Shown here one piece after another: positions 1 to 64,000 of a stretch of 64,000 nucleotides of DNA. Each line of letters starts with the position of its first letter. Positions within the stretch are counted from its first letter, which is position 1. Source of the DNA: Fistulifera solaris (taxonomy: Eukaryota > Bacillariophyta > Bacillariophyceae > Naviculales > Stauroneidaceae); assembly GCA_030295235.1 (NCBI GenBank), contig AP026127.1:560501-624500 (forward strand), read 5' to 3'. The notes below the pieces were generated by a model. It had not been told where the DNA came from, did not search any database, and was given only the letters and a program-made list of their open reading frames with translations. The position numbers and the translations under genes are program-made.

Positions 1-3000
1 AGGGCAGCAATCAATGTTGTTTTTCCTACGCCAGGCGATCCTTCCAAAAGTATCGGCTTCGTGAGCTGCATGGCTCGTAAAACTCTTTGGATGTTAAGAG
101 CTGGAGTCTGGGCTCTGAAAGAAAAAGGAGGATCTATTACCAAGTGTCCGCCTATGGGGATCTGAAATGGACCTGCTCCAAAATGACCATTAACGCATCG
201 AACAGGAGACGAAAGCGAATCCTCTAAGGTCGTATGTGACATGTAATCCTTAATTCGGCTTTCTGATAGCTGTTTGAGCTTCAAAATGTCGTCAACTGAA
301 ATTCCCCCCTGTACCAAGACCGAGTCCATCCAGATGCATCATTCTTGCGCCATGCAAAATAGCATCTTCAATGGGTATACAAGCTGATTTAGAGCAAGCT
401 GCTATGAACTCTGTCCATGTAATCATGTCCCTGAGTGAGAGCGTAAAGGCCCTGTACTGACTTTGAGAATCTTCGCACACGTTTTTATTAAACCATTCGA
501 TGTATTTCAAAATTGGTGGCATTATTCGAGAAACAGAGGAAGAGTCTAGTGATATTGATAGTGACTGGTCAAGGACAAGCTCAATGTCTCTCATCTCGGA
601 GATGGGCGGAACCCATATTTCTGTAAATCGGCTTCTTAATGCTGGACTGAGCTCTCGCTTACCAAAATCACCACCAGGATTCATCGTAGCGAAGAGACGA
701 AATCGCTTATGACTCTTGATTACTAAATCTTCCGGTGACAAAGAGCCTTTTTCTGCCAAAACCAGCGTTCGGGCAGGTTCGAGAACAGAATTAAGCCGCT
801 CAAGAACTGCGTCTTCAGCCAAGCTCATTTCATCCAGTAATATCATGTGACCTTCTTTCATAGCTTGAACCAACGAACCGTCAATCCATTCAAAGAGTGC
901 GTGATGACGCTGAATAAGGAGTTCTAAATGACCTAGTTCGAAAGGTACATCGACTTCAGGGAAAGGAATGGCTGTGCTATCTGCGGAATTTAATTTTCGT
1001 CGTTTGGCGCTCATGTCGTGATCATCAAGGTGCTTTTCTTTTGCGCTTTTTAAAATGCTTTTCGCGTACCGGACAATAGCCTCATCATCTTCCTCTGAAA
1101 AATGCACAGCATCATGTTGCTCCAACAGATTCCTTACATTCAAGGGGACTTCGATCGTCTGTGGTAACCAGGGCATCTTGCTTGTGAAAAGGAGATCGCG
1201 AAGACAAGTCAAGAGACTTTGCAGTACTGCTGAACGGCCGCGCACAGGCCTAAGACCCCCAATAAGGTCTGAGATTTCGGTAGTTGCGTGACAGTTTACC
1301 ACGTCTAGCTTGTAGTCTAGAACTGATGCGAGATATTGTACAACGGTGGTCTTCCCGCAGCCAGTGTCTTGTAGCAGCGACGCGAAGCAGAATTTAAGCA
1401 GGATAACACATGATGAAGCAGGTAAATTGTATGCACGTACCTCCAACGAGCAAAACGGGTTCTTCATTCTTGATGCAGCGTAAAACTAAAGTCAAAAGTC
1501 TTAGCAGGGAACGAGTGGGCGCTATTCGGGTACCCTCGACATCGTTCTTCGCTCTTAATTGGTCAAGAAGAACCCTAGCCTCGGATAAATCCCCATAGTA
1601 TGCCTCTTCAATGTTAACACAAACTCCTAGCTTCTCTTCGATTTCACTCTTCACGCATTCCTTCTCCTCCAGCGACCTCAAGCGCTCAGCAAGTAACATG
1701 TATCCTTGTTGTGCAAGTTCTGACTTAGAAGAACAACCTCGTCCAGCCCAGCGAAGCAGATCACGAGGAGTAATTAAGCTGTCCCTGCCAAGAAATACAC
1801 CGCTGCTTCCTCTTCGTTGACGCAAACCTTCCATCACGGCGACGAGTTGTTTTGCGTGAGATAGAGGAGCTGAACACCTAAGATGCAATATATTCACCAT
1901 TTCATGGCTGGGTATGTCCGGAACAAACATTTCCACAAAACGGTTGCGAAATGCTCTTGACAAAGGCTTTCTTCCGCCATATGCTCCGCTTGGATTCTGA
2001 GTAGCAAATAAACGGAAACGCGGATGCGCTTTCACGGTTTCGTTTATTTCCGAAAGATAAAGCTCCCTGTTATCGTCAAGAAGGCGATTCAGGGCTTCCA
2101 AAATGTCACTAGGCGCTAGATTCAATTCATCCAATATAACCCAATCACCTCTTCGTAAAGCCCGCACAAGAAGCCCATCTTGAAATGTTAAAGACCCATT
2201 TGCATCAGCTGTGAAACCACCCGTATACTCCTGGATATCAGTGTGCTCATGATTATTTATGCGCACGACTCGGTGACCGCATCTGGCAGCGATATATTCA
2301 ACAATTGTTGTCTTTCCCGCCGAGGTAGGCCCTTCTAGCAGGACGGGCCATGGGCCTGCGGCAATGGATGCTGTCAATCTACGCAAATTTTTCTCAGTAC
2401 TGGGAGTTAGAATGAATTTCGACCGCGGTTCAGTTATAGTCTCGCTGGACCAGTCAATCGGGTCAAGCGGGCCTTTCTCGATCCAGAACGGTTTGATCAG
2501 CAAGTACTCGGAACCTTCGTTACCACCTGGACGCCTCCCAGGATGTTGCATCTCTTTTGATCCAAGACCTTTTCCTAAATTTGACATTATGGCTTTCTTA
2601 ACAATCTTTGACGACTTTTCATCAAGCACGCCCTGAAAAGCAAGGGTAAAGCCTTCTACTAAGGCTCTTTGCAACGACAAATGTTGCTTAAGCACAAGAC
2701 TTTTCGCAGCAGATAGCGCACGCGTCAGACTTCTCAGTGTATAGCGTGGTCGCTGACCATTACCATCAGCGAGCGAAGTCTGCGAAAGTGCACGGCATTC
2801 CAAGTATGTATCTACACAAGCAATGACTGATTCTACGTGATGAGGCTCTCTATCGCTTGCCGGTAGAGCACCACTCAGGTATCGTCCCGCTACTTTTCTG
2901 AGTTCAAGTGGATCAATTAGCTCATCCACGTAAAGTTCAGTAAAGCGCGATCGCACATTTGCGTTCAAATCTCTTTTCCCAGTATCTGTAGCTGGATTCA

Positions 3001-5698
3001 TGGCCGCGAAAAGTCGAAATTCGGGGTGTCGTGAAAGCGCGACGGAATCACCACGTTCTGTCAGCGTAATACTACTGTTGGAATCGTCTAAGAGCCCACA
3101 CAGCCTCTGGAGAGTTTCCGACGAAGCTAAATTGATTTCATCAAGCAAAACCCATGAGCCGCATCGTATAGCATCCACTAAAGCACCTTCCGTAAACACA
3201 AAAGCAAAGCCAGAGTCGCACGCTAAACGCTGCTGCTCGAAACGATCAGCCATACTCTTAAATCGATTCCACGACTCAAAAGAACTTTTATCGCTTGTTC
3301 CTTCTTTTCGTTTTTCTTCCAACTTTTCCAAACCTTGTGCCGCTGCACGGCGAAAGCACTGCGATAACTTCTTCCACTGCTTTTTTCTCAAGCATGAAGT
3401 AGTAAAATCGAGAAAGCTAGCATTCTGTTTGCGTGAAAAAGTGACAGTGAAGAGGTCTACAAACTGTTGATGGACGAGCCGAGCCACGTGTTCGATCTCG
3501 AGAGGACGAAAGCCACCCAACAAATCAGTCGAATCAGTTTGAAGTGATAAGTTTTGAACGATCAACTCGCGTCCGCAAAGGCTCGCCAGATGTTGCAATA
3601 CTGTCGTTTTACCGCAACCAGTTTCTCCTACCAGTAGCGTAGGCTCATTCTGGCGGACGCAGACAGCAATCGATTCCATAAGACGTAACGAGTTTTGAGT
3701 TTGAGCAAAGGTAGCAGTCTGTTTGCGGTTTAAAGCCTGGAAGTTGGATATGTGTATTCTGCATCTGCCCAACTCTGTAGCGTTCGGATGCAAAATAATT
3801 TCGGGCCCTCTGAAATTTACATAGCTTGTGGCGAGTTCCGCAGATATTCCCCACATCGGTGCAGCGATACTCCGTACGAAGTTATCTCTTTCATGAGAGT
3901 CAGGACAGGCTGCTATAAAAACATCAAAAGTTTCCCCCAGACAAAGAGTGCGTTGGCCTTCAGTGATATACTGCGCATTGGCCTCAAATGTAATAGTCTG
4001 CTTGATACGCGCCAGCAGTTTAAAAAGATCCCTGACACTTGGTGTGCGTCCGGACCATTTCAACATCTTATGGTCAGGCCCCTCCCCATTCCGCCCACTT
4101 GGATCCATAGAGCAAAATACTTTCAGAGCCGTTTGAATGACAATATTTGGTAGCTCCGGATAAAGCCCAGTAGCGACCTCTTGGAGTTCATTCGAAGTAA
4201 GCGGGTTAACCTCCACCTTTGCCAATATGCTGGAAACATTACACGTCCTTTCCCTGCCTTATTTGTGAGCGTAGCGAAAAGCCGAAAGCGAGGATGACAC
4301 CGCTCCAGTTTCCCATTTCCTAAAGGCAGCAAGCCGTCCTTAAGTAACTGAACTAACGAAGCCTGAATTTCGAAAGGAACCGTATCCAAATCTTCAAACA
4401 ACACCCATCGACCCTCCCGTACAGCCCGTGTCAATGCCCCCGGACGCCATTCAAATTGCCCAGGAATATCAGTAGCAGTGTAGGTTCCAATCAGTGTTTT
4501 TGTATCCGTTTCTTCGTCGACGTGAAGTTCTAGCAAAACGTCGTCGTTACTCCCGCCAAAGAGTCGAGCTACCTCACGCACCAAACTGGACTTGCCAGAT
4601 CCTTGCTGACCCGTCAAAAGAATGGGATAGGGAGCACAAAGAGCCGCTCCGAGACGCGTCAAGTTTTGGGCTGTAGTTTTGGTATGTACAAGGGATGCTG
4701 GTCTCAGCGAAGATATCGAGTTTTGAAGAGCGTCATGTTTCACAAAAGGATGCCCCGACCAACCTCTATCAAATAAGGGTGCAGAGGAATATGCTCACGA
4801 ATCAGCTCTGCCGAAGGCATATAGAACGACTCATCGTCGGTATTGGTCCACAATATTGTAGTTCGACCCTCCACATAAAGGGATTGCACAACTTCCTCTT
4901 CCCGATCCAGATCCCACGGATGCGGCACCCAAGGAACGAGCTCTTCCTCCACGCCACGATCCGCATAAAACTCGGCTTTGACTTGACTAGAAAGCTGAAG
5001 AAGCCACGCCACTGCTCTTACGGTGTGCCATTTTGTAGCAGGGTGATTGTCTTTCTCGTCCGAATTCAACCATCCAAAAATCGGAGCCCAATTCCACAAC
5101 GAGGATAGTACTTTGTGATGCCTCATTTGACGACAATAAAAACGACATAGTCGATGCGTAGCTTCAGCAAGCGACCAGTTTGGGATTTCCGTTAACGGGC
5201 ATTGTGGAAAGGTCCGAAACACGTCCGTGACAAGAGGCTCCAGATGAGGAGCGACCGGTAGCCAAATCGAAAAGAGGGAGAAAAAGCGACTGGTATTCCT
5301 CATTGAACGAGGTGCAAATACGTGCGGCGACATCCATCGCGACCGGAGCCATCGCACGAAGCAAAATGCGGAGATAGTCCACTCGGCGCCATTTGTACAG
5401 GACCTGTTCGTCTTCAATTTCGTCGTCTTCCGTCGGAGGGGGGATCATTCCGGGACTTCAGCTCTTGTCGCGCCGGCAAATCATCCACCGGAGTTTCTAA
5501 CGTGTCGAGATGCGAGGCTTGCAAAAGCAGTCTAGCAATCTGTTCTAAATAATCCGAAAGATCTCCTGCATCGCAGTCCATAGGATCCGAACGAGCAACA
5601 AGGGCCACCGCGGAACGAATACGCTGCAGGTACAAAAGCGTCAGATTCGCTGTATCCGCATCGACCGCTTTCGCTTCATCTCCCGCTGCAACACTCAT
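1..5698 (-). CDS. MDN1: Midasin (Rea1/MDN1), 5' part, runs off the left edge
   Basis: Midasin is the giant dynein-like AAA+ ATPase that strips assembly factors from pre-60S ribosomes in nucleolus and nucleoplasm. Five AAA modules appear in order. Walker A motifs are GQQGSGKSS (AAA1, about 4611), GETGCGKTT (AAA2, about 3625), GPTSAGKTT (AAA3, about 2320), VGDTGCGKTT (AAA4, split by an intron) and EGSPGVGKTT (AAA5, 20-60). Walker B boxes include LLDEINLA, ILDELNLAP and LLDEMSLAED. About 1,870 codons lie here; AAA6, the linker and the MIDAS domain are off-window. The start is the ATG at 5698, giving MSVAAGDE. A 73-nt GT-AG intron at 1368-1440 splits AAA4 and restores its P-loop. Five frame changes fall at or near mononucleotide runs: C6 304-309, T3 4218-4220, near 4777, A5 5281-5285 and G6 5438-5443. 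In most of them one base more or less restores conserved sequence, for example YWQKVEV in AAA1. I read these as sequence errors. Family assignment is very secure. Confidence 0.95.
1368..1440 (-). other. Intron inside midasin AAA4 P-loop
   Basis: The donor GTACGT follows GTTGGAG and the acceptor CTACAAG precedes ACACTGGCTG. Splicing joins LVG to DTGCGKTT and rebuilds the Walker A motif. The length of 73 nt is typical of the other introns in the window. Confidence 0.9.
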
Positions 5699-5857
5699 GT
5701 TTTCGTTTCTGTAAGCAACCGTAGGTCTTTTCTTTAACAATGTAAATTTCTTCACAATAAAAAACAATGATGTTTTTTTCGTTCCAACATTTTTTCGATG
5801 AAGAATATTTTCGCTGGCTCTGCGGCGAGAAAGTCAACTGACATCCGCACAGACGGT

Positions 5858-6345
5858 TCCAGAAATTTTGGACCAGTTGAATTTCATTGATACAGAAAAT
5901 CTGGGGAAGTCCAGAAATTCTGGGATGGTCCAGAAATTCTGGACCAAGTGTATTTCACTTATACAGAAATTCTGGGATGGTCCAGAAATTCTGGAGCAGT
6001 TGTATTTCACTTATACAGAAATTCTTTTCCAGAAACTCTGGACCAGTTGTATTTCATTCATACAGAAAATCTGGAGCGTTCCGAAATCATTTGACAAGGT
6101 GTATTTCATTCATAAAGAAGATTTGGGGCGATCTTCGGAAATTCTGGACCAGGTGTATTTCATTCACAGAGAAAATCTAGGTTGGTCCAGAAAATCTGGA
6201 CCAGTTCTAATTCATTCATACAGAAAATCTGTATTGTTCCAGAAATTCTGGCAAGGTGTATTTCATTCATAGAGAAAATTCGGAGAGGTCCAGAAATTCT
6301 CGTCCAGGTGTATTTTCAATCATACAGAAATTCTGGGGTGGGTAT
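5858..6345. repeat. Palindrome array A upstream of midasin
   Basis: About nine units of roughly 52 nt. Each unit carries two short palindromes, TCCAGAAATTCTGGA and ATACAGAAATTCTG, separated by a spacer like CAGTTGTATTTCATTCATA. Open frames across it (FHSYRKS-like peptides) are by-products of the repeat. The array starts 160 nt upstream of the midasin ATG. Arrays B-E elsewhere in the window are diverged relatives. Confidence 0.9.
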
Positions 6346-6816
6346 CTTTTTATTACTCCGTACTCCGTATTTTTTAGAGTTCTACTGAAAACAGACTAAA
6401 TATACTATCGCGTTATGAGTTCGTTTACAGAACTCTCGACTTAAATTGATTTCAGTCCCGGAAAAACAATGGTTTACCAAGCTCTTTTTTTTAGCAAAGA
6501 GTCATTTCTTTAGACCGGTATGGTCTTTGATGCTTTAACAGTAGTCTAAGTTAATCTTGAACAAAAACGTCACCACAAATGTCGGACGCGTCTTACTGGG
6601 TTACTTATGAGACAAACAATTTGATTTTCATTTCCATCAACATAGCTTTCTATTTAAACTTTGTTCTAATTCAAAAGCCGTTCCTATGAGTATTTATTTA
6701 TTGGTGACCAGGAGCACAACGATGCGCACACGTCGAAAAATGCATTGGTTATGTTAGAGAACTGACGCAAAGTTGTTGATTGCTGACATTCAACAAAGAA
6801 TTCCTGTGTTTGATGT
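6346..6816. other. Intergenic, nothing recognised
   Basis: AT-rich sequence between palindrome array A and the 3' end of the thioredoxin-like gene. No coding frame, RNA gene or repeat could be supported. Confidence 0.6.
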
Positions 6817-7394
6817 CTATGTCTCTAAGAGAGCCTTCCATTTATCCATCGCCTTCTCCGGAGTGTCTACGTGTCGAACACAATCACTGACACCGTCCGT
6901 GGTAAGGACTCGACCCGACGCCTGATCGAGAAGAATTAGAGTCGGAACCCCAAATTGTCGATCCTCGACGCCGACTTCCTGTCGTTCCACCGCCGCACAT
7001 GTCTTGAAATGACGCTTCAAAGCGGAACGCTCCAAACCATTTTCGTAAGGAATCGATTGAAAGACGGAATGATTGCAGCTTTTCATCATTTCCTCGGCAC
7101 TCCGATCGCTGCTGACGTAGTAAATCGCCAGATTGGACGCGTCGTTGGCTTTCGCCGCCTGGACCACCGTTTCGACCTTGGGTACATCTTTTGACAATCC
7201 GGACACCAACCAGCGGAGAAGAGCAAACCCACAATCTTGACAGGTTTCTGTTTCTCAGAGAACTCCGTCAATGAAGGAAATCGATTGGCTAAACTTTGCG
7301 CGGACATGGTTTCGACGCTGAAAGCAGCCGTACGCTTCATGGCCAGGGCGATTGCAGCGGTGGCAGAGAAGAGCAGTGTATCCATTCTTTTCAT
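6817..7394 (-). CDS. Thioredoxin-like (nucleoredoxin/tryparedoxin type) protein, probably targeted
   Basis: A single thioredoxin-fold domain of about 190 residues. The active site is WCPDC, in the context LLFSAGWCPDC; the WCPxC form is typical of nucleoredoxin and tryparedoxin rather than classical WCGPC thioredoxin. Downstream, GVPTLILLD supplies the conserved cis-proline strand. The N-terminus (MKRMDTLLFSATAAIALA, then a TAAFS site) looks like a signal peptide followed by an AF motif, so ER or plastid targeting is likely. The reading frame changes once, at the four-T run 7189-7192 just after WCPDC; one more base gives CQKDVPKVETVV. Start: ATG at 7394, with an in-frame alternative at 7385. 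It is divergently arranged with the NhaC gene. The redox role follows from the motif; the partner is unknown. Confidence 0.8.
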
Positions 7395-7982
7395 TTGATA
7401 ATCAATAAAATATCAACGGAAATTCAAATTCAATAAAAGAAACGGAGAAAAGCAATGATCTCGTCGTGTTGCAACCTTTTGTTGCTACAATTGCTTAACC
7501 TTACGCAACGACTTCCGTTTACCCCATCGTACCGGTAACTATTACATCGAAACGTAAACCCGTTAGGACATAGGCAACCAGAACTCAAAAACAGATGTCC
7601 ACGTCCAAGTTCTTTGGAGGTTTCGGAACTACAGAAAGAAAGGCTTCCTTTCCTGTACTGTCTACTCTACCGTAAAAAATGTTTTAACTTGGCAATACTC
7701 AGCAAGAACCCAAAAGAACTTCCTTGTCAGTACCATTTCTTGATACAGGAGAGTACGTTATCCGACAAGTCACGGAAACTAGTACTATAAGCTCTTATAG
7801 TGGAAAAAGACTATCTTTCGAAATGACAAATGATACATCCCACGCACGATCTTTTTGCAGCAGTGTTTCCGTGGGGCGAAAAAAAGTTGACACAGAATTT
7901 CTTCTCCACCCAAAAGATCCGCAAACGAAGTTGGACACAATCATCTTTCCTTCCAAAGCCGGCTTCAGAAGTTAGGATCACC
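7395..7982. other. Divergent promoter region, no gene
   Basis: Spacer between the start codons of the minus-strand thioredoxin-like gene and the plus-strand NhaC gene. It must hold both promoters. I see no convincing core element, repeat or small coding frame. Confidence 0.5.
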
Positions 7983-10698
7983 ATGAAGGTACTTTCGGCG
8001 TGGCTATTCGCCGTGCTTTTCGCACCGTGTAGTGCGTACGACTACGCCGTTGTAGGGTGAGTTGACTTTCCGCTATGATTATTCGTTGTCCGGATCTTCG
8101 TTTTCTTTGACTCACCTTGTTCGTTCTTTGCTCACCCAACAGAGCGGGCGAAATCGAACTCATCGACAAAGAAACATCCATCCCTGGAATTAAAACTATC
8201 TTCAAAGACAAACCGGCCCTGGTTTCCGTCAGCGGCATCGAATGGGAAGCGAGCGAAACGCCCACAAGTACTTTGACATTGAATTGGGTGACGCTCGTCG
8301 ACGGCGAAATCGTCACGAGTGGCTCCGTCGACTTGGACAGCACGTCGCGAGAACTGCTCACCAGCATCGATGCGGGTGAAATCATCATCAGTGATCGAGG
8401 ACGTTCGACCGTCGAAGTGCGTCTGCAGGTCGACAATTCGTCGGCGAGCACGACCGCTGAGTTTCAAGTCTTTGGTGCGGGTGCCGCCATTGCTCCTCTC
8501 CTGATCATCTTGTTCTTGGCCATGACAACCAAAATGGTAAGTGAATTGTTGCTTGAAATATGTACTGAAGGATACCTCCTCTCACTGTCGTATAGGTGGA
8601 GTTTTCGCTTTTCACAGGCGTCTTTGTGGGTGCCTGCATGATCGCCGGAAACATCAACGACGGCTTCAAGTCGACTCTTGACACGTACATCCTCGGAGCC
8701 ATCAATGATGAAGGACACGTCTTTGTTGTGCTTTTCACGCTCTTCTTGAGTGGAATGGTTGGTATGATGCAAAGGTCGGGTGGTATGCTCGGCTTTACCA
8801 GAGATGTCAGTCGTTTTGCGACGACGCCGCGCCTGGGACAAGCCGCCTGCTTTGCGGTAGGCTGCTTTATTTTCTTTGACGATTATGCCAACTGCTTGCT
8901 GGCAGGAGAAACGATGCGTCCTCTTCTTGACCTGCTGAGCGTTTCGCGAGAGAAGCTCGCTTTTCTCGTCGACGCCACGGCCGCTCCTGTTGCGAGTATC
9001 TCGCCAGTATCCAGTTGGGTGGGATTTGAAGTCGACCTCATTCAACAAGAAATCGACAAAATCATTGAAATTGAAAGCATCCGACAAGGTGTTGACAATC
9101 CGGTAGGTTCACAGCTCTAGATTGTTTCGTCGATCATCCACTCACATTTTGACCTTTAATTCACAGGAAATCAGCATCAAGACTTCTGGTTTCGCAGTTT
9201 TCTTCCAAAGTATTAAATATCGTTACTATGTAAGTGCATGGAGACGTGGTGACCGTAGACATGATCGTTGAAACCTAACCCTTCGTCTTCACATTGCAGC
9301 CTATTCACATGATCCTCTTTATCGTTGTTATGATTTACTCGAACCGCGATTTCGGCACGATGTTGATCGCCGAACGCAAGACACGCGTCTACCAACGTAA
9401 GGATGGAGGCGATGGAAAAGGTAGAGCCAGCGAACTTGAGGAAAAGGCAGAGAACCAGCCCAAAGATGACACCCCGCTTCGTTCCTGGAATATGCTCTTG
9501 CCAGTTTTCCTTTTGATATTCTTCATCTTCTATTTGCTCGTCAAGAGTGGTGAAGTTGAAGGAGAAGACCAAAGCATCATGGATAAAATTGAGGTCTCAG
9601 ATAGCTATGTGGCCCTCTTATGGGGCACCATGGCAGCAGCCATGTGTACACTTCTCATCTATCTTGTCCAAACGGTCAAGGACGGAGACTTCGTTCTTCC
9701 TACTACAGGAATGTCGGAAATGATGTCCAACTTGTTCAACAGAGATCGCGACAATGACGGAGTTTCGAAGGCTCGCTCACTGATGAGTGTGAACGATTCG
9801 ATCGAAGCCTTTTTATTCGGCATGGGACGAATCTGTAAGTCATCGCATGTCACGACTTTTTTCTTGTAAAGAAATCTAATCCTTGGAATTTTAGTTCCTG
9901 CATTGATTGTGCTGACCTTAGCTTGGGCCTCCGGAGCAATCATGGTCGCTGTCGGTGCAGACCGTCTCTTTTCCGCAATCATCACGAATGGAATAGAAGC
10001 GAAATGGCTTCCTACTCTATCTTTCGTAATTTCTTTGTTCATGGCGTTAGCGACTGGTAAGGATGTTTTCAACAAAATTCAAATTATTGACTTACCGTTA
10101 CCATGGCTTGCGAACTCATCATTGCATCTCATTTACAGGTACATCATGGGGTACAATGAGCATTCTCTTCCCTCTCATCTTGATTCCAACATACGATGCT
10201 GCGAATGGAGACGATACCATTTTCTACGCTGTCACGGCTGGCGTCCTCAGCGGCAGCGTCGCTGGCGACCACGTTAGTCCCATTTCGGACACGACTGTGC
10301 TAAGTGCACTAGCATGCGACTGCGACCTTTTAGCTCACGTGAGCACTCAAGCTCCCTACGCTGCTTTTGTTAGCGTGATAGCTATATTACTTGGTACCAT
10401 TCCAATCGGCTTTGACGCATTCCCTAACATCGTCGGACTATTGTTGGGTTGGGGTGTTATCATCGCATTCATTTACTTGGTGTGCGTTCCGGTAATCAGT
10501 GAAACTGGAAAATATGACATTGTGACTGAGCTGTATCTCAAAATTCGCGGCGGAGACGACACGCCGCTCGCAATTCTCAAGGAAGACACAGCAAAAGCCT
10601 TTGCCGGCGAGTTAGTTATAAAAGAGAAGAATTTGGAGAGCTCAGGCAGCGAAGGCGAAGAGGACCAAATTCTCAAGGATTTGGGAGATGAATCCTAA
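7983..10698 (+). CDS. NhaC-family Na+/H+ antiporter, seven exons
   Basis: Polytopic secondary transporter of the NhaC family, exchanging Na+ (or another cation or organic ion) for H+. Exons are 7983-8056, 8143-8536, 8596-9102, 9167-9229, 9300-9834, 9895-10056 and 10139-10698, all with GT-AG introns of 59-86 nt. They sum to 2,295 nt, or 764 residues, with no frame break. Residues 1-19 are a signal peptide. A soluble luminal or extracellular beta-rich domain follows, then the membrane domain. Family motifs are FFDDYANCLLAGETMRP and GDHVSPISDTTVLSALA, the ion-site region typical of NhaC. The C-terminus is cytosol-like and acidic (GSEGEEDQILKD). The leader plus about 150 residues of N-terminal domain is longer than in bacterial NhaC. 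The membrane it serves (plasma membrane, vacuole or plastid envelope) cannot be told from sequence. Confidence 0.95.
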
Positions 10699-10912
10699 GA
10701 TTTTCGGTCACAAAATCGTTCGCTGCGCCTTTTCTGGGGCATTCCAGGTGGCGGTAGATGTGTGTTTATGTTGAATTCGTTTGTGAACATGATTACCTTT
10801 TTTACGTACTCTTATATGATTAAATTGTTGTTTCGATACGCTTCGACGTAGACGTCTGACATAAGCACTAAATATAATAAAGGTATATCTAACAAATGTA
10901 ATAGGCCAGAGC

Positions 10913-13285
10913 CTAAAAACCAACGAGAGCCAGAAGAAAGATACCGGTCGTCGCTACAAGGGAAGCGGTGATGATTTCTCCAGATGAGGCCTCGAGCACA
11001 CTACATTGATTATCAGAACACTCCACCATCTCGGAAACGTCACCCTCGCATGGCAATCCACCATTAGCAGGAGCAGGGTTATTGCAAGCTCTGAAACGAG
11101 TCATGGTACCTCTGCAACAAGTAGTATAAGCTCCCCATTCTTGAATCGAGTGAATGAGGTCCCGATCAATGAAAACAAATCAAATTGAATCAACTCTCAC
11201 TTACCGCTCCAGCCTCCGTCAACAGGCTCAATCACCTGCTGCAAACAGGTTGTCACAGTCCAACCAAAATGCTCGTTGCAACAATCCTCAGGGTTCGAGT
11301 ACTGCTCTGTCACCGATGCGCCCTGTGGCGGTGCTTCCGGATCCGTAACACGCACGCAAATTTGGCGGTTGTAATTTGGCGAGTAAAACGATGTGCAAGT
11401 ATCCTCGGAGCAGGTTTGAGTCTCCTCCGCCTCGCCTTCACATTCTGAGGACGCTTTTAAGCATTCACGAGTCCGTGATTGTTTTCGGTCGCAACATTCG
11501 CCAAATTCCGACCAGTCCGACCAACCGCCATTCTCACATGTGTCACTCGTACACGCCTGTATAATGCGATCGCTGCCTTCGCATTCAACACCACCATTAG
11601 CAGGAGCTGGGTTTGTACAAGTACGTGTCATTAGTTGTTCGAGATCACAACAGGGTCCAACGCTCGACCATTCCGACCAACCTCCATCGATCGGAGGGTT
11701 CGCACCAGCGTTTATACAACTTTGCAATGCAAAATCAAAGTTGTCGTTGCAACAATCTTCATAGTCGTTGTAGGCTAGATTGGGATCAACTCCTACGGGA
11801 GGCCTTCCTGTAAGAACGCACGTTGTTGTCGAGTAGTCGGGATAAAACTTGATCACACAAACATCTGGCGAGCAAGCCGTTTCTTGTGTTGCCTCCCCAA
11901 TGCAACCACGACCAGAATTAATATCCGGTGAAGCGAGGCATTCTCGCGTTTGTCTCTGTTTCCCTTCACAGCACTCATCCGGTTCCGTCCACTCGGACCA
12001 TCCCGAATTCGGACAGTCGACCGGAAAACAAGCGACGGATCGCAACGACTCTCCCACACACTCGGCTCCGTTCCCCGCCGGTTGTGGATTGGTGCAGGAT
12101 CGATTCTCTAACCGCAATTCATCGCAACAAGGCCGCGTCGTGTCCCAGTCACTCCAATTTCCATCAATGTCTCCACAACCCGACGACTCCGTACAGGTAC
12201 CCGCATCATCTTTACAGTATCCCTCAAAGCAAGTGCACGAGCACGAGGCATAATCAAAGTCGCCGAATACACAATCGGCCGGAATGGGAGTATAGCACGC
12301 GCCTTGGTCACATTGAGAACGGTAGAGATTGGTAGTCACCGGTGCACGCATGTACTCAATCACGTCGGAAATGGTGACAAAGAAGATATCACTGTAAGCC
12401 GCATTCGTGTCTTCAATAAATCGCTTTAATTGAAAATTGTTGTTGAGCATCCAATTCCCTGTCACAGCAATGTGCAAAGGAGCCTTGTTGCCCGTGTAAC
12501 GACGCTGCAGGTTCTGAGTCAATATTTCGTACACATTCTCCGAACTAAAGTCAATCGGATTCAATACTGTGTTATCCAGTCCATAGATGGGACCCATCGG
12601 AACTTCCCACAATCCTGGCAACGTCGCATTCAAACAATTGCATCCAATTTCGCCATATCCGACGCCATCGAACGTGAAGGGCCACAACGTATTGCTTCCC
12701 GCACCCCGCTTGCGCATTATCGGGCAACGCAATGGACGAATCGTACAATAGTTGCAAACTATACATAGTTTGCAGAGTCTCGAACGTATACGCCGTCGGC
12801 GGAGCCCGGTATCCCCGCAATTCGTCCGTCCCCAAACCACATCCGGCGAGAAAGGCCAAATTCCCCTGAATTTCTTCCGGAGGAGGATTGATAGACGACG
12901 TACCGGCAATCTCGTGTTCGCCTTGACGCAAGGCCTGAATCATTTGACACGTCGTGTCGTTCGTCGGTGTCACAAAGAATGTGGCTTGAATGCCACAGCC
13001 AAATTGATTGCGCACTTCGGTCAAGGGCCGAAAGGCCCGCAACGACGATTCGGACGCCGGGTCGGTCACGGAAAGGATGACAAACTGCGGAATATCGGCC
13101 AATGCAATGGTGTTGGTCAGTGGAGATGTGGAAGCTGCCATATTGTCCTGTGGGGAATGAGAAAAAAGGTGAGGAAGCAGTCGAGTGTGCGTGCGACGTT
13201 ATTGCATGTGCAAGACGTACCTGTGACCGTGTCAACCCCAAAGGAGGGACGCTCCTAGGAGCCGAACAATCAAATCTAATCTCAT
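10913..13285 (-). CDS. Secreted polysaccharide (chitin) deacetylase-like protein with TSP1-like repeats and C-terminal anchor
   Basis: Predicted cell-surface glycan-modifying protein. The signal peptide is MRLDLIVRLLGASLLWG (ATG 13285), followed by an intron at 13148-13220. A polysaccharide-deacetylase domain follows, with ATFFVTP, RGYRAPP, LLYDSSI and TLWPFTFDG, the pattern of insect and fungal chitin deacetylases. Then come five TSP1-like repeats (WSEW or WSDW, with a CC pair where TSP1 has CSxTCG). Two Cys-rich repeats (KFYPDY...DCCNDNFDFALQSC and FYSPNY...DCCNEHF) lie between them. An intron at 11140-11204 precedes the last repeat, and the hydrophobic tail SLVATTGIFLLALVGF suggests a GPI or membrane anchor. 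Frame changes at C4 runs 12704-12707 and 13236-13239 are each repaired by one base. The usual first metal Asp motif (TxDD) is not evident; PQFVILSVTDPAS occupies that place, so activity is uncertain. Likely substrate is chitin or another wall glycan. Confidence 0.85.
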
Positions 13286-14021
13286 TGGTGACTTCCTCTC
13301 TTTCGACTACTATAAATTAATCAAGATCCTTGTCACCTTCTACTATGTTTGTTTGAATGAAAGGTTACCGACCGATGATCCATAAAAGTGATGAATGAAT
13401 GTGGATGCGGCCTTTTGTCGCGCAACTTCGTGGAAGCAAGTCTTGGCGCGGGTATCAACATTAGTGTACAGGGGTGGTGCAGACACCGTGCGCGCCAGCC
13501 GGGAGTTGGTGGCATTTCTCCCCCTTCTTCCTCCATAAATCCACCCGAAACGTGAATGAAATAAGGCGAACGAATTCGCTCTGCCATTTACACAACAGTC
13601 GATACTGCGTGTCGCTCCGGTCGTGGATGATCCAGACAAGAAAAGCAAAGACGGGAGTGAATCAAGTGGGATTGAGATATCAAAAAAACGTGTTCTTGTT
13701 GATAGTCTAAACAAAGGTTAAACTTTGGCATAAGCTTGCAAACTTTCCATTTTGTTATCTTGTATTGAGATCCATACTTAGCATAATCATTCGTAGGTCC
13801 TCCGATAGCTTGTCAAAACAACTTTCTTCGAAATAACACCGAGGTGGCATTTGACTCCAGAATCCAGACTATCAAGATTGGCGCTCATCGCAATGCAATT
13901 CTTCGCTGGAAACCGCAAGGTATATTATTGGTGCATACCGCTGGGTAAACAATTCCGGTGTGCTTCGCTAGAAACGGTGAATGTCTATAAATTGGAGAAG
14001 CACCAACCGATACAAGACGAC
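13286..14021. other. Intergenic, no gene supported
   Basis: 736 bases upstream of the deacetylase and downstream of the DUF2039 gene. Several overlapping open frames on both strands lack recognisable domains and look like chance. Confidence 0.5.
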
Positions 14022-14750
14022 TCAAGTATCCATATCCGTCGACGCGTCGGTCTGTATATTACCTTGTTCTCGTTGAAGCAGCATGTTTTGATACGCATCT
14101 CCCGTCAATAGCTTTTCCGCACCACCTACGGCTTGCAGAAAAGGATCTTCCGCGTCGGACATGTCTTCGTCACTCTCATCCAAATCGTCGTCTTCATCAT
14201 TATCATTCTTCTTTTTCTTCTTTCGCTTGGCCGCCAAAGCTCTCTCTTCTTGACGTTCCAGCGTTTTGACTTCTCGTAATTTCAGTTTCCGACCCGTCGG
14301 CTCGGGCGTGTCTTCCTCTTGATCGGCGAGACTGCGAATCGCCGGTTCTTTGACACACATGGCACACGCCCGGTAGTACGTCCGCGCGGAAGCCGTCACG
14401 GCAGTGTCATCGTCGTCATCTGCGGCAGGTTGACGGTTGTTCCATTGCTCTAACAAAGCGAGGGACTGCGGTGACGACCGCGTGCAGGATTCGCAAATAG
14501 TATGATAGGCAGCTTTGACGTTGCGATTTCCACAATGATTGCATTTGGCGGGTGCCGTCAATGGCTTGTATTTGCGGTATTGTTTCTTCCATTCAATCTT
14601 TTCGTGGCATCGTCGACAGACGTGTTGAATGGGAGACGCGAGAATGGCGGCGGTTTTCTTGGACTTTGGATTGTGATGAAACGCAAACTTGTTCTGGTGA
14701 ACGGGTGCGTGGCCTTTTTTCTTTTTCTTGACAGCTTGATCCTGCGGCAT
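14022..14750 (-). CDS. DUF2039 / C9orf85-like zinc-ribbon protein
   Basis: Intact single-exon gene of 242 residues. The N-terminal half matches the conserved DUF2039 family (human C9orf85): HQNKFAFHHNPKSK, then VCRRCHEKIEWKKQYRKYKP, KCNHC and AYHTICESC. These four CxxC pairs form a probable double zinc ribbon. The C-terminal third is low-complexity, with Lys runs (KRKKKKK) and an acidic Asp/Glu stretch, suggesting a nuclear or RNA-associated protein. Function is unknown in any organism I know of. The promoter faces palindrome array B, which begins 364 nt upstream. Confidence 0.87.
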   Translation of the reverse strand: MPQDQAVKKKKKGHAPVHQNKFAFHHNPKSKKTAAILASPIQHVCRRCHEKIEWKKQYRKYKPLTAPAKCNHCGNRNVKAAYHTICESCTRSSPQSLALLEQWNNRQPAADDDDDTAVTASARTYYRACAMCVKEPAIRSLADQEEDTPEPTGRKLKLREVKTLERQEERALAAKRKKKKKNDNDEDDDLDESDEDMSDAEDPFLQAVGGAEKLLTGDAYQNMLLQREQGNIQTDASTDMDT

Positions 14751-15113
14751 GTTACAGCAGTGTTTAGTAAGAATTAATAGAGGATTACAAATGAAAAGAT
14801 CGAAGTTACGAGGCGATGGGCTCCGTCCTGTTTTTTCTTCTTCGTTTCATCACATCATCATAATTTAGGTCTATTTCATTTTGGTGGAGGGCGAGAAAAT
14901 TATACCGACGGTCGAGAACAGACATTTGTATGGTACCGGTACCCGATATATACCCGATGCGATGTTCGCTTTGCACTTTGCACCGAAAAAACATGGCCAT
15001 TCGTTTGAATGAAGTGTTGATTGCTATTGCGTTAAAACGAAGCAATCTCAGCATGTTTCAATAGAAATTGATCGGAAGGTGTAGGTAGCAGTCGGGTTTA
15101 AAACAATATTAAT
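14751..15113. other. 5' flank of DUF2039 gene, with a GGTACC double palindrome
   Basis: Contains GGTACCGGTACC at about 14932-14943 and no gene. An 82-codon minus-strand frame inside has no family features. Confidence 0.45.
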
Positions 15114-15534
15114 TCTGGAACGTGCACAGCATTTCGGTAGGATCAAAAAGGTGGTCCAGAATTTCTGGACCACTACAGAATTTCTGTATGATTAGAAATA
15201 TGGCGATTCCAGAATTTCTGGAAATCGCACTTTCTTTCGTTATGACCGAAAACAAGGTGTCGAGAATTTTTACAACGTGCACAATATTTTGCTAGGATCC
15301 AAAGCATCGTGTCCAGTTATTCTGGAACGTGCACAGCATTTCGGTAGGATCGAAAAAGGTGGTCCAGAATTTCTGGACCATCACAGAATTTCTGTATGAT
15401 TAGAAATATAGCGATTCCAGAATTTCTGGAAATCGCACTTTCTTTCGTTATGACGGAAAACAAGGTGTCGAGAATTTTTACAACGTGCACAATATTTTGC
15501 TAGGATCCAAAGCATCGTGTCCAGTTAATCTGGA
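15114..15534. repeat. Palindrome array B (207-bp tandem duplication)
   Basis: Two tandem copies of a 207-bp unit beginning TCTGGAACGTGCAC, at 15114 and 15321; the second is slightly shortened. Each carries GGTCCAGAATTTCTGGACC, ACAGAATTTCTGT and TTCCAGAATTTCTGGAA, perfect or near-perfect palindromes. A further isolated TTCCAGAATTTCTGGAA lies at about 15688-15704. The region lies between the divergent starts of the DUF2039 and PET100-like genes. Confidence 0.92.
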
Positions 15535-15893
15535 AACGACGTTAAAATTAAAGTAATGACCCCTGTTTATCGTATTTCTTGATTTAGCCGTTTCTGGCCT
15601 ATAGTAAAATCACCAAAGTCCTAATTTTCGGCGATGCCCCCCCACCCCCTTGTCACAGCGAAAGTAAAACTTTCCGGATATAGCGATTCCAGAATTTCTG
15701 GAAATCACACTTTCTTCATTTTCTTGACACGATAACTCCTCGGCGCTTCCAGATTTCCCGGTAACTCGGAACATCAACAACTCAGTTTCCCTTCAAACAA
15801 ATATTTCAAACGAAGCTCTTTTCTCATTTTGGCGCTTTCAATTGCAACAATCCATTCTTTGGGTTTCTACAAATATACACCCACTGATTTATG

Positions 15894-16237
15894 ATGGCAA
15901 AAGGAAAACAAGGGCTTTATTTAGAAAGCTGGAAATTTGCCGTCTACTTAGCGGTTCCCATTGCTGCTTCGTGGTATTATTCCGACCCAAAACGACAAAA
16001 AGAATCGGCCGACTACTGGCAATACGTCAAATATCCTGAAATCCCAACGTAAATATGAAAGAACAAATTGAAGCTTTGGCCGCCCAGCAAAAACAAAGAA
16101 GTGTGTATCGAGAGCAAATGAAAGAATTGCAGGCGCAAGCCGCGCGGGCGGAACAAGCGAGAGAAGAAACATCACGTCGAGGATGGTGGAGTTGGATTGG
16201 ATTTGGGAGAAACAAAAGTGCTACCGAAAGTGATTGA
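15894..16237 (+). CDS. PET100: PET100-like cytochrome c oxidase assembly protein
   Basis: Small gene of about 115 residues, with its first 50 codons in one frame and the rest in the next. The N-terminus, LYLESWKFAVYLAVPIAASW, is the membrane segment typical of PET100, followed by a matrix/IMS helix and YWQYVKYPEIP, comparable to the conserved PP(E) region. The C-terminal part is a charged helix rich in Gln/Glu/Arg, ending RRGWWSWIGFGRNKSATESD. PET100 is an inner-membrane factor that assembles complex IV. The frame changes at the C3 run 16043-16045; one extra C gives IPNVNMKEQIEAL and removes the stop. Another in-frame ATG lies directly before, at 15891. Family call rests on the first 50 residues and size. 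Confidence 0.75.
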
Positions 16238-16369
16238 TGAAATTTGTATTATAGGCGTCAGCTTCAAAGCGTTTTAAACGCAGGTAAACTTATATTAAAA
16301 TGTGTTGCACAGAGACAGACTCAATCACGATGGCACAGAACAGAATGTAATACTTTACATTTAGCAACT

Positions 16370-17727
16370 CTATAAATAAAATGGGGTTTCTTCTTCTTCC
16401 ATCGCTGGCTGTTCCTCTTCTATCTCTTTGTTCAACGGGATCATATATGTCTCTTCGTCCTCCTCCTCCAAAATCAAAGGCGGAGGTTCGCAGGTCAAAG
16501 CATCACCACAATCACGCAACGAATTTTTAGCCAAATGCCAAAGAGGCATCAAACGGAATGGTTCCTCTGTCATTATGCTAATCTCGTCCAACCCTATCAT
16601 TGTGTACGCCACCGCTGTCGTCGTTATGAAGGTTGCGACACTATCGAGCATGTTGCTTCCGCGCAGCGCGAGCGGTAAATGGAAAAGGTAAAACAGTAAA
16701 AGCCGCGCCGTATGGGTCGTATAAACGGGAGGAATCGGACTGGCTTGAATGCGTTCGGTAATCATGATGCAGTAGTTCAGTTGCTGCACATTGTGATCCA
16801 GACGAGAGGCTTCCGATGTCGTCAATAAACCACGCGACAACATGAGCGCGAAAATTTGTCGCAGTCGAGTCACAACTGCCACGGGTCGTTTTCTTTGCTG
16901 CAAAATGTAAGCAGCATCTGCACTCAATCCGTCAACCGAAGCCTTCCTTTCTTTCTGGGAACACGGCAGCATGACACGCAGAATATCTTCATCCGTACCA
17001 TTGACTTCGTCGCCCCGCAAGAACCCTTTCAGTAGCCACGCAAAGAGAGCTACATGCCGGGCCGCCTTGAGTCCGAGGGCTCGATCTTTTGGATACACAT
17101 TGGATGCAATCAATTGCGCCATATCGCGTGTATAGAGTACGACTTTGCCAAAAGCCAATCGACCTTCATTCAAGCGACTGAGCCCTTGATTCGATCGGAG
17201 CGTCAACAAAGCGGCAACAAAGGTACTAACGAGCGACAGTGGGGCCATGGAGATTATGTGGGTGGGTGCCGCGCAGCGATCGTAGACCCAACACACGAGA
17301 CAAGTCCAAGCCATCAGGACCGCCAACGGGGGAGCGACGCGGGCTAATATGCGGCTTCTATGAAATGCTAAAATGTGATCAATATACCTTCTTCTTGAAC
17401 TGTGTCTCTTCCATTCTTCCAAGGTCCATGTGTTGGTGAAGGAACGTTTGCGGTGATGAATTTTCGGCACGGTGGGGTCGTAGTAACTGGAGCGAAGCTC
17501 AAGGACCTTTGTATGTCTCGGGCATACTTTTCCAGTGAATCACCAGTATATTCGATAACGCTATAGCGTTTCACAGGGGAATGAATCCTATTGTTTTGTT
17601 GAGTTTGTGTTGACAATATTTTCCAGCATGGTTGATGATACCGACGAAATGTCAACTGTACATAGGCATCACATGTCGTCGAACAAAAACCGAAAAAGAC
17701 GAGCGCAATCAGCAGCCAAAAAGGCAT
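16370..17727 (-). CDS. Bestrophin-like (UPF0187) anion channel
   Basis: About 452 residues, single exon. It starts with a signal peptide (MPFWLLIALVFFGFCSTTCDA), then a spacer and a bestrophin-like membrane domain. The sequence YYDPTVPKIHHRKR leads into transmembrane helices (HILAFHRSRILARVAPPLAVL). These are followed by LLTLRSNQGLSRLNEGR, matching the family LLxxRTxxxYxRWxEGR region, and a later QLNYCIMITERIQASPIPP, matching the NxIPxP(Y) region. Bestrophin-like proteins carry Cl- or HCO3- and in algae are implicated in supplying bicarbonate to the thylakoid lumen. The signal peptide is compatible with a secondary plastid, but localisation is inference. The frame changes once at T3 17508-17510; one more base joins ARDIQ to KVLELRSSYYDP. 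The C-terminus is strongly acidic. Confidence 0.75.
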
Positions 17728-18773
17728 TTGTCATAAAGTCGCTCGTCGCTCTTTCGACCTTTTGAAGTAATAACAGCAATTGCTAGGAAAAATGTTTATC
17801 GTTTGATGTCTGTGGAGGGAGTTCAATGCAAACAATTATTATAAATGCCTCGCTTTCTGCTATCTTGGATTTTTGTCGTTGTCGTTGAAATCGTTGAAAA
17901 ACAAACTGTCTTTCTTTGTGTTTACCACGTTGAGTGACGTATGCAACTGCAAAGAAGTGTACATGGGACACGTTGAAGACGTCATCACGTTTTTTCTCAT
18001 TTGTCATCTGGGAGCCGGTACGACAAATGTACGATTGGTTATACTGTATGTGAATCGTAGTACTATAGCACCATCTTGTAGACAACATTCACCAGGACTG
18101 CATTTGAGTCATGAACTAATAACACACTGCCGAATGAGACTGCTATTTATGCTTCGTTCTTCCTATGAAATTGTTAAGCTTACGTCGGTCTTGATTATAT
18201 TGCATGGCTTTCATCACCATTTGTAATGCGAGCAGAAAGTCTTGATGTCGTCAATCCTTGGAAATGGCCTTCTCCCGGATTTATAGACCAAAGTCTAGAT
18301 CAACTTAACCACGACTGCATTTCAGTCATGAAATCACGATTTTCATTCTCGTGCCATAGAGACACGAACGACGATGATGATTCTTCTATTCTAAAGGTAT
18401 GATTCGTAAATGTGTTCTAGGATGCCTTGGTAGAAGGTTTCATTCAAGGTCCTATTCCCGTTGGCTTTGTATGCTTGCCATTTTTATTCAAGATTCAAGA
18501 TGGACGAGCTTTACGTCTGTCAGGCGTGCGTCCCCATAGCCGACACAAGACACAAGACGCAACGGACATAGCGGGTGACGGATGACGGATGCACCTTTTT
18601 CCTCTTCGCTCTTCGTGTTGTTCGTTCGCTCTTTCGCTTTTTTTGTCATTATTTATTTTCGTTTCATCCTTTTCCTTCTCCGCCAAGGCCATTGGAACAT
18701 TTCACGACAAACAAGTACATTTTACAACTTTATCCGTGTAAAACCGTCCGAATTGACAAAGAAGTAGTGTATA
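17728..18773. other. Intergenic with two copies of a dispersed GACTGCATTT(C/G)AGTC motif
   Basis: 1,046 bases between divergent genes. Copies of ACTGCATTTSAGTCATGAA lie at about 18097-18114 and 18311-18333. No coding frame has domain support. Confidence 0.5.
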
Positions 18774-19601
18774 ATGGGCGGCACGAAAGACTATCCTCGC
18801 GAATATCTCATTGCCTCGGCATTGGCCGCTACCATCAACTACCCATTGTGGCGTGCTTCTGCCATAGGGCAATCGGGATTTGTGGTAGAATCGGCACGGA
18901 TTCCGGCACTCTTGTCTCCGTACGTCCACGCCTTTGCTCCGCCGTACAAAGGCGCTCTAGCTACAGTACTGGGCATGACCTGGGCACGGGCGGGCATTTT
19001 CTGGGGTTCCGATTACGGAAAAGAGCAATTGATGCAAATGGGTATGGCCGAGAGCGCAGCCACGGTTCTGCCTCCGTTGGTAGTCAGTACAGTTGTACAA
19101 TGCGTCAATATGCCGCTCGTGCGGGCGACCATTACCATTCAAGACCCGCAATCGAAATTGCCCAATGTGGCTGCCGCCTTGCGGTACATTTATCAAACAC
19201 ACGGTTGGGCGGGACTTTGGCACGGTACATCGGCGGGCGTGTTAAAATCGGTTCCGAAATATTGTACTGCCGTCGTGGTCAAGGGATTCATGGAAGACTG
19301 GTTGCCGCCACCGACGGATCCGTCGGAGCGATTGTGGCGGTCTGCGTATAAAAGTGCGGCGGCCGGGATTGCCGGAGCGGCATTGACCAATCCACTCGAT
19401 GTCATTCGCAATGAAATGTTCAAAACGAATTTAGAGTTGACTGCTACGGTGCAAAAGCTGTGGCGGGAGTTGGGTGTGCGTTTCTTGGCGCGGGGGCTGG
19501 GCAAAAACATGGTTGCTGTGGCGATTCCTGTGGCGTGTACCATATTTTTTACGGATGCTTTGGTGCACCGAACGCAACAACGGCAACGGCGAGTCACATG
19601 A
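18774..19601 (+). CDS. Mitochondrial carrier family (SLC25) protein
   Basis: Intact single-exon gene of 275 residues. Three carrier repeats are present, though the first is weak. The Px(D/E)xx(K/R)-type signatures are PLWRASAIG (repeat 1), PLVRATITIQ (repeat 2) and the canonical PLDVIRNEMF (repeat 3). GWAGLWHGTSAGVLKSVPKY is the characteristic G(x)6-G-Px3 section of repeat 2. Such carriers move metabolites across the mitochondrial inner membrane. The divergent signature motifs give no substrate. ATG at 18774 with AAT upstream. Confidence 0.85.
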   Translation: MGGTKDYPREYLIASALAATINYPLWRASAIGQSGFVVESARIPALLSPYVHAFAPPYKGALATVLGMTWARAGIFWGSDYGKEQLMQMGMAESAATVLPPLVVSTVVQCVNMPLVRATITIQDPQSKLPNVAAALRYIYQTHGWAGLWHGTSAGVLKSVPKYCTAVVVKGFMEDWLPPPTDPSERLWRSAYKSAAAGIAGAALTNPLDVIRNEMFKTNLELTATVQKLWRELGVRFLARGLGKNMVAVAIPVACTIFFTDALVHRTQQRQRRVT

Positions 19602-20607
19602 ACGAAGGAAGACCAGACGACAAATCCTTTTGACTGTCTCTTTCTCACGCATGTCATTTTTCATCAAGCCGTGTAAGACGCAATTTGGGATCTTTCTTGC
19701 GGTATTACAACTGGCAGCAACCCAGCTCAGGAGCAGTTGCGTCAAATGGAATTTTTGCATCACTCCATCTTGACGATCGGTCATTTCGCAGTATAATTCT
19801 TTTGAAATGTTTTTGATGAAGGATTTCAGCATTCATCATGTCGGTAAGGTTTGCTCTGAATTGAGCCCATGCTCGGCTTATCCAATGAAACGTGTCTATA
19901 GTATGTTGTTAATAGCTAGACTTTAAAGCAAAATGTGCAAAACACGCCGTGATTTTTCATTCAAATTCATTGTGGTGGTTAGTGACCACCACGACTTCAT
20001 TTTCAGTCATGAATCATCATCAATTTTGCGAGCGGCACTGCTTATTCCGTCCGTTCTGCTAGCTTGTTGAGCATCTATTATCTACATCACAATGTATGGC
20101 CCTCAATTGCAGTTGTAACGCAAATTTCGATTGTTTCCGTCAAAAATTGCATGCTAATATTTGTCTTCCTAATCCACTATACGCCCAATGTGTTGTCCGT
20201 TTTTACCATGAGTGCATTTCCGTCATGAGAAAGATTATTGCGAATGACGCTGCTTACCCTGGTATCATTTTCCGTTCGTTCTGCTAGCTGGATGAGCAAT
20301 ATTATATCAACTTTACAACGCCATCCCCTTCAGATGCATTTAAGAAGTGTTCTTGTCGATTCTTTACGTCGAAATGTATTGCGAATCGTCGACTCCCGTC
20401 ACGACTGTAGGTTAAGAGTGTAGGTTCTACGACACCACGACTTCTTCATTTCAGTCACGAGACATGTTCCTCGTTTTCGCACGCCCGATGATGCGATGAC
20501 TTTCATTGCTGTCGACAGTCTGCTGACAACACAACCATTTGGTTTGAATATAAATAAAGAAGCCGTTAAACACGTTATTGGAAACTCGTAAGCTGCTGAA
20601 AAGAGTA
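19602..20607. other. Intergenic, further copies of the dispersed dyad motif
   Basis: About 1 kb without a supported gene. Variants of the CCACGACT(G/T)CATTTCAGTCATGA motif occur at about 19988-20012, 20208-20227 and 20431-20455. A TATA-like TATAAATAAAG lies just upstream (about 20550) of the F-box gene. Confidence 0.5.
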
Positions 20608-21631
20608 ATGACGGAAGTGCCCCGGACCCGACGAGGCAAAATAATGGCAGCGAGTGTGACACTGTCGAACCTTTCTTGTGACGACAACGAGTACTCGTCA
20701 ACTTTTACCCTATCTCAACTCCCCGAAGAACTTTTGTTCCGCACTTTTTCGTTTCTCGACGTCATTTCGCTAATCGATATGGGGATGACAAATCATTACT
20801 ATCACGCCCTTTGTCAGCGCAATCAAGCGGGATGGACGAATCTGTGTCTCCAATTGTGGAAAACGAAAATTCACGTCGCACCCGCCGCACGATCGCTAGT
20901 GCAGGAACACGCACTCGCGGCGTACCGTTTGGCGTGCGCCGATGCAACGCAACGATCCTATGTCACGAAACCCGAATTTTGTTACAATCCCGACACGCAT
21001 CAAGGGACCGTGTGGAGTTTCCGTTTCAAAGAGAGTGCCGGTACCGATTGGACCTCGGTGGATCCATGGTATCGGGGATTGCCGTGTCGACAAATGGTGT
21101 TTTTGGAATCAGGAAAAGGCATGCAGTACGTCAATGATGATGAAGATAGTCCTCGTCTCCTCGATCCGCCCGTTCCTATTGCTTGGAGATTCTTGACACG
21201 CCCCATGGATTTACCGGAACGACCATTGGGAAGTTATGTACGATTCACAGTCGCGGGCGGGATGTTCCGACGTACAGTGTGCGTCGATCGCCCAATGGAA
21301 ATTGGGGTTTTGTGATGGAATCGTGTTGGGGGTTGTACGCTAGCTACCCGTTGCCGCCGCGTCGGAAGAAGATCCTGCGCCGTGCGGGGAAGAACCGACG
21401 TGGGTTCATGCTGACGAGGAGGATTGGACATGTTGGCGAAACAAACGAATCCGTACACGGCGACATCTACACGCTACGCTACCGCACGACCCTTTGCAAG
21501 ACGATTCGCAATTGTTAATAACGAACGAAATCCAGTGGCGCGAGGCTTTTCTTTATAATGTGGGAGCTCGTGTACTGCCGGAAGGTGATCAAGCCATTGA
21601 TGAATTTGATCGAGCGTGGGGTGGCGTATGA
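20608..21631 (+). CDS. F-box protein
   Basis: The N-terminal F-box (LSQLPEELLFRTFSFLDVIS followed by LCLQLW) would recruit the protein to SCF ubiquitin ligases through Skp1. The remaining 270 residues have no recognised substrate domain. A stretch with YRGLPCRQMVFLESGKG and MESCWGLYASYP resembles other algal F-box proteins with an unassigned beta-rich C-terminus. The frame changes twice: at C3 21291-21293, and between about 21350 and 21375. The protein then continues through ITNEIQWREAFLYNVGARVL to a stop at 21629-21631. Start: ATG 20608; a second in-frame ATG at 20644 is equally possible. Confidence 0.75.
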
Positions 21632-22262
21632 TGGACAATGATGTAATGTGCGTTGTTTTTGAAGCCAACGAACCCCTTGAAAGAACACACCGCGCTACCA
21701 ATCGTGGTGTTATGTGTGGGACTGCATACCAGTATGGTGTTGTTAGCGTGAAATCTAATAAATGGAATGTGGCTTCCTGGTGCGACATGTTCGTCTAGCA
21801 CCGAAAAATCTCGCTGTTGAACGAGGGTCGTTTTACAAACACATATATGCATACAACAAAGGACCTTGCGTTGACGAAGACGATAACAGAAACAGAACCA
21901 ACTCCATGATCACGGCAAACTCAAAAAGTTTCATCAGCGGCAATTGTTGTTTCTCATGATTTTGTTGAACGCTTGAAAAGAAAAGAAAATTCGAACAACA
22001 AGCTATCTAAGTGCTAGAGGATGTGCGTTCAACTGTACACTGCAGATTTTCCGTCCACAAGCAAGATGGGTGACCTATTCGTAGCGTGACCAGAGCTACG
22101 CGATCGGTCGCAATTCAATGCTCAGCAAGGAATCATATTGTTGGATAGTGCCGACTGGTCGGATCATCGTACCGCTGTGTGACTAACTCACAAAACTCGG
22201 TTTGATTCTTGACAAGAGAGACCTCGTTGTGGATGTATCGTTACAACCGTCGGTGGCTTCGG
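21632..22262. other. Intergenic, nothing recognised
   Basis: Between the F-box gene and minus-strand coding-like fragments. No supported feature. Confidence 0.4.
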
Positions 22263-22720
22263 TCAAACGGCACCCTGAAACACGGTAGCCATTTTTTCAC
22301 CGTCACACATTCGATTCGCTCGACTGTATCCATCCCACGTGAGTTGAATCACATCTTGATAATCCTTAGGTGTGATACAAGCAAAGGAGGTGAAAACGTC
22401 GCTGATATACATTGTCACTGATCTCCCATGTTCAACGAAATTATCCATCCGCAACACGTAAAACTCGTCACCAGCGCGGAAGCCAGAATTTGATTTCCCA
22501 CGGGCACAATCTGTATCTTAGTGACATGAATTTTAGTGAAGAATCACCAATATAGAATCAAAATTCCTGATCCGCTTGACTGGCGCGTGTTCCGTTCCTT
22601 TCTACCCGAAGAACAAGCGCTTCAGCATGGAGGCATGTTTCCGCGGAACTGTCTCCCTTGCCCATCCAGACCGCAAGACACTGTAGAGCGGCGCTATGCA
22701 CCTTATGGTGTTCGACCATG
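22263..22720 (-). pseudogene. Unidentified coding-like fragments
   Basis: Two short minus-strand frames have gene-like composition but no start-to-stop gene. One, at about 22550-22720, reads MVEHHKVHSAALQCLAVWMG, faintly like an armadillo/HEAT helix. The other, at about 22263-22500, includes EHGRSVTMYISDVFTSF. I do not recognise either. They lie beside the MITE-like element and the broken PIG-L copy, so this may be a decayed gene. Low confidence. Confidence 0.25.
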
Positions 22721-22840
22721 ACTTATTAGATATCAAAGGGGTAAAGAGAGACTAATGGTAGATCACAGGAAAGAATCATTGACTTCCGTTCATCGTGTCG
22801 GAAAAAACGAATGAGGGGGCCGAACATTTTTCTTCGAACT

Positions 22841-23213
22841 TTTTTCATTATTTTTGCCTTGCTATCGCCTTGCAAAATCTTACGGATTTCGCTTAGTGAT
22901 ACGACATGAAAATTTATGTTATATACTTAAGGGCCGAAAACCACTTCATTACTGTGGTCAATAGTGTGGAGAGAAATCCATAAGGGAGATTGACTTTCAT
23001 TCAATTAATTAAGGTTATCTCCTTAAAAGCTGGATAACCTTAATGTGAGAGATCGATCCGAGCGTAAGATTATGGATACGAGACTACACAAACTAAATAT
23101 AGTCGCATTGTGGTTTTTATGTATTAAATATAATCCATGACATTTTGTGTCGTTTAGCTAAGTAAAATCCGTAATATTTTGCAAGGCAATATAGCAAGGC
23201 AAAAATGAAAAAA
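22841..23213. mobile_element. MITE-like element with about 85-nt terminal inverted repeats
   Basis: The left arm, 22841-22925 (TTTTTGCCTTGCTATCGCCT onward), is inverted at 23125-23213 (AGGCAATATAGCAAGGCAAA). They match well over roughly 85 nt with small gaps. The 200-nt interior is non-coding and AT-rich. It holds a second hairpin, AAGGTTATC and GATAACCTT. Size, long inverted ends and lack of coding fit a non-autonomous DNA transposon. I could not define a target-site duplication with confidence, so the superfamily is unknown. Confidence 0.7.
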
Positions 23214-23420
23214 AAACAACCACGATGATGTGCGCGAGTGCGAGGGTAAAAGCCGAAGTGAATAGAATCGCGGAGACCATTATAGATTCAACTGATCGAG
23301 CACTTCTGAAATAAACAAAACACAGCCGTTACAGTGAATTGCTGACTTGGGAGACAAGAGCCGCAAAGAAGAAGAATGACTACAAATGTAGTTGCGTGCG
23401 ACGTCTAAGTCCTTGTCAAG

Positions 23421-23775
23421 GCTCATCCTGACGACGAGTGCATGTTCTTTCTACCCACAAATCGATGTTTGCAGGACAAAGGGTGCGATCTTCGACTTCT
23501 TTGCTTGACTACGGGAATTTATGACGGATTAGGGAAGATTCGTGCTCGAGAACTGCTCAAGACTTGTCAAGAAATTCTTGCAATTCAAAATTTCCGCTTG
23601 ATGGACGATCCACTGTTAAAGGATCACCCGACACAAACTTGGCCTTTAGACCACGCTGTTCGTATTATTGAAACGTATTTGCGGCAAGTTTTGTCGTCGA
23701 TCACATGAGACTTCACATAATAACCTTTGATTCGTACAGAGTATCAGGACACGTCAATCATCGTGATTGTGGGCT
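23421..23775 (+). pseudogene. PIGL: Broken PIG-L (GlcNAc-PI de-N-acetylase) copy
   Basis: PIG-L removes the N-acetyl group from GlcNAc-PI, the second step of GPI-anchor synthesis on the ER. The zinc-binding AHPDDECMFF motif starts at 23421, followed by LLCLTTGIYDGLGKIRAREL, both diagnostic. After a stop at 23706-23708 the next frame carries ITFDSYRVSGHVNH, the second family motif; the usual Gly of GVSGH is Arg here. The N-terminal membrane segment is absent: an in-frame stop lies upstream and no upstream exon is recognisable. The C-terminal third also fades out. Length is about 115 codons against about 250 in the family. I judge it a pseudogene next to a MITE-like insertion. An undetected upstream exon (acceptor TGTCAAG just before 23421) remains possible. 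Confidence 0.75.
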
Positions 23776-23920
23776 TGCGCCTAGTATGAGGCGTAAAAGT
23801 GAATTCGTGAATGATTGTTGATCGTGAATGAATGGCGATGATCGATTGAGGAAGGAAATAAGCGTTTTGATGATTTTCGTTGTCATTAAAATGTATTGTC
23901 GAGGTTATATATTATTATCT

Positions 23921-24480
23921 TTAATTGTGTTTATTCTTCATTTGGAATCGTTTTTGATCTAATACGTCGCGAGGGTCAGGTCGAGTTGTTGCAAATTCGG
24001 AGTCGACTAAGCGGCTGCCAATTGGGAAGCCGTCTTGTTGGAGTTGTTCGGAAAGGTCTGTTTGGTAGGGGTTGAACAACGCGCAAGCCAGAAGGTAGTG
24101 GTTTTCAACAAAGTTTTCATCGAGCATGGTGTGGAGTCTTTTCCATAAAATCTACAATCTTCATCAATGATGTAGAAGTCAAGTGAGACAAGGTTCCCGT
24201 CTTCTGGGTTCTTTTTGTATGTTACGGTGGTGGCTGGGTCGTAATTGTTGTGATACTGTTCGACTGTATGCGATTCATGTTGGATGCAGCGGGCAAAGTC
24301 GTGTAGGTCGCGTAACATGTCTTCTATTGTTCTCGTTGGAATTCTGTGTTCGAAGGTATAGACGCACCATCCATATCTACAAACAGAGACTTCGCGCCCT
24401 TCGTCTTCACCGCTTCTCGGATTCTATTTTTCTTGGTAGAGCTGATCATAATACTCGCGGTCTAAATCCAAAAACGTTGA
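23921..24480 (-). pseudogene. Unidentified minus-strand coding-like fragments
   Basis: Several short frames with protein-like composition follow one another. They include the C-terminal frame 24127-23921 (MLDENFVENHYLLACALFNP at its start) and 24318-24007 (MLRDLHDFARCIQHESHTVE). No start-to-stop gene exists and I do not recognise the family. I therefore give no function and leave the pieces unjoined. Confidence 0.3.
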
Positions 24481-24492
24481 AATCGAAGTTAT

Positions 24493-24588
24493 CGCACGAT
24501 TCCGGATCACATGCAATGATGTTACGGCATGAATAGATGAAAGCGAACGCACGATTCCGGATCACATGCAATGATGTTACGGCATGAA
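24493..24588. repeat. 41-bp direct repeat, period 55
   Basis: The unit starting CGCACGATTCCGGATCACAT and ending ACGGCATGAA occurs at 24493-24533 and again, identical, at 24548-24588. It lies at the 5' side of the unidentified fragments. Confidence 0.95.
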
Positions 24589-24599
24589 CACGATACACG

Positions 24600-25802
24600 A
24601 CGGTTGCGGCGAAAAAACAAAAACCAGAGAACATCGAAATGAGAAGATCGCATGGATCACGGATCACCGAAGCCGCAAAGAAGAAAGAAACAAAACTCAG
24701 TCGGAAATCATTTCAGGAAAATTAGGAATAAATATGATACACTCTAGTGCTTTTTCAATAAGGCTAAACTTATACTGTATTTACTAAATAGAAATAGTCA
24801 TTGCTAACATCTCCTTTACAATACGGCACTTAAAGTTAGAAGCTATAGGCTACTTTTCATCAGACACTACATGTTTCTAAGCTGTCATGATCAAATTAAG
24901 ACGATAATAGATAGGCTGTTTCTTGTTCTTTCAAATAATTTAGCTGCCTATTTTGATACAAAATAGTAATCTTCTTAAAAATGACCGCAATTGACTATAC
25001 TTCTTCTAAGTAGTCGGAAAAACCTTGCCCGATTTTTTTTAGTACCTTCTGAACTATAGTAAATAGCCTAAAAATAGCCTGAAAAATAATGATGACTTCA
25101 AAAACCTCACCCCCCAAACCCCCCCTTCATCATCGAGCCGGTACACCAAAACGAAACGTTTCACTTTTTCGGACACCTTCCGAGCGGCGCAAGCACTAAT
25201 GCATGATACACATTTACCTTTGGAAGTGTGGTCCTTGAAAAGTGTACACAATCCAGTTGTCAAGTATATTCCTGTATTCATCTGGTGTCTGGTTGTGTTG
25301 CACTGGTTCGGTTTCTTACCAGCGGTTCAGGCAATTGACGACGAAAGACGGTGTCATATCTATCGACTGCATACGCCAAGCTTGAACTGGATAGCTATGG
25401 CTTTTCACGTTTAGCAATGGGTTTGGTATCGAAAGGCTGTTTGTTCTGTTTTCTTGCTCTACCTTTGTGAATCACTTTGAAAAAAGTTTCCAAGAAAGCG
25501 TATAAATTTAGCGCACTCGCAAAGCTCGGACCTCAGAGAAAAGTGAGACGGCATAGTAATGGCTGCTTAATATTGAACAAAACATAGGTTAAAGTAATGA
25601 ACGCACTCAATATTTAATATTGTATATGAGTGAATTCGACCATTTCATTATTGTTCGATTCCGGTCGAACCAGTTACAGAGGGCCTTCTTCTCCAGGCAC
25701 GACAATCGGTTCGCACACGACGATTTCCAATACATAGCGATTCCAGTATTCCCGTGCTTTTCGACGAGATTCAGGCGGAGCGTGGCGGCACATGCAGTCG
25801 TT
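24600..25802. other. AT-rich intergenic, nothing recognised
   Basis: About 1.2 kb with scattered stops in all frames. It includes a C-rich stretch near 25108-25126. Frames of 71-88 codons at 25199-25414 and 25620-25886 have no domain features. Confidence 0.5.
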
Positions 25803-26171
25803 TTATTTCTCTCCATACACGGCCCAGCAATCCGTTTCCTTGGGACCGCCACCGTTGACAACCTTCACAAAGCCGTTCCTTTCTAAATATTCCTTGGCCA
25901 TTTGTCCTCGACTTCCCGCACCGCAATGGGTAATGATGGGCGTATCTTTGGGGACCGACGGAAGGGGCATCCGATCCGTGGTGCGATCCCAAATCAAATT
26001 GATTGCTTTTGGTCGATACGTTTCGGACGGTAAAGCGGTCCGCGCAATGCTCTTCACGTCTTCTCCCTCCGGGTCTGGACTGCGTACATCGACGACGAGC
26101 AGTCGATCGCCGGCCTCCGTGACAAATGCTTCCAGCTCTTCGGCGGATGCGACTCCTTCTTTGCGTGTCAT
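25803..26171 (-). CDS. Single-domain rhodanese-like sulfurtransferase
   Basis: Intact gene of 122 residues, entirely one rhodanese domain. LLVVDVRSPDPEGEDV is the CH2A-like region. The active-site loop is ITHCGAGSRGQMA, with Cys at residue 87, followed by the terminal NGGGPKETDCW. A six-residue loop starting with Cys is the sulfurtransferase-type length, so persulfide transfer is the likely chemistry rather than phosphatase. There is no targeting presequence, so it is probably cytosolic. ATG at 26171. Confidence 0.9.
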   Translation of the reverse strand: MTRKEGVASAEELEAFVTEAGDRLLVVDVRSPDPEGEDVKSIARTALPSETYRPKAINLIWDRTTDRMPLPSVPKDTPIITHCGAGSRGQMAKEYLERNGFVKVVNGGGPKETDCWAVYGEK

Positions 26172-26448
26172 GATACAATGTCACCCTTGACGTCTTTGGT
26201 ATTGTTGAAGATGAAGGATGAAAACAGCAGATGAAAAACGCAGTTGTGAAAAAAGCGGAACTTACTTGCGAAAAATAATACGATGACGCAGACCCAGACC
26301 TCGCGCACCTCTTGGTTGACTGTACGCATTTGAGTTGTTTTGGTGACATGCAAATGTTTTTTACATAAGCGATAAAAATGACACGGTACTGGATTGGTAT
26401 TTCAGAAACTCAAAAAGCTTTCTATGGTGCAATCTTTGCGTGCGACGG

Positions 26449-26569
26449 TGTCAGGTTGAGGGTCTGGACGTCAATCAGAGTGGCTTATATATCATGGATC
26501 GGGGTAGAAATACGACGTGATTGGGTTGGCTCTGTGGTTCGATTCCACAGTACGTTAGTATTTTCAACA
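26449..26569 (+). repeat. 121-bp direct repeat, copy 1, with pol III B-box
   Basis: Identical over 121 nt to 26722-26842. It contains TGTGGTTCGATTCCACA, a perfect five-pair T-arm whose core GGTTCGATTCC matches the pol III B-box consensus. No matching acceptor stem or anticodon arm could be folded around it, so it is not a functional tRNA; a tRNA-derived SINE or relic fits better. Confidence 0.8.
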
Positions 26570-26721
26570 TGGTAACGTGCAGGGTTCGAACCCTGGCGGA
26601 GTGAGTTTGTTGCCGACTCCTGTGAAGCCGGGAGGATAAAAGAACAGGGCTTGAAGCGGTCTCAAGCGAGGAGGCTGAAGGGCAAAACAGTACGATCATG
26701 ATAGTATAAGGCCAGGGAGGA
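26570..26721 (+). repeat. Spacer between the 121-bp repeats, with a second T-arm-like element
   Basis: Contains GCAGGGTTCGAACCCTGGCG at about 26579-26598. CAGGG/CCCTG flank the loop, and the B-box-like core is GGTTCGAACCC. Again no complete cloverleaf can be drawn. Together with both flanking repeats this is probably a composite of tRNA-derived elements. Confidence 0.4.
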
Positions 26722-26842
26722 TGTCAGGTTGAGGGTCTGGACGTCAATCAGAGTGGCTTATATATCATGGATCGGGGTAGAAATACGACGTGATTGGGTT
26801 GGCTCTGTGGTTCGATTCCACAGTACGTTAGTATTTTCAACA
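26722..26842 (+). repeat. 121-bp direct repeat, copy 2
   Basis: Exact repeat of 26449-26569, offset 273 nt, ending at TTTTCAACA. The identity implies a recent duplication. Confidence 0.9.
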
Positions 26843-26973
26843 CGACGGCGTATCTGCTTTTGCTTTTTCCACATCATATAAACACAACAACAATGAATAA
26901 TCATCTACAGTCGTGCTAAGTTATTACGAATGAATTACGTTTCCTTATCTTCTATGCGACTCTTATCAAGGCG

Positions 26974-27834
26974 ATGATGCCTTTTATATGCCGCTGCAAG
27001 GTCTTCCAGCGTGTTCTCGTCGTAGGGTTATTCAGCATCTTTATTTTCTCGAGTGATGCGATTGTCGTTTGCCGACGCGCTTTTCTCGCTTCGACGCTCT
27101 CCGTTGCCTTGCCATTAATTCCCTCTCCTTCGCTCGTGTTAGCTCCGGAAGTTGCAGCTCCCTTCCAATTAGCGCATTCGAACAACAATTCACCAGATTT
27201 TGTGTATTCCGATTCTTGGACCGGTACCCATCTGCCCCGCATCAACCTCACGGATGCTACGTCAACCAAGACGACAGTCTGGCCCATGGGACGATGGCCC
27301 GATCCGGTGCTCCGCCAACCGGCGGAATCCGTCTCATCCGAATTCTTTGGATCAACAGAATTGCAACAAGCCTGTTTGCTGTTACAAAACACAGCTCGGC
27401 GCCATCGGGCCGTCGGATTGGCGGCGCAGCAATGTGGTGTGAATGCCCGCATCGTGTACCTGGAGCGTCCTTTTAATAGTCTTACCATGATCAATCCCCG
27501 GATCGTTGAACGTTGCCCCGAAACGGAAATGCGGGTGTGGACGGAACACTGTTTGGTGTTACCCCCAACGTTTGCGGCCACCGTCTTGCGCGATGCCTGG
27601 ATTGTTGTCGAATATCAAGAAGCTTCGACGGGAGTATGGAAGTCGGTGACTTTGCGGGGTGAATTGGCACGCGCCGCACAACACGAATTGGATCACGATC
27701 GAGGGATTCTAGTGACGGATCACGTCGAACTCTCCGAATTGGAGAATGATGTCATGCGATCCATAGAAACACCGGGACACGCGTACCGCATGGAAATGGC
27801 TTACAGTAGGGCAGTGGAAAATTCAGTGTTCTAG
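26974..27834 (+). CDS. Peptide deformylase, organelle-targeted
   Basis: Removes the formyl group from initiator Met of plastid or mitochondrial proteins. All three metal-site motifs are present: VGLAAQQCG (family GxGLAAxQ, first Gly replaced by Ala), EHCLVLP (family EGCLS; the metal-binding Cys is kept) and QHELDHDRG (HExxDH). The 286 residues include about 95 N-terminal ones with two hydrophobic stretches (VLVVGLFSIFIFSSDA and AFLASTLSVALPLIP). These look like a signal plus a transit or thylakoid-type leader, so a plastid location is likely. There is no intron and no frame break. A first ATG at 26974 is followed immediately by a second at 26977. Confidence 0.92.
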   Translation: MMPFICRCKVFQRVLVVGLFSIFIFSSDAIVVCRRAFLASTLSVALPLIPSPSLVLAPEVAAPFQLAHSNNNSPDFVYSDSWTGTHLPRINLTDATSTKTTVWPMGRWPDPVLRQPAESVSSEFFGSTELQQACLLLQNTARRHRAVGLAAQQCGVNARIVYLERPFNSLTMINPRIVERCPETEMRVWTEHCLVLPPTFAATVLRDAWIVVEYQEASTGVWKSVTLRGELARAAQHELDHDRGILVTDHVELSELENDVMRSIETPGHAYRMEMAYSRAVENSVF

Positions 27835-27989
27835 AGTGGCTAATAGACAGTAATACGGAGTTGCGACGGGCGTATCAGCGTTGGTACATCAGTGGTTTTC
27901 GCCGTGCTATAAACCCCGAGTCACCTTCCCAGTTGTGGGATCCAACAACCGTTTTCCGGTTTAGACTACTTTTCACTCTCAAATGCTCC

Positions 27990-28273
27990 AAAAACATTTT
28001 TCGACTAGTGGTTTGCTAATATCTGAACTACATTGAAGCAACTTTGATTCAATAGCTAACACTCCTTCGCCTGCCGATACCCCATCGATGGATGATTCGT
28101 CTTCGACGGACGACAGTTCTTCATGGGATACCGATCCAGAATCATGTTTGAGCGCCAACTCCATTGCAGCAGAAGAAGCCGTCATTCAGATGCAAGCAGT
28201 TAGCTCCCGTTGATGGCGAGTCCTGCTTCCTCACCGTGATTGCTGCTTCGTTGGCATACTTTACTCTTTAGAG
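27990..28273 (+). pseudogene. Decayed relative of the Ser/Asp-rich surface protein at 30.3 kb
   Basis: Reads TPSPADTPSMDDSSSTDDSS, then AAEEAVIQMQAVSS, then, in another frame, VIAASLAYFTL and a stop. The intact gene at 30311-30981 ends DTPS-type repeats, VVQMQEVSSAS and LIAALVAYFVI in the same order. No start codon, signal peptide or Asn/Arg-rich region is found upstream. This is a fragment of a duplicated copy. Confidence 0.7.
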
Positions 28274-28421
28274 ACGGATACAGTAACTCAATTCTTCGAT
28301 AAACTGATACAGACAATACTTCGTTTCTCTGTCTGGTGCCGGTTTCGCTGAAGGTACTCGACGCAACGGCCTGACCTCACTTTTCTGTTGTCGTGTTTTG
28401 TATAGAGGACTATCGTCGCAT

Positions 28422-29266
28422 TCAAGTAGCATCGCTTGTGATCGTGTCGAGCCAGGATCGAGCCTTCCATTCATTGTTACGACATTTCAGTTCGATCCAT
28501 CGACTTTGATCTCCATAGGCTTGATTGACCCACAGAGTCAACGCCTTTTCATCGGTGTCACATGCCACAGTAACATTACCCGGCAACCCAAAGGCATGCT
28601 TGATGTTTCCGTCGAGTGCGGCGAGATTTGTCGGAATGCAAAATTGATTGAGTGAACTCTCCAGGGCACGCAACTCGGGTCCAACCCATCCCGACACTGA
28701 CCGAGCATCCAATCCTCCACCATCGGCGCGACGACCTTCGGTACTCGTTTCGGAGATTTTGCGTTCCAAATACAACGAAATCGGTTTTTGGAGACTGCCC
28801 GTCGATACATCACAATTCAAAACGACACGCGATCGATGATTGTTTGGCTGAGCAAAGACGCATTCCAGGCGGGACGAAGACACGTACACAGACGCTGCAA
28901 TATTTTCGTTCGTTTTCCACAAGGGCGTTCCCAGTGTTTCACGGCGTTGCAAAACTTCCAGATTGTCGAGTCCACAGCCCGTTTCAGGCAAGACGGTCAA
29001 AACATGTCGCGTGTCGTCCTCATTTTCCGACACGATCACTTCCAATGCCGAGGGTGCTTGTCCCCATTCCAACAACGCTTGCGGTACATAGAACTCGGGT
29101 ACCGAAATGTGCGTCCCATCGATATCGTATGTCACATGATAGCCCGCATAGTCTCCGCGTGCCTTAAGTCGAGACAAGGATCGATGCGGTGGTCGTGTGA
29201 GTGACGAAAAAGGCAACGGCGGGCCCCACGCGAAAAATGGAAACAAGCAAAGGTAAAGCGACGGAT
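28422..29266 (-). CDS. Conserved-looking hypothetical protein, 5' exon unresolved
   Basis: An open frame of about 280 codons with even, protein-like composition. It has a Trp- and Gly-rich first third (GDYAGYHVTYDIDG, VPEFYVPQALLEWG) and beta-strand character throughout. I recognise no family. No in-frame ATG opens it. A good acceptor (TCGCACAG) at 29267-29268 implies an upstream exon, perhaps the hydrophobic leader near 29340-29400, but I could not fix the join. The coordinates given cover the main exon only. The C-terminus ends KARSWLDTITSDAT. Confidence 0.6.
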
Positions 29267-30310
29267 CTGTGCGACAAATGAATCATGCTTGAAGAATGAA
29301 ATTGTAACAAATAAATACGGAGTAGTGGTTATTACCAGTAAACGGAAACAATGAATGTGATAAACACAATCATGCAAGGCAATAAAAAATTGCAATCATG
29401 GCGATCGACCTCGTGCCACAACCAAAACAAGAATGTGTCGCAGCATTACTGTAATGGGAAAGAGTGAGTACTTCGTACCGTAGTATTGAGTATCGAGTCT
29501 ATACCTGGTAACCTGGTAAGGTTAAGGATTTTAGGGAAAAAGCACGATGCCAAAAGGATTGCCTTTTCCTGTCTTCCAACACAACAACAGCAATTTGCAT
29601 TGTACCAGGTACTGTACGCACCTGGTAACTAAACCGAGACTATGAACTATGAAATTTATAGTCTTTTTGCCATTATGCCGACGTGAAAGAATCAGTCAAC
29701 TCGGTTGCTTCTTTTTCTTTCGTCCAAGATCTAAAAACAGCTGATTTCAGATAGGGAACATGACGAATTCGAAAGAATCAAAGGCGGAACTACAAGGAGC
29801 AGCTCTTTGCTCACCGCTGCTCTAGGATCGTAGAAGGAGAGGAGAGGAGATTGCGGATTTCCGAAAAGGAGTAGAGAGACGGTGGTCAGTGGTCAGTAAT
29901 CAAGAGTCAAGAGTCAAGGATTTGTCAAAATACCAGTAATGATGCAAGAATAGAAAGAATTGTCCTATTTCTAGAAACTAAAGGTGAAGAGCCAGAGCAG
30001 AATTGGCGATTGGCTGGTCCTACAGTACTACTCACGACTCATAATCTACTTGCAATCTGTGACTGGGAGCCTTAAGAAGATCGTGCATCATGAAAGACAT
30101 GCATGCGTCACGCCCTCCGTGACGTAAAAACGCTTGAACTTTGAATCGTACCAAATAGGAAACGGTTGACGACGACTCCTAATGCAAAGCGTCATCCTCT
30201 CCCGATTCTAATTATGCGATCTTGCTCGCTCCTCGCTCACTTCCTTTGCAATCACAATTATTTTAACGAGTATTTGCCTTTTTAACGTCAAAACAAGCAA
30301 CAAAAAGATC
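29267..30310. other. Intergenic, 5' flanks of two divergent genes
   Basis: About 1 kb. It probably contains the first exon of the 28.4 kb gene. Short simple repeats (AGTCAAGAGTCAAGGA near 29900) occur, and no gene is supported. Confidence 0.45.
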
Positions 30311-30981
30311 ATGAAGTTTTTCACTTTAGGCATCATCTTCTTTGCTTCTTTGGTCAGCGCCCAAAACAATCGCGCTCGTCCCAACAATCAAGCGGCGCAA
30401 TCGTCAACAAAGCAATAGCAACTCCCGGGATAACCGTCCTAACAACAACCGAGCACGCCCCGCCTGTTAACAACAACCGTCCCCGTCCTAACAATCGCTC
30501 AAGAAGTAACAGCAATTCCCGGGACAACCGCCCTAACAACAACAACCGCCCCAACAACAACCGCGCCAGGAACAATGATTCCGATTCCAGTGATTCTCGT
30601 CGCGGCCTTCAGAACTACGTGGACTCGGTTGACAATACGGCTTCTTTCGACAGTCCTTCCATGGACTCCGTCGACAGTCCTCTCGTGAACAGTACTTCCT
30701 ACAAGGACAGTGCTTCCGTCGATGATACCACGTCTGCAGACAACACTCCCTCTATCGACAATCCTTCCGTCGATGATCCAACTTCGGCAGACAGCACTCC
30801 CTCCATGGACGACGGTTCTTCTTTAGGCGATTCCTCGTCTGCCGACTCGGCCGCCGCATCTCTTAGCGAGAACGCTAGTGTCGTTCAGATGCAAGAAGTC
30901 AGCTCGGCCTCGATGACGAGCGCTCCTATCTTCATGAAGGCAAGCTTGATTGCTGCATTGGTTGCTTACTTTGTCATTTAG
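30311..30981 (+). CDS. Secreted low-complexity Asn/Arg- and Ser/Asp-rich protein with C-terminal anchor
   Basis: ATG 30311 opens a clean signal peptide, MKFFTLGIIFFASLVSAQ. The next 70 residues are built from NNRPRPNN and NSNSRDNRPN repeats, basic and Asn-rich. Then follow about 80 residues of SxD repeats (SVDSPLVNS, SADNTPSID, MDDGSSLGD) and a hydrophobic end, APIFMKASLIAALVAYFVI. The tail suggests a GPI or membrane anchor. Acidic Ser-rich plus basic Asn/Arg-rich composition resembles diatom frustule-associated surface proteins, but I cannot place it in a silaffin or cingulin family. The frame changes twice in the Asn/Arg repeats (about 30390 and 30465). Role: cell wall or adhesion is inference only. 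Confidence 0.65.
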
Positions 30982-31206
30982 AGAAAGATAAAATAGAATA
31001 AAGCTCAATAGCACCATTTGTGGTCGTCGTGCCGATTCGCTCACTTGTACCCTCTAGTCAGCTTCACGGCATCACATCCCTTGTAGCCGACTGAGACGTC
31101 TCGATGCTGTTCCCTTTCAAAGTGTAGTGAATCCAAACTCTTTTCAAGTCCAAATTTGTTCAGTTACATTGCACATCATAACCTTCTTTCCCGCATTACC
31201 ATCCTC

Positions 31207-32276
31207 TCAAACCCCCATCAATTCCAACATGGCATCCCCGAAGGCGACACCGATATCGTAGTATGTATCCGCGTGGCCATGATAGTGAAAACCTGTATTG
31301 TAGTGTTCGGTACGGTTCTCGTGCGTGAAGGCTCGTGCATCCACCAATTGGCTGGTGTTAGGAAATAATTCCGTCACGGCTTTCTGTGCGTCACGGACTC
31401 GTTGCAAATTTTCCTGGTCCTTGGGTTTTCCTCGGTATTGCCCACATTCACCAATGACAAAACATAAATCGGGGACATCCAAAGCGCTGCGAATGTCTTG
31501 AATCAAGTGCACCAAATTCGTCTTGTATTCACTATTCTTCTGAGGACTTTGATCCGCCCATCCCTGAAACCAAACGAATCCCTTGATTTCGTACGGCTCA
31601 TCGAGTGCGGCTAAGGAGTGGTTCACAATTGACATCATCTCACGATAGGCGGCACCGTACTTTTCGTCAATAAACGGTTTGTGTCGAAAATTCGTGTAAT
31701 TGCCCAAACCCGCCGATGGCGGTCGAAAATTACCGCCAAGGAATATCCATCCCAAGCTGTTTTGATAATCAGAATATTGTGCTTCGGAAGAGCTTCCGAA
31801 ATCGTCCATCCAAACCCGAGTTCCGGTCCTATAAAACTCTCATTGAAGCCCAATCCGATCGTCAATGACTCTACTTGCCGGGAAGGAAGGACGACACGTA
31901 CGCGAGATCGGACACGCCACTGGTCGTTTTCATCCACCAAATGAGTATAGTTTCCTTTCTCGATGAGTGAATGAAGATGCTGGACGCTCCCAAAGCCCAC
32001 CATGTTTGATTGTCCGGCCATGAGAAAGACTTGTACCGGTTGCGACGTTTCCGATAACCAATCGTCTTCGTCTTTCCATACAACGGCAAGTTCACTATCG
32101 AGTGAGTTGATGGGTTTCGTTATGCCGAATAAAGCAGAAAGAGATAAGAGTAGGAATACGAGAACGGTGTAGTAGGCATGACGGCTGTGTTGGGGTGGAG
32201 AAACCGATCCGGTCATTTGAGGAAGAAGGCCATCATACTCGTCATCCTCTTCCTTCCGTTCCATTTCCAAACGCAT
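31207..32276 (-). CDS. Membrane-anchored sialate O-acetylesterase-like (SASA/CE6) esterase
   Basis: About 355 residues. A cytosolic acidic N-terminus precedes one transmembrane anchor (YYTVLVFLLLSLSALFG) and a SASA-type SGNH hydrolase. The nucleophile block is MAGQSNMVGFG. NFRPPSAGLGNY and WFQGWAD correspond to the WxxGxxD-type oxyanion region; Glu of the common QGE is Trp here. HYHGHADTYYDIG contains the C-terminal catalytic His. CE6 enzymes remove acetyl groups from plant or algal polysaccharides, so the target is probably a wall or secreted glycan in Golgi or cell surface. The frame changes once near 31735 (before GGNFRPPS). Palindrome array D starts 174 nt upstream of the ATG at 32276. 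Confidence 0.8.
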
Positions 32277-32449
32277 CCTTCACCCGCGTCCTTCAACGTC
32301 ACTGCCTTTCTCGCTTAGTTAAGCATAATTCTGTACTAAGTGATACAGCTTGTCTTGTTGTTGTCTATTCATTCATTCATTCATTTTCATTCGCTTAAAC
32401 CAACTTTTTTATTACTCGAGAGCGAGCGCGTCAAGTGCCTTTGCGTCAC

Positions 32450-32745
32450 CAAATAATCTGGAAGTGCATTTTTACGTACACAAATATTCTGTGGTGAAGT
32501 GTTATGTGTGTGTTTACATAACCAGAAAATCTGGGAGTGGAGTTATTATGTGTCTTTGTCTTTGAGAAACCCAGAAACCAGAAGATTTGGAAATGCATTT
32601 TCAAGTATACGGATAATCTGTGGGATATGTGTCGATGTCTTTGCGTAACCAGAAAAATCTGGAGTTTCATCTTCACGTATACAAATAATCTGTGCGATAT
32701 GTGTCTCTATGTTCAAGTTAAAATATTAGCCAGAAGATCTGGCAG
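32450..32745. repeat. Palindrome array D upstream of the esterase gene
   Basis: Four to five diverged units alternate ACCAGAAAATCTGG (or CCAGAAGATCTGG) with GTATACGGATAATCTGTG, joined by TGTGTC-TTTG spacers. It is the same two-palindrome design as arrays A and C, but more degenerate. Confidence 0.8.
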
Positions 32746-32760
32746 GGAGACACGGGAACG

Positions 32761-33427
32761 CACCTCTGCTTGGTACATTTTTCTACGCAAGCCTACGTGA
32801 GTGTACACTTTTTCCCGAACCTTCCAGTGCACTTTCAGGAACACGGAACAAATAATACTGTCCGAGGCTCAAGGTTCCTGAGGCGAAACGGTTATACCAA
32901 AGAGCAAGACACCATGAGATACGTGTAAGCCATACAAATTGATTATACATTTTTGCGCTTTCATTTTGTGGCCCTTTTGTCGCATTTATAATCTTTTTCC
33001 GTACGTGGAGCGTGACGCGTGACTGGTGGTTTGCCTGAACCAACACATTGATCCTATAGTTACCCTGGCAGTCAACTATCCGGATGCATTTTCGAAGGCG
33101 TAAATCAAGATGTTGCGATTCAAATGGAAATCATTCATTTACCTTGACACTCATAAAGCTTTTAATTCATTTTACACTTTGTGCTATTATTTGTGGCCCT
33201 CTTAACGACCACATTAAAGGTTTTCATTCATGACTGCAGTCGTGGTACAGTAAAGTTGATTCTTCAACAGTTTGGGTGTATAGTGATTATTTGAGAATCA
33301 TCTATTTGTTTGCTGCATCTTGCGCAAAGATAAATAATTCATTCTGTCTTTATACTTTTCTTCATTATAACTAGAGAAAGCGCTAAATTTGTTGGGTGTC
33401 ATTGAGAAGTGTGCACAAAGGCATGCA
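32761..33427. other. Intergenic, nothing coding
   Basis: It includes a near copy of the dispersed dyad motif in reverse orientation (TCATGACTGCAGTCGTGG, about 33228-33245) and two similar TTTGTGGCCCT stretches. Confidence 0.45.
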
Positions 33428-34870
33428 TTAATCAAAATAATTGAGTGGAGAGATCGACGATAAACCATCCACTTCATCTCTCATTCCTGGATGCATTTGT
33501 GATGGTGCCAGATTCGTCGGCGGCTGACCGCTATTGAGAGGATCCATGGTAGATGGGTAGCGAGAAAAGCTAGGATATTGCGCGTAAGAACTGTTTTGCG
33601 GCTGCAATCCCATCATTGATTGGTCGCTTCGCAGCTGTTGCCCGTATAGGGGCATCGAATAATACGAATGATTTGGGACTTCAGTGCCGGAAAAACGACC
33701 AAGGTCCGCGTAATTGGTGTTGTGATAGGCTTGGTCTCTTAACGAATGATATGCCTGAGAGGACATGTTTGTGACAGCACCCGTACCCCACACGGATTGC
33801 ATGCTTTGCAATGGAGGCGGCCCCATTGAGTCGACATAGTCTCTCAGCGATGTTCCCGACCCAGCCGCAGAGTTTGATTGAATATAGCTTGCTTGATTCA
33901 CCGCTGGCGGGAGAAACGTCGATTGCGCTGATAAAGACATCCCCGAGTGCATGCTGCTGACTTGATTTCTCGACGCATACAAGCGTTGCTGATCGAAAAA
34001 ATATGGATCATTCTCTCCACGATGCAAGCCGGAGTAGATGCCTTGACTTAATGGAACATTTCCTCCCAATGTTTGCCTGTATAAAGCGCTCGAAAAATCA
34101 TACGTCTGAGGTTGCGTGGTTTCCACATCTTCTCGCAAAGTCAACTTTTGTTTCGAAGTGGTTATGTCTTGCGATGTTTCTACACTCTTTGGTTTCTTGC
34201 GTTGCTGGACAAGCTTTTTGGCTTTTCGAGAAGATGGTGCGGCTTCGGCTTCTTTCAGCTTGCTGTCTTTCGAAAGCTCTCCTTTCTCTGCTTTATACAG
34301 ACTCACCGCTTTTTCATAACGAATTTTTTCAACGTCGGCTCGTCTCTGAAACATTTCCTTGGATTCCGGATCGAGCTCTTTCCATTTGGTTCCCAACATC
34401 TTGGCCAGTTCGGTGAAGCCAATCACGCCATGTTCTCGACGATGTCGTCGCTTCGCATGCCTCCGCGTATCCACATCGATTCGATCGATATCAGCTTGCT
34501 GCAATGGGATCAACGATTCACCCGCCAAAAGTCGCTCTCGGCCCCATTGAAAGAAAAGATTGTAGGCACTCAACGGCCGCTTGGGATGATCGGCTGGCTT
34601 TTTCCATCGTTTCCGTTGTTGCTTCTTCACAGTACCAGGCGTTGTTGAAGCCATATCCTCTTCTTGTTCTTCCTCTTCATCGTCTTCTTCTCGGAACGAG
34701 AGGATTTCGGAAAGTGGTGAAGGAGGCGCACGTAAATCTGAAGTGGGCTGTGGCGATAGACTAAAATCTGCCATGTTTGAACGTTCACGTTGGAAAAGAT
34801 AACAATGCAGAGAAGATTTCTCCTTTGTACTTTCAAACAACGATTGACTTGGATAACTCGCTGTCAGCAT
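33428..34870 (-). CDS. HMG-box protein
   Basis: 480 residues, intact, single exon. One HMG box begins PKRPLSAYNLFFQWGRERLL and resumes at GFTELAKMLGTKWKELDPES. A 40-residue basic insert (RRHAKRRHRREHG) separates helix 1 from helix 2, a feature seen in other diatom HMG proteins. Residues before it hold an acidic run (EEDDEEEEQEED). The C-terminal 250 residues are Gln/Ser/Tyr-rich and disordered, like an activation domain. The protein should bind and bend DNA in the nucleus; its targets are unknown. The true start may be the internal ATG at 34774 (MADFSLSPQP), which fits better. Confidence 0.9.
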   Translation of the reverse strand: MLTASYPSQSLFESTKEKSSLHCYLFQRERSNMADFSLSPQPTSDLRAPPSPLSEILSFREEDDEEEEQEEDMASTTPGTVKKQQRKRWKKPADHPKRPLSAYNLFFQWGRERLLAGESLIPLQQADIDRIDVDTRRHAKRRHRREHGVIGFTELAKMLGTKWKELDPESKEMFQRRADVEKIRYEKAVSLYKAEKGELSKDSKLKEAEAAPSSRKAKKLVQQRKKPKSVETSQDITTSKQKLTLREDVETTQPQTYDFSSALYRQTLGGNVPLSQGIYSGLHRGENDPYFFDQQRLYASRNQVSSMHSGMSLSAQSTFLPPAVNQASYIQSNSAAGSGTSLRDYVDSMGPPPLQSMQSVWGTGAVTNMSSQAYHSLRDQAYHNTNYADLGRFSGTEVPNHSYYSMPLYGQQLRSDQSMMGLQPQNSSYAQYPSFSRYPSTMDPLNSGQPPTNLAPSQMHPGMRDEVDGLSSISPLNYFD

Positions 34871-35962
34871 CTATCGCATTGCTCTTGAGGATCGTCGTGC
34901 TTTTTGGGACAAGAATAATGTGCAGTTAGTTTCACCAAACTCCCATCCAGTTAAAGATTACAAGACGGCGAGAAGATGGTTTCAAAAGTAGCAACAAAGG
35001 TACCTCACGCAAGGTTTACTCTCTTATCATTCCAACTCCGCTAGTGATTAGTGATTCAAACAAGATAATGGATGAGATGCCTGTGAAAGATGATTAAGCC
35101 GGTCCTGTTGCCAACTTGGCTGCCTCGATGGTGCGATTTCGTGGTTGAAAAGGCGTTTGTCCCGTAGCTTTCCATTTTCCCTTGATACAAAGAGTAGTGC
35201 TTGGTCAATTCGAAGTTCCGACCCTTGAAGTTAGGACAATTGTTTACGGAACTTTATTCCTCATTTTTCTGAAGGCAATAGTAAGCAAACAATAGCCTAT
35301 CAGAAGTGGTCGGCCTTCTCTCAGTAGGTTAGGCGCGATTCAGTCTTGACAGCATAATCTGTGTTTACAAGTAAATTCTATACTTGAATCTTCTTGCAGT
35401 ATTGTGTCCTAAATGCTAAAACTTTGAGTTCTCTGCTTCCAAGAAACGGCACTCCGTTTCGGACACCGTTTTCCGATTGTCAAGAGTCAAGAATCAAGAT
35501 GGTTGATATCATATTTATTCCTAATTTTCCTGAAATGCGGATGCTTTTTCGACATTTGACTGAATTTTCCACTGGTTTTTCTCTTTTGGCACAAATATTT
35601 TTTTCTTTCTTTCAGAAACTCCGATTTCTGAATCACTGTACCACAGTTAGTAGTAAAGCGACAAACCTGCGCCGGTTTCCCAGTGCGGAGGATTGCGCTG
35701 TGGCGCGCCATGGTTGATTGCTTATTCCCCCCCCCCTCCGCTTTTCGTGTTTCTCCGGAACGAGTGTTGTGCAAGCTCCCTTAAGAACCGGGCTATGTGA
35801 ACCGTGAATGGATTTTGTGACTGAATGACTCCTCCTCGGAGGACGAGAGACGAGAGACGCAAAAACGCGAAAAAGACATCTTCATTTTTGAAGCAAAGGA
35901 GCCAAAGCTGCCTCTATACGCTATGAAGAACGTACTCAGCAAATCGATATGAGATAGAAAAT
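34871..35962. other. Intergenic, nothing recognised
   Basis: 1.1 kb. A run of ten C at about 35728-35737 and a short GACGAGAGACGAGAGACGC repeat near 35841. No gene supported. Confidence 0.5.
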
Positions 35963-37385
35963 ATGGCAGCATCCAGTAGTCGAGGAACGTCGGTTTTGTT
36001 GATCCTCCTTGCCTTGCTAGGAATGATGGGAATGTTCTCCGACAGTATGACCGTGATGACTGCGACGAACGAAATGACTATTGAGACGAAGAGTGAAGAT
36101 GATCTAAAACCACGTCCTCCAAAGAAGCCCAAACATGAAATCGCCAATTTTCTTCCCAATGTGTTATCAGGGATGCTGGATGCTCATCCGTTTGACTTGC
36201 CGAACCGAGTCGCGGTTTCCTTGCGAGGAAATTCGACCTTTTTATCAGTCGGACAAACAATTCACTTTCTTCAACAACATTGTGACAAAGTTTCGGAATC
36301 TCTGTCATCGGCCGATTTTCGCGTGGGACTGTCGTTTCTTGAACTTCGACCGCGAGGGACGAGTATGTCGTTTCCTTCCATGGTCGAATATCTTGTTTTG
36401 GCCTATCAATCGTTGCATTCCTTGGCAGCTGCCTGTTCGGATACACCCACACATCGCCGACCCGAGCACTGGTCTTCTTTAAGAAAAGGAAATCCATCCG
36501 TTCACGTCCCGTGGATATACATTCCCACGCTGAGATATCAAAGGCATGGGGGACGTCTATTCGATGACGATCGACGCCGTCTTGCGCGCTTTTGTGAGCA
36601 CCGCAACGCGCAATCGACCGACTACCAAGTTTTTCGGATACGAGGCAAATGATGATAGCACTCGATCACAACTGGAACAACCTGCAGATCTACTTACGGC
36701 GCATCAGAAAGTTCAATCTCATGTGCGATACCACGAAATGGTGGCAACGGCCGATGCACTCATTTTACTGAAGAGTTCGAATGTGCCCAAGGACAACTTG
36801 TGGCTCGAAATGAATAATTTCCCCTTTGAAGAATGGCAGAATGATGTGCAAAAGGCATTAGAAAGTCTCACTCCGACGATTGAAAATAAACTGAACAAAA
36901 CAATTCTCTGCTATCTCGATCAACAAAACGACAAACAATACATGCTCCCCGTTGGTTATCACAAATTACTCAAGCAGCACTTTTCTATACACCGTGAAGT
37001 CGATCTGATAACGATTGATTCCGCCAATCCTCTGGATTTACTGTATCTTCGTGGTCGATGTCCCATCTTGATGGGTTCTCGGAGTCCGCTGCTATCGTCA
37101 ATCACTCTCTTTCTGCCACCCGGCACTAAAATCATTGAGCACGGGTGGGATCCCGAGCCTACTGCCTATGTTTCCGCTCAAGTACTCGCGCATGGACTCA
37201 ATTATCCGTACTTGAGAGTGTTTTGCGGCCAGATGGTCGACGTGGAGTCCAACCACGTACCCGACCCTCAACTGGATACAGAAATCTTGCGACAAATCAT
37301 GTTCAAGGGATTTGCGCCACTGGAAAACTTTTTAGGAGTTAAGCCTCTTCGCATTAAATCAGGCGGTAAACGTTTGAAAGAATGA
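35963..37385 (+). CDS. Type II membrane protein, possible glycosyltransferase
   Basis: About 474 residues. A short N-terminus is followed by one anchor (VLLILLALLGMMGMF) and a luminal domain. The C-terminal stretch TLFLPPGTKIIEHGWDPEPT, followed by YVSAQVLAHGLNYPYLRVF, resembles the end of GT61-type (DUF563) glycosyltransferases, where an xPPGxxxIE block precedes a conserved aromatic strand. The match is suggestive, not decisive. The protein changes frame once at the G5 run 36548-36552; one G fewer gives RHGDVYSMTIDAVL. Most likely Golgi. ATG 35963. Confidence 0.5.
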
Positions 37386-37559
37386 CTGACGAACAATAGA
37401 AATTTACTATCGTTTTCTTTCTGAAGATGACTCCAGATTTCAAGAATGTATAGATGGCATCGCTATGTCCCTCGATCTTAAATTGTAAAGATTCATAACG
37501 CAGAAACGTTTTGTAATTTACATTTTAGGGTTCAAAAGCGAATCATCACTCTTCTGAGA

Positions 37560-38158
37560 CTACCACAAGCCCCATTTTTTCATCACCATATCTGACGAAC
37601 TCTGTGCTTTCTTTTCTTCGGCTAACTGTCGTTCTAGTTCCTTCACTCGCAAGTCGAGCTTATGCAAAGCAGCTTGTAAAGCATCCCGTTCCGCTTTCGA
37701 GGCTTTTATTCGTTTCTCTTCCTTCTCTAAATCTTTCGCTTTACTCCGATTGTACTCCAACACGACCGTCGTCCCGGATACGAGCAGAATGAAAAATTCC
37801 CCAATAAACTCGGCTCCCGTTTTCATGGCATTCTCGTCTTCGAGAGGTTTGATTTCACGGACTTTGTATCCAGCGCTCCAAATGGTCATGCGACTCGACA
37901 CCTGATGCGAGGCTTGGCCAATGCCGATCAAGACGCGTTGGGTGGCCGCGTAGCGCGAGAATTCGTGTTTGATCCGTTTCGATAATGGCTTGGCCAGTGT
38001 TTTGACAAACAGTGAAGCTAATTTGGTGACTCTTTTGAAGGAGGCAATCAAATCAAAAGATAATCAACATATATGAGCTTGTGTAAAAGAGGAAAGCAGA
38101 AGAATTTCAAATGCGCCTTGAAGGACACAACAGGAACTTACGGAAGTGCAGTTGCCAT
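37560..38158 (-). CDS. OPA3: OPA3-family mitochondrial protein, two exons
   Basis: 162 residues, with no frame break after splicing. Exon 1 is 38142-38158 (17 nt, MATALP). The intron is 38032-38141 (110 nt, GTAAGT to TTCAAAAG), and exon 2 reads VTKLASLFVKTLAKPLSKRI onward. OPA3 signatures follow: GQASHQVSSRM, IKPLEDENA, GAEFIGE, LEYNRSKAKD. A coiled coil (KASKAERDALQAALHKLDLR) ends the protein. OPA3 proteins sit in the mitochondrial membrane and affect morphology; loss causes optic atrophy in humans. The 17-nt first exon is easily missed and decides the start. Array C begins 177 nt upstream. Confidence 0.9.
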
Positions 38159-38334
38159 GGCTGCAAAAACAAAAGCGATCTGTAATTGATTTTTGGAAGG
38201 AGTGTTATTATCTGTTATTTTATCAACGTTATTGTTGCTGATTTTTATCATTCCTTTCATCGTTATGTCGCCGGCAATGAGTTTCGTCGGCGGCGGTCCA
38301 TCATTTTCTATCATGCGACATGCGCGTGTTTCCT

Positions 38335-38935
38335 GTTCCAGAAAATCTGGAAAAAATGTTTTGGGTCATACAGAGATTCTGTGGACGTTCCAAAATTCTG
38401 GAATAAGTGATGTGGGTCATACAGAAATTCTGTGGCTGTTCCAGAAAATCTGGAATCATCGGTTTTTTGGTTCATCAGGAGATTTTGCGGACGTTTCCAG
38501 AAAATCTGGAATGAATGAATCGGTGTTTTGGGTCATACGGAGTTTCTGTGGAAGTTCCAGAAAGTCTGGAATCGGTGGTTTGGGTAATACGGATATTCTG
38601 TGGGCGTTCCAGAAAATCTGGAATCACTGTTATGGGTTGTGGACGTTCCAGAAAATCTGTAATCGGTGGTTTAGGTCACACAGAGATTCTGTAGACGTTC
38701 CAGAAAATCTGGAATTACTGTTTTGGGTCATACGGAGATTCTGTGGACGTTCCAGAAAATCCGGAATCGGTGTTTTTAGTCATACTGAGATTCTGGGGAC
38801 GTTCCCGAAATCTGGAATGAACGAATCGGTGTTTTGGGTCATACGGAGATTCTGTGGACGTTCAAGAAAATCTGGAAGTGGTGTTTCTATTAATACTTAG
38901 ACTAGAGTTTGTTTTTTAAAGGAAAATTCTGGAAT
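38335..38935. repeat. Palindrome array C upstream of OPA3
   Basis: About eleven units of roughly 45-60 nt with the alternating palindromes GTTCCAGAAAATCTGGAA and ATACGGAGATTCTGTGG, spaced by TCGGTGTTTTGGGTC. It is internally more uniform than its similarity to array A, so it has been homogenised locally. The array ends only about 30 nt from the stop codon of the next gene. Confidence 0.93.
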
Positions 38936-38965
38936 CGGTGTTAAAGTAAACAAAAACCGAAACTA

Positions 38966-39653
38966 TTATTCAGTTACACGCATTTCATAAACTTCATCGC
39001 GCAACAAATGCACTCGTTGAATCTCTGTGGACGAACCCGAACTTCCATTATTCGATTCATGACGACGACTCTCATTGTTCGGCGCCATGAGCAAAGCCAC
39101 CTTATCGCCTAACCAAACTACCGCCGAACCAACCCCTAGCACGAAACGCTCAATCAAGTTGTGACGATGTACATAATCCGCCGTCGCACGGTATCCCTTC
39201 AAGAGACCCTGCTTCGTTTTTTTCCAAAATATGATGTTTCTCATCGGCTTCCTTGGCGCGCTGCCACAAGTTCGCGGCAGCCTGTTGCGATTCTTCCACA
39301 ATATTGTACTGCTCATCCAACTGTTTGGCTTTGTGATGTACCAACAAAGCCACTTCACCGACCGCACGCGCGGTATCGCGAAGGCCGGACGCATTCGGTT
39401 GTTCGCAGGCAAACTTGGCCCCCACACCCAAAACCACCGCCAAGATAGGCCCGCCGACCAAACAGCCCACGACGGCGGAACCGATACCGGCGGCTTTGGC
39501 GAGTCGTTGTTCTTCGAAAGCTGCATCGTGAGTATCATTCATTTGTTCGGCATTCACAATGACATCGTTTTCGTCGACGACGACAGTACTCGGTTCATTC
39601 GTCGATACGAGAGTGAACTCAAAGCTATCGTCTGACTTTTTGGATTGCGTCAT
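38966..39653 (-). CDS. Hypothetical membrane-associated protein
   Basis: About 229 residues with two hydrophobic stretches: SAVVGCLVGGPILAVVLGVG near residue 60, and FVLGVGSAVVWLGDKVALLM near residue 190. A charged helical section (EQRLAKAAG, then KAKQLDEQYNIVEESQQAAA) lies around the first. I do not recognise a family; composition is like glycine-zipper membrane proteins. The frame changes at the T7 run 39217-39223; one more base gives ILEKKTKQGLLKGY. ATG 39653. Confidence 0.65.
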
Positions 39654-40142
39654 CTTCGTAAAGATGTTTTATGAAAAGAGCACTACTGTATGAAGAATGA
39701 AAGAACAAATACAAGTAAATGCACCTTGTTCTTTCATGTTCTGGTCAAAGATTTTGGCTTCGGTACGAATAAAATGAAGGCACCTCCACGACTTAATGTC
39801 ATTACAATAAGGTTCAGTGTAAGGGCTCGTCCGTCGTCCGCTCTTTGCGCGCAGCCAATGCGCGCAGCCGCAGGAAAACCGAAGTCACTAATAAAATGAG
39901 TCATGAATGAATCAGTTTGCGCTCTTCCCGCCGTCGTGTTGAGATGCGCGCGATGCGATCGATGATGCCAACCATCCGTCGATTATTGGCATCGAATGCG
40001 AATTCTGTCCTAAAGGAGAAGAGTTTCTTGTCTCTATTCAAGTCGATCTTTTGCAACCTTGACATTTGCAACAAGGAAAGAAGGGAAAATCAACAAGAAA
40101 CGACAAAGAGGTCCTTTGTTTGTGTGAGCGTGCCCCCGTGTC
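39654..40142. other. Divergent promoter region, no gene
   Basis: 489 bases between the start codons of the membrane protein and the TrhO fusion. CGCGCAGCCAATGCGCGCAG at about 39847-39866 is a short inverted/direct repeat containing a CCAAT box. Confidence 0.5.
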
Positions 40143-42739
40143 ATGACGAAGACGGCAGCACTTACCATTCGCGCCGTAGTATTTTGCTTGTGGCTCATGA
40201 TACGAAGCATTCATTGTTTCCAACTCAAACAGACATCACCTCGTACACTGACTAGAATCATGTCCACCCAAATCTCCAATCTAATACCCAGCAATCAAGA
40301 GCTGGTGCAACAGCGATTGCAGGTAGCGCGCGAAAAGCGAGCAGCACGCACGCGGTCGATTCAACAAATCCAGGAACGGAATATGCATCTCAAAAACATA
40401 CTTCATTCCAACCAAACAGTACCCATGTATGCGGTCAAAGTCACCGTTTGTGATGAGTTGAGAGACGAACTCAAATTGAGTGGACGGGAAAAGAGAGGAC
40501 GCGTGTTCTTTGAATCACAGTCCGACGCGGTGCGATCCTTGAAAGGACTGCGGTTTGAATTGCATGCCTTCTTTCGGGCGTTACGAAAAGGGAGTTTTAT
40601 GTTGTCGGCTGGATATCCCTTGGTAGAAGAAGATGGGACAATCAGCAGCAGCAAGACCGTGGATGATGTGTTATGGAAGATTGAATCCGATCAAGACGTG
40701 ATTGATACGTTCCAGAAAGCTGATTCGTTTTTCCAAGACAATACTTCTACTTTAAAACGACCGTCAATTGTAATCAAAGTACAAAAAGATCCGAATGCTG
40801 CTCCACCGCCACCTCCTCCCGCATACCTGCAAAATATGCCCGATCCGGCTAGCAGCCCGACGATAACTATGCTATCGTTCTACTCGTTTCCTCCTGGAGG
40901 AGTGGCTAATCCGGAAGACTTTGCGAATCTGTTGCGGAAAGCATGGAAGCCCTTTCAAGCCTTGGGTCGTATTTACGTCGCAAGGGAAGGTATTAATGCT
41001 CAAATGAGTGTTCCAACCAATGTATTGGACAATTTTATGGCATGCTGTCAAAGTATTCCTGAGTTGGGATCGTACATGGAAAATGGAATCAATATTGACC
41101 CCATTCCGTTGACACGTGACGAATTTGCGACCGCAGGAACACCCGCGGCAGGTGGTGAGCCCGCACCACCGTTCATGGGTCTCCACGTCCGCGTGCGCCG
41201 ACAGATCGTGGCCGATGGTTTGGACGAGTCGTTGGATTGGCAATCTGCGGGATATGACATGCCGCCCCTGGAGTGGCATCAAAAATTAAAGGAAGAAAAG
41301 GATAATCTGGTCCTTTTAGATTGTCGCAATACATACGAGACCGACGTCGGTCGCTTTGAAGGAGCAGAACCGTTGGGAACGGAAAACTTTCGAGACAGCT
41401 GGGCCGTTTTGGAAGATCGTCTCAAAGACCTTCCTAAAGATACCCCTATTTATGGTTATTGCACGGGTGGCATTCGATGCGTCAAAGTTGGCGCTTATGT
41501 GACACAAAAGATGGGCTTTAAGAATTTCACTCGTCTCGCTGGAGGTATCGTAGCGTACGATCGAACATTACAAGAGGAAGCTCCAACAGAAGAACCACTT
41601 TTTAAAGGCACCAATTTTGTCTTCGACGGGCGTCTAGGTCGACCTATTACAGAAGATTCACTGGGAACTTGTTTAACATGCGGAGGAGAGACATCTTTGG
41701 TGAGCAACTGTCGCAATGAGAACTGTCACAAACGTATGATTCAATGTGAAAACTGCAGGACTTCATTTCTGGGAACTTGTTCCGATGCGTGTCGACATCG
41801 CCTAGTTCGAGGAACTTCTGTCTCTATTACATCGCGACCAGAGGAAAGCAAAGTGTCGTTCAAAAATCTAGAGGACTATAGCTCGGGACACAGTTCGCCG
41901 ACGCCCACTGTGTACAAAGAGATCGAGTTCAATACCAAATCGCTTATTCCTTCTGGGTCCCATATGATATCAGGAGACGCTCAAGGTCGTCTACTGGCAC
42001 AACTTACCTCCATGACACGAGAAGGGCGTGTGTTGGAGCTCGGGACATTTACCGGGTACAGCACGATTTGTCTCATCGAGGGAGCAGGGAACGTGGCCAA
42101 GATAACGGGGCAAAAGGTACCAGAGAATCTGGTCCATTTGTGCTGACGATGGAACGAGATTCAAAAGCATTCAATGTTGCTACTGCTCACGTCAAGGCTG
42201 TGGCTGAACACGGTTTATTTGAAGCGGGCGCAGAAGCGATATGCAGCTTCCGGGGAGCCGATGTTCCATCTATAACGTCAAGCACTGTATCATTGTTGTA
42301 TGAAGAGTCGGTTGGTGTCGAACTTCGTCGTGTCTCGGATGCCCTGGCTGCCGTTGAAAGCATTGCAAATGGAGCAGAGGAGGATCTCTCTGCTTTCGAT
42401 CTGGTCTTTGTTGATGCGGACAAAACACGTTTACTGGACTACGTAGAGGCATGCTTGTTGAACGATCGTGTTTTGAAGAAAGGGGGTCTAATTGTTGTAG
42501 ACAATGTTCTCTGGAAGGGTTTGGTTTTGGATGCCAGTCGACACGATAGCTTCTCCTCGGCATCCGATGACGATGACGAGGATTCCGATGAAGAAACAGC
42601 GGAACTCCGCAGGAATCGACGAGCTAGAAAGCTAGCTAACAAAATGCATAGATTCAATGCAGCAATTGCCCAAGACAAGCGCGTTGAAGTATTGGTAATT
42701 CCAGTGCGGGATGGTTTAAGCGTCATCCGAAAAAAGTAA
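40143..42739 (+). CDS. TrhO (UPF0176) tRNA uridine hydroxylase fused to a TrmR-like O-methyltransferase
   Basis: About 866 residues. Residues 1-25 are a signal peptide (AVVFCLWLMIRSIHCF), with Phe near the cleavage point as in plastid presequences. Residues 60-230 form an unassigned domain ending in a poly-Pro linker (PPPPPP). Residues 240-560 are a full TrhO: an N-terminal acylphosphatase-like part (GRIYVAREGINAQMS), a rhodanese part with the catalytic loop YCTGGIRCVK, and the Cys-rich tail CLTCGG...CRNENC. Residues 600-866 are a Methyltransf_3 domain: VLELGTFTGYST (SAM site), FDLVFVDADK (metal) and LIVVDNVLWKG. TrhO makes ho5U34 in tRNA; the bacterial O-methyltransferase TrmR turns it into mo5U34. 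The frame changes at A4 42112-42115 inside the methyltransferase; one more A gives GQKGTRESGPFVLTMERD. No intron. Confidence 0.9.
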
Positions 42740-43099
42740 TACTCCCTATAAATTTTTGGTTGGGTTAGGTGAAAAAAAATTTGTGCAAGGAAAAAAATCT
42801 TATTCGCAAACGAAGAAAAGAATAGCCGAAGAAGTGTTTTATCAAGGAGTAGTTAACAAACAATGCTATCCACTAGATTATAATTCCAGATAATCCCCAT
42901 GATAATTTTTTTCTCAACTTTTGAAACGCATCTCTAGATTTACTATGGCCGTAAGTGTAGATTACTTTTTTCCCGACTGAATTCCAGTCCTCAGTTTAGC
43001 GTCATCACGCATCACGCATTGGCGCATTGCGCATTTCGGTAGTCTTTATCCGTTATGCACCATTGTTATTCATAAATCACCATTTTTACATGATATATC
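42740..43099. other. Intergenic, nothing recognised
   Basis: 360 bases of AT-rich 3' and 5' flank. It includes a repeated ATCACGCATCACGCATTGGC stretch near 43003. Confidence 0.45.
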
Positions 43100-43438
43100 A
43101 TGATATTTGTTACCTTTGTTCCTATTGCTGCCATGCTTGGTCATCTGAGAGGGTCAATCTACAGCAGCAGAAGGACAAACGATTTTAAACCAATGATGGC
43201 TGATCATTCGAACAATGACGGCGATTTTTTGACGACTCAAGAAGCACAGATCTATTTTCCCACAGGACCCTTGACCCCTGAGCGTAAAGAGCTTTCGCAA
43301 TATATTCAACAACTCAAGGCCGAAAGGAAAGGCGATGATGTTAACGAAAAAGGCGGCCGTGCATGTACAGGAGAGCCGCGCGTAGACCCATCCCGACAAA
43401 TTCAACCCAATCAGGGGGGACTCGGAATGGGTCGATGA
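43100..43438 (+). CDS. Small hypothetical protein with N-terminal signal
   Basis: 112 codons. A short hydrophobic start (MIFVTFVPIAAMLGHL) precedes a hydrophilic, disordered body ending NQGGLGMGR. No family is recognised. Composition and a proper start and stop support it moderately; the ORF could still be chance. Confidence 0.4.
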   Translation: MIFVTFVPIAAMLGHLRGSIYSSRRTNDFKPMMADHSNNDGDFLTTQEAQIYFPTGPLTPERKELSQYIQQLKAERKGDDVNEKGGRACTGEPRVDPSRQIQPNQGGLGMGR

Positions 43439-43741
43439 TTGGTAAAATTTTTCGAGAGAACTAGTTTGGGTTATCTGGCTTGAGACATTTGCATTGGCAG
43501 CGCAAAAAAGTCTTATATAATCGATCATACTGAAATGATATCACATTAGCACAACGAAAGAATCGATAAACTGAGTGACACAGGCGGCCTATGTTCCATA
43601 TTACGTTGGATTGCCGGGTATACTATACATTATCGTCACAAGAATGAAAGGCGGTGGGTGCAGTACTCGAGGCTTTCGGATTCCTCACATTTTGCCCCGG
43701 TGGACTCAACAACACCTGACGAATGCCTGCCGGATGTTTCC

Positions 43742-44620
43742 CTAACGGCCAGGGCATTGCAAAGGAACGATAAATGCAGTTGGCAATGTGAAGTAGGGTT
43801 TTTGCAGCGCTTTACCGGATCCGGGCATGACGGAAAGCGGCTGCTCTCGAGGTTGCAACGGGCTAAAGATAGGATCACAAACCACCGGGGAGTCTCGGTT
43901 CATTTCGCGATGCTCGACGATTTTCGACAGAGTGTTCAAAAGCAATGCCTGCATGACATCTTTGGCAAACTGGTGATTGGCTATTCTGCGGATCGCCGAC
44001 CGAGAAAAGCGAAAGAATTGTGTCTTTTCCAGAGTCCGACAACGTAAATTGACTTTGACAAAGATACTCGAATTATCGAAGAAGCCGACATGCGCAATAT
44101 CAAACATTTCCGCCGAGCCGAGAATTCTGTCTACCTTCAAATCTGTTGAAGAACCGTCGTAGATCTTGAGACTGACTTGACCATGATAAATAATATAAAA
44201 GTAATGCTCCGTTGGAATATCCTCATCACTACCGAGGGTGACGAATTCCATGTCTGGCGCTACAATGGTCTTGAAAAGACGTCGGGATAATCCTCCCGTA
44301 CGATAAAATAAGCACCACAAGGCTTCTTCATTTTCATTCAGCGCCACGTAGCGTTCATCATTCAGAAGATTGACAAGCGAAGTGCCGTGCACGTAAAGTC
44401 CCACCACGGCCCAGATCAAGCTATCCAACGGCAAGCCATCGGCTTTACTGTCACCCCACAGTGGCGAACCAAGTAGCAAATTAAGAAGAAGCATCAAATA
44501 TGCAGCAAAGAGGAAGAGGCGAATAACCAGCAAGTCACCGTGCATGCCGGAAAGCATAAAGAACAAACTCGCAAGCTGCATCCATATTGACAATGGCGTG
44601 TAAATGGATTTCGCCGCCAT
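43742..44620 (-). CDS. Popeye-like membrane protein with cyclic-nucleotide-binding-type domain
   Basis: 292 residues. The N-terminus holds three hydrophobic helices (SIWMQLASLFFML, LLVIRLFLFAAYLMLLLNLL, LIWAVVGLYVHGTSLVNLL). Next comes ALWCLFYRTGGLSRRLFKTI, closely resembling the conserved linker of Popeye proteins. A beta-roll follows (HYFYIIYHGQVSLKIYDGSS, then FDIAHVGFFDNSS) of the cNMP-binding type. Popeye proteins bind cAMP at the membrane. The canonical phosphate cassette is not evident, so ligand binding is uncertain. The start is ATG 44620; the frame extends upstream without another ATG. Confidence 0.65.
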   Translation of the reverse strand: MAAKSIYTPLSIWMQLASLFFMLSGMHGDLLVIRLFLFAAYLMLLLNLLLGSPLWGDSKADGLPLDSLIWAVVGLYVHGTSLVNLLNDERYVALNENEEALWCLFYRTGGLSRRLFKTIVAPDMEFVTLGSDEDIPTEHYFYIIYHGQVSLKIYDGSSTDLKVDRILGSAEMFDIAHVGFFDNSSIFVKVNLRCRTLEKTQFFRFSRSAIRRIANHQFAKDVMQALLLNTLSKIVEHREMNRDSPVVCDPIFSPLQPREQPLSVMPGSGKALQKPYFTLPTAFIVPLQCPGR

Positions 44621-45016
44621 TTCACTCAATCGGTAAGCTTATTCACTTGTTAAGATTAAAGCCCTGTGACAAGATTTTGAAGGAAAGGCATTGCTCTCAT
44701 TATTTTTTGTTCGAATTCTGCTTCTCATCATTCATTCCGTTTTTTTTTTCCATCATCACGCAAAAGATTTTTAAAGGCGAAAAAGGTTTAGAGTTGAGGG
44801 GACTATAGGTATCGCAGTATGACTTTCTCTTTTCCAAAATCTTATGCGAGCTGTTCTCATCACAGAAAGTCGCAGAAAAACGGTTCGCAACTTCGAAACT
44901 CCATGGGTCTTCGCCACATTTTGCGTTTCAAGTCACACAAAAACACAATTACATGAAGAATGCCTTTGTTATTGTGGAAACAAATTAGAAGAGTACCAGC
45001 ATCGAACATCACTAAA
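44621..45016. other. Divergent promoter region
   Basis: 396 bases between the Popeye-like and first peroxiredoxin genes. An in-frame ATG at 44960 would add 19 residues to the peroxiredoxin, but these are not peroxiredoxin-like. Confidence 0.5.
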
Positions 45017-45619
45017 ATGTCGTTATTCTCCGGTAATCCTCAACACGATCTACGTCCCGAATGGACTACTCCCAAGAAGGAGGGCGACAAGGTGCCCGAT
45101 GTTCACTTTGTGACGCGAGTTCGCGAAGGCGGCCAATATGAGTGGAAGACGGTCTCGACGTCTCACTACTGCGCCGGAAAACGCATCGTCATTTTCGCGC
45201 TTCCCGGAGCTTTCACGCCTACTTGCAGCACTTCGCATTTGCCCGGATATCATGAGAAGTATGAGGAGATCAAAAAGCAAGGCATTGATGAGGTCTACTG
45301 CCTATCCGTGAACGATGCCTTTGTGATGCGCAAGTGGGCCCTTTCGCTCGGTTTGAAGGAAGAAAACGGTGTCTTTACGACCGTCAAGTTGATTCCCGAT
45401 GGAGCGTGTGCGTTCACTCGTGGTATGGGCATGTCCAATGTTTGGTCGATGGAGCGTGGCTTTGGTGAGCGATCGTGGCGTTACAGTATGGTGGTGAAAG
45501 ATTGTGTCATTGAGAAGATGTTTGTGGAGCCGGGAAGGCAGCAGAATTCGGGCCCGGATCCTTTTGAAGTGAGCGACGCCGATACTATGCTCAACTATCT
45601 CAAGTCTACCAGCTCTTAA
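45017..45619 (+). CDS. Type II peroxiredoxin, cytosolic form
   Basis: 200 residues from ATG 45017 (MSLFSGNPQHDLRPEWTTPK). It reduces H2O2 and alkyl peroxides. The peroxidatic Cys lies in LPGAFTPTCSTSHLPGYHEK, the PrxII/PrxV signature. RSWRYSMVVKDCVIEKMFVE near the C-terminus is typical of the eukaryotic type II group. No signal peptide follows from this start. The next gene is a close tandem copy with a signal peptide. There is no frame break, and the ends are well defined. Confidence 0.95.
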   Translation: MSLFSGNPQHDLRPEWTTPKKEGDKVPDVHFVTRVREGGQYEWKTVSTSHYCAGKRIVIFALPGAFTPTCSTSHLPGYHEKYEEIKKQGIDEVYCLSVNDAFVMRKWALSLGLKEENGVFTTVKLIPDGACAFTRGMGMSNVWSMERGFGERSWRYSMVVKDCVIEKMFVEPGRQQNSGPDPFEVSDADTMLNYLKSTSS

Positions 45620-46231
45620 GTCCTTTAGAGAGCCGCTGAGACGAAGGGACAAAAAGAAGGCGGAATATTATTCATGTTTTAACGAACTACACCACTTACT
45701 ATGTACATCAAATTTCAATTCTTTAGCCAGGTCTATCTGACAAGATCGAATGTGGCTTGTACCATGAAAGCTAAACTTATTCATTTGATTTTTATGTTTT
45801 TAATTGTGTGCGAGTTTCGCTGCCTAGTTCGGGACTGAGTCCCAGATGAGTCGTCACATCGAGTCTCCATTCAACTTTGTATAAGCGAATAATCGACGGT
45901 CGCTTTTCTCGAAGCGCTCCAGCAAAACTAGTTGAGAGCAGTCGCATCGATTACCTTCCATGCTAGTACTTGTGGCATTGGACGTGCAAAGTACCTGTAT
46001 GCAGAATAATTTTAGTTCAATATTGAGGTCATTCTGTCCAGGACTAGATTCTATTTGAGTTTACCATAGTAATCTTGGATTTTCACGACTGTCCTTCTGT
46101 CCTCAAATGGCCAAGTGCCACCTGGAACCTCGACCACGAAATCGACAAAAACATACTCACAACATCAATGACGACGAAAGCAAGCATTATTATAATATAA
46201 ATAATCAAGGCTTAACAACACACAACTTATC
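45620..46231. other. Intergenic between tandem peroxiredoxin genes
   Basis: 612 bases. It holds the promoter of the second copy, with TATAATATAAATAATC just upstream (46191-46206) as a TATA-like element. No repeat shared with the first copy's promoter was noticed. Confidence 0.5.
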
Positions 46232-46882
46232 ATGTTCAAGATATCATTGGCTTTTTTCCTAGCTTGTCTTGTAGCTACAGCTACATGCAATCCTCAACAT
46301 GAGCTAGCGGTAGACTGGACGACTCCGAAGAAAGAGGGCGACATGCTCCCCGAGGTCGATTTTATTACCCGAGTTCAAGAAGGAGAGGAATTTGCATGGA
46401 AGACTGTGTCGACGTCGCACTACTGTGCGAACAAACGCATCGTTATCTTCGCTCTTCCGGGTGCCTTCACGCCGACCTGCAGCGCTTCGCATTTACCCGG
46501 GTATCATACCAATTATGCCGATATCAAACAAGCGGGTATTGATGAAGTGTATTGTTTGTCTGTAAATGATGCCTTTGTCATGCGACAATGGGGACTGGCG
46601 ATGGATCTAACTGAAGAGAATGGTGACTTTACCACCGTTAAGATGATTCCCGATGGTGCTGCTGCTTTCACTCGCGGCATGGGCATGTCCACCGTTTGGT
46701 CGTCCGAGCGCGGTTTCGGTGAACGCTCATGGCGCTACAGCATGGTGGTGAAGGATTGCGTTATCGAAAAGATGTTTGTAGAACAGCCGATGCTGCAAAA
46801 CTCGGGCCCCGATCCTTACGAAGTGAGCGATGCCGATACCATGCTTCGATACTTAAAATCGAACGGCTTGGACGAATTGTAG
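46232..46882 (+). CDS. Type II peroxiredoxin, secretory form
   Basis: 216 residues. The N-terminal signal peptide MFKISLAFFLACLVATATC is joined to NPQHELAVDWTTPKKEGD, homologous from there on to the preceding gene. The active site FALPGAFTPTCSASHLPGYH is intact, as is RSWRYSMVVKDCVIEKMF. The leader has no ASAF-type Phe, so ER or secretion is more likely than plastid. Tandem duplication with gain (or loss) of a signal peptide has given two compartment-specific enzymes. The minisatellite begins 40 nt after its stop. Confidence 0.95.
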   Translation: MFKISLAFFLACLVATATCNPQHELAVDWTTPKKEGDMLPEVDFITRVQEGEEFAWKTVSTSHYCANKRIVIFALPGAFTPTCSASHLPGYHTNYADIKQAGIDEVYCLSVNDAFVMRQWGLAMDLTEENGDFTTVKMIPDGAAAFTRGMGMSTVWSSERGFGERSWRYSMVVKDCVIEKMFVEQPMLQNSGPDPYEVSDADTMLRYLKSNGLDEL

Positions 46883-46922
46883 AATGAATAAAGGAAACTT
46901 TATGTAGGTGAGATGATAAATT

Positions 46923-48510
46923 AAAAGTTTCTTTTTTTTTTACGTCGAAAATCCGAGGATCGCCACTTTGATTTTTTTACTATGAAACGGAGTGTTGGTT
47001 TACGGCAGCCAAGACTAGATTGTACAGTAGTCATGAGTCATGAACCGAACAACAAAGGGTTTCGTTTTGCGTCTCTCGCATCCGTCCATTGTCAATCAAC
47101 TGCGAATATAATTATAATTACGGGTAGTTAAAGTCGCAACAATGATGATTCTGAACTACTTGCTAAAAGTTTCTTTTTTTTTTACGTCGAAAATCCGAGG
47201 ATCGACACTTGATTTTTTACTATGGAACGGAGTGTTGGTTTACGGCAGCCAAGACTGGATTGTACAGTAGTCATGAGTCATGAACCGAACAACAAAGGGT
47301 TCCGTTTTGCGTCTCTCGCATCCGTCCATTGTCATTCAACTGCGAAAAAATTATATTCACGGGTAGTTAAAGTCGAAACAATGATGATTCTGAATTACTT
47401 GTTAAAAGTTTCTTTTTTTTTTACGTCGAAAATCCGAGGATCGACACTTTGATTTTTTTTACTATGAGATGGAGTGTTGGTTTACGGCAGCCAAGACTGG
47501 ATTGCACAGTAGTCATGAGTCATGAACTGAACAACAAAGGGTTCCGTTACTGCGAAAAAATTATATTCACGGGTAGTTAAAGTCGAAACAATGATGATTC
47601 TGAATTACTCCGTACTTGTTAAAAGTTTCTTTTATTTTTACGTCGAAAATCCGAGGATCGACACTTTGATTTTTTTTACTATGAAACGGAGTGTTGGTTT
47701 ACGGCAGCCAAGACTGGATTGTACAGTAGTCATGAGTCATGAACCGAACAGCAAAGGGTTCCGTTTTGCGTCTCTCGCATCCGTCCATTGTCATTCAACT
47801 GCGAATATAATTATAATTACGGGTAGTTAAAGTCGCAACAATGATGATTCTGAACTACTTGCTAAAAGTTTCTTTTTTTTTACGTCGAAAATCCGAGGAT
47901 CGACACTTTGATTTTTTTACTATGAGATGGAGTGTTGGTTTACGGCAGCCAAGACTGGATTGCACAGTAGTCATGATTCATGAACTGAACAACAAAGGGT
48001 TCCGTTACTGCGAAAAAATTATATTCACGGGTTATTATGAAGTCGAAACAATGATGATTCTGAATTACTCCGTACTTGTTAAAAGTTTCTTTTTTTTACG
48101 TCGAAAATCCGAGGATCGACACTTTGATTTTTTTACTATGAAATGGAGTGTTGGTTTACGGCAGCCAAGACTGGATTGTACAGTAGTCATGAGTCATGAA
48201 CCGAACAGCAAAGGGTTCCGTTTTGCGTCTCTCGCATCCGTCCATTGTCATTCAACTGCCAATATAATTATAATTAAGGGTAGTTAAAGTCGCAACAATG
48301 ATGATTCTGAACTACTTGCTAAAAGTTTCTTTTATTTTCACGTCGAAATTCAGAGGACCGACACCTTGATTTGTTACTATAAAACGGAGTGTTGGTTTAC
48401 GGCAGCCAAGACTGGATTGTACAGTAGTCATGAACCGAACAACAAATAAGCGCTCCTTTTTGCGTCTCTCGCATCCGTCCATTGTCATTCAACTGCGATT
48501 AAAATTATAA
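46923..48510. repeat. Seven-copy minisatellite, 217/240-bp units
   Basis: Units begin AAAAGTTTCTTTT at 46923, 47164, 47403, 47620, 47863, 48080 and 48320, spaced 241, 239, 217, 243, 217 and 240. Short units lack most of the TTGCGTCTCTCGCATCCGTC section and carry CTCCGTAC at the junction. Most units contain CATGAGTCATGA, with a TGAGTCA AP-1/GCN4-type bZIP core, and a poly-T followed by ACGTCGAAAATCCGAGGAT. The last copy is degenerate. Open frames across it are repeat artefacts. Confidence 0.95.
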
Positions 48511-48790
48511 TTACGAAAGCTTTGATTGCCAAAAAGTGATTGTCTTCCGCATCGGATCATCATCACGACGGTAAAACTTTGTCTTCCAGATATTTACTAT
48601 AGGCCAAAGTGAATATTACTTTTGCCACGACTGCATTCCACTCATTACTTCTTATGAATTCATTTGCTCCCCGCCGTTTGCGTGTACCAGGTACAGTATC
48701 AAGTTTTCTTTTTATTGCTTGGTACCTACCACTGTTGATCCTCATGTCCAGTCTATTGTCACTTGATTAAGACGTCGGTATAGAGACACT

Positions 48791-49374
48791 ATGACGAAAA
48801 GAGGACCCGCGATGAACGCGAAGACAAGAAGGATGATGCTTATAGAAAGGCCTACGAACGCTTCAGCTATACGTCGGTGCCATCAAATGCCTGTCTTGGT
48901 TCGCCGCATCGCTATTTTGAATCTTCTTATATCGTTCGGCCGACAAACGACAATTTGCTTCAAACCTTCTCAAGTATGCGAATACATCGGCATGCGAACA
49001 ATCTGTGTGTTGTTACCGTTGGTAACTTGATTTCGGACAAAATCATTGAAAGCGTTCAGTTGCATCACCAGGAAGCACCTCCGTCGTCGGCCGGGAACAA
49101 ACGGAAGCAGCAATCGAAACTATTACGAGGAAAAGAAACTTCTGCATCAGGCATCGTTCGACCGGATGATATTCTCTGTACTATAAAAATTTCAGATCAA
49201 TCGATTATTGAGGTACCGTGTGCTGTTTGGGGGACGGTGGTTGAAGTTAACTCAGCTTTGGTTAACGACTGCGCCAGAATAAAACATGATCCCCTTTTTT
49301 CGGGATACTTGGCAGTAATATTGCCCACAGGTCCGTTCCCTCCCCCGAAAAGGATAGTGGAGGAGTCAAAGTAG
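48791..49374 (+). CDS. ABITRAM (FAM206A/Simiate) family protein
   Basis: About 194 residues. Family features are YFESSYIVRP (conserved YF...H), NNLCVVTVG, VRPDDILCTIKISD, CAVWGTVVEVNSAL and SGYLAVILPTGPFP, matching the lipoyl-like fold of human ABITRAM, a small nuclear/actin-associated protein of unclear role. The ATG at 48791 begins MTK. The frame then changes at the A4 run 48797-48800; one more A joins it to KRTRDEREDKKDDAYRKAYE. Otherwise no start codon is in frame and translation would need GTG at 48877. Confidence is moderate because the family is diverged. Confidence 0.75.
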
Positions 49375-49544
49375 AAAGAAGGATCCAGAATCGTCTTTCT
49401 TATTGTTTGTAAACATTAAAAAAGGCCGCCATGAGGATTGAGAACCATGGACGAATCTAGCTTTTCAGCTCATCATTATCAATACGAGTCAAAGTTTGTT
49501 TTTATAACTACAAAGATTCATGTTTTCATCCCAATCCCTCGATC

Positions 49545-51244
49545 TTAAGCGGCATTATCTGCTTCTCTCTCTTCTCTGTACTTCTTCATGAGTTCTTCTT
49601 GAATATTTCTATTCACCTGAACATACTTCTTGTACTCCATCGTGAACTCTCCTTTACCTTGTGTTTGACTTCGTAACTCTGTCGAATAGCCAAACATGTT
49701 GGAAAGAGGAACGTCGGCTAGAACTTTGATGCCGCTTCCGTCTTCATTCATATCGCTACTCATAATCAACCCCATTCTTCGATTGAGAGCTGCGACCAGG
49801 CTCCCTGGAACTCGCTTGGAACATTGACTTCGACTGCCATCACAGGTTCCAGAATAGACGGGTTGGCCTTTCGCATGGCGTCACGCACGGCGTTCGCCAT
49901 GCATGTTCGAAACGCCATGTCCGAGGAATCGACCGCATGTGCAGCACCATCTTGGAGCACAACTCGGACTCCTTCGACCTCGCAACCTACAAGGGCGCCT
50001 TCCTTCATAGCATCAAAAGTTCCCTTTTCACAAGATGAATAATATTCAGGCGGAATGTTTGTTCCAACGCATTCGTTCTCGAAAGAGTTGACTTTACCAA
50101 GCTCTTTCTTTTCCTCGTCACTGATTGGCTCAATGTATCCAATAACCTTCGCATATTGACCAGCACCACCAGTTTGCTTCTTGTGGAGCCATTCGAATTT
50201 TGAAGAGAACCAATGGTTTCCTTGTAATTCACATTGGGTTGTCCCGTAATGCATTCAACACCATATTCGCGATTCATTCGTTCGATGTAAATTTCCAAAT
50301 GAAGCTCGCCCATTCCACTTAAAATTGTTTCTTTTGTATCATTGTCAACTTTGACACGAAGAGTCGGGTCTTCCTTTGTGAACTTATTCAGGGCCTTGGC
50401 AAAGTTGTTCTGCATCGTCGATTTCGCCGGTTTGACCGAAAGTGACATGACAGGTTCCGGGATGAACATTGTACTCATAGCCAAATCCAAGCTTCCATCC
50501 GAAAACGTATCCATCGATTTACAGTCAATTCCGAACATAGCCGCAACTTCTCCAGCTCCAGCTTCGGTAATGTCTTCCATTTCATCGGAATGCATACGCA
50601 CAATTCGAGCAAGCTTTGTCTTCTTTCCCGTATCAACATTGGTAATGTAGCTTCCTTTCTTTAGACGACCTTGATAAACTCGCATATATGTAAGTTGACC
50701 GAATTGAGTCTCATTTAGTTTAAAAGCGAGAGCTAATAGAGGGTCGTCGTCTCTCCCTGAAACGAGCACGGGCTCCTCATTCTTTGTGCGATCTAAAGCG
50801 TAGTTTGCCTTTTCCTGAGGCTTTGGGAGATAATCAATAACTCCATCTAACAGCGGCTGCACTCCTTTGTTTTTAAATGCAGATCCCATGAATACAGGTA
50901 CAAACTAGAAGCAAGAAGGTGAGAAACGCGTATATAAATAGCCCCCAGAATGACAGCCTTAGTTTTCGTCGTGACAAATACAGGTTGATCCCATACCTTA
51001 CAAGTGATAACGGCCCTTCGGATACCCGCCTTCAACGTCTCAATATCTGGTACCTCTTCCATAAGAAAAGCTTCAGCAATTTCATCATCAGCATCGGCTA
51101 AACGTTCCAACAATTCCATTCGTTTCTGCTCGACAAGATCGAGCAAGTCCTCCGCAATTGGGCCTTCCTCAACAATTTCACCGCGATCACCCTTAAACGT
51201 GTATTGTTTTTGTTCTATCAGATCAATAACGCCTTCGTGGCTGG
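49545..51244 (-). pseudogene. Mitochondrial-type elongation factor G lacking its GTPase core (5' truncated)
   Basis: Clear EF-G from HEGVIDLIEQKQYTFKG to the C-terminus: the tail of domain I, then domain II ([20 protein letters not shown]), III ([14 protein letters not shown]), IV ([14 protein letters not shown]) and V (MFGYSTELRSQTQGKGEFTM). The intron at 50905-50996 is canonical. Missing are the first about 220 residues with all of G1-G4 (AHIDSGKTT, DTPGH, NKLD). Only 160 nt separate this homology from the stop of the next gene upstream, and they contain no such sequence. Frame changes occur at C3 49803-49805 and about 50210. Either a 5'-truncated copy or a local misassembly; it cannot work as a translocase as it stands. 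It resembles mitochondrial EF-G1. Confidence 0.85.
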
Positions 51245-51404
51245 CTTTTGGTGTTTCTAGGCGCTTATCAAGTCGATACCTGCCGAGCTGGCGGCTGGCG
51301 ATGAAATTCTCACTTCGAAGGATATCTTTTTTGATATTGTAAGACAGAGCGCTTGAACCACATCACCAAAGAAGGGAAAATGCACAGCTTTTTAAAGACA
51401 CTGA

Positions 51405-51947
51405 TCAATTTGGACTTTGTCCTGACGACTCACTTCTTTCAGTCTCGTCGACGGAACTATCGTCAAGCAATCCTCCTTCTGCAGTACCTCGACGCTTCTT
51501 CGACGGCACATAGGGAGTGTGAAATATTTGAAGGTTGGCCAACGACGGGTAGCCACGTGCGGGTATATCCCTTTTCCGGATGCGGCGCCCGTTGCAGTCA
51601 AATTCGTCATCGAGGCGGTCCAATCGTTGCGCCAATTCCGTGTTCCTAGCCTCCCGCAGCGATTTGCGAAAATGATAGGCCGTAAAGCAATTGGGATGAA
51701 AGGCTTTCTGACACTTGGAACACTCAGTTCTTACTTTGTGCTCCTCTCCTGTACCTTCTATCTTTCCAAGTCGTTTGCAAAGGAAACAGTGCGCGCCGGA
51801 CGTTGACGTTTCTACGATGTAGCAAATGTCTTCGAGGACAATGACGTCGAGCATGATACGGATGGGACCGATCTCCTGCTGAAGGTCCGACCTCTTTGCC
51901 TTGCCTTGTTTCGGGGAGCTCATTTTGTCTGTCAAATAACACGTCAT
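51405..51947 (-). CDS. Zinc-ribbon protein with a piggyBac-C-terminus-like Cys/His motif
   Basis: 180 residues (172 from the likelier ATG at 51923, MSSPKQGKAKRSD). The centre holds CFLCKRLGKIEGTGEEHKVR followed by ECSKCQKAFHPNCFTAYH, a C2-C2H-C-H arrangement. This resembles the small zinc domain at the end of piggyBac transposases; other treble-clef fingers are possible. No transposase catalytic domain is nearby. The tail is Ser/Glu-rich. It could be a domesticated DNA-binding remnant or an unrelated zinc protein. Confidence 0.5.
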   Translation of the reverse strand: MTCYLTDKMSSPKQGKAKRSDLQQEIGPIRIMLDVIVLEDICYIVETSTSGAHCFLCKRLGKIEGTGEEHKVRTECSKCQKAFHPNCFTAYHFRKSLREARNTELAQRLDRLDDEFDCNGRRIRKRDIPARGYPSLANLQIFHTPYVPSKKRRGTAEGGLLDDSSVDETERSESSGQSPN

Positions 51948-52413
51948 TATTTCTTTCTTGAGGTTTGAACTTTGCAGTTATCAGCATCAGCATCATCTCT
52001 CTTTTCTTACCAGGTATTCATTCTTTTTGGCGGAATTTTTTGACATGAGACATGAGAGCAAGCCGGCCCCGGATACTTAGTACACTCAGGTCGGTATTCT
52101 CAATCCTACTCTAGGTAATAGTGTATACTTATTCACGAATCTTGTACAATTAAACCGATAAATAGTATCATTGCTTAGGGAGTCACGCGAGAAGCTAAAC
52201 TTAATGTCCGGTACTCAGATGTACACTTTGAGTAACGTGTTAGTTTCTACGGAGCGCCCCTCAGACGAAGAACGACAACCGCATGTTGTCACGACGTGTG
52301 TGTGCGCATTTGATAACAATAACATGTTGTCGTTCAAAGGGTTCATCCTTTTCTTTTATCAGCGAAAGCTACTCCTTTATCTTATTCAGCTGAGCAATTA
52401 ACAATTCAACAAT
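51948..52413. other. Divergent promoter region, nothing recognised
   Basis: 466 bases between the zinc-ribbon gene and the first plastid paralog. No repeat or coding frame supported. Confidence 0.5.
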
Positions 52414-54569
52414 ATGCTTTGGCGATCAGCGTACGTCGCGACTCTTTCTGTTGGTATCTCTACGAGCACAAGCTCTGCCTTTGCCCCCGTTCATGGTGAC
52501 AAGCGGTCGCAGCAGAAAGCCCCCTGGATCAGCGAACTATCTGTCGGCGGACTCGGATGGGATAATGACGATTTTCTTGAATCGCTCTCAAAAGGAAAGG
52601 ATGCACAAGCACAAGCGAATGAGCGCTATCGCTCTATGAGTCGTTTTCCTGTCGAAGATGATTTGGACCAGGAAGTGACTGCCGGAGCCGAGCTCACCGA
52701 AGAAATGAAAGCAAAAATCAAAGCTTCGCGTGAATCAGAGGAGTCATCACAAGGTGGTGAAATGTTTCGCAAGCTAATGGAGCGAGCACAAGAAAACAGC
52801 CGCGCCGTGCCTCCACCTCGTGCTCCGCAGACACCGAGTTTCGAAAACATGTCAGTCGAGGAACAAGCACGCATGTTCCGTGAAATGATGCAACAGCAAC
52901 AACAAGGCGAATATTATCCGCCACCGCAGCAAAGCTATGAGCCTCCTCAGGTCACGAGAAATTATATGGGCCCGGGTGTTGCGGAGGACGGCCGAAAGAT
53001 CGGACGCAATCGAGACGCCGACGCCATTGTCAACAGTGCGGACTTGTATTTTGCTCAATTGAAGCGTGACTCTTCGGTTCGTAACATGGCACGATATTCC
53101 GGTGATGATGAATACGCGAATCAGGTGTTTGCTGATCCGAGTATCAAGGAAATTTCGATGCACGTGAACCCTTACATGGAAAAGAAAAGCTTCTAGTCGA
53201 CACTTCTCCTGATGAAATGATCTTGCCTACGATGTTTTTAAATGATAGACAAGAACAAGACGAATCGTACGCTGGTATTAGCTACAAAGAGAGAATGATG
53301 CAAAAACGCAACAAGAAAATGGGAGTAGACACAACAACCGGTGCTCCGTCCTCTCCTGCTCCGGCTGCTGTACCAGAGCCGCCGAAAATGGAACCTCTCC
53401 CCACGGCTATAGCGCAAAACGAAGAGCCTTTCGTTTCGTTTCCTCCTCCACCATCACCAAAGGTGGAATCTGTAGTAGCACCTGAACCTGTGCGCGAAAT
53501 ACCTGTCGCGCCCCGTCCGGCACCCAGGGTTCCGCAAGTCACAGGTGACTTTCACAAGGACACGCGCACCTTAATGGGTTTAACGTTAAAGCACAGAGGA
53601 GGACCGGGATTCGGATCTGGCAGATTGCGCGGCGAAGAGGTCCAACGATACCAAGAGCTAGCTAGCAATCTGATGAAAGCCCTCCAAAACGAACAGCCCG
53701 CTGTCTCCGCTGAAGCAAGTCGCCAACCGAGCACTCCACAGTCAACTGCTCCCCCAACGCAGCAAGAGATGAGCGAATCCCCCGATCGCACCAAGTCGAT
53801 GGTATCACTTATCGAAGGCGCTGTTCAACTGTACAAGAACAGTCCTCCACAATTGCAAGAAAGCATGCTCGGAGCTGTTCGTGCAGCACTGTCGTCAGCT
53901 GTGACGACTTGTAACGAAGTTCTTCAAACTGAAGAACAGCAAGTTTTCGCTCCGATGGGATCTTCATCGGCATCAAACAGCGATCGTGCGGCATCGATGA
54001 TAGCTTGTGTCGAAGGAGCAACGTTGATGTACAAGAATAGCCCGGTCGAGCTTCAATCGGCTGTTCTTCCCACACTCCGAACCGCGCTTCTCTCGGCCAT
54101 TGCTTCTTGCGACTCCATTCTTGCGAACGATATAGTCGAACCGGTCGCGGCAACACAACAAACGTTTGCAACAGCACCCACAGCTACTTTTGAAGCACCT
54201 AGCATGGCTTTCGAAGAGAAATTAGACACTTCTTCTGTTCATGTTCCTACTGCCGTCCCTGAGCCCGCTTCTAACCTTAACACGGAAAACTCAAAGATTC
54301 TGGAAGGTATTTATTATAAGCTACAGAGAGCGAGCGGTGGGGGTAAAATGGGTCTGCGAGAAGACCTCTCTCCAGATGAGGCCGACGACCTCGCTGATGA
54401 TTTGGTCCAAGTGAGACGCATCTTGGTGGACGAGCTCAACGATGTTCCATCGCCCTCATCATCACCTAAAGTTTCAAGTCCCACAGATGAACCCTTGAAT
54501 CCATCTATTTCAAAGTATCAGGAACTTCTTGCGAAAGCGAAGTCATCGAAAGAAGCAAAAGATCAATAA
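52414..54569 (+). CDS. Plastid-targeted protein of unknown function, tandem paralog 1
   Basis: About 718 residues. The signal peptide MLWRSAYVATLSVGISTSTS runs into SSAFAPVHG, a textbook diatom ASAFAP plastid motif. The N-terminal half is helical and Gln-rich, with ELTEEMKAKIKAS, EEQARMFREMMQQQQQ and the strongly conserved NRDADAIVNSADLYFAQLKR. The C-terminal half repeats a helical module (MVSLIEGAVQLYKNSPPQLQ; MIACVEGATLMYKNSPVELQ), with Pro-rich linkers between. I know no family. The frame changes in GAAAAGAAAAG at 53180-53189; one more A gives MEKEKLLVDTSPDEMILP, matching paralog 2. Ends KAKSSKEAKDQ. Confidence 0.8.
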
Positions 54570-54799
54570 TCATTTATGCTACATACTTGTGTTTGTCTCT
54601 AGTCACTTCTAAAGGATTCTCGTTATTATGTTTTCTGAGTAAGGTTAGAGAGAGCTCGTGACGTGGAACTCGCAGCGCGTCTATCGCGTCATTATTATTC
54701 TCAAACGTACACCACCGCCATTCTCGTAAAACTTCATCACAGTATTATTGACGTTTAATAGTAATCGACCATTGCTAGAATCCTTTTCTGCAAATCAGT

Positions 54800-56125
54800 A
54801 TGCGCTTGCATTTCCATCATGCTCTTCTGGGACTTGTAGGCGCATCGCAAGTCTTTCAAGGGTGCGCCTTTTCCGAATTGCGACCTTACCGCTCACCAGT
54901 TTCTCGTCGTGTGGCAAGCGCGGACGACTTTGAAGATCTGAGTGATGGCTACACCGATGGAGCGGAGCTGACCCCGGAAATGAAGGCCAAGATCAAAGAA
55001 TCGCACACTTTGGAGGAGGAAGCATCACAGGGTGGCCAAATGTTTCGGAAAATGATGGAACGAGCTCAGCAAGGGGGAGGAATGAATCATCGCCCACGCC
55101 CGCATCAGCCCGTGGCCCCGTTTCCCAGTCCACCGATGCCAGCAACAAATTTTAACAACATGTCAGTTGAGGATCAGGCACGCATGTTTCGTGAAATGAT
55201 GCAACGACAACAGCAAGGAGGATACGCTTCACAGCCAACGTATCAGCCTCCACCCCCTACTCCAAATTATCTGGGGGCAGGAGTCGCACCCGATGGACGG
55301 AGAATCGGACGCAACCGAGATGCTGACGCGATTGTGAACAGCGCTGACTTGTATTTCGCCCAGTTGAAACGCGATTCTTCGGTTCGAAACATGGCACGAT
55401 ATTCGGGCGATGAGGAATACGCCAATCAGGTCTTTGCCGATCCAAGTATCAAAGAAATATCGATGCACGTGAACCCGTACATGGAACAAGCGAAAAAGGA
55501 AAAAGACCTTGTCGAAACGTCGATGGATGAAATGATTCTTCCTTATATGTTAGTTGAAGAGGAGAAACAAGACCCTACCTCTGCAGGTGTGAGGTACAAA
55601 GAGTTGTTGAAGAACAAGCGTAAGAAATCTTCGTCTGAGCCAACAAACAATAGGGGTAGTCTTGATAGCGATTCTCGAGCTGCGACATCGGAGCAAGATG
55701 AGACCTCCGTCTCCAGTCACTCGGTTAACTCGCCCAATACCTCTACATACGAGCAGAAGGCCGCCACGGCTGAAAGTGCGTTCTCCGTTTCTGATAGTAT
55801 CAATTCACTGATTCTTGCTATGGAAGGAGCGATCAAGGTTTACTACAACGTGGACGTTTCCGCTCGATCAGTCGCCCTAGTTTCAGTGAAGGAATTTCTC
55901 TCACAGCTGGTGGCTCTCGCTGTCCAGAACGGAGCAACCAAGCAAGTGAATGTACCAGTGCTCGAGGAAGAATCATTGATAAAGATCCTGGAAGCACTAG
56001 TTCTGACATTCAAGAACATTCAGCCCGAGGCCCGACTTACCATGTTGCTTTCATCACAAGTATTGATGCAATCCGCACTCGTCTCCTGTGAATCGAGGCT
56101 TGGCAGTGTGGCGCAGCTCACTTAG
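54800..56125 (+). CDS. Plastid-targeted protein of unknown function, tandem paralog 2
   Basis: 441 residues, intact. Signal peptide MRLHFHHALLGLVGASQVFQ with GCAFSELRP, an AF plastid site. It shares ELTPEMKAKIKES, DQARMFREMMQRQQQG and NRDADAIVNSADLYFAQLKR with paralog 1, then VNPYMEQAKKEKDLVETSMD. The Pro-rich middle of paralog 1 is absent. The C-terminus retains diverged copies of the helical module (LILAMEGAIKVYYNVD). It gives the in-frame reference that shows where paralog 1 is broken. Confidence 0.85.
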   Translation: MRLHFHHALLGLVGASQVFQGCAFSELRPYRSPVSRRVASADDFEDLSDGYTDGAELTPEMKAKIKESHTLEEEASQGGQMFRKMMERAQQGGGMNHRPRPHQPVAPFPSPPMPATNFNNMSVEDQARMFREMMQRQQQGGYASQPTYQPPPPTPNYLGAGVAPDGRRIGRNRDADAIVNSADLYFAQLKRDSSVRNMARYSGDEEYANQVFADPSIKEISMHVNPYMEQAKKEKDLVETSMDEMILPYMLVEEEKQDPTSAGVRYKELLKNKRKKSSSEPTNNRGSLDSDSRAATSEQDETSVSSHSVNSPNTSTYEQKAATAESAFSVSDSINSLILAMEGAIKVYYNVDVSARSVALVSVKEFLSQLVALAVQNGATKQVNVPVLEEESLIKILEALVLTFKNIQPEARLTMLLSSQVLMQSALVSCESRLGSVAQLT

Positions 56126-56327
56126 ATGCCAAAACGAAAAATCGAACCCCCTAGTAGAATAAATTAGAATAATTAGTAGGCAAGTTACTGAGAATCGCGA
56201 TAGTACAACGTTAACAATTTAGCAACACATAGCCGCATTTTTTACGATATTGTGAATTAGTTTTTCTTTTCTAATTAGTTGGAGTTGACTTAGATAATGT
56301 TGAAAACCTTTTTCAGTTGGAGTCGAC

Positions 56328-59300
56328 TTAGATAATGTTGAAAACCTTTTTCAGTTTCACAACTAATCGCCAATCCTCATTTTCAAGAGCGTCTTTGAAA
56401 TTCTCTTTTAGAGCATCAATGGAGGCGCGTGTCAATGTGGAATACAACATATTTGAAGCGTCAAATTGCCTGCCGTACGTTATGTTTGGGTTGCCCTCGT
56501 TCACGATTCTCACCGCCACAGATGATCCCTTTCGAGCGCTTTGTTGTTCACGCCCGTTACTTTCAATCGAAGTAACTTTACCAACATGCAAGCCGCCCAG
56601 AGCAGGCACGCAAAGAGGCGTGCCAAGTTTGAGGATACCTTCTACGACCTCTACACCGACGATAATCGGATCCTTTTGATTAAAGATGTGTTGCGGCAGA
56701 ATCTTGATTATGCTGGGGAAAACAGCCACGGCCGCTGCTTCTTCCTGCCGACGCTGCTTCAGCTCGTCCATAAAACGTGTAAATTGATCAAATAAATGAT
56801 AAATAATGTCTGCCGTCATGATTCGCACATTCATTTCTTGGGCGTATTCTCTGGCCTCCCTTTCGACGTCAACATCAAAAGCAAGAACCGTCGCATATTC
56901 GGGATGGCCTTTTTCATTCATGATTGAAATCTTCGTGATGTCGCGTTTGTGGATGGTACCAATACCGATGGCACTTACTGGAATCGGCGGTTTTGTGTCT
57001 TCACGAAGGAATTGAAGCAAAGCTTCCAACGCTCCCAATGTGGACGCTTGTACAAGAACCCCAGCTTTTTCTGTGCTAAGCTTTCCTTTGAGCTTGGTTA
57101 GATCAGACATAACTTCGGCTTTGATGTCTTCTTCTTCATCGTCTGGACCCACAACCATGACGGGAGTACCGGCCATTACCTTATCAAGGTTATTACCAAT
57201 TACTTTCACTCCCAAAGCACCTTTCACTGATTTGTGGTGAATGTATTCAGACTTAATGCGCATTTCTCTACTGGGTGGAGGCGTCAGTAGACCACGAATT
57301 TCGGTGACAATAGGGCCATCAAGTGTACAAAAAACGGCTTTGTCACCTTCTTTCAAATGTCCATTTACGACGAGAACATCGACTGTCATCCCTAGGCCAT
57401 CAATCGCTTTTACTTCAAGGACTGTGCATTGAAGGTTTGCATGCCACATCAGCTTTTTTCTTCAAGCTTCTTTTGCGCCATCTGACACAAAAGAAGCAAC
57501 ACGTCTTGAACTCCTTCACCGGTGACAGCAGAAGTAGGGACAAGAGGAATGAAATCTGAATTCGACCAATCATCGTCGCCCATTTCCCAGTACAAATTGG
57601 AGTTTACTCCTTGCTCCTGCAACTGAACTTTAGCATCGGTAGCTCGACTGCGGAATTCCATCAGTGTTCCTTCATCCTGTCCTTTTAAAGCCTCTCGAAT
57701 AGGAGTATCTTTAGCTGTCTTCCAGCCATAACATCGATCTACCTTGTTTAAAGCAACAACAAACGGAACGCCTCTCTTCCGAAGCATTGTCAAACTCTCG
57801 ATCGTTTGTTGTTCAAGACCGTGCATCAGATCTACAACAAGGATGGCGACATCACATAGCGAAGACCCGCGAGATCGTAAGTTCGTGAAAGACTCGTGCC
57901 CAGGTGTATCAATGACAAGCATACCGGGTACTTTGAGCTCGACCTTCTCTGTTGCGTTCAAGCGGGCCGTCTGCGTCTCCAGTGTTTTCTTCTCGAAATA
58001 GGTTGCTCCAATCTGCTGAGTAATACCACCAGCTTCACCTTCTTGAACATTCGTCTTTCGAATTTTGTCTAACAATTTTGTTTTTCCCGTGTCGACGTGC
58101 CCCATGATAACAACAATGGGACAGCGCAAATCGTCTGGTGAACGAGCTTCAAGATTGCGCTTCTCCATTTCAATTCGTTTACGCTTACCCTCTTCACGCT
58201 TTTGAGCTGCCAATGCTTCCTGACGATTGAGCTCTTCCTGTTCTGCTTGCAACTGTGCTCTCTTTTCAGCTTCAATGCGTTCACGCTCGGCTCTTTCGAT
58301 ACCGAGCTGCTTGAGTCGCTCTTGTTCTTTCTTCTTTTCTAATTCCATAAGATCAAGGTCTTCGTTTTCTATATCCACCTTCTGTAGCCTAGCAGCAAGA
58401 TCATCGAATTTATCGTCCTCATCATCGCTGACATCCCAATCGTCGCCTGAATCATCTTCAGCATCACTTTTCTCCTCATCACCGCCCTTCACTTCTTCTT
58501 GCTTTTCTTCTACAGCATCCGCTGCGGTCTCCCAATCATCTTCATCGTCAGCTTTCTCCAACTCTTCTTCCGTGGGCTTTTCTACTGCTTCTTGTTGTGG
58601 AGCCTTGGCCGGACCTTTTTTCTTTTTGCTATCGTAGACGACTTTTTGCTTCACCGCTTCTTGATTGGGGAGCATCCCAGCAGCTTTCATGGCCTCTAGT
58701 CGTTGTTCGGCCAGCTTTTGCTTCGCCTTCTGCGCTTTAGTCATGTAGGTTCCCTCTTTCTTTTGCTTGTCAATCTTTTCCTGTTTCTTTTGCTTTCGTT
58801 TCTGACGCTCCTCTTCTCTCAAACGCTCTTCTTCCGCCTCTTTGGCCTCAATCTCTGCAATACGACGTCGCTCGGCTTCTTCCGCCTCTCTTATTCGTTC
58901 TTCTTCCTCTCGTTGCTTGCGAAGCTTTTCCTGAATGAGTTTACCTCGCGCCGATATCTGATAAAAGAATAAATTGTTAGACAACGCTCTTGGATAAATT
59001 GTGTCTGCAACACCTCAAACTTACCTTTTCTTCTTTCGGCTCGGCTGCTCCAGCGGGTTTCTTCTTCTTTTTCTTCTTTTTGTTTTTACCTCCTTCTTCA
59101 CCATCTTCCGTATCGAGGAGACCTTGTGCGGCAAGAAAGGCAGCAGCTGCATCCATGACGGGCGGTTTTTCGGGCGCTTCATTCTTTGTTTCTACAGCGG
59201 CTTCCTCTACCTTCTCAACCTTTTGTTCGGTCTGATTGACTTGAGCCTCCGCTTCCAGAATGGCATCCCAATCATCGTCGTCCGCCGACTGGCTGGCCTT

Positions 59301-59333
59301 GCCTGCTCCTTTCTTCTTATTCGCTTTTACCAT
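56328..59333 (-). CDS. EIF5B: Translation initiation factor eIF5B
   Basis: About 977 residues. eIF5B is the IF2-like GTPase that joins the 60S subunit and releases factors at start codons, in the cytosol. Exon 1 is 59025-59333 ([20 protein letters not shown]), the intron 58958-59024 (67 nt), and exon 2 is the rest. The long charged N-terminus precedes the G domain: [12 protein letters not shown] (G1), [10 protein letters not shown] (G2), [15 protein letters not shown] (G3), NKVDR (G4). Domains II-IV follow ([24 protein letters not shown]-type barrel, C-terminal helix). The frame changes at the T6 run 57454-57459; one more base gives [18 protein letters not shown]. Lengths and motifs are normal otherwise. 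Confidence 0.96.
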
Positions 59334-59743
59334 GATATCGCGGTTTATCTCCTATTTATCCACTTCTTCTGTATTTTTAATTGAAAACAAAAGGAAAACT
59401 AGTCTCTATGATTAGTCTTTTGCGTGTCAACAAGACGAACTTGTCGAGTTCAACATCAATGAGTGCGGGCTTGAATCTCTGTGCTCAATTTTTGTGGACG
59501 AGAAAAGAGCACACGGCTGCATTTTTGCGGACGAGGTTTTTAGTCATGCGCGATCGGGACTCACGTCACTAATATGATCCGCCTCAAGACGCAAGGAAAT
59601 AACACCATCAAGATCGTCTAATCCAGAGACGAAGTTAAGTTTTAGCAGTACTAATCAAAGCGTTCTGTTCAACAAAGAAAACATACTTGCGTTCGCGCGC
59701 ACAGGAAGAAACAATGTAAACGGTTTTTTATATTTTCGCACCT
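59334..59743. other. Intergenic with a 5S rRNA-like fragment
   Basis: 410 bases between eIF5B and the helical protein gene (tail side). See the separate 5S-like entry. No coding frame supported. Confidence 0.4.
59600..59660 (+). ncRNA. 5S rRNA-like relic (tentative)
   Basis: GGAAATAACACCATCAAGAT, then TCGTCTAATCC and GACGAAGTTAAG, then AGCAGTACTAATC follow the order and spacing of eukaryotic 5S rRNA blocks (AAAACACC, UCGUCYGAUC, GAAGUUAAG, UUAGUACU). About four extra bases lie in the middle, and the closing stem cannot be formed. A degenerate 5S copy or 5S-derived SINE is the best guess, made from memory of the consensus only. Confidence 0.3.
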
Positions 59744-60625
59744 TTACAGTTCGTCCTTGCCGGCCGTTACCTTTGCGTTCAAAATATTGTCGTACCCTTC
59801 TTTCACAGCTTCCTTCCACTTTTTAGGATCTTTTACAATATCTTTCATGTCCTGCGAGTCAAAAGCATCTTTCAGCAAGGGATCATCGTTGAATCCTCCC
59901 GCTAGGAGCTTCAAACGCGCCTCTTCGATCTGGTCGTCCGACATATCGCCCATCATTTCGGCCAATCCTGCAAACACACTTTCAGGATTCTTCATAAGTT
60001 CGGCAACATTTTGCATAGCGTCTGTTGCGTATTTCAGATACTCGGGGTTAGTGAATACTTGTTGCATTTCCTCAAACGATTCTCTCATTTTTAACTCGAA
60101 GTAAGCGTTGTCTGTTTTATAACGAGCCAACTCCTCCGGCGGCACCGCTCCGGACGCTTCCAGGTTTTTGATGACATCGTCTTTGTTCTTTAGAACTTCA
60201 GTAAGCATGTCTCCTTCTGACAACATTTTCATGGCTTCGGCCATTTGCGCTTGTAGCTCTTCCGGTGTCATTTTCGACAATTGCTCCATCGCCTGTTCAT
60301 ACTGCTTCAACGTTTCTGGATCGTTAAAAGCTTCGGCGAGCATTTGGGCCATGTCATCGGCATCGGCGCCCGCAGTGGCTTGCGCGGCTCGGTTTTGCAG
60401 ATCTTGAAACTTGGTTCCCTCTTGTTGCCGACGATTTCCTCCGACACCGAATTGAGCACATACGGGCTGAAAGAAAAAGCGTCAGATTGTATTCGAAAAT
60501 ATGATGAAGGAAGTACAAAGGGGATATTGGATGAGTACATCAACCACTTAGAAGCTGCTATCGGAACTTACCGAGAGGAGAAACAAAGCCGAAAGGCCAG
60601 CAAAATGCACTAATCTTGTCCACAT
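59744..60625 (-). CDS. Secreted or ER/plastid helical protein, two exons, unknown function
   Basis: 258 residues. Exon 1 is 60572-60625 (MWTRLVHFAGLSALFLLS). The intron is 60467-60571 (105 nt) and exon 2 starts PVCAQFGVGGNRRQ. Splicing is phase 0 and gives a clean signal peptide ending VCA. The rest is entirely helical, Met/Glu/Lys-rich: MAQMLAEAFNDPETLKQYEQ, TNPEYLKYATDAMQNVAELM, GDMSDDQIEEARLKLLAGGF. The NPE-Y-type helical segments recall STI1 modules but are too diverged to call. No frame break. Palindrome array E starts 260 nt upstream. Confidence 0.8.
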
Positions 60626-60884
60626 ATTATTACTACGTCTTCTGTTTCGCGCGGAATAAGGCTTCCTTTTGTATAAGAGCAATAATTCGACTATCAAGAA
60701 GCCTACCAGGTATACTTGATCAATTAATTGATAATGACAACAAATAAAATCGAAGTCGGACAAGAAACACAAAAAGGTTTGAGTTCCGCGTGGCGATCGC
60801 AATCACGCGAACTGCGCTGAACTGTCGGTCGGTCGCACAAACGTTCGTAGTGGGGTGTTTTGTCTTTTATGTTGTCTTTGTCAC

Positions 60885-61240
60885 TTCCAGAAAATCTGAG
60901 AAAGTCTACGGAGTATTTATTTTCACGTGTCCAACAAATGTGGGCGCGTGATATCTTCACGTCTCCAGAAAATGTGGGAGAGTGATATTTTCACGTATCC
61001 AGAAAATGTGGGCGAGTGTTCTTTTCACGTGTCACGTGTCCAGAAAAATGGGAATGTGTCTTTTCACGTCTTCAGAAAATGCGGGAATGTGTCTTTTCAC
61101 GTCTCCAGAAAATGTGGGGGTGTACTATTTTCACTTGTCCAGAAAATGTGGGGGTGTGTTCTTTTCCCTTGTCCAGAAAATGTGGGGGTGTTTTCTTTTC
61201 ACGTTTCCAGAAAATGTGGGGGAGTGGTATTTTCACGTGC
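60885..61240. repeat. Palindrome-derived array E (about ten 34-37-nt units)
   Basis: Unit TCCAGAAAATGTGGGNGTG plus TTTTCACG, repeated from 60961 to 61240. The first copy, TTCCAGAAAATCTGAG at 60885, keeps the ancestral TCTG half. In the others TCTGG has become TGTGGG, so dyad symmetry is lost and the whole array shares the change. It lies between divergent starts (260 and 93 nt away). Confidence 0.92.
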
Positions 61241-61332
61241 ACATTTCGCGATTTTGTTGCGATGATTATATTGCGAATTGCGATTGAAAAGCGACATTGT
61301 TTTTTCATGTCGTCAACAAATTGGAGACACTC

Positions 61333-62266
61333 ATGAAGATCCTTCCCAGAAACCACTCAAACGCTTTTAGAATGAAGGCATGGATGTCATTGTGTCTCTT
61401 ATTAAACTTTTCCGATGGATTTCTCCTCTCTGAACAATTTCGACGCGGTCATCTGCGGTTGCATACCGCTAGTCTGGACGAGATCAATGAAACGAATCCT
61501 CACTCATTAGAAGAGGTGCAAGAGAAGAAGCGCCTAAAGCTGAAGCGCAAATTGAAGAATTTAAGTGAACAAACGGACCGAGGGTTTCGAGCAACGTTGG
61601 AAGAACAAAACAAGATACGCAAAATGATATTTCAGTTGGCTGCCCTCAATCCGACACCAGCACCAGCAGAAGCTTACTTTTCTGCAAATAAGCAACGAAT
61701 GGATGCGACGTACACCACTGCTGCTTCGGCACGAGGAAAATGGACGCTCATTTTCACTGATGCTCCTGACATAACTAGTTTGAAGAGTCCTTTCAATCCT
61801 TGGGCGGAACTTGGTCGCATTGGCCAAGAATGTGAGCCCCCAACAATAGCAAACGTCATTGAGTGGAAAGCTCCGAACTGGGTTCAACAGAGCCCTTTTG
61901 TTCCCGACCTGTGGAAAGGACGCAGTGAGAGCGGTGTACCACGCATTCTGCAAAAAGTAGTCACAGACGTCAGAGCCTCACCCCAATCCCCCCTCCAAAG
62001 TCTTTCTCAGACTCTCGGGCTTCAAAATCGAAGGACCTCCTGTGGATGGAGCACGTGACGTGTCGGACTTGTTTGGTTTTATATCGCAGAATGGCGTCGT
62101 TGCTGGAGGCCTTCAACAGTTTCCAATCAACTTACAAGGGCCACTGTCGGCGCCCTTTGGTGAATTTGAAATACTTTACTTGGACGAAGAGATGAGAATA
62201 ACAAGAACGGGACAAAATTACTACGCTGTTAACCTGAGAGATAGTCTATACACTGAATGGTTTTAG
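61333..62266 (+). CDS. Plastid lipid-associated protein (PAP/fibrillin)
   Basis: About 311 residues. The hydrophobic leader WMSLCLLLNFSDGFLLS suggests a signal peptide with Phe near the cleavage site, fitting plastid import. A coiled segment (VQEKKRLKLKRKLKNLSEQ) precedes the PAP/fibrillin domain: GKWTLIFTDAPDITSLKSPF, WAELGRIGQEC, NVIEWKAPNW, then FGEFEILYLDEEMRITRTGQ and NYYAVNLR, the characteristic lipocalin-like closing strand. Fibrillins bind lipids in plastoglobules and thylakoids. The frame changes at the C6 run 61988-61993; one C fewer gives SPSKVFLRLSGFKIEGPPVD. Start: ATG 61333, or 61372 (MKAWMSLCLLLNF). Confidence 0.8.
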
Positions 62267-62662
62267 TTAGGAGGAAAGGCGACAGACGCATACGTGCTAA
62301 TCTAAAAGAGCAACAAGGGCATCATCGATTCAGCTATTTAAGAGAAAGGAAACGCTTTGACCTTCATAAAAGTAATTCTTATGTCCTGATTCTAGTCTTT
62401 ACAGGGAGCGAAAGCTCGAGGAAGAAAAAATAGACTAAAATGGGTGTTTTTCGCTATGTATCGAGATTAAGACGTACCGGTACCGTACCCTATACGGAGT
62501 ACAATCTATTCCTATGATGGTACGACATAAGTTCCCACTAGTTCTACTCTGTTTGTAGTTTGTACCTCATGATGACGTCATGAATGCCAACGCCTCCGCT
62601 GCTGCGCGGCCGCAAAACCCTCATCGCAAAAATTCATCGCGTTGAAGCGAACGATTGTTACC
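62267..62662. other. Intergenic, 5' flank of the small mitochondrial gene
   Basis: 396 bases. It contains CGTACCGGTACCGTACCC near 62472 and a perfect CRE (separate entry). No coding frame. Confidence 0.5.
62573..62580 (+). promoter_or_regulatory. CRE palindrome TGACGTCA
   Basis: A perfect bZIP cAMP-response element 83 nt upstream of the ATG at 62663. CO2/cAMP-responsive elements with a TGACGT core are known in diatom promoters; activity here is inference. Confidence 0.4.
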
Positions 62663-63064
62663 ATGGCCTCTTTCGCAGCAATCGGGGCTTTTGCCCGCCG
62701 TCGTGTAGCACATGTCGTGACACGACACACACAGAAACGTAACATGTCGTTGGGTCACCCCCTCCGCCGCCCCCGGGAGGCTGGACTGGCATTGACAAGA
62801 TTTTGCGAGACCGTCTGCCGTACGACTATCAGAGTACGTAGAGATTGTACCAGCCGTCTAGAGTAATGCATTTCACATTCATTCTTATCGTTTTCTTTTT
62901 CTTACAATCTCACTTCATTCCGAATATTACCATCGTATCAGTTGCCGCCGCCATCCTTGGTACCTACACTACTTTGATTGTTTTGTGGAGAGTCAAGGCT
63001 GCCATTTCTAAAAAAGCCCAAGGAGGAAACACCCGAGGTTACGGAAGAAGCCGCCACCGCTTAA
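62663..63064 (+). CDS. Small mitochondrial single-membrane-span protein, two exons
   Basis: About 98 residues. A basic presequence (MASFAAIGAFARRRVAHVVT) leads to a Pro-rich stretch and WTGIDKILRDRLPYDYQ. An intron at 62834-62941 (108 nt) follows, then one membrane span (IAAAILGTYTTLIVLW) and an acidic tail (KPKEETPEVTEEAATA). Layout and size match accessory subunits of respiratory complexes or ATP synthase, but I cannot name one. Two frame changes, at the C5 run 62758-62762 and the A6 run 63010-63015, are each repaired by one base. Without the second repair the protein ends instead at 63075 with a basic, unnatural tail. Confidence 0.65.
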
Positions 63065-63421
63065 ACGTTGACTAAATTGATCAAAGGAAGCCAATTAAGT
63101 TGGAATAAACTATAGGATTTTAGTCAACACTTTGCATCCAAAAGTGTCTTTAGTTAAAGGCGCGTAGAGCAAATCAATTTGCAAACAAACATGAAACATT
63201 TTGCAACAATTTTATTTGTCTTCCATTTATTTGAACATTTATTGAGAAGTTGTCATTACATCTTTGTTAACTTTGCTAAACTAAATGTGCGGTCGCACTA
63301 GGTTTCGACCTCACCTCAAAAGGAACATAGCAATGTGCCGAAACCTTGAAACTTGGATCTGTAATGTGAGGCCTTCATCTTATCTAAACATGATCTCACG
63401 TTTCGTCAAAGAATGGCAGTT
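63065..63421. other. Intergenic between convergent genes
   Basis: 357 AT-rich bases shared by two 3' ends. No polyadenylation signal is convincing and nothing else is seen. Confidence 0.5.
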
Positions 63422-64000
63422 CTAAATTGCATCATCGTTATTATCGACGTCAAAATCAGCACGAGGCTGACTTATATTTGCAACAACTGGTTTGAGGGCG
63501 CGGCAAAAATCGGACACAGCCATTCCTAACTTCAATAGAACGTGGCCTCCACCCATCCAAATAAACTTCTGTGATGCTGCAGCCTCGGCTAAAACAATGA
63601 GCACATGATTTGGGTCTGCCATACCAAAGGGGGTGACGGAATTGTGTTTGTAGCCAGTCAAACGATCGTTATCATCTTGACTCGCTATTCTGAAATCGAA
63701 ACTATTATCCTCCAGTCTGTCTTTTACAGGACGCAAGGCTCGGATGGCATTCACCAGCAACTTGTTGTCCAAACTGGCCGCGTACGGCAAGACAACTAGT
63801 ACATGTTTCGGATAGGTTGGATCGAATTGAGCAGAGTCCGGTGCTTTCTGGTTGTCCAAAAGCAAACTCTTGCACAAATTGTGCACACTCGTTGCACCCA
63901 GGCACTCGGCTCGTTTGGAGAGGGGCCAAGTATAATACGGTTCAGGGACAAACTTCCAGCATGCCGAATAGATAGCAGCATCCTCAACTGCCAGGCGGGC
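63422..64000 (-). CDS. YbaK/ProX-type aminoacyl-tRNA deacylase-like protein, 5' end off-window
   Basis: At least 192 codons, open to the right edge (the last in-window residues are ARLAVEDAAIYSACWKFVPE). RIASQDDNDRLTGYKHNSVT, PFGM and KFIWMGGGHVLLKLGMAVSD are the YbaK-domain signatures (TGYxxNxVxPFG, then GGG). Such domains hydrolyse mischarged tRNA; many eukaryotic members are uncharacterised. The sequence between (VLVVLPYAASLDNKLLVNAI) is also typical. No frame break in this part. It is convergent with the small mitochondrial gene. Confidence 0.85.
   Translation of the reverse strand, partial: ARLAVEDAAIYSACWKFVPEPYYTWPLSKRAECLGATSVHNLCKSLLLDNQKAPDSAQFDPTYPKHVLVVLPYAASLDNKLLVNAIRALRPVKDRLEDNSFDFRIASQDDNDRLTGYKHNSVTPFGMADPNHVLIVLAEAAASQKFIWMGGGHVLLKLGMAVSDFCRALKPVVANISQPRADFDVDNNDDAI

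Follow-up and report, generated by a model that had tools for sequence, protein, structure and literature searches.

A diatom gene joining TrhO-type and O-methyltransferase domains, a predicted one-chain 5-methoxyuridine synthase for organellar tRNAs

Results

Layout of the locus

The window is a 64,000-nucleotide stretch of the Fistulifera solaris genome, whose assembly comprises 51.7 Mb in 61 contigs. One copy of the gene described here lies in the window, on contig C7, and a second copy lies on C8. Matching genes recur across contig pairs (e.g., C7/C8, C21/C22, and C38/C39), and we read these pairs as homoeologous copies. Positions 40143–42739 were translated in all frames and searched for Pfam and NCBIfam matches, and the features found are collected in Table 1.

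Within the 667-residue open reading frame (ORF), matches to UPF0176_N, Rhodanese, and Rhodanese_C all exceed their Pfam cut-offs. The first part of the Methyltransf_3 domain scores 21.9 bits against a cut-off of 22, and 24.5 bits in the six-frame search. A sequence-only reading of this DNA had proposed a complete TrhO block followed by a Methyltransf_3 domain, and the Pfam matches bear this out together with all four motifs that it named. The top homologue is a deposited F. solaris protein of 828 residues (P0001), which matches 93% of the window ORF at 96% identity and is closest to the C8 copy rather than to C7.

Table 1. Features of the fusion gene, with positions in the window
Feature	Position	Strand	Basis or remark
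667-aa ORF (leader, N-terminal domain, TrhO block, start of Methyltransf_3)	40143-42146	+	
N-terminal leader, residues 1-39, hydrophobic signal-like stretch, then ..SIHC-FQLKQTSPRTLTRI..	40143..40259	+	sequence, C8 copy
Second in-frame ATG, start of the deposited F. solaris protein model	40260..40262	+	comparison with P0001
N-terminal domain, about 120 residues, motifs REKRGRVF, SDEDV..F..A, KRPSI	40428..40790	+	conserved among members
UPF0176_N, acylphosphatase-like, TrhO	40866..41207	+	Pfam PF17773, 55.9 bits
Rhodanese, TrhO	41271..41561	+	Pfam PF00581, 37.5 bits; alignment with E. coli TrhO
Active-site loop CTGGIRC (E. coli C200-C206)	41460..41480	+	invariant in alignment A1
Rhodanese_C, Cys-rich, TrhO	41604..41795	+	Pfam PF12368, 61.5 bits
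Methyltransf_3, part 1, in the frame of the 667-aa ORF, with SAM-binding loop LELGTFTGYST	41892..42116	+	PF01596 positions 4-73
LELGTFTGYST	42033-42065	+	read in the sequence
ORF holding the remainder of Methyltransf_3	42068-42739	+	different frame
One-base frame change, probable assembly indel	42110..42122, near 42116	+	common to C7 and C8, not in P0001
Methyltransf_3, part 2, up to the stop codon, with FVDADK and VVDNVLW	42117..42739	+	PF01596 positions 101-204, 79.7 bits
FVDADK	42407-42424	+	read in the sequence
VVDNVLW	42494-42514	+	read in the sequence
Basic segment RRNRRARKLANKMHRFN, loop ahead of the last strands, comparable to TrmR KRRRRLVAKIDEYN	42608..42658	+	charge comparison, five groups

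A shift of frame within the methyltransferase domain

Both assembly copies, that in the window (C7) and that on C8, have the first and second parts of the methyltransferase in different frames. P0001 is uninterrupted across the site, reading ..GQKGTRESGPF... Because P0001 and transcript-derived relatives continue through it, the frame change is most likely an assembly indel. The C8 copy carries two additional single-base gaps, neither of which has a counterpart in P0001, and this too indicates assembly error. The single chain of the sequence-only reading holds in relatives: their transcript-derived proteins are unbroken, as is P0001.

Five intron-like stretches could restore the frame, four of them GT..AG (11, 32, 47, and 56 bases) and one GC..AG (14 bases). 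Removal of the 56-base stretch would yield a stop. A mini-intron or a programmed frameshift was set aside because the residues that would have to be removed occur in P0001 and its relatives, and because the stretches are merely 11–56 bases long.

Occurrence of the fusion

A homologue search returned 763 proteins at E values up to 0.001 among 8000 candidates scored. By precomputed Pfam domains, Rhodanese_C and Methyltransf_3 occur in one protein in 106 of the best 120 of these 763. The other 14 of the best 120 are without Methyltransf_3 and may be cut-short sequences. Six fusion proteins have MMETSP (transcript-derived) among their sources. The fusion is not a chance product. Source names include Fistulifera, Amphora, Cylindrotheca, Seminavis, Nitzschia, Epithemia, Stephanocyclus, Mayamaea, and Thalassiosira profunda, and also the bolidophytes Triparma laevis and T. 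verrucosa. One homologue, P0095, is labelled Alexandrium while its sequence is diatom-like, which may be a mislabelling.

Phytophthora sojae, P. ramorum, and Phaeodactylum tricornutum are stramenopile eukaryotes. Main-text passages of Sakai et al. 2019 (PMC6599085) name a yceA (TrhO)–trmR fusion in these three species, which they call bacteria, and use it as a clue to the role of yceA/TrhO in the pathway. The likeness to our gene is that the same two enzyme kinds stand in one gene, a diatom included. The fusion itself has been in print since 2019, and the earlier statement that no eukaryotic fusion had been described does not stand. What those passages give is a mention alone, with no localisation, N-terminal domain, phylogeny, or activity. 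The Phytophthora fusions are known here from that paper alone. Vertebrates and other eukaryotes also have TrhO homologues according to the same passages, which infer an xo5U-type modification in them. Among the other literature matches listed, mostly judged by title or the start of the abstract, there is no further mention of the fusion; the matches listed report no activity for any such fusion.

The TrhO part

In bacteria, a TrhO-type enzyme hydroxylates the wobble base of certain tRNAs, and a TrmR-type enzyme then methylates it. The TrhO part of the fusion is 34.8% identical to E. coli TrhO (YceA) over 279 residues. For conservation we used an alignment, A1, of 55 members picked from the best 120 homologues, among those with the methyltransferase; all of them match the four Pfam families. 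The CTGGIRC loop is invariant in 55/55. In E. coli TrhO, C200, T201, G203, and R205 are essential while G202 and C206 are not, and the K112A and R114A variants have little or no activity, according to passages of Sakai et al. 2019 (PMC6599085). The position of K112 is an arginine in the fusion, invariant across A1 (55/55), and that of R114 is an arginine in at least 90%. As far as the alignment goes, the residues that TrhO requires are kept.

The NCBIfam equivalog model for TrhO, NF001133, gives 160 bits where its cut-off is 170. This narrow miss lowers any claim of strict TrhO equivalence, and we call this part TrhO-type on its architecture and residues. Like bacterial TrhO (E. coli YceA), it has three TrhO domains, the CTGGIRC loop, and basic surface residues; unlike it, the diatom protein has a fused methyltransferase, an extra N-terminal domain, a nuclear gene, and a leader. 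Identity to P0001 is higher than for E. coli in the order of Cnuella takakiae, up to 42% for the best TrhO matches in 60 genomes, a figure from one sampled order rather than a systematic phylum comparison. From a TrhO-domain tree of 27 rows, 8 of them less than half filled, the rough message alone was used.

The N-terminal domain

The domain ahead of the TrhO block is conserved in 16 diverse chosen members, Triparma included. It has no significant match in Pfam or the PDB. The F. solaris genome has 12 other Rhodanese_C places, and in the open frames surrounding 8 of them the domain was not found. Its SDEDV..F..A stretch recalls the acidic motif of PB1 domains. A PB1 profile matched 1 of the 16 members at E 0.16, which is below significance, and the PDB gave no match; against two PB1 domains from the same genome, hhalign gave a probability of 23% over 21 columns. 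Against the UPF0176_N domain, the hhalign probability was 0.7%.

Relatives of the methyltransferase

In the methyltransferase, conservation of the DADK and DN motifs is 90% or more across the 55 members of A1. In the class I O-methyltransferases, the metal ligands are D, D, and N with a conserved Lys, the ligands being as in Rv0187 (passages of PMC6543040). All of these are present in the fusion. The catalytic residues of both parts are kept, CTGGIRC in one and DADK and DN in the other. Scored against PDB profiles, the domain does better with 3cbg (85.5 bits) than with TrmR (5zw3, 51.4 bits); 2hnk and 3tr6 also outscore TrmR.

A scan of genome contigs gave 55 methyltransferase loci, and the first 18 of the 55 listed are Bacteroidota with 27–33% identity. 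The scan was keyed on FxDADKTR and xVDNxLWK, stretches missing from TrmR-clade enzymes, so TrmR-clade loci were unfindable and the sampling is biased. Three short loci of the 55 were left out of the tree rows, and a quick tree of 72 rows was reduced to 54 by dropping two far paralogues from the same genome and 16 near-copies or odd rows. In the 54-row tree, the nine fusion rows come together as a clade of their own (100/100), which groups with 16 Bacteroidota rows (86/84, not starred). The best tree places the fusion outside the clade of B. subtilis TrmR, across a starred branch (99/97).

Groupings were then compared by the AU test. Its groups were chosen after the first tree had been seen, except for the catechol/caffeoyl-CoA (CCoA) grouping, which was named beforehand; the p-values are uncorrected and come with a long-branch warning. 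A joint clade of fusion and TrmR is not rejected (p 0.283). A common clade with SAR11-type methyltransferases was rejected (p 0.0009). So was a grouping with four catechol/CCoA-type PDB enzymes, 5lhm, 3r3h, 3tr6, and 1sui (p 0.009), the placement that the sequence-only reading had named as counting against it. Its term "TrmR-like" is to be used with caution: the domain falls outside the TrmR clade and near Bacteroidota in the best tree, though the AU test leaves the joint clade unrejected.

TrmR (YrrM), the B. subtilis ho5U34 methyltransferase, shares with the fusion the Methyltransf_3 family, the metal and SAM residues, and a basic segment. The two differ in that the fusion has DADK where TrmR has DAAK, takes a separate place in the tree, carries an acidic insert, and is fused. 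The catechol/caffeoyl-CoA-type enzymes (3cbg, 5lhm, 1sui, and others) share the DADK motif and have raw scores above that of TrmR, but the basic segment is absent in the 5 compared.

A basic segment shared with TrmR

Most fusion rows carry [RK]xxRRARKLAxKMHxFN before a C-terminal [FY]N motif, where TrmR has KRRRRLVAKIDEYN. Over 18 residues, mean net charge is +7.8 in the fusion (9 rows) and +3.5 in the TrmR clade (4 rows). The same segment averages −0.4 in other PDB enzymes (5), −1.0 in other bacteria (40), and −0.8 in SAR11-type rows (9). Of 52 bacterial rows, 3 without the motif were left out; the rule for finding the segment is crude, and a fixed distance was used for 8k1f. The segment is our own criterion, drawn from the comparison and not from the literature. 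Its charge suggests RNA binding. It is no general mark of ho5U enzymes, since the TrhO-linked SAR11-type rows are without it.

Methyltransferase and TrhO genes side by side in bacteria

A TrhO gene lies directly 3' of the methyltransferase in at least 8 of the 55 loci, several of which end too near the match to judge; the TrhO profile used was made from diatom proteins. By their titles, these eight belong to Pelagibacterales or other alphaproteobacteria. We followed this up in 78 genomes from the order of one SAR11-type locus. A strong methyltransferase match (above 100 bits) occurs in 38 of the 78, one of them split into two pieces, and in 38/38 it is followed on the same strand by a TrhO match after a gap of 2 to 8 bases. 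Another 36 genomes have a weaker match (67–87 bits), none adjoining TrhO among the matches listed, and 4 have none; TrhO is present in 70 of the 78. Among the matches listed for the 60 Cnuella-order genomes, no such neighbourhood was seen.

The SAR11-type pair resembles the fusion in linking the two functions, here as abutting genes. It differs in its reverse order, its separate proteins, the missing basic segment, and the methyltransferase lineage. Because the joint clade is rejected and the segment is missing, the SAR11-type enzymes are an analogy and not the same lineage. The pairing would back a methyltransferase–TrhO link indirectly.

Leader and start codons

Diatom plastid presequences have F at +1 after the signal peptide. 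The leader of the window gene reads MTKTAALTIRAVVFCLWLMIRSIHC-FQLKQTSPRTLTRI, with a signal-like stretch and an F seen by eye, and it looks, weakly, plastid-directed. Since the deposited model takes the second ATG as its start, a form lacking the leader may exist. Aligning C7 with C8 shows indels of 3 and 6 bases within the leader and just downstream, the leader's own being 3 bases, which favours a leader that is coding from the first ATG.

We compared 72 sequences, the window included, that have a Met start and at least 85 residues ahead of the conserved domain. By a threshold that we set, 43 of the 72 leaders have a hydrophobic stretch and 29 are without a clear one. A small residue and F follow the stretch in 24 of the 43, against 16.8 expected from shuffling, a weak enrichment. 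The organellar leader proposed earlier is a possible plastid leader.

Organellar tRNAs

The plastid sequence read comprises C61 (116 kb) and 20 kb of the 233-kb C60, identified by Photo_RC genes. U34 is present in every plastid tRNA found for the Ala, Pro, Thr, Val, UCN-Ser, and CUN-Leu boxes, and C61 and the 20 kb of C60 yielded no further tRNA for these six. Plastid Asn and Ile-GAU tRNAs were also not found there, so the tRNA list is incomplete. All four codons are used in these boxes, with C endings at 3.8–5.3% and G endings at 4.6–11.2% (28 ORFs, 13254 codons). C59 is presumed mitochondrial from its size and tRNA set only, and 39.7 of its 43 kb were read. Its Thr tRNA is GGU and its other NYN boxes have U34. 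The presumed mitochondrial tRNAs could be additional substrates.

Discussion

The best reading of the fusion, judged by its domains and conserved residues, is a two-step role from ho5U to mo5U. We think it probable that the protein is a one-chain ho5U/mo5U synthase for organellar, most likely plastid, tRNAs. In this model, a nuclear diatom gene would supply a single chain for both steps of 5-methoxyuridine synthesis at organellar U34, and the leader would carry it into the organelle. The TrhO part, using O2, would convert U34 to ho5U in NYN-box tRNAs (Ala, Pro, Thr, Val, Ser, and perhaps Leu). The C-terminal metal- and SAM-dependent O-methyltransferase would then turn the new 5-OH into mo5U, the fusion handing the tRNA between its two active sites. 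The modified U34 would help a single tRNA decode its whole four-codon box. We infer both activities, the order of the steps, the compartment, the channelling, and the effect on decoding.

Three other readings were weighed. The frame change could be real: the gene may be broken or split by an unusual mini-intron, or there may be two genes, and the TrhO and methyltransferase parts would then not form one functional chain here. Its presence in both C7 and C8 and the five frame-restoring stretches speak for this, but P0001 and the transcript-derived relatives retain residues that such introns would delete, and the C8 gaps missing from P0001 point to assembly error. We regard it as very improbable. 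There is a small chance, clearly larger than that, that TrhO makes ho5U while the methyltransferase acts on something else (a catechol, a small metabolite, or another RNA position); mo5U would then not be the product at U34. Catechol-type structures outscore TrmR, and the best tree keeps the domain apart from the TrmR clade. In passages of PMC6543040, the related enzyme Rv0187 methylates the ho5U nucleoside and catechol compounds, while on ho5U-tRNA it showed no significant activity. Against another substrate stand the conservation of the fusion across diatoms and Triparma, the missing basic segment in the catechol-type rows compared, the rejected grouping with four catechol/CCoA-type enzymes, and the pairing of a related methyltransferase gene with TrhO in SAR11-type genomes.

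A more serious contender, though still unlikely, keeps the two-step chemistry and moves it to mitochondrial or cytosolic tRNAs, or places the protein in two compartments via the second ATG. Phytophthora has no plastid. The fusion is put there also by Sakai et al. 2019 (PMC6599085), in the passages discussed above. The deposited F. solaris model is leaderless, and the Val, Pro, Ser(UCN), Ala, and Leu(CUN) tRNAs of the presumed mitochondrial C59 have U34 as well. This is countered by the hydrophobic stretch followed by F in the leaders of both the window and C8 copies, by the same motif in 24 of the 43 homologues with such a stretch, and by the presumed mitochondrial Thr box, which is served by a GGU tRNA, a UGU tRNA not being found in the part of C59 that was read.

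Returning to the plastid-directed two-step enzyme, a wider reading can be put forward tentatively, at somewhat less than even chance. Diatom plastids would import a one-chain maker of mo5U34, and mo5U/ho5U would be the U34 modification of their quartet boxes. The methyltransferase would be Bacteroidota-like and non-TrmR. If it was recruited from such a lineage outside TrmR, three or more lineages of ho5U methyltransferases would have arisen or diverged, namely TrmR, the fusion, and the SAR11-type enzymes paired with TrhO.

The probably plastid-directed fusion is a concrete and easily tested candidate for chloroplast U34 modification in diatoms. If confirmed, it would give a eukaryotic xo5U pathway with a known enzyme; none appears in the papers found, though passages of Sakai et al. 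2019 suggest one. It also offers a direct route to look for a chloroplast tRNA base modification of as yet unnamed identity. In passages of a review (PMC8877259), U34 of the chloroplast tRNAs for Pro, Ala, and Val, and perhaps for Ser and Thr, carries a modification whose identity is not established, and that of Leu(CUN) and Gly(UCC) is plain. Mass spectrometry of Chlamydomonas detected no xo5U derivatives, according to the same review. Bacterial TrhO has NYN substrates, which agree with the list of Pro, Ala, Val, Ser, and Thr but not with a plain U34 in Leu or with the Chlamydomonas finding.

TrhO-associated genes in bacteria and in F. solaris

In SAR11-type bacteria, TrhO is directly preceded by a Methyltransf_3 gene in all 38 genomes with a strong methyltransferase match, from 78 genomes searched. 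The encoded protein is a candidate ho5U methyltransferase outside the clade of TrmR, the B. subtilis ho5U34 methyltransferase.

TrhO-like genes are numerous in F. solaris, since a genome search placed Rhodanese_C matches at 14 places, apparently seven pairs. A PF01596 search of the same assembly found a Methyltransf_3 match at a Rhodanese_C place for the window pair only. Besides this fusion, the genome also holds TrhO fused to PseudoU_synth_2. The order on contig C21 is UPF0176_N, Rhodanese, Rhodanese_C and then PseudoU_synth_2 (54.7 bits), and a single open reading frame, 869 aa or longer, encodes all four.

Compared with the deposited F. solaris protein, the frame of the C8 copy is broken at three single-base sites. 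Indel errors may be frequent in this assembly.

One homologue, P0095, is labelled Alexandrium tamarense yet resembles the typical diatom fusion; the record is perhaps mislabelled or contaminated.

Loci of TrhO fusions and gene pairs (G000, F. solaris assembly; L, genome loci)
Feature	Location	Strand	Remark
Methyltransf_3 gene immediately upstream of TrhO	L056, L058, L063, L064, L066, L071, L075, L077		SAR11-type bacteria
Second TrhO fusion, same genome	L008:1-2607, G000:C21:213396 region	-	Domain matches in open frame
Counterpart of C21 TrhO-PseudoU_synth_2 fusion	C22:204979		
C8 copy of window gene	G000:C8:491843-494443
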